Translations under genes and position numbers: made by a program
Source of the DNA: Hydrotalea sp.
GTDB lineage: Bacteria; Bacteroidota; Bacteroidia; Chitinophagales; Chitinophagaceae
Direction: 5' to 3'
Assembly (NCBI GenBank): GCA_027364735.1
Contig: DAHXOT010000033.1
Span: 62,001 to 126,000, forward strand
DNA: 64,000 nucleotides
The notes under the pieces: generated by a model
Told to the model about the DNA's origin: nothing
Seen by the model: only the letters and a program-made list of their open reading frames with translations
Databases searched by the model: none
Shown here: piece by piece, positions 1 to 64,000 of the stretch
How positions within the stretch are numbered: position 1 is the stretch's first letter
How the letters are laid out: each line of letters begins with the position of its first letter

Positions 1-401
1 TTAGAGGCGTAAAACATTACTAATAAAAAGCCAAACGAAAAAACACCTACATGTTTTTTAAGCATTTCATTTACTAATGTTTCAATAAGTTTAAATGAGT
101 TTGAATTAGGCGATAAGTCTTTAAACAACCCTAAAATTTCGGCTTTTGTATTAAACGATTCCGGCAAATAGGGTATAATAGAAAATAGAAATAAAATTGC
201 TGCCGGTAGCGCTTGAATTAAGTTAAAAGAGATAGCTGCAGCTCTTTCGTTTAAACCAATTTTATTTACTTGCTGAAAGAAAAATTTTATTACATCAAAT
301 AACGGAATTCTCTTAAATCCGGGAATATAAAGGTGTTTACTTTTTTTAATGATAAAAGCAATAGGAGGTAGGTTAATTAGTATCTTTTCAAACTTTGTCA
401 C
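1..401 (-). CDS. YihY/BrkB-family inner membrane protein (partial, N-terminal part)
   Basis: This is the first about 133 codons of a YihY/virulence factor BrkB family protein; the 3' part lies beyond the window. The translation starts from GTG and contains the family-typical stretch 'NERAAAISFNLIQALPAA' followed by hydrophobic membrane segments ('ILFLFSIIPYLP', 'GVFSFGFLLVMFYA'). The GTG overlaps the mltG stop codon (GTGA), so the two genes are almost certainly co-transcribed and translationally coupled. The family is an integral membrane protein of unclear function, once misnamed ribonuclease BN. The family call is good, and the role is unknown. Confidence 0.8.
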   Translation of the reverse strand, partial: MTKFEKILINLPPIAFIIKKSKHLYIPGFKRIPLFDVIKFFFQQVNKIGLNERAAAISFNLIQALPAAILFLFSIIPYLPESFNTKAEILGLFKDLSPNSNSFKLIETLVNEMLKKHVGVFSFGFLLVMFYAS

Positions 402-1447
402 TCTTGAGGTATTTGATTATTTGCTTGCTTTCTTTTCATCCAAATATCCAAAGCTTTTTGATATTCTTTTGCATAAGCATTATGCTCGGCATAATTGCTA
501 CTAAAATGATGGTATCCGCTAAAATCGGCTTTTGCAACAAAAAAAAGATAGCTTGTTTTGGGCGCATTTAAAACTATATCTATAGTATTTGCCGATGGTG
601 TGCAGATAGGCCCTGGCGGTAATCCTTTATTTTTATAGGTATTAAATGGAGATTTAATGGTTAAATATTTTTCGTAAATGCGAGTAAGCGAAAAGTCTTT
701 CATAGCATATTTAATAGAAGGGCAAGCTTGTAATGGCATATTTTTGTTTAGCCTGTTAATATATACACTTGCAATTTTTTCTTTATCATCATCTTTATTA
801 GTTTCTTCTTCAACTATAGATGCTAATATGTATGTTTTGGTAGTGGTAAAATGTAATGCTTCGGCTTTTTCTGTTCTATCATTTTTTTGCCAAAAGCTTA
901 CACTTGTTTGATATAGTTTATTAAATATTTTTCGTAAGGGAGTATTCCAATAGAAAGTATAGGTATTGGGAATGATAATACTAAAAATCGTATTGGTATC
1001 AACATGATATTCTTTTAAAGAATCGTTAGAGGAAAGAAATTGCATTACAGCAGCAGAATCGGTTAAAAAGTTTTTTCCTATTAGTTTAGCAAGATCTTCT
1101 TTTACTCGTAGTTTGTTTATTACTAAATTAATTTGAGCTTGATGATTATTTTTTAATTTTCGAGCAATACTTAATAAACTTTCTCCCTTTTTTATTTCGT
1201 ATTTACCGGGCTTTAAATTTGCCCAAATATTAAGCTGTGTAGATAATAAGGAAAAGGTAGAAGTATGCGTTATAATATTTTGTTCTGCCAATAAATTAAT
1301 CACATTTTCTTTATTGTTTTTTCCTTCTTCAATAATAATATATTTTACTTTTTCTGAAAATGCAGTGCCTGAGCCAACTACCCAATACACTACCATTATA
1401 GCTGTAATTAGTACAATGAATAAAAATGAATAAAATAACTTCTTCAT
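398..1447 (-). CDS. mltG: Endolytic transglycosylase MltG (YceG-like)
   Basis: MltG is a membrane-anchored murein transglycosylase that cleaves nascent glycan strands and is thought to terminate peptidoglycan polymerisation. The protein has one N-terminal membrane segment ('LFYSFLFIVLITAIMVVYWV'), then the YceG domain. The catalytic glutamate motif is visible as 'ASIVEEETN', followed by 'ASVYINRL', 'QACPSIKYA' (the QxDPxxxY-like region) and 'SPFNTYKNKGLPPGPI'. About 349 residues is normal. I start at ATG 1447 instead of the upstream in-frame TTG. A strong hairpin separates it from secG, so it probably has its own promoter or depends on read-through. It overlaps yihY by 4 bases. Confidence 0.93.
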   Translation of the reverse strand: MKKLFYSFLFIVLITAIMVVYWVVGSGTAFSEKVKYIIIEEGKNNKENVINLLAEQNIITHTSTFSLLSTQLNIWANLKPGKYEIKKGESLLSIARKLKNNHQAQINLVINKLRVKEDLAKLIGKNFLTDSAAVMQFLSSNDSLKEYHVDTNTIFSIIIPNTYTFYWNTPLRKIFNKLYQTSVSFWQKNDRTEKAEALHFTTTKTYILASIVEEETNKDDDKEKIASVYINRLNKNMPLQACPSIKYAMKDFSLTRIYEKYLTIKSPFNTYKNKGLPPGPICTPSANTIDIVLNAPKTSYLFFVAKADFSGYHHFSSNYAEHNAYAKEYQKALDIWMKRKQANNQIPQE

Positions 1448-1468
1448 AAAGTTCAAGATAAAACAAAA

Positions 1469-1500
1469 AACCCTGTTCGCAAATTCATTCGAACAGGGTT
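1469..1500 (-). terminator. Intrinsic terminator of the miaB-secG operon
   Basis: An 11-bp perfect stem (AACCCTGTTCG/CGAACAGGGTT) with a 10-nt loop is followed on the minus strand by a T-rich run. It lies 19 bases after the secG stop and only 21 bases before the mltG start, so it separates the two transcription units unless read through. Confidence 0.88.
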
Positions 1501-1519
1501 AAATTAAATTTAAGTAAAA

Positions 1520-1867
1520 CTATTTTTTTGGTTGTGGTGCTGCAGGTAATGTTGTTGTATTAGCCGGAGCACTTTGAGTTGGTATTGTAGTACTTGTATT
1601 TACTTTATTTAAATTAGAAGTATCTACAGCACTGGTAGTATTTCCTTTAAAAATTAAAGTAGAAAATAGAGCTAACAAGGCAATGATGCCTGCAAAAAGC
1701 CATGTGCCTTTTTCTAAAACATCGGTAGTTTGTTTTACTCCCATGAACTGATTGCTTAAACCGCCCACATTACCGGCCAATCCGCCACCTTTTGGGTTCT
1801 GAATTAATACAACAAAACCTAAAGCTACACAAGCCAAAACAATTAAAATTACAAATACGATTTGCAT
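1520..1867 (-). CDS. secG: Preprotein translocase subunit SecG
   Basis: SecG is the small SecYEG channel subunit that assists protein export through the inner membrane. The 115-residue protein has two membrane segments (about residues 2-22 and 55-73) flanking the conserved loop 'LIQNPKGGGLAGNVGG', the hallmark of SecG. A low-complexity Thr/Ala/Pro/Asn tail after residue 80 is longer than in E. coli and common in this phylum. It starts 2 bases after the upstream TPR gene stop, so it is the last gene of a tight operon closed by the hairpin at 1469-1500. Confidence 0.95.
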   Translation of the reverse strand: MQIVFVILIVLACVALGFVVLIQNPKGGGLAGNVGGLSNQFMGVKQTTDVLEKGTWLFAGIIALLALFSTLIFKGNTTSAVDTSNLNKVNTSTTIPTQSAPANTTTLPAAPQPKK

Positions 1868-1869
1868 AA

Positions 1870-2841
1870 TTATATTCCTTTTAATTCTTGAATTTTAGCG
1901 GCAAAGTAAGATGATTTTTCAGGATATAAAAAACTTAATTTTATATATAACTGAACTGCTTTATCTAATTTACCTTGTTTTATAAATACTTCGGCCATAG
2001 TTTCGGTTACAATTTCTTTAGCTTCGTTAGAGCTATTGGCAATACCTTGAATGGCTTTTTCTAATTCCGGATCAGTACCTAAATCTTGCGGATTAGGATT
2101 AACATGTTTCATTTTCTTTAGCCAATCGGTAAACTTCATTAATTGTTGGCTAAGTTTATCGTCTGGCTGTTTAGTGGGGTCAAACCTTATTCCCTGCGAA
2201 GCAAAATAGTCTATTGTATAATAAGGTTCTTTTTCAAATTCCAACTTTGCATTTGCATCAACAGGCTTTTTAAAATCGGCCATTTGGTTGGATAAAACCG
2301 TTGATAATTTATTCTCGAATGGTAGATCTTCTGTTGGTTTTATCGCTGTTGAAGTATTTAAATCATCTGTAACAATAGTTGGAGGATGATCAATGCTGTT
2401 AATAATTTCTTTTACTTTTTCTACAGTTGGAATAACGATAGAAGATTCTGTTACGGCAGCGGTATTTTGATTATTTTCAGCAGGTATTGTTGTATTTTCT
2501 TCAACAGTGGTAGCTTCACTATTTTCAATTACATCTTGGATAACTGTTGTTGGCGTTACGGAACTATTTTGTTCTATAGCAGGTAAAGTAAAATTGGTTA
2601 ACTCGCCATTTTGTAGTTGATAATTCAGCCAATAGGTATTTGAAAAAAATACTGCAGTTTTTTGTATTTGAGTTAAATAATTATCACTGTTTTCTTCTTT
2701 TAATTTAACAGCTAATGCTAATTGTGCCGGGGCAAAAAATGGAAATTCAGTAACCATTTGCGACAAGTCGGCAACACTTATATCTGTAAGGTTTGTTTTT
2801 TTTGTTAAATGAAATAGCATTTTTTCTATTGTCGCATTCAT
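1870..2841 (-). CDS. TPR-type protein of unknown function in the lptE-secG operon
   Basis: I do not recognise a specific function. The C-terminal part ('MAEVFIKQGKLDKAVQLYIKL') reads like a TPR repeat. The middle (about residues 95-190) is Thr/Ser/Asn/Glu-rich and probably disordered. There is no signal peptide or membrane segment, so it is probably cytoplasmic. I use ATG 2841 because the longer frame begins at a TTG that adds only five unsupported residues. It sits 20 bases after lptE and 2 bases before secG. The context suggests an envelope-related role, but that is only inference from position. Confidence 0.75.
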   Translation of the reverse strand: MNATIEKMLFHLTKKTNLTDISVADLSQMVTEFPFFAPAQLALAVKLKEENSDNYLTQIQKTAVFFSNTYWLNYQLQNGELTNFTLPAIEQNSSVTPTTVIQDVIENSEATTVEENTTIPAENNQNTAAVTESSIVIPTVEKVKEIINSIDHPPTIVTDDLNTSTAIKPTEDLPFENKLSTVLSNQMADFKKPVDANAKLEFEKEPYYTIDYFASQGIRFDPTKQPDDKLSQQLMKFTDWLKKMKHVNPNPQDLGTDPELEKAIQGIANSSNEAKEIVTETMAEVFIKQGKLDKAVQLYIKLSFLYPEKSSYFAAKIQELKGI

Positions 2842-2861
2842 AAAGTGAAAATACAAATTGA

Positions 2862-3398
2862 TTACCAGTTAGAAAAGATATGATTAAAAATATCATCAGT
2901 TAGGGTTCTAACAATTTCATCCATTAATCCTGCCTCTGCATCTTGAAGAGATTTTGTGGCAGAAAAATCGAAGTTACGACTAATATCTACCTCTTCAGGT
3001 TCTTTGTTTTCTGTATTATTTTTAATAGTAACATGAACCGCAACAGTTAATCGGTTAGACGTTGATTGTGTTCCCGAAATTGCAGAAGTGGATACAGAAT
3101 AATCTGAAATATACCCACTGATTTGCAAGTTTGCATCATCGCCATTTGTTCTAATAAGTTTTGTGGTACTTGCTATTTTTTGTTGCAACTTATTGTTCAT
3201 TCTTGTGGCTAACTGCGGATTTACATAGCGAGCTTTATTATCGAATAACCCAATTTTAATTGTTTTTATTTTACTGTAATCAATAGATACATCTCTAAAA
3301 GAATAAATTCCGCAAGAGGTAAATACTGTTGACAAGATGAACAATGTACAGCCAATTAAAAATATGTATCGAAATTTGTTTATAAAAGTGGTTCTCAT
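2862..3398 (-). CDS. lptE: LPS-assembly lipoprotein LptE
   Basis: LptE is the outer-membrane lipoprotein that partners LptD in delivering lipopolysaccharide to the cell surface. The 178-residue protein starts with a positively charged region and hydrophobic segment, then a lipobox-like 'STVFTSC' with Cys29. The mature part begins 'GIYSFRDVSIDYSKIKTIKI', typical of the Bacteroidota LptE family. The later region ('ISGYISDYSVSTSAIS') also fits. It lies 9 bases after the sigma54 activator gene and 20 bases before the TPR gene, in one operon. Confidence 0.88.
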   Translation of the reverse strand: MRTTFINKFRYIFLIGCTLFILSTVFTSCGIYSFRDVSIDYSKIKTIKIGLFDNKARYVNPQLATRMNNKLQQKIASTTKLIRTNGDDANLQISGYISDYSVSTSAISGTQSTSNRLTVAVHVTIKNNTENKEPEEVDISRNFDFSATKSLQDAEAGLMDEIVRTLTDDIFNHIFSNW

Positions 3399-3407
3399 AT
3401 TGTGTAG

Positions 3408-4688
3408 TTACAAGTTTTCAATATCGTATTCTTTAAGTTTTCTATACAAAGTTCTTTCACTTATACCTAAATCGGCTGAGGCATCTTTTCGTTTGCCTTT
3501 ATGTTTTTTCAATGCTTTAATAATAAGTTCTTTTTCTTTATCCATAATGTTTAAAGATTCTTCCACTTCTTCGTGATGTTGAATATCGTCATTTAAAAAG
3601 ACAGGTTGATTGTTATTGGCTGATTGAATAAATGAAGTTTGTGGATTAGCTGTTGGTTGAATAATAGCCGGTGTTGGAAAATCGTTGCCGGATTTTATTG
3701 GGTGAAAATCGTTTAACAATGATTCATTAGCATAGTTAACGGCATGTGCCGCTAAAGATGGATTTTGAACTATTTCTACAAACATTTTTTTAAGTTCGGT
3801 TACATCTTTTTTCATATCGAAAAAAAGTTTGTATAATATTTCTCTTTCGTTAGAAAAATCTCCTTGTAAAGGTTGAGTATGAGCCAATACAGGCATTCTG
3901 TTGAAATTTTTTTCGGGAAGAAATTTTTTTAAATCGCCGGAAGATAAAATGGGTTGAACACTTAAAACAGACATTTGTTCGGCTAAATTTTTTAATTCTC
4001 TAACATTACCCGGAAATGGATAGTTTAGTAAAACATTTTTAGCATCTTCATCTAATTGAATGGGCGTAGTTTTATAGCGTTCCGAAAAATCAACTACAAA
4101 TTTTCTAAATAGTAAATTAATATCTTCTTTTCTATCTCTTAGCGAAGGAACTCGGATAGGTACTGTATTTAACCGATAGTATAAATCTTGCCGAAATTTA
4201 CCTTTTTCGGTAAATTCTAATAATTCTCTATTGGTAGCTGCAATTACACGTACATCGGTTTTTTGTACTTTCGAAGAACCTACTCTAATAAATTCGCCTG
4301 TTTCTAAAACGCGTAATAATCTTGCTTGAGTACCCATGGGCATTTCGCCAATTTCGTCTAAAAAAATGGTGCCTCCACTTACGGTTTCAAAATATCCTTT
4401 TCGGCTATCTACTGCTCCGGTAAAAGAACCTTTTTCGTGGCCAAATAATTCCGAATCTATGGTTCCTTCAGGAATAGCTCCGCAGTTAACGGCAATAAAG
4501 GGATTATGTTTTCTGGGCGATAGTGCATGAATAATTTGAGAGAAAACTTCTTTACCAACTCCACTTTCTCCAACAATTAATACGGTTAAATCGGTTGAAG
4601 CTACTTGTACTGCTGTATCTAAAGCATGATTTAATACAGGCGAATTGCCAATAATGCTAAACCTATTTTTAATACTTTGTAAATCCAT
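3408..4688 (-). CDS. Sigma-54-dependent transcriptional activator without receiver domain
   Basis: This is an enhancer-binding AAA+ ATPase that remodels sigma54 RNA polymerase. The AAA+ domain begins at the N-terminus: Walker A 'GESGVGKE' at residues 40-47, the sigma54-contact loop as 'GSFTGA' at 87-92 (Ser in place of the usual Ala), and Walker B 'FLDE' at 109-112. A Gln/Asn-rich linker follows, and a Fis-type helix-turn-helix closes the protein ('DASADLGISERTLYRKLKEY'). There is no receiver, GAF or PAS domain, so its activity must be controlled in another way. It sits 43 bases after miaB and 9 bases before lptE. Its targets cannot be told from this window. Confidence 0.92.
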   Translation of the reverse strand: MDLQSIKNRFSIIGNSPVLNHALDTAVQVASTDLTVLIVGESGVGKEVFSQIIHALSPRKHNPFIAVNCGAIPEGTIDSELFGHEKGSFTGAVDSRKGYFETVSGGTIFLDEIGEMPMGTQARLLRVLETGEFIRVGSSKVQKTDVRVIAATNRELLEFTEKGKFRQDLYYRLNTVPIRVPSLRDRKEDINLLFRKFVVDFSERYKTTPIQLDEDAKNVLLNYPFPGNVRELKNLAEQMSVLSVQPILSSGDLKKFLPEKNFNRMPVLAHTQPLQGDFSNEREILYKLFFDMKKDVTELKKMFVEIVQNPSLAAHAVNYANESLLNDFHPIKSGNDFPTPAIIQPTANPQTSFIQSANNNQPVFLNDDIQHHEEVEESLNIMDKEKELIIKALKKHKGKRKDASADLGISERTLYRKLKEYDIENL

Positions 4689-4731
4689 AATTATAAATTA
4701 TTTCCGAAACGGTATCGGTAATAGTTGCTGA

Positions 4732-6168
4732 TTATTTATTGTTACTTATTATTTCAACAATGTTGCCTAAAAGGGTAGCTTGGGTGCAATTAGTTACTTT
4801 TACAAAGGCGTAATCTCCTTTATTAAGTGAGTAGTTTTCTTTTGGAAAAACAATTACTTTATTTTGAGAGTTTCGCCCCATCCAATGTTCATCACTTTTT
4901 TTGCTACTGCCTTCAATTAAAACTTTAAAAGTTTTATCAATGTCTTTTTCATTACTTTCTTTCGAAAGTTTTCCTTGTAAGTCAACAATTTCTTGCAATC
5001 TTCTTTTTTTAACATCAATCAAAATATCATCTTTATATCTTCTTTCGGCTAAAGTGCCGGGTCTTTCACTGTAAAAAAACATATAACTCATATCATATTT
5101 AGCATACTGCATGATTTGTAATGTTTGCTGATGATCTTCTTCTGTTTCTGTACAAAAGCCGGCAATAATATCTGAGCTAATACCGCAATCGGGTAAAATT
5201 TCTTTAATTCTATCTACTTTGGCTAAATACCATTCTCTGGTATATGTTCTGTTCATTAATTGTAAAATTCTGGTGCTGCCACTTTGAACAGGAAGATGAA
5301 TGTATTTGCAAATATTTTCGTATTTGGCCATTGTGTACAACACATCGTCTGTAATATCTTTTGGGTGAGAAGTACTGAAACGAACGCGTAAAGTATTAGA
5401 TATTAAAGCAGTTTTTTCTAGTAGTTTGGCAAATGTTACTATTTCATTAGAAGATTCGTTAAACCAATAATAGCTATCTACATTTTGTCCTAAAAGTGTA
5501 ACTTCTTTAAATCCTCTATTATATAAGTCTGTAACTTCTGCCATGATAGAATAGGGGTCTCTACTTCTTTCTCTTCCACGTGTAAAAGGAACCACACAAA
5601 AGCTGCACATATTATTGCATCCACGCATAATTGAAACAAATGCAGTAATACCATTACTATCCAATCTAACGGGAGCAATATCGGCATAGGTTTCATCTCG
5701 GCTTAATAAAACATTTACAGCTTTTTGTCCGGTTTCTGCTTCTTCAATTAAAAAAGGTAAACTTCTATAGGCATCGGGGCCAACAACTATATCTACTAAT
5801 TTTTCTTCTTCTAACAGTTTTGTTTTTAATCTCTCTGCCATGCAGCCTAAAACTCCAATTAAGAACCCGGGTTTTTGTTCTTTAATTTTTTTAAATTCTG
5901 TTAATCGTTTTCGAACAGTTTGTTCGGCTTTTTCTCTTATAGAGCAAGTATTTAAAAAAATTAAATCTGCTTCTTCAAAATTTTTAGTGGCACCAAAACC
6001 TTTTTCATTTAAAATAGATGCTACAATTTCGCTATCGCTAAAATTCATTTGGCATCCATAACTTTCTATGTAAAACTTTTTTTTGTAGTTATTAGGATCT
6101 TGGGCAAATGGAGCAAATGCTTCTCCTTGTCTGTTTTCATCATGTATTTTCGGTTGTATATCCAGCAT
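4732..6168 (-). CDS. miaB: tRNA-2-methylthio-N6-dimethylallyladenosine synthase MiaB
   Basis: MiaB is a radical SAM methylthiotransferase that converts i6A37 to ms2i6A37 in tRNAs reading UNN codons. The N-terminal UPF0004 domain carries the cluster cysteines Cys39, Cys75 and Cys109. The radical SAM CxxxCxxC motif is at Cys184, Cys188 and Cys191 ('[10 protein letters not shown]'), followed by 'FTRGRERSR'. A C-terminal TRAM domain ends the protein. The 478-residue length is normal for Bacteroidota. It is the first gene of the sigma54-lptE-secG operon. A miaE homologue at 49393-50001 would act on its product. Confidence 0.97.
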
Positions 6169-6269
6169 TGTATGTATTTACTTTTTTTTCGAATAGCAAA
6201 AGTAATGAAAAGCTTTGTTTATATGTCAGTTTGGCAGCATTATTGTAAACAATTAACCATTTCTATAAT

Positions 6270-6277
6270 TACTTTTG
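6270..6277 (+). promoter_or_regulatory. Probable Bacteroidota -7 promoter element (TACTTTTG)
   Basis: TACTTTTG matches the TAnnTTTG element recognised by the primary sigma factor of Bacteroidota. It lies 20 bases before the ATG of the DUF3078 gene. A TTG at 6243-6245 could be the -33 element, although the spacing is a little long. Confidence 0.55.
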
Positions 6278-6296
6278 CAACTTCAAAATATTAAAA

Positions 6297-7271
6297 ATGA
6301 AAAGATATTTTATTGGAATTGTTTTTTTATTTTTTTCTCAATTGATATTTTCTCAGCAAGAAGTAGTAAATACTTTACGCGGAGAAACCTCACGAACAAT
6401 TAAAAAAGAAAGAGATACTTTACCATGGAATTGGAAAAAAGGTGGGTTGTTTAATTTAAATATTTCACAAGGTGCATTAAGTAATTGGGCGGCCGGTGGC
6501 GATAATTTTTCTTTAGCAATTAGTTCTTATTTTAATTATTATACTTACTTTAAAAAAGATAGGCATTCGTGGGATAATAATTTGGATTTTAATTTAGGTT
6601 ACCTGCAAACAACCAGTTTGGGCAGCAGAAAAAACGATGATAGAGTTGATTTTTTAAGTAAATACGGATATAAAATGGATAGTGTTGGAAAATGGTATTT
6701 ATCCGGCTTATTTAATTTTAGAACTCAAATGTTTGATGGTTTTACTTATCCTAATGGAGTTTCGGAATTTTCATCAACCATATTATCTCCAGCTTATTTA
6801 ATATTATCAAGCGGATTTGATTTTAAGCCTACAGATAAATTTTCTTTATTCCTTTCTCCCATTACCTCTCGTTGGGTAATTGTTATGAATAATTATTTAT
6901 CTCAAAAAAGTTTATATGGGGTTGATTCGGGAAAGCATTCTGTTTCTCAGTTTGGAACATTTGCTACCATTAACTATAATAATACTTTTTCTAAAAATAT
7001 AACCTATAAAACAAGGCTCGATTTGTTTTCTAATTATTTAGATAATCCGCAGAATATTGATATTTTCATGAGCAATCAATTATCTATTCAAGTAACTAAA
7101 TATTTTTCAATTACCTATAGTTTAGATTTAATTTATGATGATAATGTGCGTTTGTTTGGTGCCTACGGAAAATCGCCCGGATTACAGCTAAAGAGTCTTA
7201 TTGGTATTGGCTTTTTACGGCCTTTAAAAATTAAAAGAAAATTAATTGATGTAAAGCCTGCTATATCGTAA
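6297..7271 (+). CDS. DUF3078 domain-containing protein, secreted or outer membrane
   Basis: The family is known in Bacteroidota, but its function is not established. The protein has an N-terminal signal peptide ('FIGIVFLFFSQLIFSQQ'). It then carries the family signature 'GGLFNLNISQGALSNWAAGG' near residues 49-68, after a Trp-rich start. The rest is rich in aromatic, beta-strand-like stretches ('ISSYFNYYTYFKKD', 'FSLFLSPITSRW'), which fits an outer-membrane barrel. It is a single gene, divergent from miaB and convergent with purK. Confidence 0.83.
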   Translation: MKRYFIGIVFLFFSQLIFSQQEVVNTLRGETSRTIKKERDTLPWNWKKGGLFNLNISQGALSNWAAGGDNFSLAISSYFNYYTYFKKDRHSWDNNLDFNLGYLQTTSLGSRKNDDRVDFLSKYGYKMDSVGKWYLSGLFNFRTQMFDGFTYPNGVSEFSSTILSPAYLILSSGFDFKPTDKFSLFLSPITSRWVIVMNNYLSQKSLYGVDSGKHSVSQFGTFATINYNNTFSKNITYKTRLDLFSNYLDNPQNIDIFMSNQLSIQVTKYFSITYSLDLIYDDNVRLFGAYGKSPGLQLKSLIGIGFLRPLKIKRKLIDVKPAIS

Positions 7272-7301
7272 AGCTTTAAAAGCAGGCCGATCAAATTTGT
7301 A

Positions 7302-8420
7302 TTAGGCAATAACTTTTAGTGTGTGTTTAATTTTATTGGCTTTTAAAGTAAGTTCTTCATAGTTGTGGCTAACAATGGTTACATGCCCCATTTTTCTTCC
7401 GGGTTTTGTAATAGTTTTTCCATACAAATGCACAAATACATTATCCATTTGTAAAACATCATGTAATCCTTCATAAATTGCTATTCCGCTTTTATCATCG
7501 GCTCCCAATAAATTTACAATGGAAGAAGGAATAATTGCTTTTGGATTACCTAATGGATACTGTAAAATAATTCTCCATAGCATATCGTATTGGCTGCAAT
7601 AATTTGCTTCTATAGTATGATGCCCACTATTATGCACTCTTGGTGCGGTTTCGTTAACTAATACTGTATTGTTTTCATCAACAAACAATTCAATAGCAAA
7701 TAATCCGGGGCTTGCTAATTCTTGTACTACTTTTTTTGCAATAGTTTCGGCTGCTTGTAATATTGTTTCAGAAAGTATTGCCGGTGAAATTTGATAGTTT
7801 AAAACATTTAATTCAGGATCGAATATCATTTCTGCCGGAGGATAAATAGCCATTTGCTTTTGGCTGTTCATAGCAATAATAATAGCTATTTCTTTTTTAA
7901 TGGATACCATTTTTTCTAATACAGCCGGCGCATCGAAACCTTTATCAATACTTGTTTTATCTAATAATAATTGAACGCCTTTTCCGTCATAACCTCCTTC
8001 GCCAATTTTATGTACAGCAGGTAAAAAATGTATGTTCTCAATAAGTTGATGTGCGTTTTGAGTAACTATAAAATTAGATGTAGGTATTTCATTTTTTTTA
8101 TAAAATTCTTTTTGGGCAATTTTATTTTTAATTATTCTTAAAGCCGATGGTGTAGGATAAATGATAACACCTTCTTTTTCTAATTTTTCTAATGCATCAA
8201 CATTTACATTTTCAATTTCAATGGTAATGGCATTTAAGTTTTTACCAAAGTTGTAAACGGTTGCATAATCACGTATATCGCCTTTTATAAAGTAATGGCA
8301 AAAAGGTGCAGCCGGACAATTTTCATCGTTTTCTAAAACATAGGTTTCAACTACATAATTGGCTGATGCTTGCAGTAGCATTCTCCCTAATTGGCCACCG
8401 CCTAAAATTCCTACTTTCAT
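7302..8420 (-). CDS. purK: 5-(carboxyamino)imidazole ribonucleotide synthase PurK
   Basis: PurK is the ATP-grasp enzyme that carboxylates AIR to N5-CAIR in purine synthesis. The N-terminus 'MKVGILGGGQLGRML' is diagnostic. Further ATP-grasp signals are 'VHKIGEGGYDGKGVQLL' and 'FAIELFVDENNTVLVNETAPRVHNSGH' (read in pieces). About 372 residues is standard. Two in-frame ATGs exist; I choose the one directly before KVGILGGG (8420). No purE is adjacent. purC lies about 49 kb away in this window. Confidence 0.96.
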   Translation of the reverse strand: MKVGILGGGQLGRMLLQASANYVVETYVLENDENCPAAPFCHYFIKGDIRDYATVYNFGKNLNAITIEIENVNVDALEKLEKEGVIIYPTPSALRIIKNKIAQKEFYKKNEIPTSNFIVTQNAHQLIENIHFLPAVHKIGEGGYDGKGVQLLLDKTSIDKGFDAPAVLEKMVSIKKEIAIIIAMNSQKQMAIYPPAEMIFDPELNVLNYQISPAILSETILQAAETIAKKVVQELASPGLFAIELFVDENNTVLVNETAPRVHNSGHHTIEANYCSQYDMLWRIILQYPLGNPKAIIPSSIVNLLGADDKSGIAIYEGLHDVLQMDNVFVHLYGKTITKPGRKMGHVTIVSHNYEELTLKANKIKHTLKVIA

Positions 8421-8655
8421 ACACATTTTATTGGTGCGAATATATTTTGTAAAACAGCAATTCTGATAATTTTATTTTTAGAATAGTATTTCAATTCTTA
8501 TGTTGCAAAACAATACGTATAGTTTTAATGAAAATTTAATATACGTAGTAATGCTAAAAATGCTTTGCTGCATTGGGTTTTAAATAAAGTTGAGAAAGAT
8601 TTTTTATAATTTATGTAAAATATGTTTAATTGCATTTTAACGTAAAAACTTGATA

Positions 8656-9426
8656 ATGAAGTTTACCTTTGATAAAAGGCTTTTGGTAATTGCGTTTTTG
8701 GTATTTGTGCCATTTGTAGCAATAGTTGCACAAACTTCTTTTGTTGAAGTTCAAAGAAGTATTCCGCGTGTAGCACTTGCTTTCAAATTAAAAGAGGATA
8801 CTTTAAAAAAACAATTTGCCGAAGCTAAGTTACATTGGCCACCCAAACAATTGTATATACGTAGTTTTAAATTTGATAGCCAATTAGAAGTTTGGGGTAG
8901 AAATGACGCAAAAGAACCATTTAAATTATTTAAAACCTATAAGGTTTGTGCTTTAAGTGGAACGTTGGGACCAAAAAGAATGGAAGGAGATTACCAAGTT
9001 CCTGAAGGATTTTATTACATTAATGAGTTTAACCCTAAAAGTTCTTATCATTTATCGTTGGGATTAAATTATCCAAATGCATCAGATGCAGTATTAAGTG
9101 ATTCAATTAAACCGGGTGGTGATATTTTTATTCATGGAAATTGTATTACGGTTGGATGTATTCCTATTCAAGATAATCAAATTGAAGAACTGTATGTATT
9201 AGCTTCTTATGCAAAAGAAAATGGGCAAGACTTTATTCCGGTTCATATTTTTCCCGTACGATATAATAATTCTAAAAGTTTCGAATACCTATTAAAAGCT
9301 ACAAAAGACGATCAACATTATCAGCATTTCTCTCTTAAAATGAAAGAAGTATACGATTACTTTGAGCAACATAAAAAATTACCTTTTATTGCCGTAAATG
9401 CAAAAGGCGATTATGTTATTTTATAA
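8656..9426 (+). CDS. Secreted L,D-transpeptidase family protein (YkuD domain, YafK-like)
   Basis: The YkuD fold forms or edits 3-3 peptidoglycan crosslinks, or attaches proteins to peptidoglycan. Residues 9-26 form a signal peptide ending 'VAIVAQ'. The catalytic region is visible as 'GGDIFIHGNCITVGCIPI', with His160 and probable nucleophile Cys168. The preceding 'GDYQVPEGFYYINEFNP' matches the YafK subgroup. At 256 residues it is compact, with no LysM or peptidoglycan-binding domain. I start at ATG 8656, not the TTG two codons upstream. It is followed 80 bases later by a hybrid histidine kinase, though a functional link is not shown. Confidence 0.87.
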   Translation: MKFTFDKRLLVIAFLVFVPFVAIVAQTSFVEVQRSIPRVALAFKLKEDTLKKQFAEAKLHWPPKQLYIRSFKFDSQLEVWGRNDAKEPFKLFKTYKVCALSGTLGPKRMEGDYQVPEGFYYINEFNPKSSYHLSLGLNYPNASDAVLSDSIKPGGDIFIHGNCITVGCIPIQDNQIEELYVLASYAKENGQDFIPVHIFPVRYNNSKSFEYLLKATKDDQHYQHFSLKMKEVYDYFEQHKKLPFIAVNAKGDYVIL

Positions 9427-9506
9427 GTTTCGTATAATGATAATTATTTCGTTAGCCAATATTCTGTGTGGTGAAATAATTATAAATTACCGTACCCAGG
9501 TTTATA

Positions 9507-11675
9507 ATGTTAATGCTAAAACGATTCCGATTATCTGGCTCGAGCCTATTGCTAATTGGCATTTGCCTTTTGGTTATTATTGCCGTGTTGTTATTAAATA
9601 TTGTTAATTCTCGCAATTTAGTTTCTTTAAAAAAATCTATCGATACCTTATCTAAAACAAACTCAACCGTTGAAATTTTACGCAACACCAATGAAGAATT
9701 ATTAATTGCCGAAAATCAGTACAGAATTTTTTTAAGTGGAGGAGATTCTTCTTATAAAAATAAATTCCTTCAACATATTAAAAATACTATTGCCAATTTA
9801 CACTCTATTGAAAATTCAGATGATAGCCTACGGGTGGCCAATATTTTAAGCGGACTTAATAAAAAAATGCAATTAGCAAATGCCATTGAACAACTGAATA
9901 ATTTATCCGATTCTATTACCTTGAACGTTAACAATGTAAATGTGCTAAACATTTATAAAAAGCCATTGCGTATTCAAAAAATTAAAACCAATATTCTTGC
10001 AAAATATTTTACTCAACAAACCGACACAGTAAAAGCTATAAAACAAAAAAAGACTTTTTTTAAAAAATTAGGAGCACTTTTTTCTAATAAAGATGATACC
10101 AAATATGCTTTGGTAAAAGGAGATACTTTAACTAATGCTGCGCTTGATAGTTCAAAAACCGAGTTAGCTACGGTATTAAATAATTTATCTACCGATATTC
10201 AAAGCTTTTATCAAGGCGTTATTAATAGAGAATTTGCCATTAGGCAACGGTTAAACAGCAACGAACGATTATTGGCAGAAACCAATCTTTCAATTATCAG
10301 TAATATCAGTTTAGCCACTAAAAGTGTTATTAAAAGAGAAGAAGCAGAAGATATAATTAGAAATAAAGGAGCTGTAGTAAATGCTATTAATGCACAACAA
10401 TCTATTCAAAACATTTCATGGGCATCATTTGCTATTATATTTTTAATTATTGTACTAATGATTTTTAATATTAGCAAAACCTTGCGGTACGAAAGAGAAA
10501 TGATTGAAGCAAAAGAAAGAGCAGAAAAATTGGCAATAACTAAAGCAAGATTTTTACATAATATGAGCCATGAAATTCGCTCTCCACTTACATCAATATT
10601 AGGATTTGCGGAGCAAGTTGAAAAAGATGAACAAAATGAAGAGAAGAAAAAATTTTTACAAGCAATACATACATCATCTACTCATTTAATGCAAACAGTA
10701 AATGATATTTTAGATTATTCTAAATTAGATGCCGGTAAAATGCTTTTAAGTAAAGTTCCATTTAATATTAATAATAGTATTGCAGAAGTAATTTTTGCCT
10801 TAAAAATTGTTGCCGAAAAAAAACAAATTCAATTGGCTTTTAATTCCCAAATTAAAAAAGAGCTTATTGTAAATGGAGATGATTTGCGACTAAAACAAAT
10901 TCTTTTTAATATTATAGGAAATGCCATTAAATTTACAGAGAAAGGAACTGTAACAGTTACAGCAAGTACTTTTAAAAAAGATGATGCAAGTATAGATTTG
11001 CATGTTGAAATAATGGATACAGGAATTGGTATTCCTAACAACCAGATAAACTTAATATTTGAAGAATTTGCACAAGCATCATCTAATCCTGCAAGTGGGA
11101 AGCGATCAATACGAGGAACGGGTTTGGGATTACCCATTTGTAAAATGCTAATTGAAATGCAAGGTGGAACTATTACAGTAGAAAGCGAAATTAATAAAGG
11201 ATCTTTATTTACATTTAATATACCTTATTCTGTGTCAGTAGAAAATACAAACATCGAAAATAATGCGCTACAGCAGTCAGATAAAATGGTTAATCATTTT
11301 TATCCAGGAAAAAAAGCTTTAGTTGTAGAAGATAATGAAATGAATATTATGTTACTTAAGCTGTTACTCAATAAATTCCATTTAAACTTTGATGTAGCAA
11401 AAGATGGAGATACAGCTTTAGAACTATTTCAAAACAATTCTTACGATTTAGTATTAACCGATATCAATATTCCAGGTTTAACCGGCGATAAATTGGCTAA
11501 AGAAATTCGCAATAATCACGATATAAATAAAGCTAAAGTGCCCATTGTGGCATTAACAGCCAGCGTAGTTAATGAAGATTTTGAATATTATTCTGCAACC
11601 GGTATTAACGATATTTTATTAAAACCTTTTAAAGAGGTAGAATTGCAAAATATGCTTAGTAAGTACCTATCCTAA
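9507..11675 (+). CDS. Membrane hybrid sensor histidine kinase with C-terminal receiver
   Basis: This is a sensor kinase for an unknown stimulus. Two membrane segments (about residues 11-32 and 304-321) enclose a roughly 270-residue periplasmic domain rich in Asn, Lys and Leu, likely helical. HisKA follows with the phospho-acceptor His355 ('NMSHEIRSP'). The ATPase domain has 'GNAIKFTEKG', 'DTGIGIP' and 'GTGLGLPI'. The C-terminal receiver has 'VVEDNEMN' and phospho-acceptor Asp near 652 ('LVLTDINIPG'). No Hpt or output domain is present, so it must pass phosphate to a separate partner or act within a phosphorelay. Confidence 0.93.
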   Translation: MLMLKRFRLSGSSLLLIGICLLVIIAVLLLNIVNSRNLVSLKKSIDTLSKTNSTVEILRNTNEELLIAENQYRIFLSGGDSSYKNKFLQHIKNTIANLHSIENSDDSLRVANILSGLNKKMQLANAIEQLNNLSDSITLNVNNVNVLNIYKKPLRIQKIKTNILAKYFTQQTDTVKAIKQKKTFFKKLGALFSNKDDTKYALVKGDTLTNAALDSSKTELATVLNNLSTDIQSFYQGVINREFAIRQRLNSNERLLAETNLSIISNISLATKSVIKREEAEDIIRNKGAVVNAINAQQSIQNISWASFAIIFLIIVLMIFNISKTLRYEREMIEAKERAEKLAITKARFLHNMSHEIRSPLTSILGFAEQVEKDEQNEEKKKFLQAIHTSSTHLMQTVNDILDYSKLDAGKMLLSKVPFNINNSIAEVIFALKIVAEKKQIQLAFNSQIKKELIVNGDDLRLKQILFNIIGNAIKFTEKGTVTVTASTFKKDDASIDLHVEIMDTGIGIPNNQINLIFEEFAQASSNPASGKRSIRGTGLGLPICKMLIEMQGGTITVESEINKGSLFTFNIPYSVSVENTNIENNALQQSDKMVNHFYPGKKALVVEDNEMNIMLLKLLLNKFHLNFDVAKDGDTALELFQNNSYDLVLTDINIPGLTGDKLAKEIRNNHDINKAKVPIVALTASVVNEDFEYYSATGINDILLKPFKEVELQNMLSKYLS

Positions 11676-11690
11676 CAATATTTCTACAAA

Positions 11691-11717
11691 AAAAGCTAAC
11701 CCAGAGGGTTAGCTTTT
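11691..11717. terminator. Bidirectional intrinsic terminator between the hybrid kinase gene and rpsT
   Basis: A perfect stem (GCTAACCC/GGGTTAGC with A/T extensions) and a 3-nt loop are flanked by A and T runs. It can end both the plus-strand kinase transcript and the minus-strand rpsT transcript. Confidence 0.88.
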
Positions 11718-11735
11718 AACAATCATTTATTAGTG

Positions 11736-11981
11736 TTAAGCCTTCTTTTTAGACAATTTACTTTTTAAATTCGCTGCTTTGTTTTTATGAATAACGCCAC
11801 GCTTAGCTAATTTATCAATCATCGAAACTACTTCTGGCAACTTTTCTCCATAAGTTTTTTCTTCACTGATAGTTTTTAAATCACGAATTGCGTTACGGGT
11901 AGTTTTACCGTAGTATTTATTCGATTCTCTGCGTTTTGCAGCTTGCCTTGCATCTTTTTTAGTAGCGGAATGATTTGCCAT
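11736..11981 (-). CDS. rpsT: 30S ribosomal protein S20
   Basis: S20 binds the 5' domain of 16S rRNA in the small subunit. The 81-residue, Lys/Arg-rich, all-helical sequence is typical: 'MANHSATKKDARQAAKRRE' at the start, then 'TRNAIRDLKT' and the C-terminal 'GVIHKNKAANLKSKLSKK'. It is monocistronic, with a clear promoter element upstream (12012-12019) and a strong terminator downstream. Confidence 0.97.
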   Translation of the reverse strand: MANHSATKKDARQAAKRRESNKYYGKTTRNAIRDLKTISEEKTYGEKLPEVVSMIDKLAKRGVIHKNKAANLKSKLSKKKA

Positions 11982-12011
11982 AATTGCTTTTTAAATCTAA
12001 ATTTCGGACGG

Positions 12012-12019
12012 CAAAGGTA
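12012..12019 (-). promoter_or_regulatory. -7 promoter element of rpsT (TACCTTTG)
   Basis: On the minus strand this reads TACCTTTG, a perfect TAnnTTTG match, 30 bases upstream of the rpsT ATG. No obvious TTG -33 element lies at the expected distance. Confidence 0.6.
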
Positions 12020-12189
12020 AGGGCATTATACTAAAATTGAAAATTTATGTGAATATTTTTTAAAATTATCTTATTTTTTAAAACTATCATCACTCAATTC
12101 TTCTTATAACGAAAGTATTTTTAGTGCATATTCTATCTTCAAACCACGATATTTGCAATTAATTCTAACAAGCTTTTCAATCAATATAC

Positions 12190-14928
12190 ATGAAGGATTT
12201 TTCTTACATCACTAATTCACATCCCAGTTTTATAGAAAATTTATATCAATCATTTATAAATGACCCTTCTTCTATCGATGAAGATCTAAAAAAGTTTTTC
12301 GAAGGATTTGATTTTGCCATTTCCAACAATGCAACTGCCGTATCCTATCAAAAAAATACCAATGAACCAGCTATAAATTGGCAGAAAGAAATAGCTGTTT
12401 ACCGATTAATTCTTGGTTATAGAAATAAAGGGCATTTAATTGCAAAAACGAATCCTATTAGAGAACGAAGAGATAGAAATGCGAATTTAGATATAACTTT
12501 TTTTGGATTATCGAATGAAGATTTAGATAAAATATTTTTTGCCGGTAATTTAGTTGGATTAAAAAATGCCACCTTACTGCAAATTATACAACATCTTACA
12601 AAATGCTATGCCAATCATGTAGGAATTGAATTTAAATATATTACCGATCATGCTAAAATAGAATGGTTAACTAACGAAATTGAAATTAATTTTCATCAGC
12701 CTATTTCAATTAATAAGAAAAAACGCATTCTCGAAAAATTGAATCAAGGGGTGATGTTTGAAAAATTTTTACACACTAAATATATTGGACAGAAGAGATT
12801 TTCTTTGGAAGGTGGTGAAACTACCATTGCTGCATTAGATGCAATAATAAATACTGCTGCAAATAACGAAGTACAAGAAGTAGTAATTGGTATGGCTCAT
12901 AGAGGAAGGTTAAATATATTGGCCAATATTATGGGAAAAACGTATGAGCAGATATTTAGCGAATTTGAAGGCACTGCTAAAGTAGATCAAACTATGGGTA
13001 GCGGCGATGTTAAATATCACATGGGTTTTGGTAGTGATATTGAAACGGTGGATGGTAAAAATATTCATCTTAAATTAATGCCTAACCCTTCTCATTTAGA
13101 AGCTGTAAACCCTGTAGTGCTTGGCTTTTCAAGAGCAAAAGCCGATGTTATGTATGAAAGTGATTTCGATAAAATTCTTCCAATATTAATTCATGGAGAT
13201 GCTTCTTTAGCCGGACAAGGAATAGTGTATGAAGTTTTGCAAATGTGCAATCTTCGAGGATATTATACCGGCGGTACTATTCACTTTGTAATTAATAATC
13301 AAATTGGATTTACTACCGATTTTGATGATGCCAGAAGTGCCGATTATTGTACTTCGGTTGCTGCAATGGTTCATGCACCTGTATTACATGTAAATGGCGA
13401 TGATGCAGAAGCAGTAATTAAATGTGCCGAAATTGCAACACACTATCGCCAAAAATTTAATGCAGATATTTTTATTGATATGGTTTGTTATCGGCGTCAT
13501 GGCCACAACGAGGGCGATGATCCAAAATATACTCAACCCCAATTGTATGCTTTAATAGAGAAACATCCTAACCCCAGAGAAGTGTATACCAATTATTTGT
13601 TGGAAAATGGAGAATCCGATGCAAAAGAATTGGCTAAAGAAATGGAAAAAAAGTTTTGGGCCGATTTGCAAGAGCGATTAGATGAAATAAAACAAAATCC
13701 GCTTCCCTATAAATATCAAGCACCCGAATTGGCATGGAAAAGTTTGCGTAGAGCTACTATAAACGATTTCAATTTTTCTCCCGATACTGCATTGCCGGAA
13801 TTGGAAATTAGAAAACTATTTAAAGGAATAATGTCTTGGCCCAACGATTTTAAGCCTTTAAAAAAGATAGAAAAATTGTTGCAAGAAAAAATAAAATTAT
13901 TAGAAAGTGAACAAAAAATAGATTGGGCAACAGCAGAATTATTAGCTTATGCCTCCATCATTACACAAGAAAAAATTGTACGGATGAGTGGGCAAGATGT
14001 GAAGCGTGGTACTTTTTCTCATCGGCACGCTATTATGCGTGATGAGCTTACAAATAAAGGGTATAATAGATTAAAAAATTTACAAGAGCAACAAGAAAAA
14101 TTTAGAATTTATAATTCTTTATTAAGCGAATATGCGGTTCTTGGTTTTGAATATGGCTATGCTTTGGCTAATCCCAATGCATTGGTATTGTGGGAAGCAC
14201 AGTTTGGAGATTTTAGTAATGGAGCACAAACCATGATTGACCAATTTATAGCGGCAGGCGAACAAAAATGGAATCGTATGAATGGATTAGTAATGCTATT
14301 ACCACATGGTTACGAAGGGCAAGGTCCCGAACACAGCAGCGCCAGGTTAGAAAGATTTTTGCAATTATGTGCCGAATTAAATATGGTAATAACCAATATT
14401 ACTACCGCCGCTAATTTATTTCATGTAATGAGAAGGCAATTAGCTTGGCCATTTAGAAAACCACTTATTAATTTTTCCCCAAAAGCATATCTGCGTTATC
14501 AGGGAAGCTATAGTAATATTGCAGATTTTACAACAGGAAAATTTCAGGAAGTAATTGATGATTTTTTTGTAAAAGATGCCGACAATGTGAAGAAGGTTTT
14601 ATTCTGTTCCGGTAAATTATATTTTGAATTAGCAGAAAAGCAAGCTCAAGAAAATGTAACCGATATAGCCATTATACGATTAGAGCAATTATATCCGCTT
14701 CCTCAAAAACAATTAGATGCATTGCATAAAAAGTATCATAAAGCAACATGGTTTTGGGTTCAAGAAGAGCCTTTGAATATGGGTGCAGCTTCTTTCTTAA
14801 AAATGAATTTGCAACATATCAATTTTGGTGTAATTAGTAGAAATGCAAGTGCTGCAACTGCTACCGGCTATGCAAAAATTCATGCTCAAGAGCAAAAAGA
14901 AATTATTGAAATGGCATTTGGAATTTAA
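12190..14928 (+). CDS. sucA: 2-oxoglutarate dehydrogenase E1 component
   Basis: SucA is the thiamine-diphosphate E1 subunit that decarboxylates 2-oxoglutarate in the TCA cycle. The N-terminus resembles the E2-binding segment of SucA ('SFIENLYQSFINDPSSID'). The core shows 'IGMAHRGRLNILANIMGK', 'GDASLAGQGIVYE', 'VINNQIGFTT' and 'YRRHGHNEGDDPKYTQP'. The 912-residue length is full size. sucB follows after 42 bases, so the pair forms an operon. The E3 gene (lpd) is not in this window. Confidence 0.97.
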   Translation: MKDFSYITNSHPSFIENLYQSFINDPSSIDEDLKKFFEGFDFAISNNATAVSYQKNTNEPAINWQKEIAVYRLILGYRNKGHLIAKTNPIRERRDRNANLDITFFGLSNEDLDKIFFAGNLVGLKNATLLQIIQHLTKCYANHVGIEFKYITDHAKIEWLTNEIEINFHQPISINKKKRILEKLNQGVMFEKFLHTKYIGQKRFSLEGGETTIAALDAIINTAANNEVQEVVIGMAHRGRLNILANIMGKTYEQIFSEFEGTAKVDQTMGSGDVKYHMGFGSDIETVDGKNIHLKLMPNPSHLEAVNPVVLGFSRAKADVMYESDFDKILPILIHGDASLAGQGIVYEVLQMCNLRGYYTGGTIHFVINNQIGFTTDFDDARSADYCTSVAAMVHAPVLHVNGDDAEAVIKCAEIATHYRQKFNADIFIDMVCYRRHGHNEGDDPKYTQPQLYALIEKHPNPREVYTNYLLENGESDAKELAKEMEKKFWADLQERLDEIKQNPLPYKYQAPELAWKSLRRATINDFNFSPDTALPELEIRKLFKGIMSWPNDFKPLKKIEKLLQEKIKLLESEQKIDWATAELLAYASIITQEKIVRMSGQDVKRGTFSHRHAIMRDELTNKGYNRLKNLQEQQEKFRIYNSLLSEYAVLGFEYGYALANPNALVLWEAQFGDFSNGAQTMIDQFIAAGEQKWNRMNGLVMLLPHGYEGQGPEHSSARLERFLQLCAELNMVITNITTAANLFHVMRRQLAWPFRKPLINFSPKAYLRYQGSYSNIADFTTGKFQEVIDDFFVKDADNVKKVLFCSGKLYFELAEKQAQENVTDIAIIRLEQLYPLPQKQLDALHKKYHKATWFWVQEEPLNMGAASFLKMNLQHINFGVISRNASAATATGYAKIHAQEQKEIIEMAFGI

Positions 14929-14970
14929 TTTGATAAAAATAAATAGTATCAAAAAAATTGAAATAAATAT

Positions 14971-16179
14971 ATGATAGATATTAAAGTTCCATCAGTTGGA
15001 GAATCCATCAGTGAAGTTACTTTATTGAAGTGGACAAAAAAGGAAGGTGACTATGTAGAGAGAGATGAAGTAATTGCTGAGTTGGAAAGCGAAAAAGCCA
15101 CTTTTGAAGTAAATGCAGAACAATCTGGCGTTTTAAAAACCTTAGCTTCAGAAGGCGATACCATTCTTATTGGAGCTGTATTTGCTGCTATTGATGAAAC
15201 TGCAGAGAAACCTGCTATAAGTGTAGTTGTTGAAAATGAAAACCAAGTAGAGGAGACCCCTAAAAAATCTAATATTGTTGTATCACACGAAGTGAAGGCA
15301 ACACCGGTTGCAAATGCAATTATTGCCGATAAGAAAATAGAAATAGAGGCAATTACACCATCGGGGTATGGTGGAAAAATAATGAAGAATGATGTTTTAC
15401 AAGCATTAAATCATCCGGGTAAAAAAGCATTTAATACAGAAGAATTATTTAGTAGAAATACGCGTAAAGAACGAATAAGTAATTTACGCAAAACTATTAG
15501 TCGCAGGTTAGTAGAGTCAAAAAATACTACAGCCATGCTTACAACATTTAATGAAGTAGATATGACTGCTATTATGGACATTAGAAAAAAGTATAAGGAT
15601 AAATTTAAAGAACAGCATCAAGTAAATCTTGGCTTCATGAGTTTCTTCACTAAAGCATGTGCCATTGCTTTAAGTGAATGGCCAAGCGTAAATGCGTATA
15701 TTGATGGAGATGAATTAATTTATCACGATTATGCCGATATTAGTATTGCTGTAAGTACGCCAAGAGGATTAACTGTTCCGGTAATTAGAAACGTTGAAAG
15801 TCTTTCTATGGCTGAAATTGAAAAAAAGGTAGTTGAACTTGCCAATAAAGCACGTGATAGTAAATTAACTGCCGAAGAGTTAACAGGTGGCACATTTACA
15901 ATTACCAATGGCGGTGTGTTTGGAAGTTTAATGAGCACGCCAATTATTAATATTCCACAAAGTGCAATTTTAGGAATGCATAAAATTCAGGACAGGCCAA
16001 TGGCTATTAATGGGAAAGTAGAAGTAAGACCAATGATGTATGTAGCATTGAGTTATGATCATAGAATTATTGATGGAAGAGAAAGTGTTAGTTTTTTAGT
16101 GAGAGTAAAAGAGTTATTAGAAAATCCTTCATTATTATTGTTTGGAAAAGATCCGGTAAAAGCATTGCTGGAATTATAA
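14971..16179 (+). CDS. sucB: 2-oxoglutarate dehydrogenase E2, dihydrolipoyl succinyltransferase
   Basis: SucB transfers the succinyl group to CoA in the 2-oxoglutarate dehydrogenase complex. The N-terminal lipoyl domain starts at '[13 protein letters not shown]'; the lipoylated Lys is in '[10 protein letters not shown]' near residue 43. An E3-binding segment is seen at '[19 protein letters not shown]' (residues 128-146). The catalytic domain ends with '[11 protein letters not shown]', which contains the active-site His and Asp. The 402-residue length is normal. It lies directly downstream of sucA and is closed by a terminator. Confidence 0.97.
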
Positions 16180-16207
16180 TTTCAGATTGTACGAATAAAA
16201 ATGATTG

Positions 16208-16242
16208 ATAAGCTGCAATAGAATAAATTGCAGCTTATTTGT
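16208..16242 (+). terminator. Intrinsic terminator of sucAB
   Basis: A perfect 11-bp stem (ATAAGCTGCAA/TTGCAGCTTAT) with a 9-nt loop is followed by a T-rich stretch. It ends only about 14 bases before the start of the next gene. The 3' arm of the hairpin overlaps an in-frame TTG that is therefore unlikely to be a start codon. Confidence 0.8.
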
Positions 16243-16251
16243 TTTAATGGC

Positions 16252-17460
16252 ATGCGTTTTCAATCTTATTTTAATACAGCTATTAGTTTAATAAAAATGT
16301 ACGATGGCTCTGTTCCGTTGGTGCATTTTTTAAAACAATATTTTGCTCAGCATAAAAAACATGGATCGAAGGATAGGAAATTTATCAGCCATTTTTGTTA
16401 TTGTTATTATCGTTTAGGTCATGCTTTGAAAGAGTTATCTATCGAAGAAAAATTAAAAACCGCTCTGTTTCTTTGCAATAATGAAGCGGGCGATTTACAT
16501 ATTTTATTTGATGAAGATTGGCTGAATAATTGGAAAGATAATTTGCATAGCAGAATTGATTTTATACAAAAAAAATATTCTAATTTTTTAGTTGAAAATA
16601 TTTTTCCATGGAAGGTTGAATTGAGTAAAACTATTGATGCTAAAGCATTTGCTGCTTCTCATCTTATTCAGCCTAACTTGTTTTTGCGTATCAGGCCAAA
16701 TGCAGAAAAAATTGTTCCGCATAAACTAACCGAAGCCAATATTTCTTTTCAACAATTATCATCCTCATGTTTAGCATTGCCTAACACAACTAAAATTGAT
16801 AGTATTATAGATATAGATAATGAAGCAGTTGTACAAGACTATTCGTCTCAGCGAATTGAAGAATTTCTTCAACGCATAAAGTATTACTCATCACTTAAAA
16901 CCTCTGTTTGGGATTGTTGTGCAGCCAGTGGCGGTAAATCTATTTTAGTAAAAGATGTTTTGAATAATATAGAACTAACGGTAAGCGATATACGTTCTTC
17001 TATTCTACAAAATTTGAGAAAAAGATTTGAAAAAGCAGGAATAAAAAAGTATCATTCGTTTGTTGCAGATATTGCTACTTCAATATCTCATTTTCCACTT
17101 TCCGCATTTAATATGATACTTTGTGATGTGCCTTGCAGTGGAAGTGGAACATGGGGAAGAACACCGGAGCAATTGTATTTTTTTAATGAAGCTGCAATTC
17201 AGGAGTATGCGTTGTTGCAGAAAAAAATTATCAGCAATACTATTCCATATTTAAATAAAAACGGATTTTTTTTATACATTACTTGTTCTGTTTTTAAAAA
17301 AGAAAATGAAGAAAATGTAGCGTATATAAAAAGCCATTTCAATCTTGAATTAATAGAGCAAAAATTATTAGTTGGGTACGATAAAAAAGCCGATTCTATG
17401 TTTATGGCTTTGTTTAAAAATAGTAATGTTATTGATTCATCAATTCCTGAAATAAATTAA
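16252..17460 (+). CDS. RsmB/NOL1-NOP2-Sun family RNA (cytosine-C5) methyltransferase-like protein
   Basis: The family methylates cytosine C5 of rRNA or tRNA using SAM. The two catalytic motifs are present: 'CDVPCSGSGTWGRTPEQ' and 'YITCSVFKKENEENV', each with the expected cysteine. The SAM-binding motif reads 'DCCAASGGKS', with Ser in place of the usual Pro of AAPGGK. At 402 residues, with an N-terminal NusB-like helical part, it resembles RsmB more than short NOP2 proteins. I start at ATG 16252. Its 3' end overlaps the convergent CatA-like gene by 32 bases. The exact RNA target is unknown. Confidence 0.82.
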   Translation: MRFQSYFNTAISLIKMYDGSVPLVHFLKQYFAQHKKHGSKDRKFISHFCYCYYRLGHALKELSIEEKLKTALFLCNNEAGDLHILFDEDWLNNWKDNLHSRIDFIQKKYSNFLVENIFPWKVELSKTIDAKAFAASHLIQPNLFLRIRPNAEKIVPHKLTEANISFQQLSSSCLALPNTTKIDSIIDIDNEAVVQDYSSQRIEEFLQRIKYYSSLKTSVWDCCAASGGKSILVKDVLNNIELTVSDIRSSILQNLRKRFEKAGIKKYHSFVADIATSISHFPLSAFNMILCDVPCSGSGTWGRTPEQLYFFNEAAIQEYALLQKKIISNTIPYLNKNGFFLYITCSVFKKENEENVAYIKSHFNLELIEQKLLVGYDKKADSMFMALFKNSNVIDSSIPEIN

Positions 17461-18052
17461 TATATTCTCCTACGTGAAAGCCATCCATTAATGCATGATG
17501 TACATGTACGGACATTGGCATTGTTTTTTTAGCATTTATTTCAGTCATTTTTCCAAATGAAATTTTTGGAATGGAATCTTTAAATGAAAAGCTTCTGGCA
17601 TGAGATAATGCAGTAAAATTAATCCAAGGAATAGACGAATAATGAATTACATTTTCGCTGGTATTCATTGCTTCTAATCCTTCTGAGCATTGTACTCTTT
17701 CAATTTCTTTCTTGGCATTAATCTTAAATGTATCAAATGAAGCGTTATATACAATATTCGAAAAACCAAATGTTCCGTTAGGGCGATTAATTGTAGCCGA
17801 AGCATTAATAAATGAATGAATGATTACTTCTTCATTATCAATTCTGTATTTAAAAGGTTCAATTAAATTAGCTGCATGAATAGAATGAAATAAGTAGTAC
17901 AGAAAAAATGATTCCTGCATTTCTTTGGCTTTGTCATACGCAATAGTACAGTCGATAGTTGTACAAATTCCAAAAAAAGGTTCTTCGAATTGGTTAAAAA
18001 AATGAAAATGATCTTTTCTATTCCAGCTATCAATGTTTAATTTTTGTTTCAT
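17429..18052 (-). CDS. CatA-like (chloramphenicol acetyltransferase family) acyltransferase
   Basis: This belongs to the trimeric chloramphenicol O-acetyltransferase fold. Positive signals: the N-terminal 'IDSWNRKDHFHFF' (compare W.RKEHF in CatA), the middle 'SSIPWINFTALSHARSF' and the catalytic C-terminus 'VHVHHALMDGFHVGEYINLFQEL' (split here: HHALMDG at 185-191). The 207-residue length is typical. Its gene overlaps the HAD gene by 4 bases (ATGA) in the mnmA operon. Many chromosomal homologues in this phylum have unknown substrates, so resistance should not be assumed. Confidence 0.85.
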   Translation of the reverse strand: MKQKLNIDSWNRKDHFHFFNQFEEPFFGICTTIDCTIAYDKAKEMQESFFLYYLFHSIHAANLIEPFKYRIDNEEVIIHSFINASATINRPNGTFGFSNIVYNASFDTFKINAKKEIERVQCSEGLEAMNTSENVIHYSSIPWINFTALSHARSFSFKDSIPKISFGKMTEINAKKTMPMSVHVHHALMDGFHVGEYINLFQELMNQ

Positions 18053-18738
18053 GTAAGTAAGTAAGGTAGAATTTCTTTAATGTGTTGAATATGTTTAAAA
18101 TGCTCGTGTTGTATATGTAATTCAACTTTTTCTAAACTCCAGGTGGTGTGATAGGGAACATGAACACCATGCCCGCCAATATTTAGCACCGGCAATATAT
18201 CAGATTTAATAGAATTTCCAATCATCATAAATTCATTTGGTTCAATATCTAAGTGTGTAATTAATTGTAGATAATCGGATTCTGCTTTATCCGACATGAT
18301 TTCTATGTGGTGAAAATAATGTTCTAATCCCGATTTTTTTAATTTCCTTTCCTGATCTAATAAATCGCCTTTGGTGGCAACTACTAATTTATATTTTTCT
18401 TTTAGTGTTTGTAATACTTCTTCAACGCCTCCTAAAATTTCAATTGGTTTTTGCAATAATTCTTTTCCTAATAAAACTATTTTTTCAATAACCTCAATCG
18501 GAATAGCTTTATTCGATACTCTTAGTGCGGTTTCAATCATTGATAGTGTAAATCCTTTTACACCATAGCCATATAAATTAATATTTTGAATTTCGGTTTG
18601 CAGTAATTCTTTGGAGATAGAATGATGTGGCAAATAATCTTCTAATAAATTGCAGAATTTACTTTCTATTTCCTGAAAATAAGGCTCATTAATCCACAAT
18701 GTATCGTCTGCATCAAAGGCAATTACTTTAATAGACAT
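18049..18738 (-). CDS. HAD-superfamily hydrolase (phosphatase-like)
   Basis: This is a haloacid-dehalogenase type phosphohydrolase. Motif I is 'FDADDTLW' with nucleophile Asp9 and Asp11. Motif II/III features include 'VVATKGD' and a lysine in 'KKSGLEHYF'. Motif IV is 'MIGNSIKSDILPVLNIGGHGVHVP', a typical HAD acid motif. A helical cap lies between motifs I and II. The 229-residue length fits the YjjG/GPH-like subgroup. It sits 49 bases after mnmA and overlaps the downstream CatA-like gene. The substrate cannot be predicted. Confidence 0.87.
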   Translation of the reverse strand: MSIKVIAFDADDTLWINEPYFQEIESKFCNLLEDYLPHHSISKELLQTEIQNINLYGYGVKGFTLSMIETALRVSNKAIPIEVIEKIVLLGKELLQKPIEILGGVEEVLQTLKEKYKLVVATKGDLLDQERKLKKSGLEHYFHHIEIMSDKAESDYLQLITHLDIEPNEFMMIGNSIKSDILPVLNIGGHGVHVPYHTTWSLEKVELHIQHEHFKHIQHIKEILPYLLT

Positions 18739-18787
18739 AAATATTATTTAATAGTGTAAAGGATAATTATTAAAACGAAATAGATGC

Positions 18788-19891
18788 TTATTTAAGAGAC
18801 CCTTTTTGAATAATTCCACCTCCAATTACATCATTTCCTTCGTAAAAAACAGCACTTTGTCCCGGAGCAATGGCTTTTACATTTTCGTAAAATATTGCTT
18901 TAAGCCCGTTATCAGTATTATACAAATTGCTTAAAGCTCCATTATCTTTATACCGAATTTTAGTTATTGCCTCCATTCCATCGTCAATTCCTTCATATTT
19001 TATCCAATTAAGCTTTGATATTAAAATAGTATTTTGATTAAGATCGGATTCATCGCCTAAAACAACAATATTTCTTTCCGAATCAATGGCAGTTACATAT
19101 GCCGGTTTACCCAAAGCAATATCTAATCCTTTTCGTTGCCCAATAGTATAAAAGGGATAACCTTTATGTTTGCCTAATTTTTTTCCTTTAGTATCAATAA
19201 ACCAACCGCCATTTACTTTTTGTTCTAATCCATCTACACGTCGTTTTAAAAAACCTCTATAATCGTTGTCGGGAACAAAACATATTTCATAGCTCTCACT
19301 TTTCTTTGCTAGTTCCGGATAACCCATTTCGTGTGCCATTTGCCGAATAGCAGTTTTCCGGTATTTGCCTAATGGCATAATTGTTCTACTTAATAATTCC
19401 TGATCTAAACCCCATAGAACATAGCTTTGGTCTTTGGTTGCATCTAATCCCTTACTTATCACATAGCGACCATTTTGGTGTTTGGTTACTTCTGCATAAT
19501 GCCCTGTTGCAATAAAATCGCAATTCAATGCATTAGCTCGTTTTAATAATGCCCTCCATTTAATATGTGTATTACACATTACACATGGATTAGGAGTTCG
19601 GCCTGCTAAATATTCTTCAACAAAATTTTCAATTACAAAATCGCCAAATTCTTCGCGTATATCTAAAATAAAATGAGGAAAGCCATTATCAACGGCTGCT
19701 TGCCTTGCATCGTTAAATGAGTCTAAATTACAACAACCTGTTTCTTTGCTGCTACTGCCACTGCTTGCATAATCCCATGTTTTCATGGTAATTCCAATTA
19801 CTTCATATCCCTCGTTATGTAGCATTAAGGCTGTAACGGTACTATCAATACCGCCACTCATTGCTACCAAAACTTTTCCTTTACGACTCAT
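18788..19891 (-). CDS. mnmA: tRNA 2-thiouridylase MnmA
   Basis: MnmA catalyses 2-thiolation of U34 in tRNA for Lys, Glu and Gln. The PP-loop 'AMSGGIDS' is at residues 10-17. The catalytic cysteine pair is in 'NPCVMCN' and 'YEICFVPD'. Other typical segments are 'GHYAEV', 'DQSYVLWGL' and 'YTIGQRKGL'. I start at ATG 19891. The longer frame uses a TTG that overlaps the -7 promoter element, so it is unlikely. It is the first gene of a three-gene operon with the HAD and CatA-like genes. Confidence 0.97.
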   Translation of the reverse strand: MSRKGKVLVAMSGGIDSTVTALMLHNEGYEVIGITMKTWDYASSGSSSKETGCCNLDSFNDARQAAVDNGFPHFILDIREEFGDFVIENFVEEYLAGRTPNPCVMCNTHIKWRALLKRANALNCDFIATGHYAEVTKHQNGRYVISKGLDATKDQSYVLWGLDQELLSRTIMPLGKYRKTAIRQMAHEMGYPELAKKSESYEICFVPDNDYRGFLKRRVDGLEQKVNGGWFIDTKGKKLGKHKGYPFYTIGQRKGLDIALGKPAYVTAIDSERNIVVLGDESDLNQNTILISKLNWIKYEGIDDGMEAITKIRYKDNGALSNLYNTDNGLKAIFYENVKAIAPGQSAVFYEGNDVIGGGIIQKGSLK

Positions 19892-19912
19892 CTTAAATAA
19901 CTTTACAATGTG

Positions 19913-19920
19913 CAAAGATA
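19913..19920 (-). promoter_or_regulatory. -7 promoter element of mnmA (TATCTTTG)
   Basis: The minus strand reads TATCTTTG, a perfect TAnnTTTG match, 21 bases before the chosen ATG. It supports the shorter mnmA start. Confidence 0.6.
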
Positions 19921-20076
19921 CTTGAAAGCTTAAAGTTATTATCTGAAGTAGATAATTGATATTTGCGAAGGAAGGAATTTATAATAGGTATATTTAAAAA
20001 TGGGTGTTTTTCTATTATTGAAACCATGCTTATTTTGTAGTTTTCCTTCTTGTTTTAAGAATATAAAATTATAGTT

Positions 20077-20493
20077 ATGATTAAACTTCAAGTTATTGGC
20101 AATCTTGGAAAAGATGCTATTGTTAGCAATGTAAATGGAAAAAGCGTAATTAACTTTACAGTTGCGCATACAGAAAAGTATAAAGATGCACAAGGCAATC
20201 AAAAAGATAAAACTATATGGGTAGATTGTTCTTACTGGACAGATAGAACTGCCATTGCTCCTTATTTAAAAAAGGGCACACAAGTATATGTTGAAGGTGC
20301 ACCCGATGTAAGAACCTATACCACACAAGATGGCAGACAAGGAGCATCTATTAGTTTGCGTATTGGTAATATCCAATTATTAGGCTCTAAAAGCAATGAA
20401 GGAAGTAATACGCAGCAAAATTCTAATTATACAACTGCTTCGGTGCAAGTAGTTGCCGAAACTACAGAACCTTTAGACGATTTGCCTTTTTAA
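20077..20493 (+). CDS. ssb: Single-stranded DNA-binding protein
   Basis: SSB coats single-stranded DNA in replication and repair. The OB fold begins 'MIKLQVIGNLGKDAIV' and contains 'VNFTVAHTEKY'-like strands (here 'INFTVAHTEKY') and 'WVDCSYW'. A flexible Asn/Gln/Thr-rich linker leads to the acidic tip 'DDLPF', which binds partner proteins. 138 residues is slightly short but complete. It is monocistronic with a strong terminator. Confidence 0.96.
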   Translation: MIKLQVIGNLGKDAIVSNVNGKSVINFTVAHTEKYKDAQGNQKDKTIWVDCSYWTDRTAIAPYLKKGTQVYVEGAPDVRTYTTQDGRQGASISLRIGNIQLLGSKSNEGSNTQQNSNYTTASVQVVAETTEPLDDLPF

Positions 20494-20510
20494 AATAAAT
20501 TACATTTATT

Positions 20511-20542
20511 AAAAGCTGAGCGATACTATCGTTCAGCTTTTT
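20511..20542 (+). terminator. Intrinsic terminator of ssb
   Basis: An 11-bp stem with one G-T pair (AAGCTGAGCGA/TCGTTCAGCTT) and a 5-nt loop is followed by a run of T. Confidence 0.88.
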
Positions 20543-20567
20543 TTATTGTTTAGTTTTATCTTGCAGT

Positions 20568-21644
20568 ATGCAAAAAATATTTTCGTATAGCCAGTTATAC
20601 CAATTCTGCCATACTATCTTTTTAAAAATAGGCTGTAATAACATTGATGCAACTACTGCTACAAAAGTTTTACTCAGTGCAGATTTGAGAGGAATTGATA
20701 GTCATGGTATTGCTCGGTTGAGCGGATATGTTCGTTTATGGGAAGCCAAACGAATTAATGCTACTCCACAAATAAAAATTATTCACGAAACTCCCTCCAC
20801 AGCCACTGTTGATGGGGATGAAGGATTAGGATTGGTGGTGGCTCCTCATGCAATGCAAATTGCAATAAATAAAGCTAACAATGTAGGAACAGGATGGGTA
20901 AGTGTTTGCAACAGCAATCATTTTGGTATTGCAGGGTATCATGCAATGATGGCATTAGAATTTGATATGATTGGTATTGCAATGACCAATGCCAGTGCAT
21001 TAGTAGCACCTACTTTTTCTATTGAGCGAATGTTAGGTACCAACCCAATAGCTGTGGCTATTCCTGCTAAAAGTCAACCCGCTTTTGTAGCAGATTTTGC
21101 AACCACCACAGCAGCTAATGGCAAATTAGAAATTTTGCAACGAAAAAATGCCGATGCGCCCGTAGGTTGGGTACAAAATGCAGAAGGACTACCTTCTACC
21201 GATGCCAATATTTTAAAAAAGAAAGGTGCTTTATTGCCTTTAGGAACCGATAGAGAACATGGCTCGCATAAAGGATATGCTTTGGGAAGTATTGTAGATA
21301 TATTCTCCGGCGTATTAAGTGGTGCATCTTATGGACCTTGGGTTCCACCTTTTCCTGCTTATGTGCCCATGCCCGAATATCAGCCAGGAAAAGGATTAGG
21401 ACATTTCTTTGGAGCAATGCGTATTGATGCTTTTCGTTCGGCTAATGAATTTAAAGAACACATGGATAATTGGATTGAGCAATTTAGAAAGGCTAAGCCT
21501 GCCAAAGGATTTGATAAAGTATTCATTCCGGGCGATCCTGAAAGAGAAACCGAAATAGTAAGAAGAAAGGAAGGAATTCCAATAGTAGAGAGTGTTGTAG
21601 ATGATTTAAAATTAACAGCAGAGAAATTTAAAGTGTCGTTTTAA
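20568..21644 (+). CDS. Ldh2/malate-type NAD(P)H-dependent oxidoreductase
   Basis: This belongs to the malate/L-sulfolactate/ureidoglycolate dehydrogenase (LDH2) family, which uses a fold unlike classical LDH. Recognisable features: 'LRGIDSHGIARLSGYV' with the active-site His, 'VCNSNHFGIAGYHAMMA', 'AMTNASALVAPTF' and 'LGTNPIAVAIPA'. Near the C-terminus is 'HKGYALGSIVDIFSGVLSGA'. The 358-residue length is normal. The true 2-oxoacid substrate is unknown. The GH19 gene follows after 31 bases and could be co-transcribed. Confidence 0.88.
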   Translation: MQKIFSYSQLYQFCHTIFLKIGCNNIDATTATKVLLSADLRGIDSHGIARLSGYVRLWEAKRINATPQIKIIHETPSTATVDGDEGLGLVVAPHAMQIAINKANNVGTGWVSVCNSNHFGIAGYHAMMALEFDMIGIAMTNASALVAPTFSIERMLGTNPIAVAIPAKSQPAFVADFATTTAANGKLEILQRKNADAPVGWVQNAEGLPSTDANILKKKGALLPLGTDREHGSHKGYALGSIVDIFSGVLSGASYGPWVPPFPAYVPMPEYQPGKGLGHFFGAMRIDAFRSANEFKEHMDNWIEQFRKAKPAKGFDKVFIPGDPERETEIVRRKEGIPIVESVVDDLKLTAEKFKVSF

Positions 21645-21675
21645 ATAACCTGCATCTAACTACTTCTTATTGCTT

Positions 21676-22539
21676 ATGAAAAAAAAAGTAGTAATATTTT
21701 ATATACTCATCAATAGTTTTTTCATTATTCATGCATTAACTCAATTCGTTAATAAAGAGCATCGAGCTACAAATGGCCAACTCTCAAAATATTTAAATGA
21801 AAAAAAGTGGAATGAATTATTTCCGCATAGAAACGGTTTTACTAAAGCTGCAAAGCAGAAAGATTTTTATTCTTTTCAAGCTTTTCAGCAAGCAGCAAAA
21901 TATTTTCCTACTTTTTTAGCAGAAGGCAATGAAGAAACTCAAAAATGTGAATTGGCCGCATTTTTAGCAAACATTGCTTTAGAAACAAGTGGCGGTTGGA
22001 AAGATGCACCCGATGGTTATTATAAATGGGGTTTATATTTTTTAGATGAAAAAGGATGCGAAATGGGTTGTAATCAATACTCAGATACCAGTAAGAAGAA
22101 ATATGCTCCAATAAAAAATATTTCTTATCATGGTCGAGGTCCCATGCAACTAAGTTGGAACTATAATTATGGACAGTTTAGCGAAGCGTATTTTGGTAAT
22201 AAAGATACTTTACTGCTTCATCCGCAAATATTAACTGAAAATGCTATTGTTTCTTTTGCATCGGCTATATGGTTTTGGACAACCGCTCAGTTGCCTAAGC
22301 CATCTTGCCACGATATTATTTGTAATAAATGGCAACCCACTGCTGCCGATTCTGCTGCTAACAGGTTGCCTGGGTTTGGTGCCATAGTTAATGTGATTAA
22401 TGGGGGAGTGGAGTGCGATAATACGCAAAATGAAAAAACAAAATATAGGTATGGCTATTATTTATATTTCTGTAAATATTTTAAAGTTAATCCGGGTAAT
22501 AATGTAACATGTTTTTCGCAAAAGCCATTTGGCACATAA
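21676..22539 (+). CDS. Secreted GH19 chitinase-like glycoside hydrolase
   Basis: GH19 enzymes cleave chitin, and some bacterial or phage members cleave peptidoglycan. The protein has an N-terminal signal peptide or anchor (residues 3-22). The catalytic proton donor lies in '[15 protein letters not shown]' (Glu103). The GH19 signature '[18 protein letters not shown]' follows, and '[16 protein letters not shown]' closes the fold. Several cysteines suggest disulfides. It has a single domain with no carbohydrate-binding module. I use ATG 21676; the longer frame starts at TTG. Whether it degrades external chitin or cell wall is open. Confidence 0.88.
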
Positions 22540-22685
22540 CAATTAATTTCAATAGTAATATGCAATATAACCCCGTTAACGCTGAATGAAGAGACGAATG
22601 TACAAGTGAGTAACACAACTAAAGCCGCACAATGTAACTAGCGCTTGTTCACTAAATTATCTGCAATTTTTATGCATTCTACCTT

Positions 22686-22693
22686 TACCTTTG
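22686..22693 (+). promoter_or_regulatory. -7 promoter element of the aspartate kinase gene (TACCTTTG)
   Basis: A perfect TAnnTTTG match 22 bases upstream of the ATG. The rest of the 176-base intergenic region shows no other feature I can name. Confidence 0.55.
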
Positions 22694-22715
22694 CACCTCA
22701 AAAATTGTATTCGGT

Positions 22716-24035
22716 ATGAAAATTATGAAATTCGGCGGAACCAGTGTGGGTAAGCCCGAACGTATGCACGAAGTAGCACAATTAATTACTAAAGATGCAA
22801 CACCCAAAATAGTAGTATTAAGTGCCCTTAGCGGAACAACTAATTCTTTAGTAGAAATTAGCAATTACTTATCAACCGGTAATAGAATTTCTGCCAAAGC
22901 CAGTATTGATAAATTAGAAGCCCATTATCGAAAGTTTATTACCGAGTTAGTTAAAGGAGAAAACTTTCAATCGAAAGCCAACTCAATAGTAACGGAGCAT
23001 TTCGAATTTCTAAATATCATTTTACGAATTTCATTTAGCGATGCATTGAATAAAGATATTTTGGCGCAAGGCGAGTTGATGAGTACTAAACTGTTTTGTG
23101 TTTATTTAGAAGAAAAAGGAATAGATCATTTGTTACTACCTGCTTTAGAATTTATGAGTATTGATGCAAATGAAGAACCTGCTTTTACTTCTATTCAAAC
23201 AAAACTGCATGCTTTATTACAACATCATAGCGATAAAAAACTTTTTATTACGCAAGGATATATTTGTAAAAATGCAAAAGGTGAAGTAGATAATTTAAAA
23301 CGTGGCGGAAGCGATTATACTGCAAGCCTTATTGCTGCAGCAGCAAATGCCGATGTATGTGAAATATGGACAGATATTGATGGAATGCATAATAACGACC
23401 CTCGTGTGGTAGATAAAACGATGGCTATTGAGCAATTAAGTTTTGAAGAAGCAGCTGAGCTGGCTTATTTTGGAGCAAAAATTTTACATCCTACCTGTAT
23501 ATGGCCGGCACAACAAGAAAATGTTCCTGTTAAATTATTAAATACAATGGAGCCGGATGCAGCAGGGACCACTATTACTAAAGAAGCCGGAAGTGTTGGT
23601 GTTAAAGCTGTTGCTGCAAAAGATGGTATTATTGCTATTCGTATTAAAAGCAGTAGAATGTTATTGGCTTATGGCTTTTTAAGAAAAGTTTTTGAAGTAT
23701 TTGAAAAGTATAAAACTTCTATAGACATGGTTACTACATCGGAGGTGGCCGTAAGTGTAACTATAGATAATGATACTTTTTTGAACGATATAATTAAAGA
23801 ATTAGAACCATTTGGTATTATTGAAATTGATAAGAATAATACCATCATTTCAATTGTAGGAAATGAAATTGCAGAAACAAAAGATGTAATGAAAAGAATG
23901 TTCGATGCTTTAGAGCCAATACCTGTTCGTATGGTAAGTTATGGAGGTAGCCATCATAATATTTCTTTACTGATAGATAGCCAGTATAAAAGAGAGGTAC
24001 TTCAATTATTAAATAAGGGATTGTTTGGCTTGTAA
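22716..24035 (+). CDS. lysC: Aspartate kinase (monofunctional)
   Basis: Aspartate kinase phosphorylates L-aspartate in the first step of Lys/Thr/Met synthesis. The N-terminal signature 'MKFGGTSVGKPERM' binds ATP and substrate. Other catalytic segments are 'ITQGYICKNAKGE', 'KRGGSDYTASLIAAA' and 'WTDIDGMHNNDPRVV'. The C-terminal third holds ACT regulatory domains ('IRIKSSRMLLAYGFLRKVF', 'IISIVGNEIA'). At 439 residues there is no homoserine dehydrogenase fusion. The symbol lysC is used generically. A small membrane protein follows after 8 bases. Confidence 0.95.
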   Translation: MKIMKFGGTSVGKPERMHEVAQLITKDATPKIVVLSALSGTTNSLVEISNYLSTGNRISAKASIDKLEAHYRKFITELVKGENFQSKANSIVTEHFEFLNIILRISFSDALNKDILAQGELMSTKLFCVYLEEKGIDHLLLPALEFMSIDANEEPAFTSIQTKLHALLQHHSDKKLFITQGYICKNAKGEVDNLKRGGSDYTASLIAAAANADVCEIWTDIDGMHNNDPRVVDKTMAIEQLSFEEAAELAYFGAKILHPTCIWPAQQENVPVKLLNTMEPDAAGTTITKEAGSVGVKAVAAKDGIIAIRIKSSRMLLAYGFLRKVFEVFEKYKTSIDMVTTSEVAVSVTIDNDTFLNDIIKELEPFGIIEIDKNNTIISIVGNEIAETKDVMKRMFDALEPIPVRMVSYGGSHHNISLLIDSQYKREVLQLLNKGLFGL

Positions 24036-24043
24036 ATAATGCT

Positions 24044-24472
24044 ATGAGTTCAAAAATCGTTATCTCAAAAAGTAAATCTTTATTTAATGGAGGTACTATT
24101 TTTACTGTTTTGTTGGATGGTAAAGAAATTACTTCCTTACTTAATTCATCTACTATAGTAATACACGATGCAGGGCTTTATACTGTTCAACTAAAGGCAA
24201 AATGGGCAGCAACACAAACCTTAATTGTAAAAGTTGAAGAGAACTCAACTATTTATTTAGTAATTAGGAATGGATTTAAATATTACTCAAAAATATATTT
24301 CTTATTTTTTGCAATATCGGTTGCGAGCACGTTTTTACTACTTTTTAAAATTATACCTTCCAAGTGGGTTATAATTGTTCAGGCTATTTTATATAGCCTA
24401 TTTACTTTGTATCATCTGTTTTATTTCTTTTTCAAAAATGGGAAGATTTGGGTATTGGAAGATATAAGCTAG
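24044..24472 (+). CDS. Hypothetical membrane protein, 142 residues
   Basis: I do not recognise a family. About 80 residues of beta-rich soluble sequence ('GGTIFTVLLDGKEI', 'AGLYTVQLKAKW') are followed by two membrane segments (about residues 85-105 and 109-129). It starts 8 bases after the aspartate kinase stop, so it is likely in the same transcript, and it ends before a strong terminator. Function unknown. Confidence 0.7.
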   Translation: MSSKIVISKSKSLFNGGTIFTVLLDGKEITSLLNSSTIVIHDAGLYTVQLKAKWAATQTLIVKVEENSTIYLVIRNGFKYYSKIYFLFFAISVASTFLLLFKIIPSKWVIIVQAILYSLFTLYHLFYFFFKNGKIWVLEDIS

Positions 24473-24508
24473 TAAAATATAATATAGGTTTTATACTTGC
24501 AGTAAATA

Positions 24509-24540
24509 AAAAATCCACCAAGAGGTATTGGTGGATTTTT
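24509..24540. terminator. Bidirectional intrinsic terminator before sucC
   Basis: A 12-bp perfect stem (AAAAATCCACCA/TGGTGGATTTTT) with an 8-nt loop. Flanking A and T runs allow it to end the plus-strand lysC transcript and the minus-strand sucC transcript. Confidence 0.9.
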
Positions 24541-24559
24541 TAGTAGATGATTTTAAATT

Positions 24560-25771
24560 TTAAGCAACTGCTTTTTTTACTAAATCTGCTGCTTCGCTAA
24601 GTAAAATAGCCGATTCAACAGTTAAGCCGCTTTCATCAATAAGTTTTTTAGCTTCTGCAGCATTTGTACCTTGTAAGCGAACAATAATAGGAATATGAAT
24701 ATTGCCTAATTTTTTATACGCTTCAATAACACCTGCTGCTACACGGTCGCAACGAACAATTCCGCCAAAAATATTTATTAAAATAGCTTTTACATTAGGA
24801 TCTTTTAATATAATTCTAAAGCCTGCTTCTACTGTTTGAGCATTGGCAGTACCTCCCACATCTAAAAAGTTAGCCGGCTCTCCGCCACTTAATTTAATCA
24901 TATCCATTGTTGCCATGGCTAAGCCTGCACCATTAACCATACAACCCACATTGCCATCTAATTTTACAAAATTAAGGTTGTATTGTCCTGCTTCTACCTC
25001 TGTAGGATCTTCTTCTGTTACATCGCGTAATGCAGCTAAATCGGGATGACGCATTAAAGCATTTTCATCTAAATTCATTTTACAATCTACTGCAATTATT
25101 TTTTCATCGCTGGTTTTAAAAAGCGGATTAATTTCTAACATGCTACAATCTAAACCTACATAAGCATTGTATAAATTAGTAACAAACTTTACGCAATTTT
25201 TAAATGCTTCGCCACTCAATCCTAAATTAAAAGCAATTTTTCTTGCCTGAAAACCTTGCAATCCACCTGCCGGATGTACCCATTCTTTATAAATTTTTTC
25301 TGGTGTATCGTGTGCAACATCTTCAATATTCATTCCTCCTTCAGTACTGTACATTATTACATTCTGGCCTTTGGCTCTGTCTAATAAAATAGATAAATAA
25401 AATTCTTTAACCGGATTAGGCCCGGGGTAATAAACATCTTGAGCTATTAAAACCTTATTCACTTTTTTTCCTGCTGCTCCGGTTTGAATGGTAACTAATG
25501 TATGACCTAATATATTTTTAGAAATAGTACTAATATCTTCTATGCTTTTTGCAACGGCTACACCACGTTGTTCCGAACCTTGTATTTTACCCTTTCCGCG
25601 TCCACCGGCGTGTATTTGTGCTTTTACAACAGCAAAACTGTTATTGGTTTGATTTTTTATGTTTCTGTATGCTTCTTCAGCAGCCATTACTGTATCTACA
25701 GCTATGCCTTCCTGTACCGGAACATTGTATTTTTTGAGCAACTCTTTAGCTTGATATTCATGTAAATTCAT
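24560..25771 (-). CDS. sucC: Succinyl-CoA synthetase (ADP/GDP-forming) beta subunit
   Basis: SucC is the nucleotide-binding beta subunit that couples succinyl-CoA hydrolysis to nucleotide phosphorylation. The N-terminus 'MNLHEYQAKELLKKYNVPV' and 'KAQIHAGGRGKGKIQGSE' are diagnostic for the ATP-grasp part. 'LDCSMLEINPL' and 'NGAGLAMATMDMIKLSGG' follow, and the CoA-ligase domain has 'INIFGGIVRCDRVA'. It has 403 residues, slightly longer than E. coli SucC. No sucD is adjacent; it must lie elsewhere in the genome. Confidence 0.96.
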   Translation of the reverse strand: MNLHEYQAKELLKKYNVPVQEGIAVDTVMAAEEAYRNIKNQTNNSFAVVKAQIHAGGRGKGKIQGSEQRGVAVAKSIEDISTISKNILGHTLVTIQTGAAGKKVNKVLIAQDVYYPGPNPVKEFYLSILLDRAKGQNVIMYSTEGGMNIEDVAHDTPEKIYKEWVHPAGGLQGFQARKIAFNLGLSGEAFKNCVKFVTNLYNAYVGLDCSMLEINPLFKTSDEKIIAVDCKMNLDENALMRHPDLAALRDVTEEDPTEVEAGQYNLNFVKLDGNVGCMVNGAGLAMATMDMIKLSGGEPANFLDVGGTANAQTVEAGFRIILKDPNVKAILINIFGGIVRCDRVAAGVIEAYKKLGNIHIPIIVRLQGTNAAEAKKLIDESGLTVESAILLSEAADLVKKAVA

Positions 25772-25844
25772 ACGTTAGAATTTTGTGCGGCGAAGATAAT
25801 GTATTTGATTATCTGCATTAATGTAAAACTATATTCTAGTGAAA

Positions 25845-26360
25845 TTATTTGTTTAAATATTTTTCATTTAACATATTGATATGATGCTGAACATGGCCAA
25901 AAATGATAAATGCTAAACTATTTACTACCATTTCGTAATTATTGGCTGTTCCTTTTTGTAATAAATCTTCTTCAGTTAAAGAGCGTAAAAATAAATCGGT
26001 CGATTTTCTGGTTAAAGTAAACTCTTCTTGTAAATCGGCTAAGGTTCTTAGCGTAGCATGTGCATTTGCAGAAAATTTATTTTCATCAAATCCGGGAAAA
26101 TTGTAGGCATCTTTTCTCGATAACCGCAACATGCGATAAGTAAAAACTCGTTCGCTATCTATAATATGTTGTAATAATTCTTTTACCGTCCATTTGCCTT
26201 CTGCATAAGCATAATCAGCTTTTCCAATCGGAATGTCATTAATGGCTTTAATAAATTTACCCGAATAAATATCAATAATTTCTTGAATAGAATTACCCTT
26301 AATGCCATCAATATAGTTTTTATAAAAAACTGCAAATTCTCCTTCTTGTGGCCTTGCCAT
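25845..26360 (-). CDS. DinB-family putative metal-dependent protein
   Basis: DinB-fold proteins are four-helix bundles that bind a metal through histidines; functions include thiol transferases, and many are unknown. The 171-residue protein shows typical segments: 'WTVKELLQHIIDSERVFTYR' and 'FGHVQHHINMLNEKYL', which supply the metal-binding histidines. It begins 2 bases after the stop of the subtilase gene, so the two are almost certainly co-transcribed, which is an odd pairing of an exported protease with a cytoplasmic protein. Confidence 0.85.
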   Translation of the reverse strand: MARPQEGEFAVFYKNYIDGIKGNSIQEIIDIYSGKFIKAINDIPIGKADYAYAEGKWTVKELLQHIIDSERVFTYRMLRLSRKDAYNFPGFDENKFSANAHATLRTLADLQEEFTLTRKSTDLFLRSLTEEDLLQKGTANNYEMVVNSLAFIIFGHVQHHINMLNEKYLNK

Positions 26361-26362
26361 AA

Positions 26363-28051
26363 TTAATGTTTTTTTATTTTTTTAAGATGGGTTTTATTTT
26401 CTTCTTCTTTATTTACAATAGTTTGTTCTAAAGTATAGGCAGCTTTTACAGCATTATAAGCATTTACAATTCCGCCTGTTTTAGATAAACTTGAAAATGG
26501 AATCGTATCATTTTTTGTTCCGGGTTTAATAGTAACAAGAGAACTATCGGGAATGCTTACCGAAGTTTCAATTATTTCTTTTACTTGTTGTGCAGTAAGC
26601 TCGGGGTAATATTCTCTAATTAATGCTGCTAAACCGGTAACTATTGGAGCAGCCATACTGGTACCATTTAAATTACCATATTGATTTTCTGGTATGGTTG
26701 AATAAATTTTTACACCCGGTGCAAATACATCAACATTTTGTTTTCCAAAGTTGCTAAAATCGGCGGCCATTGTACCTTTTAACTTTTCATCTCCACTGGC
26801 ACCTACAGTTATAAAATTAGATGCTTTTGTAGCAGTGGATAAAAAATAAGGAGAAGGAAAATTTTCTTTAACATCAATATCGGTAGCTTCGTTTCCGGCT
26901 GCATGAATAATTAATACATCTTTTTGCCGGGCATATTCAATTGCACTATCTACCCATTTTTTTTCGGGAGAATAGGCTTTCCCAAAACTCATATTAATCA
27001 CTTTTGCACCATTATTTACTGCATAAAAAATAGATAATGCTACGTCTTTATCATATTCATCTCCATCGGGTACAGCACGTATGGCCATTACTTTAACATT
27101 ATCCGCTACTCCATCTATTCCAATACCATTATTTCTTTGTGCAGCTATAATTCCGGCAACATGCGTTCCATGCATTGCATCGGGGCCTTTTACATTGTTA
27201 TTTCCATAAAATTTATCTTGTATATTGTTGTAATTGTCTTTTATAATGTAAGCCCTATAATCTTTTGGGGCATTTGTTTTTGCATCTAATGATTCTTTTT
27301 TTCCTGAAACATAGTTGTCTAATTCATTTATTACCGCATCATTTTTATCATCGCCTTCTTTTTCCATTAATCTCATACTGGTAAGAAAGGCAAATTTGGC
27401 ATCTTTACTTTGATTGTTTTTGGGTTGGTAATTTTCTAATTGGTCTATACTAAATTCTCTAACGCACATTTCTTGGCATAGAATACTATCATTTCTTTTT
27501 AAACTTTTTAAAATAATATCTAAAAAATTCAGCTCCATTTCATCATCGCCGTTTGATTTCATTTCATTGGCGGCACGTTGCCATGTGTTATATTCATATT
27601 TATCATTGGCATTCATCGTGCTTGTATCTAACTGTGTAGTGGCATATTGAGTTTTAAATTTATAATATACTCTTGTTTTTTCGTCGGAGGCTTTTTTTAA
27701 ACAACTACCGTCTTTGTTGCCTAAAAAATTCCATCCATGTATATCATCAATATATCCATTTCCATCATCGTCAATATTATTATCGGCTATTTCATGTGGG
27801 TTAGTCCATAAAACATTTTTTAAATCGGGATGAGCAGTGTCAATGCCTCCATCTATTACGGCAACAATTACCGGAACAGATTTTTTATTTTTTTCGGATA
27901 AAAAATCATAGGCTTTTTGTAAACTGATTCCATATACCGAATCATGAGAATAATCTAATAAATGCCATCCTTTTGGGATATTATTGGTTTGTGCATTTGC
28001 AGCAAATGAGATGCAAATTATTAAACCAATAAGTGTAATTTTTTTAATCAT
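26363..28051 (-). CDS. Secreted S8 family serine peptidase (subtilase)
   Basis: Residues 1-21 form a signal peptide ending 'FAANAQ'. The subtilisin catalytic triad is clear: Asp67 in 'VAVIDGGIDTAHPDL', His294 in 'DAMHGTHVAG' and Ser465 in 'NGTSMAAP'; the oxyanion Asn lies in 'HAAGNEA'. The spacing from Asp to His is about 227 residues, against about 32 in subtilisin, so a roughly 190-residue insertion sits between strands, rich in Asp, Lys and Asn. There is no C-terminal sorting domain. It is co-transcribed with DinB. Confidence 0.93.
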   Translation of the reverse strand: MIKKITLIGLIICISFAANAQTNNIPKGWHLLDYSHDSVYGISLQKAYDFLSEKNKKSVPVIVAVIDGGIDTAHPDLKNVLWTNPHEIADNNIDDDGNGYIDDIHGWNFLGNKDGSCLKKASDEKTRVYYKFKTQYATTQLDTSTMNANDKYEYNTWQRAANEMKSNGDDEMELNFLDIILKSLKRNDSILCQEMCVREFSIDQLENYQPKNNQSKDAKFAFLTSMRLMEKEGDDKNDAVINELDNYVSGKKESLDAKTNAPKDYRAYIIKDNYNNIQDKFYGNNNVKGPDAMHGTHVAGIIAAQRNNGIGIDGVADNVKVMAIRAVPDGDEYDKDVALSIFYAVNNGAKVINMSFGKAYSPEKKWVDSAIEYARQKDVLIIHAAGNEATDIDVKENFPSPYFLSTATKASNFITVGASGDEKLKGTMAADFSNFGKQNVDVFAPGVKIYSTIPENQYGNLNGTSMAAPIVTGLAALIREYYPELTAQQVKEIIETSVSIPDSSLVTIKPGTKNDTIPFSSLSKTGGIVNAYNAVKAAYTLEQTIVNKEEENKTHLKKIKKH

Positions 28052-28139
28052 GGGATTGTGTATAATAATCAGTTACAAATTTGATAATAGAAATGATGCG
28101 TAACTTTTATTTAATTGTTTTTAGCGTATTGTTAAGAAA

Positions 28140-28475
28140 TTAAGCTGAAGGAATTGTTTTATAATCTTCTCTTACAGGTGCAAAAACATCTAAAATTTGG
28201 CAATCTGTAATTGCCAATCCGGAGTGAAGCGTATTTGAAGGAATGATTACCAATTCGCCTTCTTTAAATTGAATTGGATTACCTTCTAAAGTAAGTTGAA
28301 ATAGGCCATTTTGAATAATGGATACTTGTTCGTGTGGATGTTTATGTTCGGGCAAAACTTCTCCTGCTTTTACTGTTACAAAAGAAAAAGTCATTTTTTC
28401 TGTGTGTATTAGTTTGGCAAAATATCCTTTGGCTATTTCTTTAGGTGCAATGTTGTTTAAGTTAATTGTCGACAT
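28140..28475 (-). CDS. Small cupin-domain protein
   Basis: A single-domain cupin of 111 residues. The metal-binding cupin motif 1 is visible as 'GEVLPEHKHPHEQVSIIQNG' and motif 2 as 'LVIIPSNTLHSGLAI'. The histidines would bind Fe, Mn or Ni. It begins 10 bases after the ALDH7 stop, so it is likely co-transcribed and may serve the same catabolic pathway. The substrate is unknown. Confidence 0.85.
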   Translation of the reverse strand: MSTINLNNIAPKEIAKGYFAKLIHTEKMTFSFVTVKAGEVLPEHKHPHEQVSIIQNGLFQLTLEGNPIQFKEGELVIIPSNTLHSGLAITDCQILDVFAPVREDYKTIPSA

Positions 28476-28485
28476 TTTATTTTTA

Positions 28486-30009
28486 TTAAAAATTAAACTG
28501 AATACCTTGTGCTAATGGCAATTGATCGCTCCAATTAATGGTATTGGTTTGTCTTCTCATATAAGCTTTCCAAGCATCACTTCCACTTTCTCTGCCGCCA
28601 CCTGTTTCTTTTTCACCGCCAAATGCTCCGCCAATTTCTGCACCACTTGTACCAATATTTATATTAGCAATACCACAATCGCTTCCTACATGCGATAAAA
28701 ATTCTTCAGCTTCACGCATGTTTAAAGTAAATAAGGAAGATGATAAACCCTGTGGTACACTATTTTGCATGGCGATGGCTTGGGCAAGTTGATTGTATTT
28801 CATTACATAAAGAATAGGGGCAAAAGTTTCTTGTTGTACAATTGGCCATTCATTTTCCACTTCGGCAATACAAGGTTGAACATAGCAACCGCTTTTAAAA
28901 TCGGCACCAGATAATACTTTTCCTTCTACTAAAAATTTGCCACCTTGTTGTTTACATTGTTCAATAGCCGATAAATAATTTTGTACTGCGTTGGTATCAA
29001 TTAATGGTCCAACATGATTTGCAGTATTTAATGGATTACCAATTTTAATTTGTTGATAAGCATGTACTAATTTACTGATAAAAATATCGTACACATTTTC
29101 GTGAATTATTAATCTTCTGGTTGAAGTACATCTTTGTCCGGCGGTACCAACAGCACCAAAAACAGCACCAATTAATGCCATATCTAAATCGGCGTGTTGT
29201 GAAATAATAATGGCATTATTACCACCTAATTCTAAAATGCTTTTTCCAAATCTTGCGGCTACTGCATTGCCTACGGCTTTGCCCATTTTTGTAGAGCCGG
29301 TGGCACTAATTAAAGCAATGCGTTTATCGTTACTCATCCATTCGCCCATTTGTTTAGCACCTTGCACTAAGCAGCTAACGCCTTCGGGAACATTGTTTTT
29401 GGCAAAAACTTCAGCAGTAATTTTTTGTACAGCAATACTGCATAAAGGCGTTTTTTCGCTTGGTTTCCAAATGCAAACATTGCCGCAAACCCATGCTATT
29501 GCTGCATTCCAGCTCCATACAGCCACAGGAAAATTAAATGAAGATATAATGCCTACAATACCAACCGGGTGCCATTGTTCGTACATTCTATGTTTGGGTC
29601 TTTCGCTGTGCATGGTTAATCCGTACAATTGTCGAGATAGCCCTACAGCAAAATCGCATATATCAATCATTTCTTGAACTTCTCCCAATCCTTCTTGCAA
29701 ACTTTTACCCATTTCGTAGCTAACTAAATGGCCTAATTCATCTTTATGTTTTCTTAGTGCTTCGCCTAATTGCCTTACAATTTCTCCACGTTTTGGTGCA
29801 GGCCACATACGCCATTGTAAAAAAGCAGTATGTGCATTATTTAAAACAGAATTATATAATTCCTCATTAGTAGTTTGTACGGTAGCAATTAATTCTCCAT
29901 TAACAGGAGAAAAACTTTGTAATAATTCTTGATCAGAATCAAACCATTCTTTTCCGGTAGAAGTTCCTTTATTTGTTTGATCAATTTGTAAATGTTGTAA
30001 AAAATGCAT
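28486..30009 (-). CDS. ALDH7-type aldehyde dehydrogenase (alpha-aminoadipic semialdehyde dehydrogenase-like)
   Basis: This NAD-dependent aldehyde dehydrogenase resembles antiquitin (ALDH7A1), which oxidises alpha-aminoadipic semialdehyde in lysine breakdown. The general base Glu260 is in 'SILELGGNNAII' and the nucleophile Cys294 in 'TAGQRCTSTRRL'. The pairing of GGNNA with GQRCT and the segment 'WVCGNVCIWKPSEKTPL' favour ALDH7 over other classes. I start at ATG 30009 because the longer frame begins at GTG without support. A cupin gene follows. A LYS1-type dehydrogenase at 41709-42902 could supply the substrate. Confidence 0.9.
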   Translation of the reverse strand: MHFLQHLQIDQTNKGTSTGKEWFDSDQELLQSFSPVNGELIATVQTTNEELYNSVLNNAHTAFLQWRMWPAPKRGEIVRQLGEALRKHKDELGHLVSYEMGKSLQEGLGEVQEMIDICDFAVGLSRQLYGLTMHSERPKHRMYEQWHPVGIVGIISSFNFPVAVWSWNAAIAWVCGNVCIWKPSEKTPLCSIAVQKITAEVFAKNNVPEGVSCLVQGAKQMGEWMSNDKRIALISATGSTKMGKAVGNAVAARFGKSILELGGNNAIIISQHADLDMALIGAVFGAVGTAGQRCTSTRRLIIHENVYDIFISKLVHAYQQIKIGNPLNTANHVGPLIDTNAVQNYLSAIEQCKQQGGKFLVEGKVLSGADFKSGCYVQPCIAEVENEWPIVQQETFAPILYVMKYNQLAQAIAMQNSVPQGLSSSLFTLNMREAEEFLSHVGSDCGIANINIGTSGAEIGGAFGGEKETGGGRESGSDAWKAYMRRQTNTINWSDQLPLAQGIQFNF

Positions 30010-30059
30010 AATAAAAGGTTTAAAGTTGGGCAAGATATTCACTTTATTTAATTCAAACT

Positions 30060-30081
30060 AAAAATGATAACAGTCATTTTT
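30060..30081. promoter_or_regulatory. Candidate Crp/Fnr-type operator between ALDH7 and pckG
   Basis: A perfect inverted repeat with 8-base arms, AAAAATGA-N6-TCATTTTT, lies in the divergent region between the ALDH7 gene and pckG. The TGA-N6-TCA core is the form bound by Crp/Fnr-family dimers. It could also form a small hairpin with a T run on the plus strand, but no plus-strand gene ends here. Function is inferred. Confidence 0.45.
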
Positions 30082-30217
30082 TTCGAGTACAGTTTAACCC
30101 AATTTGCAGCAACCTCAAACGAAGGTTGAACACTGAATAAGAAATAAAGATTGCAACGATTATTTGTCTGTAATGAAAAATGAGTATTTTGATTTTTAAA
30201 AATTAAACAGAAGAATT

Positions 30218-32077
30218 ATGTATCAGGAAAGTAAATTCCCTTTTCAACAAGGTTCTCCGGTAAAATCGGAATTGGAAACATGGGTAAATAGTATTGCCAG
30301 ACATTGCAATGCCGAATCTATTCATTGGTGTGATGGTTCTAAGGAAGAATATGATAGTTTATGTAATCTTTTAGTAAAAAAAGGAACGTTTATTCCTTTA
30401 AATCCCGAAAAGAGACCCAATAGTTTTGCTTGTTTTAGTGACCCTAGCGATGTAGCCAGAGTAGAAGATAAAACATTTATTTGTAGTAGAACAAAAGATG
30501 ATGCAGGCCCAACTAATAATTGGATGGATCCTAAAGAAATGAAAAAAGTTTTGAATGATTTAATGGAAGGTTCTATGCAGGGTAGAGTGCTATATGTTAT
30601 TCCTTTTTGTATGGGTCCAATTGGTTCTCCTCTTTCCAGATATGGAGTACAACTAACCGATTCGGAATACGTAGTAGTAAACATGCGGATTATGACAAGA
30701 ATGGGTGAAGATGTATTACCGCATTTACATAAAAAAGAGTATGTAAAATGTTTGCACACTATTGGTGCACCGTTAGCAGATGGACAAAAAGATGTTAAAT
30801 GGCCATGTAATCCTACAGTAAAATATATTTCACATTTTCCGGAAGAAAGATTGGTTATTTCTTATGGAAGTGGCTATGGAGGTAATGCTTTGCTTGGTAA
30901 AAAATGTTTTGCATTGCGATTGGCTTCGGTGATGGGAAAAGAAGAAGATTGGCTGGCCGAGCACATGCTGATTTTGGGTGTAGAATCTCCTGAAAAACAA
31001 AAAACCTATGTGGCAGCAGCATTCCCAAGTGCTTGCGGAAAAACTAATTTTTCTATGATGATACCTGCTCAGGGGTTAGATAATTGGAAAGTAACTACCG
31101 TTGGAGATGATATTGCATGGATTCATAAAGGGAAAGATGGTCGATTATATGCCATTAATCCGGAAGCAGGATATTTTGGTGTAGCACCTGGTACTAACTA
31201 TAAAACCAATAGTAATGCCATGGAAAGTATTAAAGCAAATACTATTTTTACCAATGTGGCAATTACTGCAGATGGCGATGTTTGGTGGGAAGGATTAACT
31301 AAAGAAATACCCGATGGATTAACCGATTGGCATGGATTGCCTTACGATAAAAATAGTGACAAACCTGCTGCGCATCCTAATTCAAGATTTACTGCACCGG
31401 CTTATCAAAATCCCGTGATAGATTCAGAATGGGAAAATCCTAATGGGGTGCCTATTGAAGCTTTTGTATTTGGTGGTCGTAGAAGTACAGCAGTGCCTTT
31501 AGTATATCAATCTTTTAATTGGAATTTTGGTGTATATATGGCTGCAACTATGGGCAGCGAAATGACTGCTGCTGCATTTGGTGAAATTGGAAAAGTACGC
31601 AGAGATCCTTTTGCCATGCTTCCTTTTATGGGTTATCACATGGGCGATTATGTAAATCATTGGTTACAATTTGGAAGAGATTTACCTAATGCTCCGCGAA
31701 TTTTTGGCGTGAACTGGTTTAGAAAAGATGATGATGGAAACTTTTTATGGCCAGGATTTGGACAAAATATGCGTGTTTTGAAATGGATTGTTGAACGTAT
31801 TCATGGTGGAGCTTCCTCTGTTGAAAGTCCAATTGGTTGGGTGCCTCGTTTTGAGGATATTGATTGGAATGGTTTAGAGGATTTTACTAAAGAAGATTTC
31901 TTAAAAGTAATGACCATTGATAGAGAACCTTGGAAACAAGAATTATTAGGGCATGAAGAATTGTTTTCTCGATTGTACGATAGATTGCCCAAAGAGTTCT
32001 TCTTTATTAGAGAATTATTACTCTCTGCCTTGTGGCGGTCTCCCGAACATTGGGGCTTGGCATCGGAACGAGCATAA
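30218..32077 (+). CDS. pckG: Phosphoenolpyruvate carboxykinase (GTP)
   Basis: PckG interconverts oxaloacetate and PEP with GTP, the entry to gluconeogenesis. The GTP-type signature is clear: the P-loop '[15 protein letters not shown]', the preceding '[19 protein letters not shown]' and '[19 protein letters not shown]'. The 619-residue length is full size and differs from the about 530-residue ATP type. It is monocistronic, ending at a strong terminator, and its upstream region carries the palindrome at 30060-30081. Confidence 0.97.
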
Positions 32078-32097
32078 ATATATTGATGATAAAACCA

Positions 32098-32136
32098 AAA
32101 AAAGGAGTTTGAATTATCATATCAAGCTCCTTTTTT
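32098..32136. terminator. Bidirectional terminator between pckG and the LytTR regulator gene
   Basis: Stem GGAGTTTGA/TCAAGCTCC (one G-T pair) with a 9-nt loop, flanked by A7 before and T6 after. It serves both converging transcripts. Confidence 0.85.
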
Positions 32137-32143
32137 ATACATA

Positions 32144-32836
32144 TTATTTTGTGGTGCTTATAAGAAGGTCGTACACATCGGAATAACTGCTGCCAATTGG
32201 TACATCTTTACCTGCAACAGTTAGTTTGTTTTTATTAAATTTTTCTACTTTTTGTAATGGAACAATATAAGAGCGATGTACTCTTATAAATTCTTTAGGA
32301 GGCAATTTATCGAGCATTGCTTTTAAGGTCATTAAAGTTAATACAGGAATGGGTTTGATATAGATCTTTATATAATCATCTAACGCTTCAATTAAATCAA
32401 TATCTTTTAAATTAATTTTCATCATCTCATAATTTACTTTTACGTAAATAGAGTTTAATTGTAATTCTTGTGATGATAAAAATTCTATATACTCTTTTGC
32501 TTTATAGGTAGCTTTTAAAAATCTGTCGAATTCGAATGGTTTTAATAAATAATCTATTGCATCAACATTAAACCCTTCAATTGCAAAATCTTTATAGGCT
32601 GTAGTAAAAATTACCAATGGCTTTTTAGATAAGCTTTTGTAAAACTGAATGCCGGTAATATCGGGCATTTGAATATCTAGAAATAATAAATCAATAGTAT
32701 TTTCTAGTAAATAACTCATAGCTTCATCGGGGTTGGTAAAAACTTTTTGTAAGTTTAAAAATGGAATTTTTTGGCAATACTGTTTTATCAGTTGCAAAGC
32801 CAAAGGTTCATCATCAATTGCAATACATTGTATCAT
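32144..32836 (-). CDS. LytTR-family response regulator
   Basis: This is a two-domain response regulator. The receiver domain has the acidic pair in 'IAIDDEPLA', phospho-acceptor Asp54 in 'LLFLDIQMPD', and a conserved Lys in 'LLKPFEFDRF'. The C-terminal LytTR DNA-binding domain (about residues 130-228) has 'FIRVHRSYIVPLQKVEKFNKN'. It overlaps its kinase gene by 4 bases (ATGA), so the pair is translationally coupled. LytTR regulators in this phylum control varied surface and metabolic genes; the target is unknown. Confidence 0.95.
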   Translation of the reverse strand: MIQCIAIDDEPLALQLIKQYCQKIPFLNLQKVFTNPDEAMSYLLENTIDLLFLDIQMPDITGIQFYKSLSKKPLVIFTTAYKDFAIEGFNVDAIDYLLKPFEFDRFLKATYKAKEYIEFLSSQELQLNSIYVKVNYEMMKINLKDIDLIEALDDYIKIYIKPIPVLTLMTLKAMLDKLPPKEFIRVHRSYIVPLQKVEKFNKNKLTVAGKDVPIGSSYSDVYDLLISTTK

Positions 32837-33894
32837 TTTATGGTTATATCTAGTTGTACATTAAATTGGTTATTATCGTCGGATACTTGTAAAATATGTT
32901 TATTGGGATATAAAAGTTCTAATCGCCTTTTTACGTTATTAATACCTATTCCGGTAGTTTCGTGAAAAGTATTTTCAGATTTTATAATCGTGTTGTGTAC
33001 TTCAAAATGTATTGAGGATTCAGAAGCAATAAGGAAAATGTTGATAGTGGTTTTTTCTTTGGTACTTATGCCATATTTAAAAGCGTTTTCAATAAATGGC
33101 ATAAATAATAATGGGGCAATTAATTTATCTTCCAATAAGCCTTCGTATTTAAAATTAACTTCTACTTTATCGGTTAATCGAACAAGCTGTAAGTCTACAT
33201 AATTCTTTATAAAATCTACTTCATTATTCATTGTTACCAAATTGTTTTTTGTTTCCGAAAGCACATAACGCATGATGGCAGAGAGTTTCATAATTGCCGA
33301 AGCAGTTTGATTATTGCCGGTTATGGCCAATGAATAAATATTGTTAAGTGTATTAAAAAAGAAATGTGGGTTAATTTGAGATTTAAGAAATGATAATTCA
33401 GTATTTAATTTTTCGTGTGCAATAACTTGTTTATATCTTTCGGCTGCCAGCCAGTTTTGTACTACGGTAATACATGTTCCAATGGTATACACAAAAAAGA
33501 AAACGGCTGTATTTCCTGAAAATAAAATAAATCTATTTCTTTTGAAAGGAGGAACATTGGGCATGTTATTGCGGTGCGGAAATATTTCATTGGTTCCGTT
33601 TATCCAATTGGCAATTTGCCTTGGAACGTACATAAACATTAAAAATAATGTTATACAACTTAATACATACCAATACCATTTTGTATCGGTTAATAGTTTA
33701 GGAATTAAGAATAAAGTATTGAAGTAATAAAAAATGATAAGATAAATATCGCCACAAATAATGTGTACAATAAAATTATGATTATTAAAAATACTTTCTG
33801 CAGGCCAAGGAGAAAAAATAAAAGGTAATAAAAGAAAACAAACCCAAGCGGCTGCATGGGCAATCATCATCATTAATTTTTTATTATGCCTCAC
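32833..33894 (-). CDS. LytS/YpdA-type sensor histidine kinase
   Basis: This membrane histidine kinase has four predicted membrane segments in residues 10-145 and no separate periplasmic domain. The His_kinase domain has phospho-acceptor His177 in 'QINPHFFFNTLNNIYSLA'. The ATPase part shows 'LLFMPFIENAFKYGIS' and 'GIGINNVKRRLELLYP'. The 353-residue length is normal for the LytS-like family. It is the first gene of the pair with the LytTR regulator. Confidence 0.94.
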   Translation of the reverse strand: MRHNKKLMMMIAHAAAWVCFLLLPFIFSPWPAESIFNNHNFIVHIICGDIYLIIFYYFNTLFLIPKLLTDTKWYWYVLSCITLFLMFMYVPRQIANWINGTNEIFPHRNNMPNVPPFKRNRFILFSGNTAVFFFVYTIGTCITVVQNWLAAERYKQVIAHEKLNTELSFLKSQINPHFFFNTLNNIYSLAITGNNQTASAIMKLSAIMRYVLSETKNNLVTMNNEVDFIKNYVDLQLVRLTDKVEVNFKYEGLLEDKLIAPLLFMPFIENAFKYGISTKEKTTINIFLIASESSIHFEVHNTIIKSENTFHETTGIGINNVKRRLELLYPNKHILQVSDDNNQFNVQLDITIK

Positions 33895-34000
33895 AATTTT
33901 TTATTTATTCAAAGCTATTTAGCTGCCAATTGGTTACGCAATTATATTGGTGAATGAACTTCAAAAATCGGCGAATAAAAGATAAGGCAATTAGTTGTAA

Positions 34001-34879
34001 TTAAGAAAGTTCCTCATAAAGACTTTGTATCAGGCCATCGGCTAAGCCAATTTTTGGAACATATATTTCAGGAATATCGGCCCAACGCATAACGTTAATG
34101 TAAATTTGTAAAGCCGGTACAATAACATCGGCACGGTCTTCTCTTAGTTTATAAGTTCTAATTCTTTCTTCTAACGAAACACTCGATAATTCTTTGTAAT
34201 AATCTTTTAATAATTCTATAGATAATGGTTTTCCTTCTTTCTTTTTACTAAGCGAGAACACTTTATTGATATTACCGCCACTGCCAATAGCTATAATGGG
34301 TAAATTACTTTTGGTATTTCTTTTTAAGTGTTCTTTCATATCATTCCAAGTGTTTTCTTCTACTTGCGATTTTAGTAGGCGTATGGTACCAATATTAAAA
34401 GATTCTTTATAACGCAATATACCATCGGCAAAAAAGGTAAGTTCGGTACTGCCTCCACCAACATCAATATATAAATAGGAGTGGGCTTTATCCAAATTTT
34501 CGGCGATATGATTTTCATAAATAACAGAAGCTTCTTCATCTCCACTAATAATTTTAATTTCTATTCCCGTTTCAAACTTTACTTTTCTTATAATATCGGC
34601 ACTATTTATTGCATCACGCATAGCACTTGTAGCACAAGCTTTTATATGTTCAACTTCATACACTTTTAATAAATGCTGATAAGCCTTCATTGTTTGCAAA
34701 ATCATTCCTCGTTTTTGTTTTGATATTTCGCCATATTCAAAAACATCAAACCCTAAACGTAAAGGAACTCTAACCAAATTAAGTTTATTAAATTGGGGTT
34801 TGCCTTCTTTACCATTTATCACTTCGGTAATTAATAATCTTGCGGCATTACTTCCAATATCAATTGCTGCTAATCGCAC
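34001..34879 (-). CDS. Ppx/GppA family phosphatase (exopolyphosphatase-like)
   Basis: This ASKHA-fold enzyme hydrolyses polyphosphate or pppGpp. The phosphate-1 loop 'AAIDIGSNAARLLI' and the phosphate-2 loop 'YIDVGGGSTELTFF' are both visible, with 'GSGGNINKVF' after them. The 292-residue length matches the short two-domain Ppx form. Its start overlaps the end of ppk1 by 20 bases, so the two are co-expressed and probably translationally coupled. Ppx is preferred over GppA because of this context. Confidence 0.92.
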   Translation of the reverse strand: MRLAAIDIGSNAARLLITEVINGKEGKPQFNKLNLVRVPLRLGFDVFEYGEISKQKRGMILQTMKAYQHLLKVYEVEHIKACATSAMRDAINSADIIRKVKFETGIEIKIISGDEEASVIYENHIAENLDKAHSYLYIDVGGGSTELTFFADGILRYKESFNIGTIRLLKSQVEENTWNDMKEHLKRNTKSNLPIIAIGSGGNINKVFSLSKKKEGKPLSIELLKDYYKELSSVSLEERIRTYKLREDRADVIVPALQIYINVMRWADIPEIYVPKIGLADGLIQSLYEELS

Positions 34880-36953
34880 TTTGCTTTAAAGTTTTTTGAT
34901 ATAGATATTGATACGTTTCAATTTGAGAACGTATTTTTCTTTTGCCTGCGGAAGGTACATAGTTATTACTAAGTTCACTATCCAATATTCTTGCTTTTAC
35001 GGTATCTCTTAATTGAATGTGGATAATCTCTTTTAGTTCTCGAATGATAGTAGTATCTTTTATTGGAACTGCTGCTTCTAAGCGGTGATCGAGGTTTCTT
35101 ACCATCCAATCGGCAGAGGATATAAACACTTTTTCTTTTCCTCCATTTTGAAATATCATTACCCTTGCATGCTCTAAATATTCATCTACAATACTAATGG
35201 CAGTAATGGGTGATGCAAATTTTTTATTGTCAATTTTAGCACAAAATATTCCTCGTATAATTAGTTTTATCTCAACACCATAAGTAGCTGCTTCGTACAG
35301 TTTTGTTATTAAATATTGATCGCTGAGAGAATTTGATTTTAAAATGATACTTGCTGCAATACCTTGTTTGGCATTTTTTATTTCTTTATTAATTAGTATT
35401 TCTATTTGTTTTCGCATGGCATTAGGACTAACCATTAGTGTTTTACAATTATGTAAATGATGAACTCCATTTTGCCAATTTTGTAAATAATTAAATATGC
35501 GATTAATATCGGCCATTACATTTCTGTTGGCTGTAAGTAAGCAATGATCGGCATAAACTTTTGCAGTTTTTTCATTTAAGTTTCCTGTGCTTACAAATCC
35601 GTATTGAATTGTTTTATGTTTAATTCTTTTTTTAATGATGCAGAGTTTGGCATGAATTTTCATTTTTGGAATTCCTAATAAAACCTTTATTCCTTCTTCT
35701 TCTAATATTTCTTTCCATTCTAAATTGGCTTCTTCATCAAACCTTGCTTTTAGTTCAAGCATTACAATTACTTCTTTCCCATTTCGTGCGGCATTAATTA
35801 AAGCATTAATAATTTTTGAAAAAGGAGCTAAGCGATATGCAGTTATTTTTATGGAAGTAACATCCGGATCAATGGCAGCTTCTCTTAATAAATCGATAAG
35901 CGGATTAAATGAATGATAAGGAAAATGAAGCATTACATCTTGTTTCAAGATTACATCAGTAACTCTAATAACGTGTTGTAAAGCAGGATGCACAAAAGGT
36001 TGGCGGCGCGTTACTTTTTGAGGGATAATATTGGGGAAATCCATAAAATGCCTAAAATTATGGATACGGCCTCCGGGGATAATATTGCTTCTTTTTGTAA
36101 GGTTTAATTTGCGTATTAAATACTCGAGTAATCCCGAATCCATTTCTTTATCATAAACAAATCGAACAGGTTTTCCTTTGCGTCTGTTTTTTAATCCTTT
36201 TTCTATTTTCTCAACAAAAGTGGTCGATATGTCGCTATCCATATCCAACTCTGCATCTTTGGTAACTTTAAAAATATGTGCATCAAAATAATCGTAGCCG
36301 AAATAGGAAAAAATGTAGGGTAAATTAAAACGAATAACATCTTCTAATAAAATAATGGAATGTTCGCCAGGCTTTGATGGTAATTCAACAAAACGCCCTA
36401 TTGCTTTTGCGGGCACTTCAATTAACGAATATTTTTGTTCGTAAGCCGAATCTTTTTTTCGCATTACTACGCCTAAGTAAATACTTTTATCGCGTAAATA
36501 AGGAAGTTGTGTTAAGCTTTCAATCATCAATGGAATTACATTTCTTCTTACCTCTTCATTAAAAAAATTGCGTACAAATTTTTGTTGTTCTTTATTTAAA
36601 TGTTTCTCATCAACTAAAAATATTTTTTCTTTTTTTAATTCTTTTAAAATGCCATCCCATATACGGTTAAATTCATTTTGTTGTTGCAGAACAATTGTTT
36701 GAATAGTATCAAGAATTTTTTGAGGATCTTCCTCCATATACATATTCAATTTTTTTCTTTTTTCCGAAAACTCAATCATTCGTTTTAGTGTAGCTACTCT
36801 AACCCGAAAAAATTCATCACTGTTATTCGAAAAAATTCCTAAAAACCGAATTCTTTGATTTAAGGGAACCGAGCTGTCATTTGCTTCTTGTAAAACTCTG
36901 GCATTAAAACTTAACCAACTTACATCTCTTTGTATAAATAATTTTTTAGGCAT
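34860..36953 (-). CDS. ppk1: Polyphosphate kinase 1
   Basis: PPK1 reversibly makes polyphosphate from ATP at the inner membrane. The N-terminal domain starts 'RDVSWLSFNARVLQEA'. The two catalytic histidines are seen in 'PKMKIHAKLCII' and 'VDEYLEHARVMIF', the sites that align with His435 and His592 of E. coli. 'STGNLNEKTAKVYADH' and 'IIRGIFCAK' are also typical. At 697 residues it is full length. Ppx follows, overlapping. A clear -7 element lies 18 bases upstream. Confidence 0.96.
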   Translation of the reverse strand: MPKKLFIQRDVSWLSFNARVLQEANDSSVPLNQRIRFLGIFSNNSDEFFRVRVATLKRMIEFSEKRKKLNMYMEEDPQKILDTIQTIVLQQQNEFNRIWDGILKELKKEKIFLVDEKHLNKEQQKFVRNFFNEEVRRNVIPLMIESLTQLPYLRDKSIYLGVVMRKKDSAYEQKYSLIEVPAKAIGRFVELPSKPGEHSIILLEDVIRFNLPYIFSYFGYDYFDAHIFKVTKDAELDMDSDISTTFVEKIEKGLKNRRKGKPVRFVYDKEMDSGLLEYLIRKLNLTKRSNIIPGGRIHNFRHFMDFPNIIPQKVTRRQPFVHPALQHVIRVTDVILKQDVMLHFPYHSFNPLIDLLREAAIDPDVTSIKITAYRLAPFSKIINALINAARNGKEVIVMLELKARFDEEANLEWKEILEEEGIKVLLGIPKMKIHAKLCIIKKRIKHKTIQYGFVSTGNLNEKTAKVYADHCLLTANRNVMADINRIFNYLQNWQNGVHHLHNCKTLMVSPNAMRKQIEILINKEIKNAKQGIAASIILKSNSLSDQYLITKLYEAATYGVEIKLIIRGIFCAKIDNKKFASPITAISIVDEYLEHARVMIFQNGGKEKVFISSADWMVRNLDHRLEAAVPIKDTTIIRELKEIIHIQLRDTVKARILDSELSNNYVPSAGKRKIRSQIETYQYLYQKTLKQSAISSN

Positions 36954-36970
36954 ATAACAAAAACATTATT

Positions 36971-36978
36971 CAAATATA
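36971..36978 (-). promoter_or_regulatory. -7 promoter element of ppk1-ppx (TATATTTG)
   Basis: The minus strand reads TATATTTG, a perfect TAnnTTTG match, 17 bases before the ppk1 ATG. Confidence 0.55.
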
Positions 36979-37011
36979 ACAAAGCAATACCGATAGCGTG
37001 AAATTTTAAAT

Positions 37012-37031
37012 TGATAATAAATAAATTATCA
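37012..37031. repeat. Inverted repeat upstream of ppk1
   Basis: Perfect 7-base arms TGATAAT/ATTATCA with a 6-base AT-rich spacer. It lies about 45 bases upstream of the ppk1 -7 element and just downstream of the rfaE2 gene. It could be an operator for ppk1-ppx, but all its bases are AT-rich, so chance occurrence is possible. Confidence 0.35.
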
Positions 37032-37070
37032 TTAAGTGGAAAAGCAGGCGGCACAATTGGTTGTTAAAAT

Positions 37071-37565
37071 TTATTGTGTGCTTTTTATTTTCTCTACCAA
37101 ATTTGTTGTAGAAAATCCTTGAACGATAGGGTTGATAATAACATTTCCACCATTGGCAATTACTTCTTTGGCTCCAACAATTTGTTCAATAGTATAATCT
37201 CCACCTTTTACTAAAACATCGGGAAGTATTGATGTGATAAGTTGATAAGGAGTATCTTCTTCAAAAATAATCACAGCATCTACCATAATTAATGATGCTA
37301 TAATTAGTGCTCGGCTTTTTTCGTTATTAATGGGTCTTTCATTTCCTTTTAATCTTTTGGTACTTGCATCGCTGTTTAAGCCTACAATTAAGTAATCGGC
37401 TTCTTTTGCTGCTTGCGATAAAGAAAAAATATGTCCTTCATGAATAATATCAAAACATCCATTCGTAAATGCAATTTTTTTATTAAGCAGTTGCCATCCT
37501 GTTATTACATGTAATAGGGTAGGGAGTGTAAAAATTTTTTTTTCAATTGCTTCAATTCTTTTCAT
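37071..37565 (-). CDS. rfaE2: D-glycero-beta-D-manno-heptose 1-phosphate adenylyltransferase
   Basis: RfaE2/HldE-C transfers AMP to heptose-1-phosphate to make ADP-heptose for LPS core. The nucleotidyltransferase motif HxGH is present in 'TNGCFDIIHEGHIFSL', with 'VGLNSDASTKRLKG' and 'DVLVKGGDYTIEQIVGA' characteristic of this enzyme. At 164 residues it is the stand-alone domain, without the fused kinase found in E. coli HldE. It follows the UPF0104 gene by 26 bases, so they form a short operon. Confidence 0.95.
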   Translation of the reverse strand: MKRIEAIEKKIFTLPTLLHVITGWQLLNKKIAFTNGCFDIIHEGHIFSLSQAAKEADYLIVGLNSDASTKRLKGNERPINNEKSRALIIASLIMVDAVIIFEEDTPYQLITSILPDVLVKGGDYTIEQIVGAKEVIANGGNVIINPIVQGFSTTNLVEKIKSTQ

Positions 37566-37591
37566 AAAAAATATAATAAAAATAAGAAAGA

Positions 37592-38602
37592 TTAATTTTT
37601 AAGTTTTATTGATTTATTATACCAAGGTAAAATGCTCATACAAAAAAATCCAACAATTACTACAATTAAAAATTGAGCAAACCATTGTAGCGTTCCATTG
37701 GCATATCCAATTTCAAAAGGAATATTATTTTTTTCTAACACTTTAGCTAAAAAATAAGCGTATGCTCCAATACCTCCAGGTGTAATAATCATTCCAATAC
37801 TTGCAAATGCCAATGCCGACAAGGCTTGTATAAAACCCAAACCGGCTGTTCCTTCAGTTGCATATAATCCTACCCAAGTTCCTGTAATATACATACTCCA
37901 AATACCAATGGTATATAAAATAAATAAACCCTTTTGTTGCAATTTTAAAACACTGATTAAGCCTTCCCAAATGCCTTTTAAAATTTTTTTAATTGCAATA
38001 ACAATTTTTAAATGCGAAAATTGATTAAACCATATTTTGATTACAACAAACAAAAAGCCGATAATAATTAATACAATAAAAATTTTAGTGGTAGAAAAAT
38101 GTCCATTTTTATTTTTAAACAACTGAGTAAATATTTGCATGGTATATTCTCCCACAACCTCATATTGCGTAATAAAAGCCAATAAAAATATTATACCGAG
38201 TGATATTACATCAATAGCTCTTTCAACTACAATTGTTCCAACTAATTTTTCGGCTGGCACTTTTTCGTATTTGGCAAGAATGGTACATTTTAAAACTTCT
38301 CCTAATCTTGGTACTGCTAAATTTGCTAAGTAGCCAATCATTACTGCAAAAAATGTATTTAATAACGAAGGGTAATAACCCATAGGTTGCATTAATATTC
38401 TCCAACGTAAACTTCTTAAAATATGGCTAAAGCTTAAAATAAAAAAAACAGGAATTATAAGCCAATATTTTGCACTTTTAAGCGAAAACAAAAATTCGTT
38501 CCATTTATTATTGGGTATTTGGTGTAAACTCCACCAAACTAAAAACACACCTAATCCAAAAAAGAAAATATATTGAAGAAATGAAATTGTTTTTTTATTC
38601 AT
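37592..38602 (-). CDS. UPF0104/lysylphosphatidylglycerol-synthase-TM family membrane protein
   Basis: This is a polytopic inner-membrane protein with about eight hydrophobic segments. It resembles the flippase-like domain found in MprF and in AglD-like proteins: 'LRSLRWRILMQPMGY', 'NLAVPRLGEVLKCTILAKYEKVP' (read in parts) and 'GTIVVERAIDVISLG' are typical. There is no C-terminal aminoacyltransferase domain, so it cannot lysylate lipids. I start at ATG 38602. The cargo of this stand-alone family is unknown; the rfaE2 neighbour hints at lipid or LPS traffic. Confidence 0.85.
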   Translation of the reverse strand: MNKKTISFLQYIFFFGLGVFLVWWSLHQIPNNKWNEFLFSLKSAKYWLIIPVFFILSFSHILRSLRWRILMQPMGYYPSLLNTFFAVMIGYLANLAVPRLGEVLKCTILAKYEKVPAEKLVGTIVVERAIDVISLGIIFLLAFITQYEVVGEYTMQIFTQLFKNKNGHFSTTKIFIVLIIIGFLFVVIKIWFNQFSHLKIVIAIKKILKGIWEGLISVLKLQQKGLFILYTIGIWSMYITGTWVGLYATEGTAGLGFIQALSALAFASIGMIITPGGIGAYAYFLAKVLEKNNIPFEIGYANGTLQWFAQFLIVVIVGFFCMSILPWYNKSIKLKN

Positions 38603-38755
38603 AATAATAAGCTTCGGCAATAACTGCAAGTTAATGTACAATCTATTACTAACAAGTATAATACTTTTTTGCTAAATGGGTTTGGCAAATTGTATGCTAT
38701 TTATAAAACATATACTCTGTTACAATGCTTTTTTGTTTTTTATATAAATTTTAGA

Positions 38756-38788
38756 TTGATGATTTTTGTTTTAATTTCTGTAAATTTG
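38756..38788 (+). promoter_or_regulatory. Promoter of the glycogen-synthase-like gene
   Basis: TTG at 38756-38758 and TAAATTTG at 38781-38788 are separated by 22 bases, close to the -33/-7 arrangement of Bacteroidota promoters. The start codon is 27 bases downstream. Confidence 0.5.
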
Positions 38789-38815
38789 CCAACTATTTGT
38801 GCATAAAACCTAGTG

Positions 38816-39628
38816 ATGTCAAAGAAAAGAATCTTATTCATAGCCACCGAAATGTCGCCATACTTAGAGCTAACTGAGTTTGCAGAGATTGTAAATAAAT
38901 TAGCAATCAAAAGTAACGACAGTGGATTGGAAGTACGTTGTATAATGCCTCGATTTGGAGTTATTAATGAAAGAAGGCATCGGCTACACGAAGTTGTTCG
39001 GTTATCGGGTATTAATGTATCGGTTGATAACGATGATTATCCTCTTCAAATTAAAGTAGCTTCTTTGCCCAATGCTCGATTACAAGTTTATTTTTTAGAA
39101 AACGAAGACTTTTTTAAACGGAAGCATATCTTTCATGATGAATCGGAAAATTGGTTCGATGATAATGGATTAAGAACTATTTTTTTCTGTAAAGGAGCAT
39201 TAGAAACAGTTAAAAAATTTGGTTGGCCTCCCGATATTATTCACTGCAGTGGATGGATGACAGGTTTAATTCCGGCATATATTAAAACGGCGTACAAACG
39301 CGAAGCAGTTTTTAGTAATAGTAAAGTAATTTTCACTATTGGTCAAAATACTTTTAAAGAAAAATTAGGTGCCGATTTTGTAAAAAAAGCAATAATCAAT
39401 GCCAATATTAAAGACAAAGATTTAGAAGTTTTTAAAGATCACAACAATACAGCCTTATTTAAAGGAGGTGCTGCTTATGCCGATGCTATTAGTTTTGGAG
39501 CCGAAAAAGTAGAGAAAAAACTTGCCGACGAATTTGCTAAAATAAAAGGGAAAAAAGTAGTACCATTTAAAGGATGGGAATCAGATTTAACCGAGTACAT
39601 TGATTTGTACAATGAGTTATCTAAATAA
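38816..39628 (+). CDS. Short glycogen/starch-synthase N-terminal domain protein (probable non-catalytic)
   Basis: The protein resembles only the N-terminal half of GT5 glycogen synthase: 'RILFIATEMSPYLELTEFAEIV', 'CIMPRFGVIN', 'WPPDIIHCSGWMTGLIPAYIK' and 'KVIFTIGQNTFKEKL'. It ends at 270 residues, before the sugar-nucleotide-binding Rossmann half. The KTGGL motif that binds ADP-glucose after 'SEVAPF..' is replaced by 'YLELTEFA', so starch synthesis is unlikely. I start at ATG 38816, not the GTG before it. metK follows after 74 bases. The role is unknown. Confidence 0.8.
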   Translation: MSKKRILFIATEMSPYLELTEFAEIVNKLAIKSNDSGLEVRCIMPRFGVINERRHRLHEVVRLSGINVSVDNDDYPLQIKVASLPNARLQVYFLENEDFFKRKHIFHDESENWFDDNGLRTIFFCKGALETVKKFGWPPDIIHCSGWMTGLIPAYIKTAYKREAVFSNSKVIFTIGQNTFKEKLGADFVKKAIINANIKDKDLEVFKDHNNTALFKGGAAYADAISFGAEKVEKKLADEFAKIKGKKVVPFKGWESDLTEYIDLYNELSK

Positions 39629-39702
39629 TTGTATCATTCAATCATTTGTAGCTAAAAATATTTTAAAATCTTCATCTATATTTATAAATCATAATTAAAC
39701 TT

Positions 39703-40956
39703 ATGCCTTATTTATTTACTTCCGAAAGTGTATCTGAAGGTCATCCAGATAAAGTAGCCGATCAAATTTCTGATGCCTTAATCGATAATTTTTTAGCATT
39801 CGATGCTCAATCTAAAGTGGCTTGCGAAACATTAGTTACTACTGGTCAAGTAATTCTTGCAGGTGAAGTAAAATCTAAAGCATATTTAGATGTTCAAGAA
39901 ATAGCTCGTGGGGTTATTCGCAAAATTGGATATACCAAAAGCGAATACATGTTCGAAGCGAATAGTTGTGGAATTTTATCGGCCATTCACGAACAATCTG
40001 CCGATATCAATCAAGGGGTAGATAAAAAGAAAAAAGAAGAACAAGGTGCAGGAGATCAGGGAATGATGTTTGGTTATGCCAGTAACGAAACAGAAGATTA
40101 TATGCCATTAGCATTAGACTTAGCACATAAAATATTAATTGAATTAGCGGTATTGAGAAGAGAAAATAAACAAATTAAATATTTACGCCCCGATGCTAAA
40201 AGTCAGGTTACTTTAGAATACGATGATAATAATAAACCGGTAAGAATTGATGCAATAGTTGTATCAACCCAACACGATGATTTTGATACAGAACAAAAAA
40301 TGCAAGCCAAAATTAAAAAAGATATTATCGAAATTTTAATTCCTCGTGTTAAGGCAAAATATAAAAAATATGCGAAGCTGTTTAATAATAATATTAAATA
40401 TCATATCAATCCAACAGGTAAGTTTGTAATTGGCGGCCCACATGGCGATACTGGATTAACAGGACGTAAAATAATTGTAGATACTTACGGTGGTAAAGGA
40501 GCTCATGGCGGCGGTGCGTTTAGTGGAAAAGATCCTTCAAAAGTTGATAGATCTGCAGCGTATGCAACACGCCATATTGCTAAAAATCTTGTAGCAGCAG
40601 GCATTGCAGATGAAGTATTGGTGCAAGTTTCTTATGCAATAGGTGTTGCTCAGCCTACTTCAATCAATGTAAATACTTATGGTACGGCTAAGGTTGATTT
40701 AAACGATGGAGAAATAGGTAAATTGATAGCATCTATATTCGATATGCGTCCTTACTTTATTGAGCAACGTTTAAAATTACGTAATCCTATTTATAGTGAA
40801 ACTGCGGCTTATGGGCACATGGGACGTAAAAATGAAATTGTAGAAAAAACATTCACATCTCCCGATAGTAAAACAAAAAAAGTAAAAGTTGAATTATTTA
40901 CTTGGGAAAAATTAGATTATGTTTCAAAAGTTAAAAAAGCTTTTGGAATAAAATAA
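39703..40956 (+). CDS. metK: S-adenosylmethionine synthetase
   Basis: MetK makes S-adenosylmethionine from methionine and ATP. Diagnostic segments: '[20 protein letters not shown]' with His14, '[12 protein letters not shown]', and the P-loop-like '[19 protein letters not shown]'. The 417-residue length is longer than the 384 of E. coli, as in other Bacteroidota. It ends at a strong hairpin shared with the converging tRNA-Leu gene. I see no SAM riboswitch upstream. Confidence 0.97.
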
Positions 40957-40973
40957 GTACTTAAAAAATAAAA

Positions 40974-41009
40974 GAAGCTCCATCAAAAATGATGGAGCTT
41001 CTTCTTTTG
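40974..41009. terminator. Terminator between metK and tRNA-Leu
   Basis: A perfect 12-bp stem (GAAGCTCCATCA/TGATGGAGCTTC) with a 4-A loop, followed by T-rich sequence on the plus strand and preceded by A-rich sequence. It can serve both converging transcripts. Confidence 0.9.
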
Positions 41010-41012
41010 TAG

Positions 41013-41096
41013 TGCCCACGAAAGGAATCGAACCTTCACTCCCTTGCGAGAACCAGATTTTGAGTCTGGCGCGTCTACCAATTCCGCCACATGGGC
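41013..41096 (-). tRNA. tRNA-Leu (anticodon CAA)
   Basis: The minus strand folds into a class II tRNA of 84 nt. Acceptor stem GCCCATG pairs with CGTGGGC (one T-G pair). The D-arm contains the usual GGTAGAC. The anticodon stem CCAGA/TCTGG holds the loop CTCAAAA, giving CAA, which reads UUG. A long variable arm and the T-arm 'GGTTCGATTCC' are present. The discriminator base is A and no CCA is encoded. Confidence 0.96.
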
Positions 41097-41120
41097 TAAA
41101 CGGGGTGCAATATTACGCTA

Positions 41121-41630
41121 CTAATGTATACTGTCCAAAATCCTGTTAAGGTATTTTTTTTGATAATAATATTCTTTTATTTGCAACAATTCTTTTTCGG
41201 TAATATTATCTGCTTGATAATTTTCCAAAATGCTTTCAATAGGTTCATATATACTTGATTGTAGTTGAAGAATTTCAGATTTGATACTAATTATTTTTAC
41301 TTCATCATTTTCTATTTTGGCTTCCATTAGTTGCTCGTTTAACTCCATTATTTCCATTAAAAATGCTGGTGCCAATTGGTATTTTTCTTCTTCTTGTAAA
41401 TAGCCTTTTAATAGTAAAAAGTATTTAATAGTCTCATCTTTATCACTAAAAGTTTTAAATGCTTTATTAATGAGCGACGATTGTTCTAACACTTCCGCTT
41501 TTACTTCTTCAGTAGCATTGATAAAAAAGTCGGGATGATATTTTCTACTTAACTCATAAAATTTTTGTTTAGCTATAGTAAAATCTATAGCAGGTGCAAT
41601 AGGTAACTGATATAATTCAAAATAGTTCAT
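41121..41630 (-). CDS. hscB: Fe-S cluster co-chaperone HscB (J-domain)
   Basis: HscB delivers the IscU scaffold to HscA for Fe-S cluster transfer. The J-domain carries the invariant HPD at residues 32-34 ('KYHPDFF') after 'YFELYQLPIA'. The C-terminal part is a three-helix bundle ('FLMEIMELNEQLMEA'), the region that contacts IscU. 169 residues is the normal size. It diverges from the LYS1-type gene. No other isc gene is next to it. Confidence 0.9.
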   Translation of the reverse strand: MNYFELYQLPIAPAIDFTIAKQKFYELSRKYHPDFFINATEEVKAEVLEQSSLINKAFKTFSDKDETIKYFLLLKGYLQEEEKYQLAPAFLMEIMELNEQLMEAKIENDEVKIISIKSEILQLQSSIYEPIESILENYQADNITEKELLQIKEYYYQKKYLNRILDSIH

Positions 41631-41708
41631 AAAATAAAGCTGAGTATAAAGTAATGAACTTAGTTGCCATTACCACAATAAATTTTAATTTGCACAAAAT
41701 TAAATAGA

Positions 41709-42902
41709 ATGCTAACGATTGGGCTTATTAAAGAAGGAAAAGTTCCTGCTGATAATAGAGTTGCCTTAACTCCCGACCAATGTAAATGGATAAATCAGCA
41801 AACGGAATTGAAAGTTGTTGTTCAAGCTTCATCCGACAGATGTTTTAGTGATTATGAATATAAACGAGCAGGGATTGAAGTAGTTGAAGATATAAGTAGT
41901 TGTGATATTTTATTAGGAATTAAAGAAGTGCCTATAGCTCATTTAATTGAAAATAAAATGTATTTATTCTTTTCTCATACTAAAAAGGAGCAAAGGTATA
42001 ACCAGCAACTATTTCATGCAATGATGGATAAACAAATTACTTTACTCGATTATGAATGTTTTGAGTATGAAGATGGACAAAGAATTATTGGTTTTGGCTT
42101 TTTTGCAGGTGTAGTAGGTGCTCATAATGGAATGATGGTTTATGGTAAAAGAACGGGCTTATATGATTTAGGAAGAGTGTATAAAGTAAAAGATTATAGA
42201 GAGTTAATTCATACCTATTTCGGATTAAAAATACCTCCCATCAAAATTGCTGTTACAGGAAGTGGAAGGGTATCGCATGGAATTGTTGAGATAATGAACT
42301 TAATGGGTATTGCTGAAGTTGAACCGGATGAATATTTAGAAAAAAAATTTACTTATCCGGTGTATGTTCAATTGAAGGGACCAGATTTATATACACATAG
42401 CGAGCTTAAAACATATAAAAGAGACCATTTTCATGAACATGCCGAAGAATACAGAAGCCGATTTTTACCTTATACACATTGTACTAATATTTTAATGAAC
42501 GGAATTTATTGGGAAGAAAATATGCCTCGCTTATTTGAAAAAGATGATATCACCAGTCATTTTACTATTGAAGTAATTTCGGATATTACCGATGATGCTT
42601 ATGGCTCTGTACCTATCAATTTAGGCGATCAATCTATTAATGATCCGGTATATGGTGTAAGTAAAAAAACGTTTACTAAAACAGAACCATTTGCTACAGA
42701 CAGTATTGATGTAATTGCTGTAGGTAACTTACCTAACGAGTTGCCCAGAGATGCAAGCAGATATTTTGGCGAGCAATTATTAAAATATATTTTACCCGAA
42801 TTAATTAAAGGTGGTAATGAAATAACCGAGCGTGCTATTATTTTAAAAGAAGGCAAACTAACTGATAGATTTTCTTATTTAACTGAATATGCCCAACACT
42901 AA
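41709..42902 (+). CDS. LYS1-type saccharopine dehydrogenase / alanine-dehydrogenase-fold oxidoreductase
   Basis: The fold is that of the AlaDH/PNT-like saccharopine dehydrogenases (yeast LYS1, animal AASS). Supporting segments: 'GLIKEGKVPADNRVALTPDQ', 'ILLGIKEVPI', 'LLDYECFEYEDGQRIIGFGFFAGVVGA' (in parts), 'IAVTGSGRVSHG' for nucleotide binding, 'ISDITDDAYGS', and 'NLPNELPRDASRYFGEQLL', which matches the LYS1 C-terminus. It has 397 residues. A lysine or saccharopine role is inferred. It abuts trmN6 stop to stop with no gap. Confidence 0.78.
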   Translation: MLTIGLIKEGKVPADNRVALTPDQCKWINQQTELKVVVQASSDRCFSDYEYKRAGIEVVEDISSCDILLGIKEVPIAHLIENKMYLFFSHTKKEQRYNQQLFHAMMDKQITLLDYECFEYEDGQRIIGFGFFAGVVGAHNGMMVYGKRTGLYDLGRVYKVKDYRELIHTYFGLKIPPIKIAVTGSGRVSHGIVEIMNLMGIAEVEPDEYLEKKFTYPVYVQLKGPDLYTHSELKTYKRDHFHEHAEEYRSRFLPYTHCTNILMNGIYWEENMPRLFEKDDITSHFTIEVISDITDDAYGSVPINLGDQSINDPVYGVSKKTFTKTEPFATDSIDVIAVGNLPNELPRDASRYFGEQLLKYILPELIKGGNEITERAIILKEGKLTDRFSYLTEYAQH

Positions 42903-43628
42903 TTATAAGTATAAATAATAGTCGCTTAATAATTCTTTACATTCGGAAGAATATTCTGCCTTTGAGTTTTGAATAATTATTTCTTTTTCAATTGCAGTTG
43001 CTTTGGTTGAAGAAAAAAGTAACATGCACCTAAAATAGTTATGTTTGGGTGTTTGTTTAATTAGCACTTTTTCTTGCAAATAAAAATGTTTATTCAAACA
43101 CAATTGTTCAAAAAATAAATAGCGATGATAGGGAAGAAGTATGGCAAATTTTCCGTTGCGGGTTATGTTGTTGTTAATCACGTTCAATAATTCATCTAAA
43201 CTTAAATTTGAACTATGTAAAGCAATATTTCTTTTTGCGTCATTACTTTTTAAATCATTTTCAAAGAATGGTGGATTAGAAAAAATAAACTGATATTTAT
43301 TAGGTAGCGAAATTTTTAATACATCATTATTTATTATTTTTAGCCTTTCTTTCCAAGGAGATACATTAAAATTGTGCATAGCCTGATTAGCTGCAGCTTC
43401 ATCTATCTCTACAGCATCAATAACCACATTTTTATTTTTTTGTACAAACATTAGCGATAATAATCCTGTTCCCGAGCCAATGTCTAAAGCATTATTGATG
43501 GAAGTAAAAAATGTATCATTTATGGAAGTTATCCATGCACCAAATAAACAAGCATCTGTACAAACTTTCATGGCACATTTTTCTTGATGTACTGTAAATT
43601 GTTTGAATTTAAAAAAGCTATGGGCCAT
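42903..43628 (-). CDS. trmN6: tRNA1(Val) (adenine(37)-N6)-methyltransferase-like protein
   Basis: This SAM-dependent methyltransferase resembles YfiC/TrmN6, which makes m6A37 in tRNA-Val. The SAM motif is 'ALDIGSGTGLLSLMF'. The catalytic N6-adenine motif NPPF is seen in 'FIFSNPPFFENDLKS'. The N-terminal 'FKFKQFTVHQEKCAMKVCTDACLFGAW' is typical of this family (here read in parts). It has 241 residues. It is convergent with the LYS1-type gene. Confidence 0.9.
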   Translation of the reverse strand: MAHSFFKFKQFTVHQEKCAMKVCTDACLFGAWITSINDTFFTSINNALDIGSGTGLLSLMFVQKNKNVVIDAVEIDEAAANQAMHNFNVSPWKERLKIINNDVLKISLPNKYQFIFSNPPFFENDLKSNDAKRNIALHSSNLSLDELLNVINNNITRNGKFAILLPYHRYLFFEQLCLNKHFYLQEKVLIKQTPKHNYFRCMLLFSSTKATAIEKEIIIQNSKAEYSSECKELLSDYYLYL

Positions 43629-43739
43629 TTAGCAAAGATGAATATTTTTTATATTTTTTTCGGAAAGCAATATAAATGGTAATAGGTATTTGGTAGTTAT
43701 TAAATTAGGTTAACTTGGCTGTAATTTTAAAATATAAGC

Positions 43740-44387
43740 TTGGAAGTAGCTATTCATAAAACTAAAGAAGTAATTAGGTATCAGCAACAACTCGTTGATA
43801 ATTTTGGCAGTTCTATAGAGAAAAAAAGTTTGTATTGGTTTTGCAAAGCCTACTTAATTGTAACGCAACAGCAATTGGAATATATAAGCAATAACCGATA
43901 CCAAAATCCATGGTTTGTTGCCAATGTAATTGTAGAGTTTAATGCCGTTTTTCAAGAAAATTTAGAAGCTTATTTGCATAATAAACCAATTCCTTCCAAT
44001 GAGTGGGAATTGGTTTATCAAAATCTGAATATTTTAAATAGTAAGAAATCGGTGTATAATTTTTTGCAATCATGGAAAACATTGGTAAGCTGTATGGATG
44101 TGCATATTAAAAAAGACTTGCCTTTGTGTTTGGCAGCCGTTATTAAAGAGTATCATGTAGGTAAAGTAGAAATAGCTTTACTTGAAAAAGACTTTAAGAT
44201 GATGACAAACATTTTTCATTATACAGCCAAACAAATTGAAGCAGAAATTATTTTTGAATATAAATTACCACTATTACATGTACCTGATTATATCCGTAGT
44301 TTTTTTCTAAAAAAATATATTTACCATAAAGTAATCAGGAACAGAGAACATTCTTGGAGAGGATCTCAAATATATGTACATCAATAA
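43740..44387 (+). CDS. Hypothetical protein, 215 residues, probable TTG start
   Basis: I do not recognise a family. The reading frame has no ATG near its beginning; the first in-frame ATG is about 119 codons in, so TTG at 43740 is the best start. The sequence is helical and rich in aromatic and charged residues, with no signal peptide or membrane segment. It ends just before a bidirectional terminator and converges with sdhB. A clean 215-codon frame in this AT-rich DNA argues for a real gene. Confidence 0.65.
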   Translation: MEVAIHKTKEVIRYQQQLVDNFGSSIEKKSLYWFCKAYLIVTQQQLEYISNNRYQNPWFVANVIVEFNAVFQENLEAYLHNKPIPSNEWELVYQNLNILNSKKSVYNFLQSWKTLVSCMDVHIKKDLPLCLAAVIKEYHVGKVEIALLEKDFKMMTNIFHYTAKQIEAEIIFEYKLPLLHVPDYIRSFFLKKYIYHKVIRNREHSWRGSQIYVHQ

Positions 44388-44419
44388 AAAAGCCCAATCT
44401 TTTTTATTGATGGGCTTTT
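44386..44419. terminator. Bidirectional terminator between the unknown gene and sdhB
   Basis: Stem AAAAGCCCA/TGGGCTTTT with a 14-nt loop flanked by A and T runs. The loop can form a second hairpin with the upstream TCAATAAAAAA segment. It would end both converging transcripts. Confidence 0.82.
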
Positions 44420-44438
44420 AAATGATATAGAAATATAT

Positions 44439-45203
44439 TTATTTTTCGGCAGTAATGCTTGCAAATAAATATTCTTTATTTAATCGGGCAATATTGGCAA
44501 TTGAAATTTCTTTAGGGCAAGCTGCTTCGCAAGCACCTGTATTAGTACAAGCACCAAAACCCTCTTTATCCATTTGTGCTACCATATTAAATACTCTGCT
44601 TTTTCTTTCAGGATCGCCCTGTGGTAATAAGGCAAGATGAGAAACTTTTGCACTTAAGAAAAGCATTGCACTAGCATTTTTACATGCGGCCACACAAGCA
44701 CCACAGCCTATGCACATAGCAGCAGCAAAGGCAGCATCGGCTGCATCTTTATTAATGGGCAATGAATTGCCATCAACTGCATTACCAGTATTTACAGAAA
44801 TAAATCCGCCGGCCTGAATAATTCTATCAAATGCACTTCTATCAACTACTAAATCTTTTACAACAGGAAAAGCACCTGCACGCCAAGGTTCAATTACTAT
44901 GGTTTCACCATCTTTAAAAGCACGCATGTGTAATTGGCAGGTAGTGTTCGCTTTCCAATCTCCATGTGGCTTGCCGTTAATATATAATGAACACATGCCG
45001 CAAATACCTTCTCGGCAATCATGATCAAAAGCTATAGGATCTTGGCCATCTCTAATTAATTGTTCATTCAATACATCCAACATCTCGAGAAATGACATTT
45101 CGGAGGAAATATCTTTTACTTGATAGTTCTGAAAACCGCCTTTATCCTCTTTGTTTTTTTGACGCCAAACTTTTAGTGTCAAATTCATATTGTAATGCTG
45201 CAT
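44439..45203 (-). CDS. sdhB: Succinate dehydrogenase iron-sulfur subunit
   Basis: SdhB carries electrons from the flavin to quinone. The [2Fe-2S] ligands are Cys63, Cys68, Cys71 and Cys89. The [4Fe-4S] ligands are Cys164, Cys167, Cys170 and Cys174. The [3Fe-4S] ligands are Cys219, Cys225 and Cys229. The 254-residue length is normal. It is the last gene of sdhCAB, 20 bases after sdhA, and ends at a terminator. Confidence 0.97.
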
Positions 45204-45223
45204 ATATTAATTTTCGAATTAAA

Positions 45224-47197
45224 TTATTTATAATTTCTTTGAGTTGGTTTAATTACTTCATAGTTTAATGTTTCTTTATGTAATTCCCATGTATGTTCTT
45301 GTTTATGTTCCCATGCCGAAACGTACATGTAATTACTATCATCTCGTAAAGCTTCTCCTTCATTGGTTTGATATTCTTCGCGGAAATGCCCACCACAACT
45401 TTCATTTCTTTGTAAAGCATCTATGCACATCAATTCACCTAATTCAATAAAATCTGCCACTCTGCCTGCTTTATCTAATTCCGGATTAAATTCGTTTATT
45501 GCACCCGGAATTTTTACATCGCTCCAAAATTCTTTTTTCAATTGTTGAATTTCAGTTATTGCTTGTTCTAATCCTTGGGCATTGCGAGCCATACCACATT
45601 TATCCCACATTATTTTACCTAAGCGTTTGTGAAAAGTTTCAACAGAAATATTTCCTTTAATGCTCATTAGTTTTTCAATTCTGTTGCTTACTTCTTTTTC
45701 GGTAGTAACAAAAGCTTCGTGATCTGTTGAGATAGATTTATTATAAATTTCATCGGCTAAATAGTTACCAATAGTGTAAGGAATAACAAAATATCCATCG
45801 GCCAAGCCTTGCATTAAGGCACTTGCTCCCAATCTATTTGCACCATGATCGCTAAAGTTGGCTTCGCCTAAAGCATATAAACCTTTTACGGTGGTCATTA
45901 ATTCATAATCTACCCATAAACCGCCCATGGTATAATGTACAGCCGGATATATACGCATTGGCAATTCGTAAGGATTTTCTCCGGTAATTTTTTCGTACAT
46001 ATCAAAAAGATTACCATATTTTTCTTTTACTACTTCTTTTCCTAAAGCAATAATTTCTTCTTCTGAAACATTTTCTCTTCCTTCTTTTCCTATTTCAATT
46101 TTTCCGTAGCGTTTAATGGCATCGGCAAAGTCAAGGTACACTGCTTGTTTACTGGTGCCAACGCCAAAACCTGCATCGCATCTTTCTTTAGCAGCTCTTG
46201 ATGCAACATCTCTTGGTACCAAATTTCCAAATGCCGGATATCTTCTTTCTAAATAATAGTCTCTTTCTTCTTCGGGAATTTCGTTTGCTTTTCTGGTTTC
46301 GCCTTGTTTTTTGGGAACCCAAATTCTTCCATCATTTCTTAATGATTCGCTCATTAAGGTTAATTTAGATTGATGATCTCCACTAACAGGAATGCAAGTT
46401 GGGTGAATTTGAGTGAAGGATGGATTGCCAAAGAAAGCTCCTTTTTTATGTGCTTTCCATGCAGCAGTTACATTACTGCCCATTGCATTGGTAGAAAGAT
46501 AAAATACATTACCGTATCCACCGGTGCACAATAAAACAGCATGACCGAAATGGCGTTCTAAATTTCCATTTACTAAATCTCTCGCTATAATTCCACGAGC
46601 TTTCTCGTCTATTATTACCACTTCCAACATTTCGTGGCGATTATACATTTTTACATTGCCTAATGCTATTTGACGTTCTAAAGCCTGATAAGCTCCAATT
46701 AGTAATTGCTGACCGGTTTGTCCGGCAGCATAAAATGTACGTTGTACTTGTGTTCCGCCAAATGAACGATTACTTAATAAGCCACCATATTCACGAGCAA
46801 AGGGAACTCCTTGTGCTACACATTGATCAATAATATTTCCACTTACTTCGGCTAAGCGATGCACATTAGCTTCACGTGCTCTATAATCGCCGCCTTTAAT
46901 AGTATCGTAAAATAAACGGAAAATAGAATCTCCATCGTTTTGATAATTTTTTGCAGCATTAATTCCGCCTTGTGCAGCAATGCTGTGAGCTCTGCGTGGA
47001 GAATCTTGAAAACAAAATACTTTTACTTTATAACCTAATTCGCCCAAACTGGCAGCAGCACTGGCGCCAGCCAAACCTGTTCCTACAACAATTACTTCTA
47101 ATTTTCTTTTGTTGGCAGGGTTTACCAATTTACAATGTCCTTTATAATCTGTCCATTTCTGGTCTAAGCTACCGGCAGGAATTTTAGCATCTAACAT
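45224..47197 (-). CDS. sdhA: Succinate dehydrogenase/fumarate reductase flavoprotein subunit
   Basis: SdhA holds covalent FAD and oxidises succinate to fumarate. The dinucleotide motif '[12 protein letters not shown]' is near residue 38, and the FAD-linked His71 is in '[16 protein letters not shown]'. Later features include 'GCTGGYG'-like '[12 protein letters not shown]', '[22 protein letters not shown]' (in parts) and '[23 protein letters not shown]'. The 657-residue length fits the B-type enzymes of this phylum. It follows sdhC by 53 bases. Confidence 0.97.
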
Positions 47198-47250
47198 TAT
47201 AAGAAAGTTTAAGAAGTTTAAAATGTTTAATGGTTAAGAAGTTTGAATTT

Positions 47251-47922
47251 TTAATTAATCCATCCAAAATAAAAACTCAGTGGCATCATTGCAAATAATA
47301 AAGGCACAATAATAGAAAATGCCAATCCCACTGCACTTATAGATTTGTGCCATCTTTTATTATGAATGCCCAATGTTTTAAAAGCACTTTGAAAACCATG
47401 TGCTAAATGATATCCCAGAGAAATACATCCAAATACATATACAATTACAACTAAGATATTACTGAAAACATCTTTCATGGTAGTGTATAAATTAATTTCT
47501 TCTCCCAGTAAAAATCCTTGATGAGAGCGATTGGGAAGCCAAAAATTGGCCAAGTGTAAAATCAAAAATAAAAGAATAATGGTGCCTAATAATCCCATAC
47601 TGCGGCTATACCATTTACTACCTCTGTTACCATAATTAATGGCATATCCTACAGTTCTTTTACTGCGATTATAAAATACAAGCAGTAAACCTTGTATAAT
47701 ATGCAATAACAGGCCGGCAAATAAACCTATTTCTAAAATACGCGGAACCCAATTTGCTCCCATAAAATGGGCACCTTTATTAAACATTTCGCCGCCATCA
47801 TTAGCCCAAATACAAGCATTGAGGCCAACATGTACTATTAAAAATAAAATGAGAAAAATGCCGGTAAAGCCCATCACTAATTTCTTACCTACTGAAGATG
47901 TAAACACTTGTTTCCAGGTCAT
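47251..47922 (-). CDS. sdhC: Succinate dehydrogenase cytochrome b subunit (B-type, single membrane subunit)
   Basis: This is the di-heme cytochrome b anchor that passes electrons to menaquinone in B-type complexes, which lack SdhD. Five membrane segments are visible. Histidines that could bind heme appear in 'LIVHVGLNA', 'LLLHIIQGLLLVF', 'LILHLANFW' and 'LGYHLAHGFQSAFKTLGIHNKRWHKS'. I start at ATG 47922, since the longer frame begins at TTG. About 223 residues. It is the first gene of sdhCAB; its upstream region carries a clear palindrome. Confidence 0.93.
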   Translation of the reverse strand: MTWKQVFTSSVGKKLVMGFTGIFLILFLIVHVGLNACIWANDGGEMFNKGAHFMGANWVPRILEIGLFAGLLLHIIQGLLLVFYNRSKRTVGYAINYGNRGSKWYSRSMGLLGTIILLFLILHLANFWLPNRSHQGFLLGEEINLYTTMKDVFSNILVVIVYVFGCISLGYHLAHGFQSAFKTLGIHNKRWHKSISAVGLAFSIIVPLLFAMMPLSFYFGWIN

Positions 47923-47953
47923 AAGAGAAGAATTGAATTTTGATAAATCGTTG

Positions 47954-47961
47954 CAAAAATA
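47954..47961 (-). promoter_or_regulatory. -7 promoter element of sdhCAB (TATTTTTG)
   Basis: The minus strand reads TATTTTTG, a perfect TAnnTTTG match, 31 bases before the sdhC ATG. Confidence 0.55.
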
Positions 47962-48003
47962 AATGTTCAACCAATGCAGTTACATAAATATTTTTAAACT
48001 GAG

Positions 48004-48021
48004 TTATGATTTTTATCATAA
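48004..48021. promoter_or_regulatory. Candidate Crp/Fnr-type operator upstream of sdhCAB
   Basis: A perfect inverted repeat, TTATGA-TTTTTA-TCATAA, with 7-base arms and a TTTT centre. Its inner part ATGAT-N4-ATCAT is two bases off the Fnr consensus TTGAT-N4-ATCAA. It lies about 50 bases upstream of the sdhC -7 element, so its centre is near -60, a usual activator position. Binding is inferred. Confidence 0.5.
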
Positions 48022-48115
48022 ATCTTGTTTATTGCAGCTAAAAATATAGCTCCTCCTTACATTTCATTGCGTTAAATTAATAAGCAACCGTTTATATAAA
48101 AGCAATTTATATTAA

Positions 48116-49387
48116 ATGTTAATGCCACTATATTCGATAATGCTTAAGATAATTGGTATTTTGTGGCACAGCTTTAAAATGGCTCTTCAAGAGTTAAGAG
48201 TAAATAAGTTACGTACGTTTCTTTCTTTATTTGGTATAACGATAGGAATTTTTTGCATAATAGGTGTATTGGCAACTGTAGATAGTTTACAAAGAAAAAT
48301 TAAATCTGATATTGCATCTTTTGGGCACAATACTATTTACATTGATAAGTGGCAATATATTGGCGGCCCCGATTATCCATGGTGGAAATACGTAAAACGC
48401 CCAACGCCAACTTATGCCGAAATGAAATTTTTAAAAATTAAGTCAAACCTTTCATCACATATTTGCATTTTCGCATCGAATAATGCCACGGTTAGTTTTG
48501 AAGATTATTCCATAAACAGAGCCAATATTTATGGTGTTTCGGAAGATTTTAATAAAATTCAGAATATAGAAATTGCTTATGGAAGATACCTTACTGATGC
48601 CGATTTTTTACGAGGATTTCCGGTAGCAGTAATTGGCTATGAATATGCATCCGATTTATTTGGTAATCCACAGCGAGCAATTGGAAAAGAAATCATTTTT
48701 TCGGGTAAACGAACGCTAATTGTTGGCATTATTAAAAAGCAAGGAAATAATATTGTAGATGGATTTGATTATGATCATTGTGTAATTACATCTTATTTAT
48801 TTTTTGCTGCTGCGTATAACGTAAAATATGCTAATCCGGTTATATTAGTTAGTGCAAAAGACAATATTTCAACAGCCGAATTAACTGAAGAATTACGAGG
48901 TGCTATGCGTCAATATAGGCGATTGATTCCGGGAGAAGAAGATAATTTTTCTTTAAATGATGTAAATCTTTTTTCCGAATCGTTAAACGGAATTTTTACC
49001 ACCATGAATATTGGAGGTTGGGCAATTGCCGGATTAAGTTTATTAGTAGGTGCTTTTGGGGTAGCTAATATTATGTTTGTAACAGTGCGTGAAAGAACCA
49101 GTCAAATTGGATTAAAAAAAGCAATTGGTGCTAAAAAGAAAACAATACTTTCGGAATTTTTATTGGAAAGTGCTTTTTTATGTGTTGTAGGAGGATTAGT
49201 AGGTTTGCTATTGGTATGGATACTTAGTTTAATATTAAGCAGTATAATGCCTTTCCCAATTATTATTGCTCCTAACATTATTTTACTTGCTTTTGGAATT
49301 TGTATAATTATTGGGGTATTGGCGGGTGTAATTCCTGCTTCTCAGGCTGCAAGAATGGATCCTGTGGTGGCTATTAGAACCAAATAG
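48116..49387 (+). CDS. MacB/FtsX-type ABC transporter permease (orphan)
   Basis: The protein is a MacB-like permease: an N-terminal membrane segment after 'ALQELRVNKLRTFLSLFGITIG', a large MacB periplasmic core domain (about residues 60-285), and three C-terminal membrane segments of the FtsX domain ('VANIMFVTVRERTSQIGLKKAIGAKKKTI', in parts, is typical). It ends 'SQAARMDPVVAIRTK'. The 423-residue length is normal. No ATPase gene lies next to it, so the ATP-binding partner must be encoded elsewhere. The cargo is unknown. Confidence 0.92.
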   Translation: MLMPLYSIMLKIIGILWHSFKMALQELRVNKLRTFLSLFGITIGIFCIIGVLATVDSLQRKIKSDIASFGHNTIYIDKWQYIGGPDYPWWKYVKRPTPTYAEMKFLKIKSNLSSHICIFASNNATVSFEDYSINRANIYGVSEDFNKIQNIEIAYGRYLTDADFLRGFPVAVIGYEYASDLFGNPQRAIGKEIIFSGKRTLIVGIIKKQGNNIVDGFDYDHCVITSYLFFAAAYNVKYANPVILVSAKDNISTAELTEELRGAMRQYRRLIPGEEDNFSLNDVNLFSESLNGIFTTMNIGGWAIAGLSLLVGAFGVANIMFVTVRERTSQIGLKKAIGAKKKTILSEFLLESAFLCVVGGLVGLLLVWILSLILSSIMPFPIIIAPNIILLAFGICIIIGVLAGVIPASQAARMDPVVAIRTK

Positions 49388-49392
49388 TTTTT

Positions 49393-50001
49393 CTAATGAA
49401 TTCTATCGCCGCGTACTTCTATTTGCTGCATAATATTTGCTTCATATTGTAGCCATTCATTCCAGCGTATTTTTACTTTTTCTTTGGCAACGTGGCTTTC
49501 GGCCAATTCAATAAATAATGTGTAATGGCCTGCTTCACTTTCCATAAATCGCCTGTAAAATTTTTTCATATAGGTATCTGTTAATCCTTCACTTAATTGT
49601 TTAAAACGTTCGCAGCTTCTGGCTTCTATTAAAGCCATAGTTAAAAGCTGATCTAATAATCGGTCTTCTAATTTTCCACCTTGTTTTTGAAACTCTAAAA
49701 GTTTATTTACATAAATATCTTTTCGTTGTTTGCCTAATGCTAAGTTTCTTCTTTGCAATTCATGTAATACCAACCTAAAATGCCCCCATTCTTCTGTAAC
49801 TATTGGAGCTAATGCAGTAACTATTTTATCTTTATCAGGGTATCGTTGAATAATTGAAATGCAAGTAGTAGCTGCTTTTTGTTCGCAAAATGCATGATCG
49901 GTTAAAATTTCTTCTAAGCTAATATTGGCCAAATTAGCCCAACGCGGATCGGTTGGTAAATGTAAGTTTAATATCGTTTTAGTATTATCAGAAAAATTCA
50001 T
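49393..50001 (-). CDS. miaE: tRNA-(ms2io6A)-hydroxylase MiaE
   Basis: MiaE is a non-heme di-iron monooxygenase that hydroxylates ms2i6A37 to ms2io6A37. The ferritin-like iron ligands can be seen: 'HAFCEQKAATTCISI' (Glu40), 'VTEEWGHFRLVL' (Glu70, His74), 'ALIEARSCERFKQL' and 'MESEAGHYTLFIE'. The 202-residue length is typical. It converges with the MacB-like gene. miaB in this same window makes its substrate. Confidence 0.92.
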   Translation of the reverse strand: MNFSDNTKTILNLHLPTDPRWANLANISLEEILTDHAFCEQKAATTCISIIQRYPDKDKIVTALAPIVTEEWGHFRLVLHELQRRNLALGKQRKDIYVNKLLEFQKQGGKLEDRLLDQLLTMALIEARSCERFKQLSEGLTDTYMKKFYRRFMESEAGHYTLFIELAESHVAKEKVKIRWNEWLQYEANIMQQIEVRGDRIH

Positions 50002-50071
50002 ACAATAGTTTAAATTATTTTACAAAGTTGCACGAATTAATAAAAATTACTTTGTAGTTAGCTAAAAAATA

Positions 50072-50127
50072 ATGGTAAATCCATAAATAATCAGCACAAA
50101 TAAAATTTACCATGTTTACAGTGTAAA
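50072..50127. repeat. Inverted repeats in the miaE-acylase divergent region
   Basis: Two symmetric elements sit side by side. ATGGTAAAT (50072-50080) and ATTTACCAT (50105-50113) form a perfect 9-base inverted repeat with a 24-base spacer. Directly after it, TTTACAGTGTAAA (50115-50127) is a 13-base palindrome. They lie between two divergent genes and could be operators or form a hairpin in the acylase leader. Confidence 0.45.
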
Positions 50128-50149
50128 AATTATTATTTTCATTTTATAA

Positions 50150-52621
50150 ATGATGATTATGCGCACAATCCCTTTTATTGTTTCGGCAGTTATTACAACT
50201 GTATTCATCACGCTTCTTAATATGCAATTGCCTTCGGGCAAAACTAAAACACCACGATTGGGTTTTTTCTTAAATCCGCAATATGGTTTTTGGCAAAATG
50301 CAGAGCCTGCCAACGTATCGTTTGATAAGGATATAAAAATTGCCGGGATAAAAAATAATACTGAAGTATATTTTGATGATAGATTAGTACCACATATTTA
50401 TGCCGAAACTGATGCAGATGCTTATTTTATTCAAGGATATTTACATGCAAAATTTAGATTATGGCAAATGGAATTTCAAACCTACGCTGCATCGGGAAGA
50501 TTAAGTGAAATTTTAGGAAAGTCAATGTTGCCTACCGATAAATATTTTAGGCGTTTAGGAATGGTATTTGGAGCCGAGCGTGCCATAGAAACTATGAACG
50601 AATATGCCGAAACTAAAAATGCAATGGATGCGTATACCGATGGTGTGAATGCTTATATCAACTCTTTAAAAGAAAACGATATTCCTTTTGAATACAAGTT
50701 ACTCGATTATAAACCTGAACCATGGACTAACTTAAAAACTGCCCTCTTTTTAAAATTTATGAGTTTTGATTTAACCGGTCAAGGTGATGATGATTTGTAT
50801 TTAACCAATACAAAAAATTTATTGGGATGGGAAACCTTTAAAAAACTATTTCCCGAAAGAGCCGATTCGTTAGATCCAATTATACCCAAAGAAACTGCAT
50901 TTGAAAAACCAAGTATTGATGTAAAATTGCCTACCAATGCCGATTCTGTGTATTTTGGAATTGATAAAAATACTATTCAAGCAGTTGCACCAATTATTCC
51001 AAATAAAAATAATGGAAGCAATAATTGGGCAGTTAGTGGCAGTAAAACCAAAAGCGGAAAACCCATTTTATGTAACGATCCGCATTTGGGTTTAAACCTT
51101 CCTTCGCTTTGGTACGAAATGCAAATTACTACGCCCACACTTAATACTTATGGTGCTAGTTTTCCGGGTGCACCTTGTATAATTATTGGCTTTAACGATA
51201 GTATTGCTTGGGGTGTTACTAATGCGGGTAGGGATGTAAAAGATTTTTACGAAATAAAATTTAAAGATAGTACCATGCAAGAATATTGGTTTAATGGTAC
51301 ATGGAAAAAATCGGATTTTAGAAAAGAAACAATAAAAATTAAGGGTCAACCGGATGATATTGAAAACATAGCTATGACAGTATTTGGTCCGGTTATGTAT
51401 GACCGAAATTATAAGAGTAAAAACAATGATGGAAAGTATTATGCTGTACGATGGACTGCACATGACCCAAGTAATGAATTGGCTACTTTTTATAAGTTGA
51501 ATCATGCAAAAAATTATGTAGATTATGTAGATGCTATTTCAACATTTCAATGCCCCGGACAAAACTTTGTTTTTGCTTCTGTAAGTGGCGATATTGCCAT
51601 ACGGCAACAAGGAAAATTTGTTGCAAAATGGAAAGGGCAAGGCGATTTTGTAATGCCAGGAACCGACTCAGCTTATTTATGGCAAGGATTTATTCCTGCA
51701 AAAGAAAATCCACAAATAATGAACCCTGTTCGAGGTTTTGTTAGTAGTGCCAATCAAATGGCGGTAGATTCAACCTATCCTTATTATTTGGGCAAATCAT
51801 CCAATTTTCCTGTTTATCGTGGATATATCATCAATAGAAAATTAGCTGTAATGAATAATATTACGCCGCAAGATATGCAGCAAATGCAAACAGATAACTA
51901 TAATGTAATTGCTGAATTTATACGGCCTGTTTTATTAAAATTAATTGATGATGCTAAATTGAATAATGATGAAAAAAGGGTAGTAGAAATTGTAAAGAAT
52001 TGGAATTTACGAAATGATATTAATGAAAAGGGAGCTACTATTTTTAAGTTATTATGGGATAGTGTTTATGCCGGTGTGTATGCAGATGAATTTGAAAACT
52101 CGAAATTGCCTTTGTATTGGCCCGATAAAACCACATTACTGGAAGCATTGTTAAAAAATACCGATTACTCATTCGCTGATAATATAAATACCATTGATAA
52201 AAAAGAAACCATGAGTGATGTGGTTACTTCGGCAGTTCAAAAAATTTTACCTGTAATTCGGCAATTAGAAAAAGATAATAAATTAGAATGGGGCTTGTAT
52301 AAAGATACTTATATCAACAGCCTTTTAAAAATACCTGCATTAAGCAGATTGCATTTGCCAATTGGCGGTAACGAGGGTATTATTAATGCCACTACAGCTA
52401 ATCATGGACCAAGTTGGCGCATGATTGTTCATTTAACTCAGCCTATTGAGGCTTATGCTGTATTTCCAGGTGGTGAAAGTGGTAACCCCGGAAGTAAATA
52501 TTACGATACGTTTGTAGATAGTTGGGCAGCAGGAAAATATTATTCTGTATTGTTTTTAAAAAAACAAGAAGCTCGGCATAATAATCGTATTAAATGGCAT
52601 TTTACTTTTATTAAAGCATAA
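50150..52621 (+). CDS. Penicillin acylase family N-terminal-nucleophile hydrolase
   Basis: The family comprises periplasmic amidases that cleave acyl-amide bonds (penicillin G, acyl-homoserine lactones, others) and mature by self-cleavage. An N-terminal signal or anchor covers residues 5-24. The predicted nucleophile Ser290 sits at the cleavage site in 'NKNNGSNNWAVSGSKTKSG', followed by 'CNDPHLGLNLPSLWYEMQI', both typical. Near the C-terminus 'NHGPSWRMIVHL' and 'GESGNPGS' fit. At 823 residues it is full length. A small membrane protein follows by 11 bases. The natural substrate is unknown. Confidence 0.93.
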   Translation: MMIMRTIPFIVSAVITTVFITLLNMQLPSGKTKTPRLGFFLNPQYGFWQNAEPANVSFDKDIKIAGIKNNTEVYFDDRLVPHIYAETDADAYFIQGYLHAKFRLWQMEFQTYAASGRLSEILGKSMLPTDKYFRRLGMVFGAERAIETMNEYAETKNAMDAYTDGVNAYINSLKENDIPFEYKLLDYKPEPWTNLKTALFLKFMSFDLTGQGDDDLYLTNTKNLLGWETFKKLFPERADSLDPIIPKETAFEKPSIDVKLPTNADSVYFGIDKNTIQAVAPIIPNKNNGSNNWAVSGSKTKSGKPILCNDPHLGLNLPSLWYEMQITTPTLNTYGASFPGAPCIIIGFNDSIAWGVTNAGRDVKDFYEIKFKDSTMQEYWFNGTWKKSDFRKETIKIKGQPDDIENIAMTVFGPVMYDRNYKSKNNDGKYYAVRWTAHDPSNELATFYKLNHAKNYVDYVDAISTFQCPGQNFVFASVSGDIAIRQQGKFVAKWKGQGDFVMPGTDSAYLWQGFIPAKENPQIMNPVRGFVSSANQMAVDSTYPYYLGKSSNFPVYRGYIINRKLAVMNNITPQDMQQMQTDNYNVIAEFIRPVLLKLIDDAKLNNDEKRVVEIVKNWNLRNDINEKGATIFKLLWDSVYAGVYADEFENSKLPLYWPDKTTLLEALLKNTDYSFADNINTIDKKETMSDVVTSAVQKILPVIRQLEKDNKLEWGLYKDTYINSLLKIPALSRLHLPIGGNEGIINATTANHGPSWRMIVHLTQPIEAYAVFPGGESGNPGSKYYDTFVDSWAAGKYYSVLFLKKQEARHNNRIKWHFTFIKA

Positions 52622-52632
52622 TTATTATAACA

Positions 52633-52983
52633 ATGAAATTTATTACTTCAATTATTATAACAGCATTATTAAGTTTTGCATCGGGGTTATTTACGGTATT
52701 GCCTTGGTATAGTTTTTCGCTTTGTGCTTTTATTGTGGCAATAGCAATTCATCAAAAACCAATCAACTCTTTTTTAGCAGCTTTTATAGCTTTATTTATA
52801 TTATGGGGCATATTGGCTTTTATAATGGATTATCAAAATCAGCATTTACTTTCTACTAAAGTAGCCAATATTTTACCCTTAAATGGATCGTATAATTTGC
52901 TAATATTAATTACAGCTTTTGTTGGAGCTTTAGTTGCAGGATTGGCAGCTTTAACGGGGAGTTATTTAAGAAAGCACAAGTAG
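52633..52983 (+). CDS. Hypothetical membrane protein, 116 residues
   Basis: About four hydrophobic segments cover most of the protein ('FITSIIITALLSFASGLF', 'SFSLCAFIVAIAI', 'FLAAFIALFILWGILAFIM', 'LLILITAFVGALVAGLAALTG'). I do not recognise a family. It begins 11 bases after the acylase stop, so it is probably co-transcribed with it. The frameshifted DUF5686 gene follows after 49 bases. Confidence 0.75.
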   Translation: MKFITSIIITALLSFASGLFTVLPWYSFSLCAFIVAIAIHQKPINSFLAAFIALFILWGILAFIMDYQNQHLLSTKVANILPLNGSYNLLILITAFVGALVAGLAALTGSYLRKHK

Positions 52984-53032
52984 ATATTTTTATTTTTTAT
53001 AACATTATAAGTAATATTTTCGTGCTTAACGT

Positions 53033-55491
53033 ATGAAAGTATTATTTACCATTTATTTACTTTTCTTATACAATATTTTATTCGCTCAAGGAAGTATTAA
53101 TGGCGTTGTAAAAGATAATAAGGGCAACATTCTTGCATTCTCATCTATACTTATTAAAGGCACTGAAAAAGGAACAACTGCCAACAAACTAGGCAAATTT
53201 GCTATTGAATTAAACAATGGTACTTATGTGTTACTCTGCCAGCATATTGGTTATTTAAGTGTAGAAAAAAAGTTACTGTAAAAAATAATAAACTATCGGT
53301 AGATTTTATATTAGAAGAGCAACGATATGACTTGCATGCAGTTACAGTGCAGTCGGGTGGAGAAGATTTAGCCTATGCCATTATTCGAAAAGCCATTGCA
53401 AAAAAAGCAGAATATGCCAATGAATTAAAGAATTTTCAAGTACAAGTTTATATCAAGGGTCAATTGCAGTTAAGAGATTTTCCTAAGAAATTTTTAGGGC
53501 AAAAAATAGATTTTGAAGATGGCGATACCAGTAAAAAGAAAATGATTTATCTCTCTGAATCTGTATCTAATTATGCGGTTAATGGAAATAAAAAAAAGGT
53601 AGAGGTAATATCAACCAAAGTTAGCGGGCAAAGTAACGAATTTGGTTTTGCACAACCCGCCTTACTATCTTTTTATAATAATGCAATAGAAATAGGAGAA
53701 CAGTTAAATCCGCGTGGATTTATTTCGCCAATAGCAGATAATGCTGTACAACATTACAAGTATCAATTAAAAGGAACATTTTTTGAAAATGGAATGATGG
53801 TTAATCATATTAAAGTAATTCCAAAAAGAAATTATGAGCCTTTATTTAATGGGTATATTAATATAATTGAAGATACTTGGCGTATTCAAAGTATACAGCT
53901 AACGCTATTTAAAAAAAACCAAATGCAGTTGTTAGATACTTTGCATATTGAACAGTTGTATATTCCGTTGCAAAATATTTGGGTTTTAAAACAACAGGTT
54001 ATTTATCCCGCCGGCAAATTTTTTGGGTTCGATTTTTTTGGAAGTTTTTTACAATTGTTTTCCAATTATCATATTAATCCTTCATTCAAAAAAAACTATT
54101 TTACCAGTACCATACTTAAATATTCTGATAGTTCTAATAAAAAATCGCTGAAGTATTGGGATAGTATTCGGCCGGTACCATTACTCGAAAACGAGGTGAT
54201 AGATTATAAAAAGAAAGATAGTTTAGAGCAATTAAGAAATGTACCTCGTTATATAGATTCAATTGAACGAAAAGAAAACAAGCCCAGTTTTGTATCATTA
54301 TTTCTTACTGGATATAGTTATTCTAAATCAATACATAAAACCAGCCTTTCTTTCGATCCGCTTATATCAGTTATTGGTATTTATTACAATCCGGTGGAAG
54401 GTATGGTAAGTAATTATGGTGTTGCCTTTAATAGGCAATTAAAAAATGGAAATACTTTTTCAATTAGTCCCAAATTTCGATATGGGTATCATAATCGGCA
54501 TTTTAATACTTACTTAAATGCACAATATATTTTTGGGAAGAAACATTCAAATCAAATTATTCTTAGCGGTGGTAAAAAAGTTTTTCAGTTGAATAACGAA
54601 AATCCAATCAGCGAAATTGGCAATACACTCAGTACCTATTTTTGGCAGCAAAATTATATGAAAATATATGAAGCCTATTTTTCCAAATTTTATTATAATA
54701 AAAAATTAGGTAATGGGTTAAATATCTATGCCATTGCAGAATTTCAAAATAGAATACCATTAGAAAATACTATTTATAGTTTAAAAGGCAATGTGTTTTC
54801 GCCTAACTATCCAACCGATTTATTGCAATCTAATTTTACGCAGCATAAGGCATTGGTGGCTACTACAGGCTTTAAATGGCAACCGGGCGCAAGGTATATT
54901 GAACTGCCAAATCAACGAATTAATATTAGTCAATCGGGTTATCCGGTTATGTGGTTCTCTGTAACACAAGGCATAGATAAGTTATTAGGAAGTGAAGTGA
55001 ACTATACTAAATGGAATTTTAGAATCAATCAATTATTAAATTTAAAATTGGCCGGGCATTTTCAGTACAATATTGAAACAGGCGGATTTTTAAATGCCAA
55101 TAAAGCTTTTGTACAAGATTTTCAACATTATTTAGGAGATCAATCTATACTTTCAACAGATTATATGCGAGGTTTTCAATTATTGCCATATTATCAATTT
55201 AGTAATACCGAAAATCATTATGCAACCGTACATGCAGAATACCATTTAGATGGAATATTTACGAATAAAATTCCGCTTTTTAAAAAATTAAATTGGTTTG
55301 TTGTAGTAGGAGCAAATGCATTGTTTATTAATCATCAAATACCTTATTACGAAGCCTTATTATCTGCTGAAAATATTTTTAAAGTTTTTAGAGTTGATTT
55401 AATTCAGAACTTCAGTAATAACATAGGTAATAAGTACGGCATTAAAGCATACATTCCGTTATTTTCAAATAATGGTAATAGAAAAAATTAG
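53033..55491 (+). pseudogene. DUF5686 / carboxypeptidase-like regulatory domain protein, split by a one-base frameshift
   Basis: Two frames encode parts of one protein. The first (53033-53281) has a signal peptide ending 'LFAQ' and a CarboxypepD_reg-like domain ('GSINGVVKDNKGNILAFSS'), then stops. The second, open from about 53272 to 55491, continues it directly: adding one base in the A7 run at 53265-53271 gives '..YLSVEKKVTVKNNKLSVD..' and a protein of about 819 residues. The rest fits the outer-membrane DUF5686 family with barrel-like aromatic strands. It is either a recent mutation, a sequencing error in the A run, or slippage-controlled. Confidence 0.85.
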
Positions 55492-55880
55492 TTACTCTCT
55501 TGAGAAGAATCGAAAGAAATTTTTTCCATTCTGTTTAATAAATGATATATGCTACTATCTTTTACTCTTGTTGCAAAATAATTGGGCACAACCTTATCTG
55601 TCCATATAATATGTGTAAGATGTTTTAAAATATCTTCTAATGATAAATCATAATAAGCCAATACATCAACTGTATTTAAGTTTTTATGCAATTCAATTTG
55701 CATGTAATTGTTATCGGCTAATTGGTATTCGCAGAATGTATGAATGAACTCTTCCATCATCAACTTTTCTTTATTGCCAATTACATTAAAATTAAAGGGA
55801 ACAAAATTTCTTTTTTGTGCAGCCAATAATTTAATTCCTTGCAATTTGTAATTGCCGATATTTTGAAGAATATCTTCCAT
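55488..55880 (-). CDS. Hypothetical protein, about 130 residues
   Basis: No family recognised. Soluble, mixed alpha/beta-looking sequence with 'CEYQLADNNYMQIELHKNLN' in the centre. It has no signal peptide or membrane segment. I start at ATG 55880; the longer frame begins at GTG. Its stop overlaps the DUF5686 stop by 3 bases, convergent. A conserved-looking frame, but coding status rests on length and clean composition alone. Confidence 0.65.
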   Translation of the reverse strand: MEDILQNIGNYKLQGIKLLAAQKRNFVPFNFNVIGNKEKLMMEEFIHTFCEYQLADNNYMQIELHKNLNTVDVLAYYDLSLEDILKHLTHIIWTDKVVPNYFATRVKDSSIYHLLNRMEKISFDSSQESN

Positions 55881-55986
55881 AAAGTACGTTGAAAGTAAAT
55901 TCACGATTTTTTACTTTCTTAAACGTAGTAAAGGTTATACAATATTTTATATAATACCTTAAATATGGCTTAAGATTTTACTTTCT

Positions 55987-55994
55987 TATTTTTG
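55987..55994 (+). promoter_or_regulatory. -7 promoter element upstream of the rhodanese gene (TATTTTTG)
   Basis: A perfect TAnnTTTG match 83 bases before the chosen ATG, leaving a leader of about 75 bases that contains a 14-base palindrome. Confidence 0.5.
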
Positions 55995-56011
55995 TGTAAT
56001 GTAATTAGTGT

Positions 56012-56025
56012 ATAGTGTACACTAT
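56012..56025. promoter_or_regulatory. 14-base perfect palindrome, candidate operator of the rhodanese gene
   Basis: ATAGTGTACACTAT is fully self-complementary and lies 18 bases after the -7 element, just downstream of the expected transcription start, a usual position for a repressor. No regulator gene is nearby. Function is inferred. Confidence 0.5.
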
Positions 56026-56076
56026 TCTTTTTAAAAACATTGGTACATAAAAATAAATAAATATAAAATTTTGTAT

Positions 56077-57141
56077 ATGCCGGTATTGCATAATAGAATT
56101 AACCAAGTTGAATTAAAGCAGCAATTAATGCAGGAAACGTTTAAAAGAATTACTATTAGCTTTTATAAATATTTTAATATTGAAAATCCGCAGGAGTTTA
56201 GAGACAATCTATATAAACAGTTATACCAACTAAAAGTTTTTGGTCGCATTTATATTGCCGAAGAAGGCATTAATGCTCAAATTAGTGTACCTGAATTTAA
56301 TTTTCAGTTATTAAAAAATACGTTGTATGCAATTGAGCCATTGAATGGCTTGCGTTTAAATATTGCAGTAGATGATGATGGTAAAAGTTTTTGGGTACTA
56401 AAAATAAAAGTGCGAAATAAAATTGTTGCAGATGGTATTACGGATAGTTCTTTTACTATAACCGAAAAAGGTAAGTATGTTAATGCACAGCAACTAAACG
56501 AAATGGTTAAAGACCATAATACTATTGTTATTGATATGCGTAATCATTACGAGTACGAAGTAGGGCATTTTAAAAATGCTATAGAAATTCCTTCCGATAC
56601 TTTTCGAGAACAATTACCAATGGCAGTTGCAATGATGAAAGGAAATGAAGAAAAAAATATTATTATGTATTGCACCGGCGGTATAAGATGCGAAAAAGCT
56701 AGTGCATATATGTTGCACAATGGATTTAAAAATGTATTTCATTTGGAAGGTGGAATAATTAATTACGCTAATCAAATTAAAGAACAGGCATTGGAAAGTG
56801 AATTTGTAGGAAAAAATTTTGTATTTGATGAAAGATTAGGCGAGCGTATTACTGAAGATATTATAGCCCATTGCCACCAATGCGGAAAGCCGTATGATGT
56901 TCATACCAATTGTAAAAATGAAGGATGCCATTTATTGTTTATTCAATGCAATGAATGTGCTGTAAAATATGATGGTTGTTGCAGTATTGAATGTAAAGAA
57001 ACCATTCATTTGCCAATTGAAAAGCAAAAAGAAATTAGAAAAGGGAAGGTGAATGGGCAAAATATTTTCAATAAATCGAAGCTGCGTTTAAGGCCAAAGT
57101 TGAATGAAATATTAAAGTTCGAAAACAAGATTTTGCCTTAA
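56077..57141 (+). CDS. trhO: TrhO-type rhodanese-related tRNA hydroxylase/sulfurtransferase-like protein
   Basis: TrhO (YceA) family proteins make 5-hydroxyuridine at tRNA U34 using oxygen. The N-terminal acylphosphatase-like domain has '[17 protein letters not shown]'. The rhodanese domain has the loop '[16 protein letters not shown]' with Cys199 and Cys205, preceded by '[15 protein letters not shown]'. The C-terminus is Cys-rich ('[14 protein letters not shown]', '[16 protein letters not shown]'), a probable zinc site. About 354 residues is full size. I start at ATG 56077, not the TTG before it. Confidence 0.9.
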
Positions 57142-57196
57142 ACATAAATACGATATTACTTCAGATATAAATTGTTATACTAAATTACTTTTATAG

Positions 57197-57622
57197 CTAT
57201 TTCCATACTAAAATAAGCATACCGGTTAAAATAAAACCTCCACCCAATACTACTTTTGGCGTTATCGGTTCTTTTAAAAGGGTGAATGATAAAATAAGTG
57301 TAATTACAATACTGGCTTTATCAATTGCAGCAACATACGATACATTTCCTTCTTTCATTGCTCTATAATAAAATATCCAAGAAAGTGTAGTGGTTAGTCC
57401 TGATAATGCTAATAATCCAAAACTTTGAATAGAAATATTTTTTAGTTGTACAAATGCATCTTTAAATAAAAAAGCATTAAAGGCAACTAACATAAAAACA
57501 ATAAAAGTTCTTATAACAAGTGCTGTATCGCTATTTAGATTTTTCATTCCAAATTTGGCAAGCACAGAAGTAATTCCTGCAAAAAACATCGAAAGAATTG
57601 CATATAATATCCATCTTTCCAT
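57197..57622 (-). CDS. Small EamA-family transporter (single domain)
   Basis: A 141-residue membrane protein with five hydrophobic segments corresponding to one EamA repeat: 'WILYAILSMFFAGITSVLAKFG', 'TALVIRTFIVFMLVAFNAFLF' and 'LVWK' at the end. Classical DMT exporters have two such repeats, so it probably works as a dimer. I start at ATG 57622; the longer frame begins inside the purC stop region. It lies 13 bases after purC and is likely co-transcribed. The substrate is unknown. Confidence 0.85.
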   Translation of the reverse strand: MERWILYAILSMFFAGITSVLAKFGMKNLNSDTALVIRTFIVFMLVAFNAFLFKDAFVQLKNISIQSFGLLALSGLTTTLSWIFYYRAMKEGNVSYVAAIDKASIVITLILSFTLLKEPITPKVVLGGGFILTGMLILVWK

Positions 57623-57635
57623 GTAATTTATTTTA

Positions 57636-58559
57636 TTATAGATGATTGAGTGAAGAAACAATTAATTTTTCAGTTGCTATATCATCAATTGGTTCCGGAA
57701 CAAACTTTTCGCCAATTACTCTTTCGTATAATTCAATATATTTTTTTGAAATTGTATTTATCCATTCGTCGCTCATGGCAGGCACAATTTGACCTTCTTT
57801 GCCCATAAAATTATTTTCAATTAACCATTCGCGTACAAACTCTTTACTTAATTGTTGTTGACGTTCGCCATTTTTTTGGCGTTCTTCAAATCCATCGGCA
57901 TAAAAATATCTTGAAGAATCGGGTGTATGAATTTCATCCATTAAATAAATCTCGTCATCAATTTTTCCAAATTCATATTTGGTATCCACTAAAATTAATC
58001 CGCGTTTTGCTGCAATTTGTTTTCCTTTTGCAAATAAAGCCAATGCATATTTTTCTATTTGATTCCAATCTTCTTTCGAAACTAATCCTTGTGCAATAAT
58101 TTCTTCTTTGCTAATATCCTCATCGTGTCCATGAGCAGCTTTTGTGGAAGGAGTAATAATGGGTTGAGCAAAAAAATCATTTTCTTTTAAACCTTCGGGA
58201 AATTTAATACCGCATAATTCTCTTTTTCCGGTTGAATAAGTACGCCAAGCATGGCCGGTTAAATTACCGCGTACCACCATTTCTATTTTAAACGGAATAC
58301 ACTTTTTGCCAACACTTACATGCGGAGCTGGTACATCTAAAAGCCAATTAGGACAAATATTGGCTGTGGCAGAAAGCATGTATGCAGCAATTTGATTAAG
58401 TACTTGTCCTTTATAAGGGATAGGGCGAGGTAAAATTACATCGAATGCCGATATACGATTACTGGCTATCATTACCAAAGTATCGGAACCTATATAATAA
58501 ACATCTCTAACTTTTCCTTTATAAAAACCTGTTTGATTGGGGAATTGAAACTGAATCAT
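57636..58559 (-). CDS. purC: Phosphoribosylaminoimidazole-succinocarboxamide synthase
   Basis: PurC (SAICAR synthase) joins aspartate to CAIR in purine synthesis. Signatures: '[20 protein letters not shown]', '[12 protein letters not shown]', '[18 protein letters not shown]' and '[32 protein letters not shown]' (in parts). The 307-residue length is the longer, eukaryote-like form common in Bacteroidota. I start at ATG 58559. A -7 element lies only a few bases upstream, and an inverted repeat sits above it. Confidence 0.96.
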
Positions 58560-58562
58560 AAA

Positions 58563-58602
58563 CAAAAATAATAGTAGTTGCGTTAAGGAAATGTTGCAAC
58601 TA
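58563..58602 (-). promoter_or_regulatory. purC promoter element with upstream inverted repeat
   Basis: The minus strand reads TATTTTTG at 58570-58563, just 3 bases before the purC ATG, so the mRNA may have a very short leader or none. An inverted repeat TAGTTGC-N14-GCAACTA (58575-58602) covers the -33 region, where a repressor would block the polymerase. Confidence 0.4.
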
Positions 58603-58706
58603 AAAATAAATTCTTACCAAGAAATTATCTATGAATAAAAATTAAATTTTTGCATCAAACTAACAATTGCTATTTTGCTGTACATATTTAAACTAAAATT
58701 GCCATT

Positions 58707-61559
58707 ATGAGAAAATTAACCCGCGTTGTTTTACAGTTATTGGTATGTTTATTTTTTATAGTGCCGGCTATTGCTCAGTCAGGAGGAACGGTTGTTTCGG
58801 GTACTATAAAAAATGCTAAATCCAAAGAAGTAGTTTCAGCTGTTTCTGTTACTATCAAAGGAACATCTACAGGATCTTTTACCGATGATAACGGAAACTT
58901 TAAGTTTACAACAGTAGTAAAACCCCCTTTCAAGTTAGTGGTATCATCGGTTGGTTTTTCATCTAAAGAAGTTGAGTTTAAAGGAGAAAATCTTACAATT
59001 AATATTACTCCTTCTTATTCCTTAGGTGAGGAAGTGGTTGTATCTGCGTCACGTGTGCCGGAAAAAATATTAGAATCTCCTGTTTCAATTGAAAGGGTAA
59101 GTGCAGCTAATATACGTAATGCAGCTGCAGCAAGTTATTACGACATTTTAAAAAACTTAAAAGGAGTAGATGTTACTACAGCCAGTTTAACTTTTAATTC
59201 TATAAGTACCAGAGGTTTTAATGGTAGCGGAAATTTACGCTTAAATCAAATTGTTGATGGAATGGATAACCAAGCTCCCGGATTAAATTTTTCAGTAGGT
59301 AATGTATTAGGATTATCTGAGTTAGATGTTGAAAGCATGGAATTATTATCTGGTGCATCTTCTGCACTTTATGGACCAGGTGGTATGAACGGAACTTTAA
59401 TTATTAACAGTAAAGATCCATTTAAATATCAGGGAACAAGCTTTCAAATTAAACAAGGAGTTAAAGATATTGATGGATATCAACGCCCAATGAGTGCTTA
59501 TTACGATTGGAGTATTCGCGTAGCAAAAAAAGTTACCGATAAATTTGCATTTAAGTTTAATGCACAAATGGTACAAGCTAAAGATTGGTTGGCCAATAAC
59601 CAATCAGATTACAGCCGTGCAGCTTCACTGGCTAACCCATTTGGACAAGTAACTAACGGTAGCAGAAGTACCGATCCTAATTATGATGGTGTAAATGTTT
59701 ATGGCGATGAAACAACTGCAAGTTTGGCTGCTGTTAGTGGCTCTGTTTTAAATGCTGTAAAAGGAGCTATTGGAGGTCCATTGTATAATGCATTATATGG
59801 AGGTTCTAACTTATACTTAAATACATTAAACCCTTCTGCAACTTTAGCACAATACAATGCATTTTTAAATGCTAATGGTGGTGCGGGCTTAGTTGCCGCA
59901 GGTTATTCTCCTTTTTTCTATGGTACATTACGTAATTATTATAGCGGATTGAATGTAAGTAGAACAGGTTATGGAGAAAAAGATGTAGTTGCCCCTACAA
60001 CACTTAATGTTAAACTTTCCGGTGGATTATATTATAAATTTAATAATAATGTTGAAGCATCTTTAACTGCCAACTGGGGTACAGGTAATACCGTGTATAC
60101 TGGTAGCGATCGTTATTCTTTGAAGAATTTAAAAATGGGTCAATACAAACTCGAGTTTAAAGCAAAAGATTGGTTCTTAAGAGGCTATGCTACTTTCGAA
60201 AATTCGGGTGATTCTTATAATGCTACCATTGCCACCAGATTATTTAATGAAGCATGGATGCCAAGCTCTTCATGGTATCCAACGTATACTTCTGCTTTTA
60301 CACAATATGTTGCAGCCGGCCTTTCTCCTGCAGCGGCTAATTTGCAAGCAAGAGCTGTTGCCGATGCCAATAGACCAAGCGGCTCAATCATTAATAATCC
60401 TCTATTCCAAAAAATTGTGCAAACGCCAATAAAACAAGGCGGAGCATTATTTTTAGATAGAACTTCTTTATATAATATTGAAGGACAATACAATCTTACT
60501 AATGCTTTAGGATTGAATAAAACAGGAACTGAATTTTTAGTAGGCGGTAATTACAAAACCTATGTATTAAATTCTCAAGGCACTTTATTTGCCGATACAG
60601 CAGGTAAAATTAAAATTCAGGAAATTGGGGCTTATGCTCAGTTGTCTCAACAATTATTTAATGATGTTTTAAAGTTATCTGTTTCCGGCAGATATGATAA
60701 AAACCAAAACTTTGATGGTAGATTTACACCAAGAGCTTCTGCAGTTGTAAAAGTAGCTAAAGATCAAAATTTCCGCTTCTCTTATCAACAAGCTTACCGG
60801 TTTCCTTCTACACAAAATCAATATATCAGCTTATCTGTAGCCGGAGGTACTATTTTATCGGGTGGCTTACAACAAATGATAGATTATTATAACCTGAATA
60901 CAAGTCCGGTGGTAGATGCCAATGGTAATGTAGTTAAATTTTCACCTATCAAACCAGAAACATCTAACTCGTATGAAATTGGTTATAAAGGATTATTTGG
61001 GAAAAGATTATTGATTGATGTGTATGGATATATGTCCAATTTTACCAATTTCATTTCTACATCTAATGGGTTACAGTTGGCAACAGGTAAAATATTTAGT
61101 GTAGCTCAAAATATACCTAATGTTACTGTAAAATCTAATGGATGGGGTGCTTCTGCACAATATTTATTGGGTAATAATTATACAGTTTCCGGTAATATTT
61201 ATCAAGATCAAATTTCTAATTATTCCGATTTACCGGTTGGATTCTTAACCTATTTTAATACGCCTAAAACAAGATTTAATTTTGGCTTGGGCAATACAGG
61301 ATTTTTATATAAAAACAGGGTAGGCTTTAGCGTAAATTATAAATGGCAAGAAAGTTTCAATTATGAAGGCTCATTTGCTGTGGGTACAGTTCCTTCATTT
61401 GGAGTAGTTGATGCTATGATTAGCTATAAGTTCCCCGAAATTAAATCGTTAATTAAGTTTGGAGCAAATAATTTGTTCAATAAATACTATATCAACGGTT
61501 TTGGAAATGCTCAAATTGGTGGCTTATACTATGTAAGCTTTGGGTATAATGTATTTTAA
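58707..61559 (+). CDS. TonB-dependent receptor with CarboxypepD_reg-like N-terminal domain
   Basis: An outer-membrane active importer. Residues 1-23 are a signal peptide ending 'PAIAQ'. Next is a carboxypeptidase-like regulatory domain ('GGTVVSGTIKNAKSKEVVSA'), then a plug ('EEVVVSASRVPEKILESPVS', 'STRGFNG', 'LSGASSALYGPGGMNGTLII') and a long beta barrel ending 'ISYVSFGYNVF'-like ('GGLYYVSFGYNVF'). 950 residues. No susD-like partner is beside it, so it is not a typical SusCD glycan importer; the ligand is unknown. Confidence 0.94.
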   Translation: MRKLTRVVLQLLVCLFFIVPAIAQSGGTVVSGTIKNAKSKEVVSAVSVTIKGTSTGSFTDDNGNFKFTTVVKPPFKLVVSSVGFSSKEVEFKGENLTINITPSYSLGEEVVVSASRVPEKILESPVSIERVSAANIRNAAAASYYDILKNLKGVDVTTASLTFNSISTRGFNGSGNLRLNQIVDGMDNQAPGLNFSVGNVLGLSELDVESMELLSGASSALYGPGGMNGTLIINSKDPFKYQGTSFQIKQGVKDIDGYQRPMSAYYDWSIRVAKKVTDKFAFKFNAQMVQAKDWLANNQSDYSRAASLANPFGQVTNGSRSTDPNYDGVNVYGDETTASLAAVSGSVLNAVKGAIGGPLYNALYGGSNLYLNTLNPSATLAQYNAFLNANGGAGLVAAGYSPFFYGTLRNYYSGLNVSRTGYGEKDVVAPTTLNVKLSGGLYYKFNNNVEASLTANWGTGNTVYTGSDRYSLKNLKMGQYKLEFKAKDWFLRGYATFENSGDSYNATIATRLFNEAWMPSSSWYPTYTSAFTQYVAAGLSPAAANLQARAVADANRPSGSIINNPLFQKIVQTPIKQGGALFLDRTSLYNIEGQYNLTNALGLNKTGTEFLVGGNYKTYVLNSQGTLFADTAGKIKIQEIGAYAQLSQQLFNDVLKLSVSGRYDKNQNFDGRFTPRASAVVKVAKDQNFRFSYQQAYRFPSTQNQYISLSVAGGTILSGGLQQMIDYYNLNTSPVVDANGNVVKFSPIKPETSNSYEIGYKGLFGKRLLIDVYGYMSNFTNFISTSNGLQLATGKIFSVAQNIPNVTVKSNGWGASAQYLLGNNYTVSGNIYQDQISNYSDLPVGFLTYFNTPKTRFNFGLGNTGFLYKNRVGFSVNYKWQESFNYEGSFAVGTVPSFGVVDAMISYKFPEIKSLIKFGANNLFNKYYINGFGNAQIGGLYYVSFGYNVF

Positions 61560-61582
61560 ACAAATATTGTGATATATCAGAG

Positions 61583-61615
61583 ATCCCTCTGTATTTACGC
61601 AGAGGGATTTTTTTT
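61583..61615 (+). terminator. Intrinsic terminator of the TonB receptor gene
   Basis: A perfect 9-bp stem (ATCCCTCTG/CAGAGGGAT) with an 8-nt loop followed by an eight-T run. Confidence 0.92.
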
Positions 61616-61634
61616 GTAGGCAAGTTTCATTCAA

Positions 61635-61667
61635 TTTGGTTTTGTACAGCATAATCGTATATTTTTG
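61635..61667 (+). promoter_or_regulatory. Promoter of pdhB (TTTG - 21 bases - TATTTTTG)
   Basis: TTTG at 61635-61638 and TATTTTTG at 61660-61667 match both the -33 and -7 elements of Bacteroidota promoters with acceptable spacing. The ATG is 25 bases downstream, which also rules out the longer frame that begins at 61636. Confidence 0.65.
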
Positions 61668-61692
61668 CGGCTCATTCAATATTTATCAGAAT

Positions 61693-62679
61693 ATGAGAAC
61701 AATTGCTTTTAGAGAAGCTTTACGCGAAGCCATGAGTGAAGAAATGAGAAGAGATGAAAGAGTTTTTTTAATGGGTGAAGAAGTAGCTGAATATAATGGA
61801 GCTTATAAAGTTAGCCAAGGTATGTTAGCTGAATTTGGCCCTAAAAGAGTAATTGATACTCCCATTTCAGAATTAGGTTTTACAGCTGTTGGCGTAGGTG
61901 CAGCACAAAATGGATTACGGCCGGTTGTAGAATTTATGACATGGAACTTTGCCGTATTAGCTTTAGATCAAATTTTAAATACCGCATCTAAAATGTTAGC
62001 CATGAGTGGCGGTCAAATTAGTTGTCCTATTGTATTTCGTGGTGGCAACGGCAGTGCCGGCCAATTAGGTGCTCAGCATAGTACTGCATTTGAAAGTTAT
62101 TTTGCCAATATTCCGGGCATTAAAGTAGTTTCTCCTTCTAATCCTTACGATGCAAAAGGTTTATTAAAACAAGCAATTCGTTACGAAGAAGATCCGGTGA
62201 TGTTTATGGAAAGTGAAGTGTTATATGGAGATAAAGGAGAAATTCCTGAAGAAGAATATTATATCCCCTTAGGAAAAGCCGATATAAAAAGGCAGGGCCG
62301 TGATGTAACCATTGTTTCTTTTAATAAAATGATGAAAGTAGCTTTAGGTGCTGCTGCCGAATTAGAAAAAGAAGGAATAAGTGCCGAAGTAATAGATTTA
62401 AGAACAATTAAGCCATTAGATTGGCAAACTATATTAGAAAGTGTAAAAAAAACCAATAGATTGGTAATTGTAGAAGAACAATGGCCATTTGCATCAATAA
62501 GCTCTGAAATTTCATACCGAATTCAAAAAGAAGGATTTGATTATTTAGATGCACCCATTCGCCGTATTACCAGTGCCGATGCTCCTATGCATTATGCACC
62601 TAATCTTGCTGCTTTAGCCATTCCGGATGTTAGCAGAACTGTAAAACTGGTAAAAGAAGTTATGTATCTTAAAAAGTAA
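61693..62679 (+). CDS. pdhB: Pyruvate dehydrogenase E1 component beta subunit
   Basis: This subunit, with the E1 alpha partner, decarboxylates pyruvate using thiamine diphosphate. Signatures: 'MRTIAFREALREAMSEEM', 'FLMGEEVAEYNGAYKVSQG', 'DTPISELGFTAVGVGAAQ', 'FRGGNGSAGQLGAQHS' and 'SADAPMHYAPNLAALAIP'. 328 residues is the standard length. It stands alone between two TonB receptor genes; the alpha subunit and E2 must be elsewhere. A clear promoter and terminator frame it. Confidence 0.95.
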   Translation: MRTIAFREALREAMSEEMRRDERVFLMGEEVAEYNGAYKVSQGMLAEFGPKRVIDTPISELGFTAVGVGAAQNGLRPVVEFMTWNFAVLALDQILNTASKMLAMSGGQISCPIVFRGGNGSAGQLGAQHSTAFESYFANIPGIKVVSPSNPYDAKGLLKQAIRYEEDPVMFMESEVLYGDKGEIPEEEYYIPLGKADIKRQGRDVTIVSFNKMMKVALGAAAELEKEGISAEVIDLRTIKPLDWQTILESVKKTNRLVIVEEQWPFASISSEISYRIQKEGFDYLDAPIRRITSADAPMHYAPNLAALAIPDVSRTVKLVKEVMYLKK

Positions 62680-62700
62680 TATTCTTTATAATTTGTTCCT

Positions 62701-62739
62701 AAATTCCATCAATTTATTTTAATAGTTGATGGAATTTTT
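62701..62739 (+). terminator. Intrinsic terminator of pdhB
   Basis: A perfect 12-bp stem (AAATTCCATCAA/TTGATGGAATTT) with a 13-nt loop followed by T's. Confidence 0.85.
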
Positions 62740-62811
62740 GCTTTGTAACCAATCAAAATTGCCAACCAATACCATAAATAATTGTAGTTTTAAACCTATC
62801 AAAAATGGGTA

Positions 62812-64000
62812 ATGATAAGATATTTTATACTTTTTTTTATAGTAGCTTCTATACATACAATAGCACAAGAAAAAAGACAAGATACCGTTCAATTAACTGC
62901 TGATACAACTTTAAAAGAAGTAACTGTATTTAGTACAAAAGTACAATGGAAAGATGCTGCTGCTGCGGTTGCAGTACTTTCTAAAAAAGATTTAGTTCAA
63001 CAATTGCCAAATAGTTTTTTACCTGCTGTCAATACAATTCCCGGTATTAAAATGGAAGAACGTTCTCCTGAAAGTTATCGTATTGCTATTCGGGGCAGTT
63101 CTTTGCGTTCGCCATTTGGTGTTAGAAATGTAAAAGTATATTGGAATGATATTTTTTTAAGTGATGCCGGTGGCAATACTTATATTAATTTAATTGACCT
63201 AAACGAATTAAGTAGTATAGAAATTTTAAAAGGACCATCAGCAAGTATGTATGGTGCAGGAACCGGAGGGGTATTATTATTGCATTCAAATTTGGAGCAC
63301 AATTCTATTCATAAAAATAGTGTAGATATAAATGTTTTAGGCGGTTCATTTGGTTTATTTAACGAATCGGTTCAGGCAAAAATCGAACAAAAACATGTAT
63401 CATCTTCTTTCATTCAAGTGCATCAACAAAGTAATGGCTACCGCAGGCAAGCAGCATCTAAAAAAGATATATTTCAATGGCAAAGCAATTATCAATTAGC
63501 TAAACATACCATTGATTTACTTCTTTTCTCTACCAATGTATTTTATCAAACACCCGGTGGATTAACGCAATCTCAAATGATGCAAGATCCTCAACAAGCA
63601 AGGTTAAAGGCCGGAAATATTCCTAGTGCTATTCAGCAAAATGCTTCGGTATATAATAAAACCATATTTGCCGGATTGAGTGATGTATATGCTTTAAATA
63701 AATCATTATCTTTTGCTACAACCGTAATGCTAAATCATACCAGCTTTACCAATCCTTCTATTTTTAACTTCGAAAATAGAGATGAAACTAATACTGGTAC
63801 AAGAATTCAACTAACGTATCAGCACAAGTTGAATACACTTTCATTTCATTGGAATACGGGAATTGAGTGGTTATATAATCATTCGCGAATTGATGATTAT
63901 GGAAATAAAGCAGGACAAAAAGATACGCTTCAGTTTAAAGATGATGTATACGCCAATCAATGGTTTATATTCTCTCAAGCACATATTCAATGGGCAAATT
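62812..64000 (+). CDS. TonB-dependent receptor (partial, 5' part)
   Basis: An open frame from ATG 62812 to the window end, about 396 codons. Residues 1-19 are a signal peptide ('YFILFFIVASIHTIAQ'). The plug is visible: 'TTLKEVTVFSTKVQWKD', 'VNTIPGIKMEERSPESYRIA' (20 residues), 'IRGSSLRSPFGVRNVKVY', 'LKGPSASMYGAGTGGVLLLH'. There is no CarboxypepD_reg domain, unlike the receptor at 58707, and it resembles siderophore or cofactor receptors of the FecA/BtuB kind. The barrel continues beyond the window. Confidence 0.92.
   Translation, partial: MIRYFILFFIVASIHTIAQEKRQDTVQLTADTTLKEVTVFSTKVQWKDAAAAVAVLSKKDLVQQLPNSFLPAVNTIPGIKMEERSPESYRIAIRGSSLRSPFGVRNVKVYWNDIFLSDAGGNTYINLIDLNELSSIEILKGPSASMYGAGTGGVLLLHSNLEHNSIHKNSVDINVLGGSFGLFNESVQAKIEQKHVSSSFIQVHQQSNGYRRQAASKKDIFQWQSNYQLAKHTIDLLLFSTNVFYQTPGGLTQSQMMQDPQQARLKAGNIPSAIQQNASVYNKTIFAGLSDVYALNKSLSFATTVMLNHTSFTNPSIFNFENRDETNTGTRIQLTYQHKLNTLSFHWNTGIEWLYNHSRIDDYGNKAGQKDTLQFKDDVYANQWFIFSQAHIQWAN

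Follow-up and report, generated by a model that had tools for sequence, protein, structure and literature searches.

At the locus lies an open reading frame for a half-length GT5 protein, hereafter half-GT5, followed on the same strand by metK (Table 1). The window is the whole 64,000-nucleotide stretch of Hydrotalea sp. DNA that was analysed. A GTG codon three bases upstream of the ATG offers an alternative start that would give 271 residues. On the other side, a flippase-like gene and a stand-alone heptose-1-phosphate adenylyltransferase gene run leftwards, and farther left (window 34001–36953) we noted by eye overlapping, leftward exopolyphosphatase-like (Ppx/GppA type) and polyphosphate kinase-like genes. 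Half-GT5 would stay in the cytosol, as we saw by eye no signal peptide or lipoprotein signal. A frameshift or assembly artefact was rejected: the same-genus copy is 100% identical (rounded) over 270 residues at a dS of 0.17. The original prediction credited the gene with a good promoter of its own. A match to TTG-N22-TAAATTTG, which we take to be the Bacteroidota-type promoter motif, is present upstream, but 12% (597/4,975) of shuffled versions of the 180 upstream bases contain such a match too, and the promoter evidence is therefore weaker than was claimed.

Table 1 Features of the half-GT5 locus, in window coordinates
Feature	Position	Strand	Basis and remarks
Stand-alone heptose-1-phosphate adenylyltransferase (HldE domain II)	37071..37565	-	TIGR02199, 192 bits (cut-off 181.5)
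Flippase-like membrane protein (PF03706), divergent	37592..38641	-	Profile match
Possible Bacteroidota-type promoter, TTG-N22-TAAATTTG	38756..38788	+	Pattern scan, weak
Half-length GT5 protein, including stop	38816..39628	+	PF08323 match; ATG start, 270 aa
ELTEF (residues 18–22), in the place of the KTGGL donor motif	38867..38881	+	Alignment with KTGG-bearing full-length relatives
Family signature RRHRLHEVVRLSG (residues 53–65)	38972..39010	+	R53, L57, H58, E59, V60, R62 and L63 invariant in 53/53 short copies
Second signature KVAS (residues 80–83)	39053..39064	+	53/53 short copies
metK	39703..40956	+	TIGR01034

To define what the protein retains of the enzyme, we compared it with domain and whole-enzyme models. 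Residues 5–226 align to positions 1–214 of 239 of the Glyco_transf_5 profile (Pfam PF08323, E 1.5e-47) and no C-terminal domain is present, which bears out the claim that this is only the N-terminal GT5 half. Whole-enzyme models are matched over their first half only, with scores far under the NCBIfam cut-offs: 126 against 328 bits for TIGR02095 (glgA), and 170 against 754 bits for the best match, NF010698, presumably the Chlorobium-type starch synthase model PRK14098. The C-terminal domain, with the donor site and EPCGL, is absent from the 270 residues, and tblastn with three C-terminal halves found none in the window. An AF2 model built from 35 sequences reached moderate confidence (pLDDT 74, pTM 0.81), with pLDDT below 50 at residues 13–20 and 49–55, in the donor loop and at the start of the signature. 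Its best Foldseek match was 6gne_B (Arabidopsis SSIV, starch synthase IV; E 1.6e-12), and a VIA comparison aligned 249 residues to this chain with Z 22.7 and rmsd 3.2. Comparison with GT5 N-domains, proposed originally as a check, thus returned that fold for the predicted structure.

We next asked which residues the family has lost and which it has kept. The alignment held 174 proteins, 164 of 252–278 residues and 10 of 491–499; filtering of the 164 short copies, 158 of them distinct, to less than 75% identity left 53, and L002 and L112 were excluded as duplicate or partial. In known enzymes, ADP-glucose is contacted through the KTGG and THN motifs. In the window protein the KTGGL-type motif is replaced, as predicted, with ELTE in the place of KTGG, and THN reads TIGQ. 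Among the 53 short copies, the lysine of KTGG occurs in two and its first and last glycine in none (0/53 each), and THN keeps its histidine in 7 and its asparagine in 15. In the full-length relatives that belong neither to classical GlgA nor to family f32, KTG is present in 20/20 and the last glycine in 19/20.

The full-length GT5 proteins of f32 (L183 and L184, 488 aa) carry RVSS for KTGG in the donor loop and EACGM as the C-terminal motif, and have no adjoining DUF4270. L183 passes NF010698 'starch synthase' with 884 bits (cut-off 754), most f32 genomes have one GT5 match and, going by the NF010698 model, f32 would be Chlorobiaceae. As these full-length proteins also lack KTGG, its loss alone is no proof of inactivity, and the absence of the C-terminal domain argues for it more strongly.

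Across the 53 short copies, 26 positions are invariant, mostly around RxxxLHEVxRL (53–63), KVAS (80–83), QVYF (90–93) and DNxxR (116–120). In 20 full-length relatives the residues of the first signature are largely present (R53 and H58 in 19/20, R62 and L63 in 20/20), with E59 in only 9/20; in classical GlgA such signature residues are found in 1–3 of 7. A82 and S83 occur in 0/20 full-length relatives and in 1/7 and 0/7 classical GlgA, respectively, and S83 was seen in the short clade only. Overall, the 26 invariant columns agree with the short forms in 80% of cells in the 20 full-length relatives and in 40% in the 7 classical GlgA; at the 227 other columns the corresponding figures, measured against the short consensus, are 31% and 21%. 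These values indicate that most of the retained set came down from one particular full-length lineage, and by the same alignment A82 and S83 became fixed later than the rest of it.

The neighbourhood of the gene was examined in relatives near and distant. That it is placed just before metK is true in the window but in a minority of relatives: among 79 close-relative loci with a downstream reading frame, metK stands at +1 in 20 and DUF4270 in 58 (median gap to half-GT5 10 nt), and neighbour clustering found metK adjoining in 0 of 36 distant loci. The clustering covered 171 of 176 loci, leaving out L160, L161, L167 and L178 (focal reading frame unrecovered) and L017 (2.7 kb). The metK neighbourhood is therefore not conserved and we rejected metK as a functional clue; it is an accidental neighbour, which adjoins half-GT5 in the window because the DUF4270/bamH-like gene is absent at the locus. 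The composite order from close relatives is HldE domain, flippase, panD and panC leftwards, and half-GT5, DUF4270 and metK rightwards, with panC, or panD and panC, between the flippase and half-GT5 genes in many of them. Records of Bacteroides finegoldii, Prevotella nigrescens and Parabacteroides distasonis, which are chromosome-like pieces in a plasmid collection, read panD, panC, 'glycogen/starch synthase', DUF4270, the third being the name that all three annotations give to half-GT5.

By coordinates, 64 of the 73 Bacteroidia genomes sampled have DUF4270 within 1.5 kb downstream and on the strand of half-GT5; in 7 it lies elsewhere, and 2 gave no profile match. These counts rest on PF14092, and 64/73 is a lower bound because clustering places a DUF4270-like reading frame downstream in G085 and G214 (L049, L053), the two scored as lacking it. 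In many loci with a short copy outside the class, the genes that come next encode a DUF4270-like lipoprotein, a barrel-like protein and a TPR protein. Many full-length, motif-intact GT5 genes are succeeded by those for a HAD phosphatase, then a DUF4270-like lipoprotein and a protein of this barrel family; L154, L162, L177, L183 and L184 are exceptions. The lipoproteins beside GT5 outside the class are homologous to Bacteroidia DUF4270, with hhalign probabilities of 96.6–99.5% overall (DUF-to-control pairs <1%; highest control pair 2.5%) and of 96.6–99.1% for those beside full-length GT5, which covered 15 of the 20 loci with an 'operon-type' full-length GT5, a set grouped by the tree.

To trace the origin of the short form, we built a tree of N-domains (84 rows). 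The 53 short copies formed one clade with support 100/100. Two further short proteins, L181 and L182 (f53; 286 and 288 aa, with KTGS and KTSA), were placed elsewhere, with the full-length L178, L190 and L191 (support 99/69, not starred). Forcing all short forms together (53 plus the two of f53) was rejected with p-AU 0.0134, which is moderate evidence, given the long branches and a grouping that was defined once a first tree was in hand. Given this rejection and the separate placement of f53, the C-terminal domain was probably lost twice, separately. The f53 proteins are apparently an independent half-length GT5 in the same type of neighbourhood that has kept KTG or KTS, possibly an intermediate stage.

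We also looked for a separate full-length glgA in the window genome, and found one on contig C24 (471 aa, 449 bits for TIGR02095), the contig that carries glgC and glgB above cut-off. Its product groups with classical GlgA, which by eye adjoins glgC in L187, L188 and L189, and apart from the short clade. Descent of half-GT5 from the resident glycogen enzyme was therefore rejected, as was a recent copy of it.

The recurrent DUF4270 neighbour gave a link to outer-membrane assembly. An AF2 model of one linked DUF4270 protein (pLDDT 80) had three structural matches at E <0.001, namely 9n2d_C, 9hjm_G and 9his_G (E 3.1e-22 to 1.1e-16), all from Bacteroidota BAM complexes, and 9hjm_G was also found by sequence (E 1e-9). 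On this modelled structure and sequence, DUF4270 is BamH-like. The available text of two 2025 papers describes BamH (Fjoh_0823 or Bt4306) as a surface lipoprotein that is essential in F. johnsoniae and important, but not essential, in B. thetaiotaomicron. It also names a paralogue, BamH2 (Bt1786), listed as DUF4270 in a further paper as far as its text was available, and BamG, a FadL homologue in B. thetaiotaomicron. The F. johnsoniae BAM complex is given there as BamA and five named proteins, with half-GT5 not among them in the text available (PMC12611786). The fjoh_0824 promoter was used in the F. johnsoniae BAM paper, in the part available; by its number this gene stands beside bamH, and by gene order it is probably the half-GT5 gene. 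That half-GT5 usually precedes bamH suggests that it is transcribed together with outer-membrane assembly.

Half-GT5 could then serve BamH specifically, as a helper or regulator that acts in the cytosol or at the export stage and is needed to make or place this subunit. The close spacing and the 64/73 linkage favour this, as does the extension of the pairing to full-length GT5 lineages. We nevertheless consider it unlikely, as 7 of the 73 genomes keep half-GT5 with DUF4270 elsewhere and the genome of the window shows no such linkage. Its sole DUF4270 match lies on contig C49 (458 aa) and is most like the unlinked type: 10 of 11 unlinked paralogues fetched outscore every linked one against it (100–306 against at most 89 bits), the exception being L210 with 80 bits. 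It adjoins a 415-aa barrel-like (FadL-like) protein, as do, by eye, 9 of 12 unlinked copies, and the pair resembles the BamG2–BamH2 pair of B. thetaiotaomicron as described in the text available. We note that this region of the window genome (G000; L213, 1771–4399), with a BamH2-like DUF4270, a barrel-like protein and no GT5-linked DUF4270, looks as if a BAM subunit had given way to its paralogue. The half-GT5 gene remains under strong selection in the window lineage though the linked DUF4270 is absent. Half-GT5 is thus not simply a BamH helper, since it persists where bamH has gone. The operon may be a matter of shared transcription alone, because the GT5-linked DUF4270 is absent both here and in a genome of 490 kb.

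That genome, G351, is a single symbiont-like contig of 489,825 bases at 93% completeness (21% GC in L217), in which we saw by eye cell-wall and amino-acid genes (L217–L242). Its half-GT5 has 262 residues (PF08323 E 3.1e-33) and 37% identity to the window protein, and lies, by eye, between eno-like and gyrB-like genes. It keeps 21 of the 26 invariant residues, KVAS included; E59, V91, D116, R120 and H143, invariant elsewhere, are changed. Searches of G351 at E up to 1, with profiles built for this analysis, returned no DUF4270, BamH2, barrel, GlgC or GlgB, and no GlmS, PanC, MetK, HldE domain or flippase, and two Bacteroidales GH57 queries had no match. As positive controls, the half-GT5 profile (1.2e-68) and the GlyA and RpiB queries succeeded. 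Some BamA-like function may persist, because a shortened POTRA protein remains.

Another possibility is an accessory role in glycogen synthesis, in which half-GT5, like plant SS5, would bind glucan or the resident synthase and aid granule start. SS5 is likewise GT5-derived and nonenzymatic, and is bound by MRC, according to the text available (PMC10801857). The window genome has glgA, glgC and glgB, and the B. finegoldii and P. distasonis loci adjoin alpha-glucan genes. We regard this role as distinctly improbable all the same. Eleven of 73 Bacteroidia genomes have no GT5 match other than half-GT5, and in five of these (G054, G066, G077, G081 and G320) GlgB and GlgC both stay under their cut-offs and phosphorylase has no match; their best GlgB score is 94 bits against 464. 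GlgB is present in 4 of the 11. GlgC scores peak at 58 bits across all 11, whereas the cut-off is 425, a strict one in that a likely GlgC of G005 falls just below it with 418. The markers tested were GlgB, GlgC and phosphorylase, with GH57 added in G351, and 'glycogen-free' means free of these; the five genomes may still code for a GT3 synthase or a GH57 branching enzyme. In addition, the queries used found no GlgC, GlgB or GH57 in G351, KTGG and THN are lost, and neither glgC nor glgB adjoins half-GT5 in the loci examined.

In two Bacteroidales loci (L201, 7086–9774; L203, 6853–9789), the half-GT5/DUF4270 pair faces an alpha-glucan-like cluster with an alpha-amylase or GH57 and a glycosyltransferase, joined in L203 by a debranching enzyme. 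The B. thetaiotaomicron gene BT_4307, by gene order a member of the family, has been taken as a sign of possible glycogen storage in the available text of one study (PMC10797578), an inference that looks unsafe.

Half-GT5 might also be one half of a split glycosyltransferase, an acceptor domain for a separately encoded GT1-type donor domain. GT-B half-domains could in principle pair, and many of the invariant residues are polar. Searches for a C-terminal GT1 half in 105 loci (≥6 kb), the window and the two f53 loci found none, apart from a single weak match in L142 (20% identity, E 2e-4) 3.6 kb from the half-GT5 gene. A split gene with an adjoining second half was therefore rejected and, as KTGG and THN are also gone, we think a split enzyme very unlikely. 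With the whole C-terminal donor domain missing and no split second half adjoining, the original claim that the protein is non-catalytic becomes very probable on the sequences compared.

We give still less weight to a cobamide-binding protein tied to methionine metabolism, which would be highly improbable. BT_4307, a 'putative glycogen synthase' that by gene number adjoins BamH Bt4306, was among 16 proteins significantly captured by a B12 photo-probe in both screens, with log2 values of 2.61 and 1.05, as the available text reports without taking the protein up further (PMC8941943). Yet several of the captured proteins have no known B12 link and labelling may be unspecific, BT_4307 was assigned to the family by gene order, and G351 has no MetK match.

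Lastly, we measured how widely the gene is spread and how strongly it is constrained. The window protein had a match in 36 of 39 relatives and in 294 of 296 genomes of the phylum, a count that includes full-length enzymes. For the class, which from its named relatives would be Bacteroidia, 236 of 247 genomes had a match, and 214 of 216 at ≥90% completeness, all with E 6e-45 or better; the class-wide figure counts matches, with open frames of 269–397 aa among the matches listed. Only G412 and G442 lacked one among the 216, which was confirmed at E 0.1; they are assemblies of 410 and 300 contigs, and genus-mates in the same set carry half-GT5. The gene is thus an old family, contrary to the idea of a new, local gene. 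dN/dS was 0.009 against the same-genus copy and 0.029–0.044 against three further relatives, dS being saturated for the five others (four of nine window comparisons usable). Across 59 pairs of relatives with dS 0.1–1.2, the median was 0.015 and the maximum 0.067. Purifying selection on half-GT5 is strong. There were no internal stops among the matches listed, and the relaxed selection and broken frames of a pseudogene were not seen. That the gene is no product of random decay, as first proposed, is supported both by selection and by spread. A decaying, functionless remnant is scarcely credible: the C-terminal half and the catalytic motifs are missing and a review, in its available text, speaks of a conserved 'fragment' (PMC11046441), but dN/dS of 0.009–0.044 in the unsaturated window comparisons, 26 invariant residues over 53 diverse copies and retention in 490 kb speak against it.

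Half-GT5 is, as its sequence indicates, a GT5-derived pseudoenzyme in kind: a lone GT5 domain that has lost its donor motifs and is kept under selection. On balance, we lean towards a non-catalytic GT-B half-domain, derived from a full-length GT5 of an old envelope operon, that binds a partner or ligand in a core process. Its ancestor would have been a full-length GT5 synthase in an operon of GT5, HAD phosphatase, DUF4270/BamH-like lipoprotein and FadL-like barrel. At the base of the short clade, the protein would have shed its C-terminal donor-binding domain and its donor loop would have decayed, and a charged-rich set of N-domain residues (R41, R53, H58, E59, R62, K80, S83, Q90, W137 and others) would have become fixed. 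The present protein would make no bond and would bind a partner or small ligand through its invariant residues, presumably in a core growth or envelope process.

Being near-universal, almost unchanged and often beside an outer-membrane gene, half-GT5 probably does an undiscovered basic job. More tentatively, it may be a near-universal and probably essential housekeeping protein of Bacteroidota, the acceptor half of an ADP-glucose glycosyltransferase turned non-enzymatic growth or envelope adaptor. Its lineage would have been halved at least twice in a BAM-linked neighbourhood and kept in a 490-kb genome after loss of the linked BAM subunit and the tested glycogen genes; we hold this fuller account to be a serious possibility. 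The protein is a good candidate for a missing core function in a group that includes major gut, oral and soil bacteria, and its place before bamH makes the link to outer-membrane assembly directly testable with published F. johnsoniae depletion tools.

Part of this was already on record. A single sentence of a review states that Bacteroidetes keep a GlgA-GT5 'fragment', very probably the half-GT5 family, and its available text gives no neighbourhood, conserved residues or function (PMC11046441). In the available text of the literature searched, we found nothing on the BAM-linked neighbourhood, the double truncation, the invariant residues or retention in a reduced genome, and no discussion of a role for the half-protein. 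BamH, the usual downstream neighbour, is a surface lipoprotein, whereas half-GT5 shows no lipoprotein signal by eye and is unnamed among the BAM subunits in the text available. With GlgA (TIGR02095) and NF010698 it has the N-terminal Rossmann domain in common, and with a particular full-length set the RLHxVxRL region; unlike GlgA, it is without the C-terminal domain, KTGG, THN and EPCGL and scores far under the cut-offs.

Plant SS5 likewise consists of GT5 alone, without the second domain. SS5 acts in starch granule initiation, whereas the bacterial protein is also found in genomes without the glycogen markers tested. The two are probably of independent origin; SS5 is not among the 84 rows of the tree. 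Described in the available text as a noncanonical, nonenzymatic starch synthase (PMC10801857, PMC9578351), SS5 is, like half-GT5, GT5-derived and, as half-GT5 very probably is too, without activity, and so provides a precedent for a non-enzymatic relative of the starch synthases.
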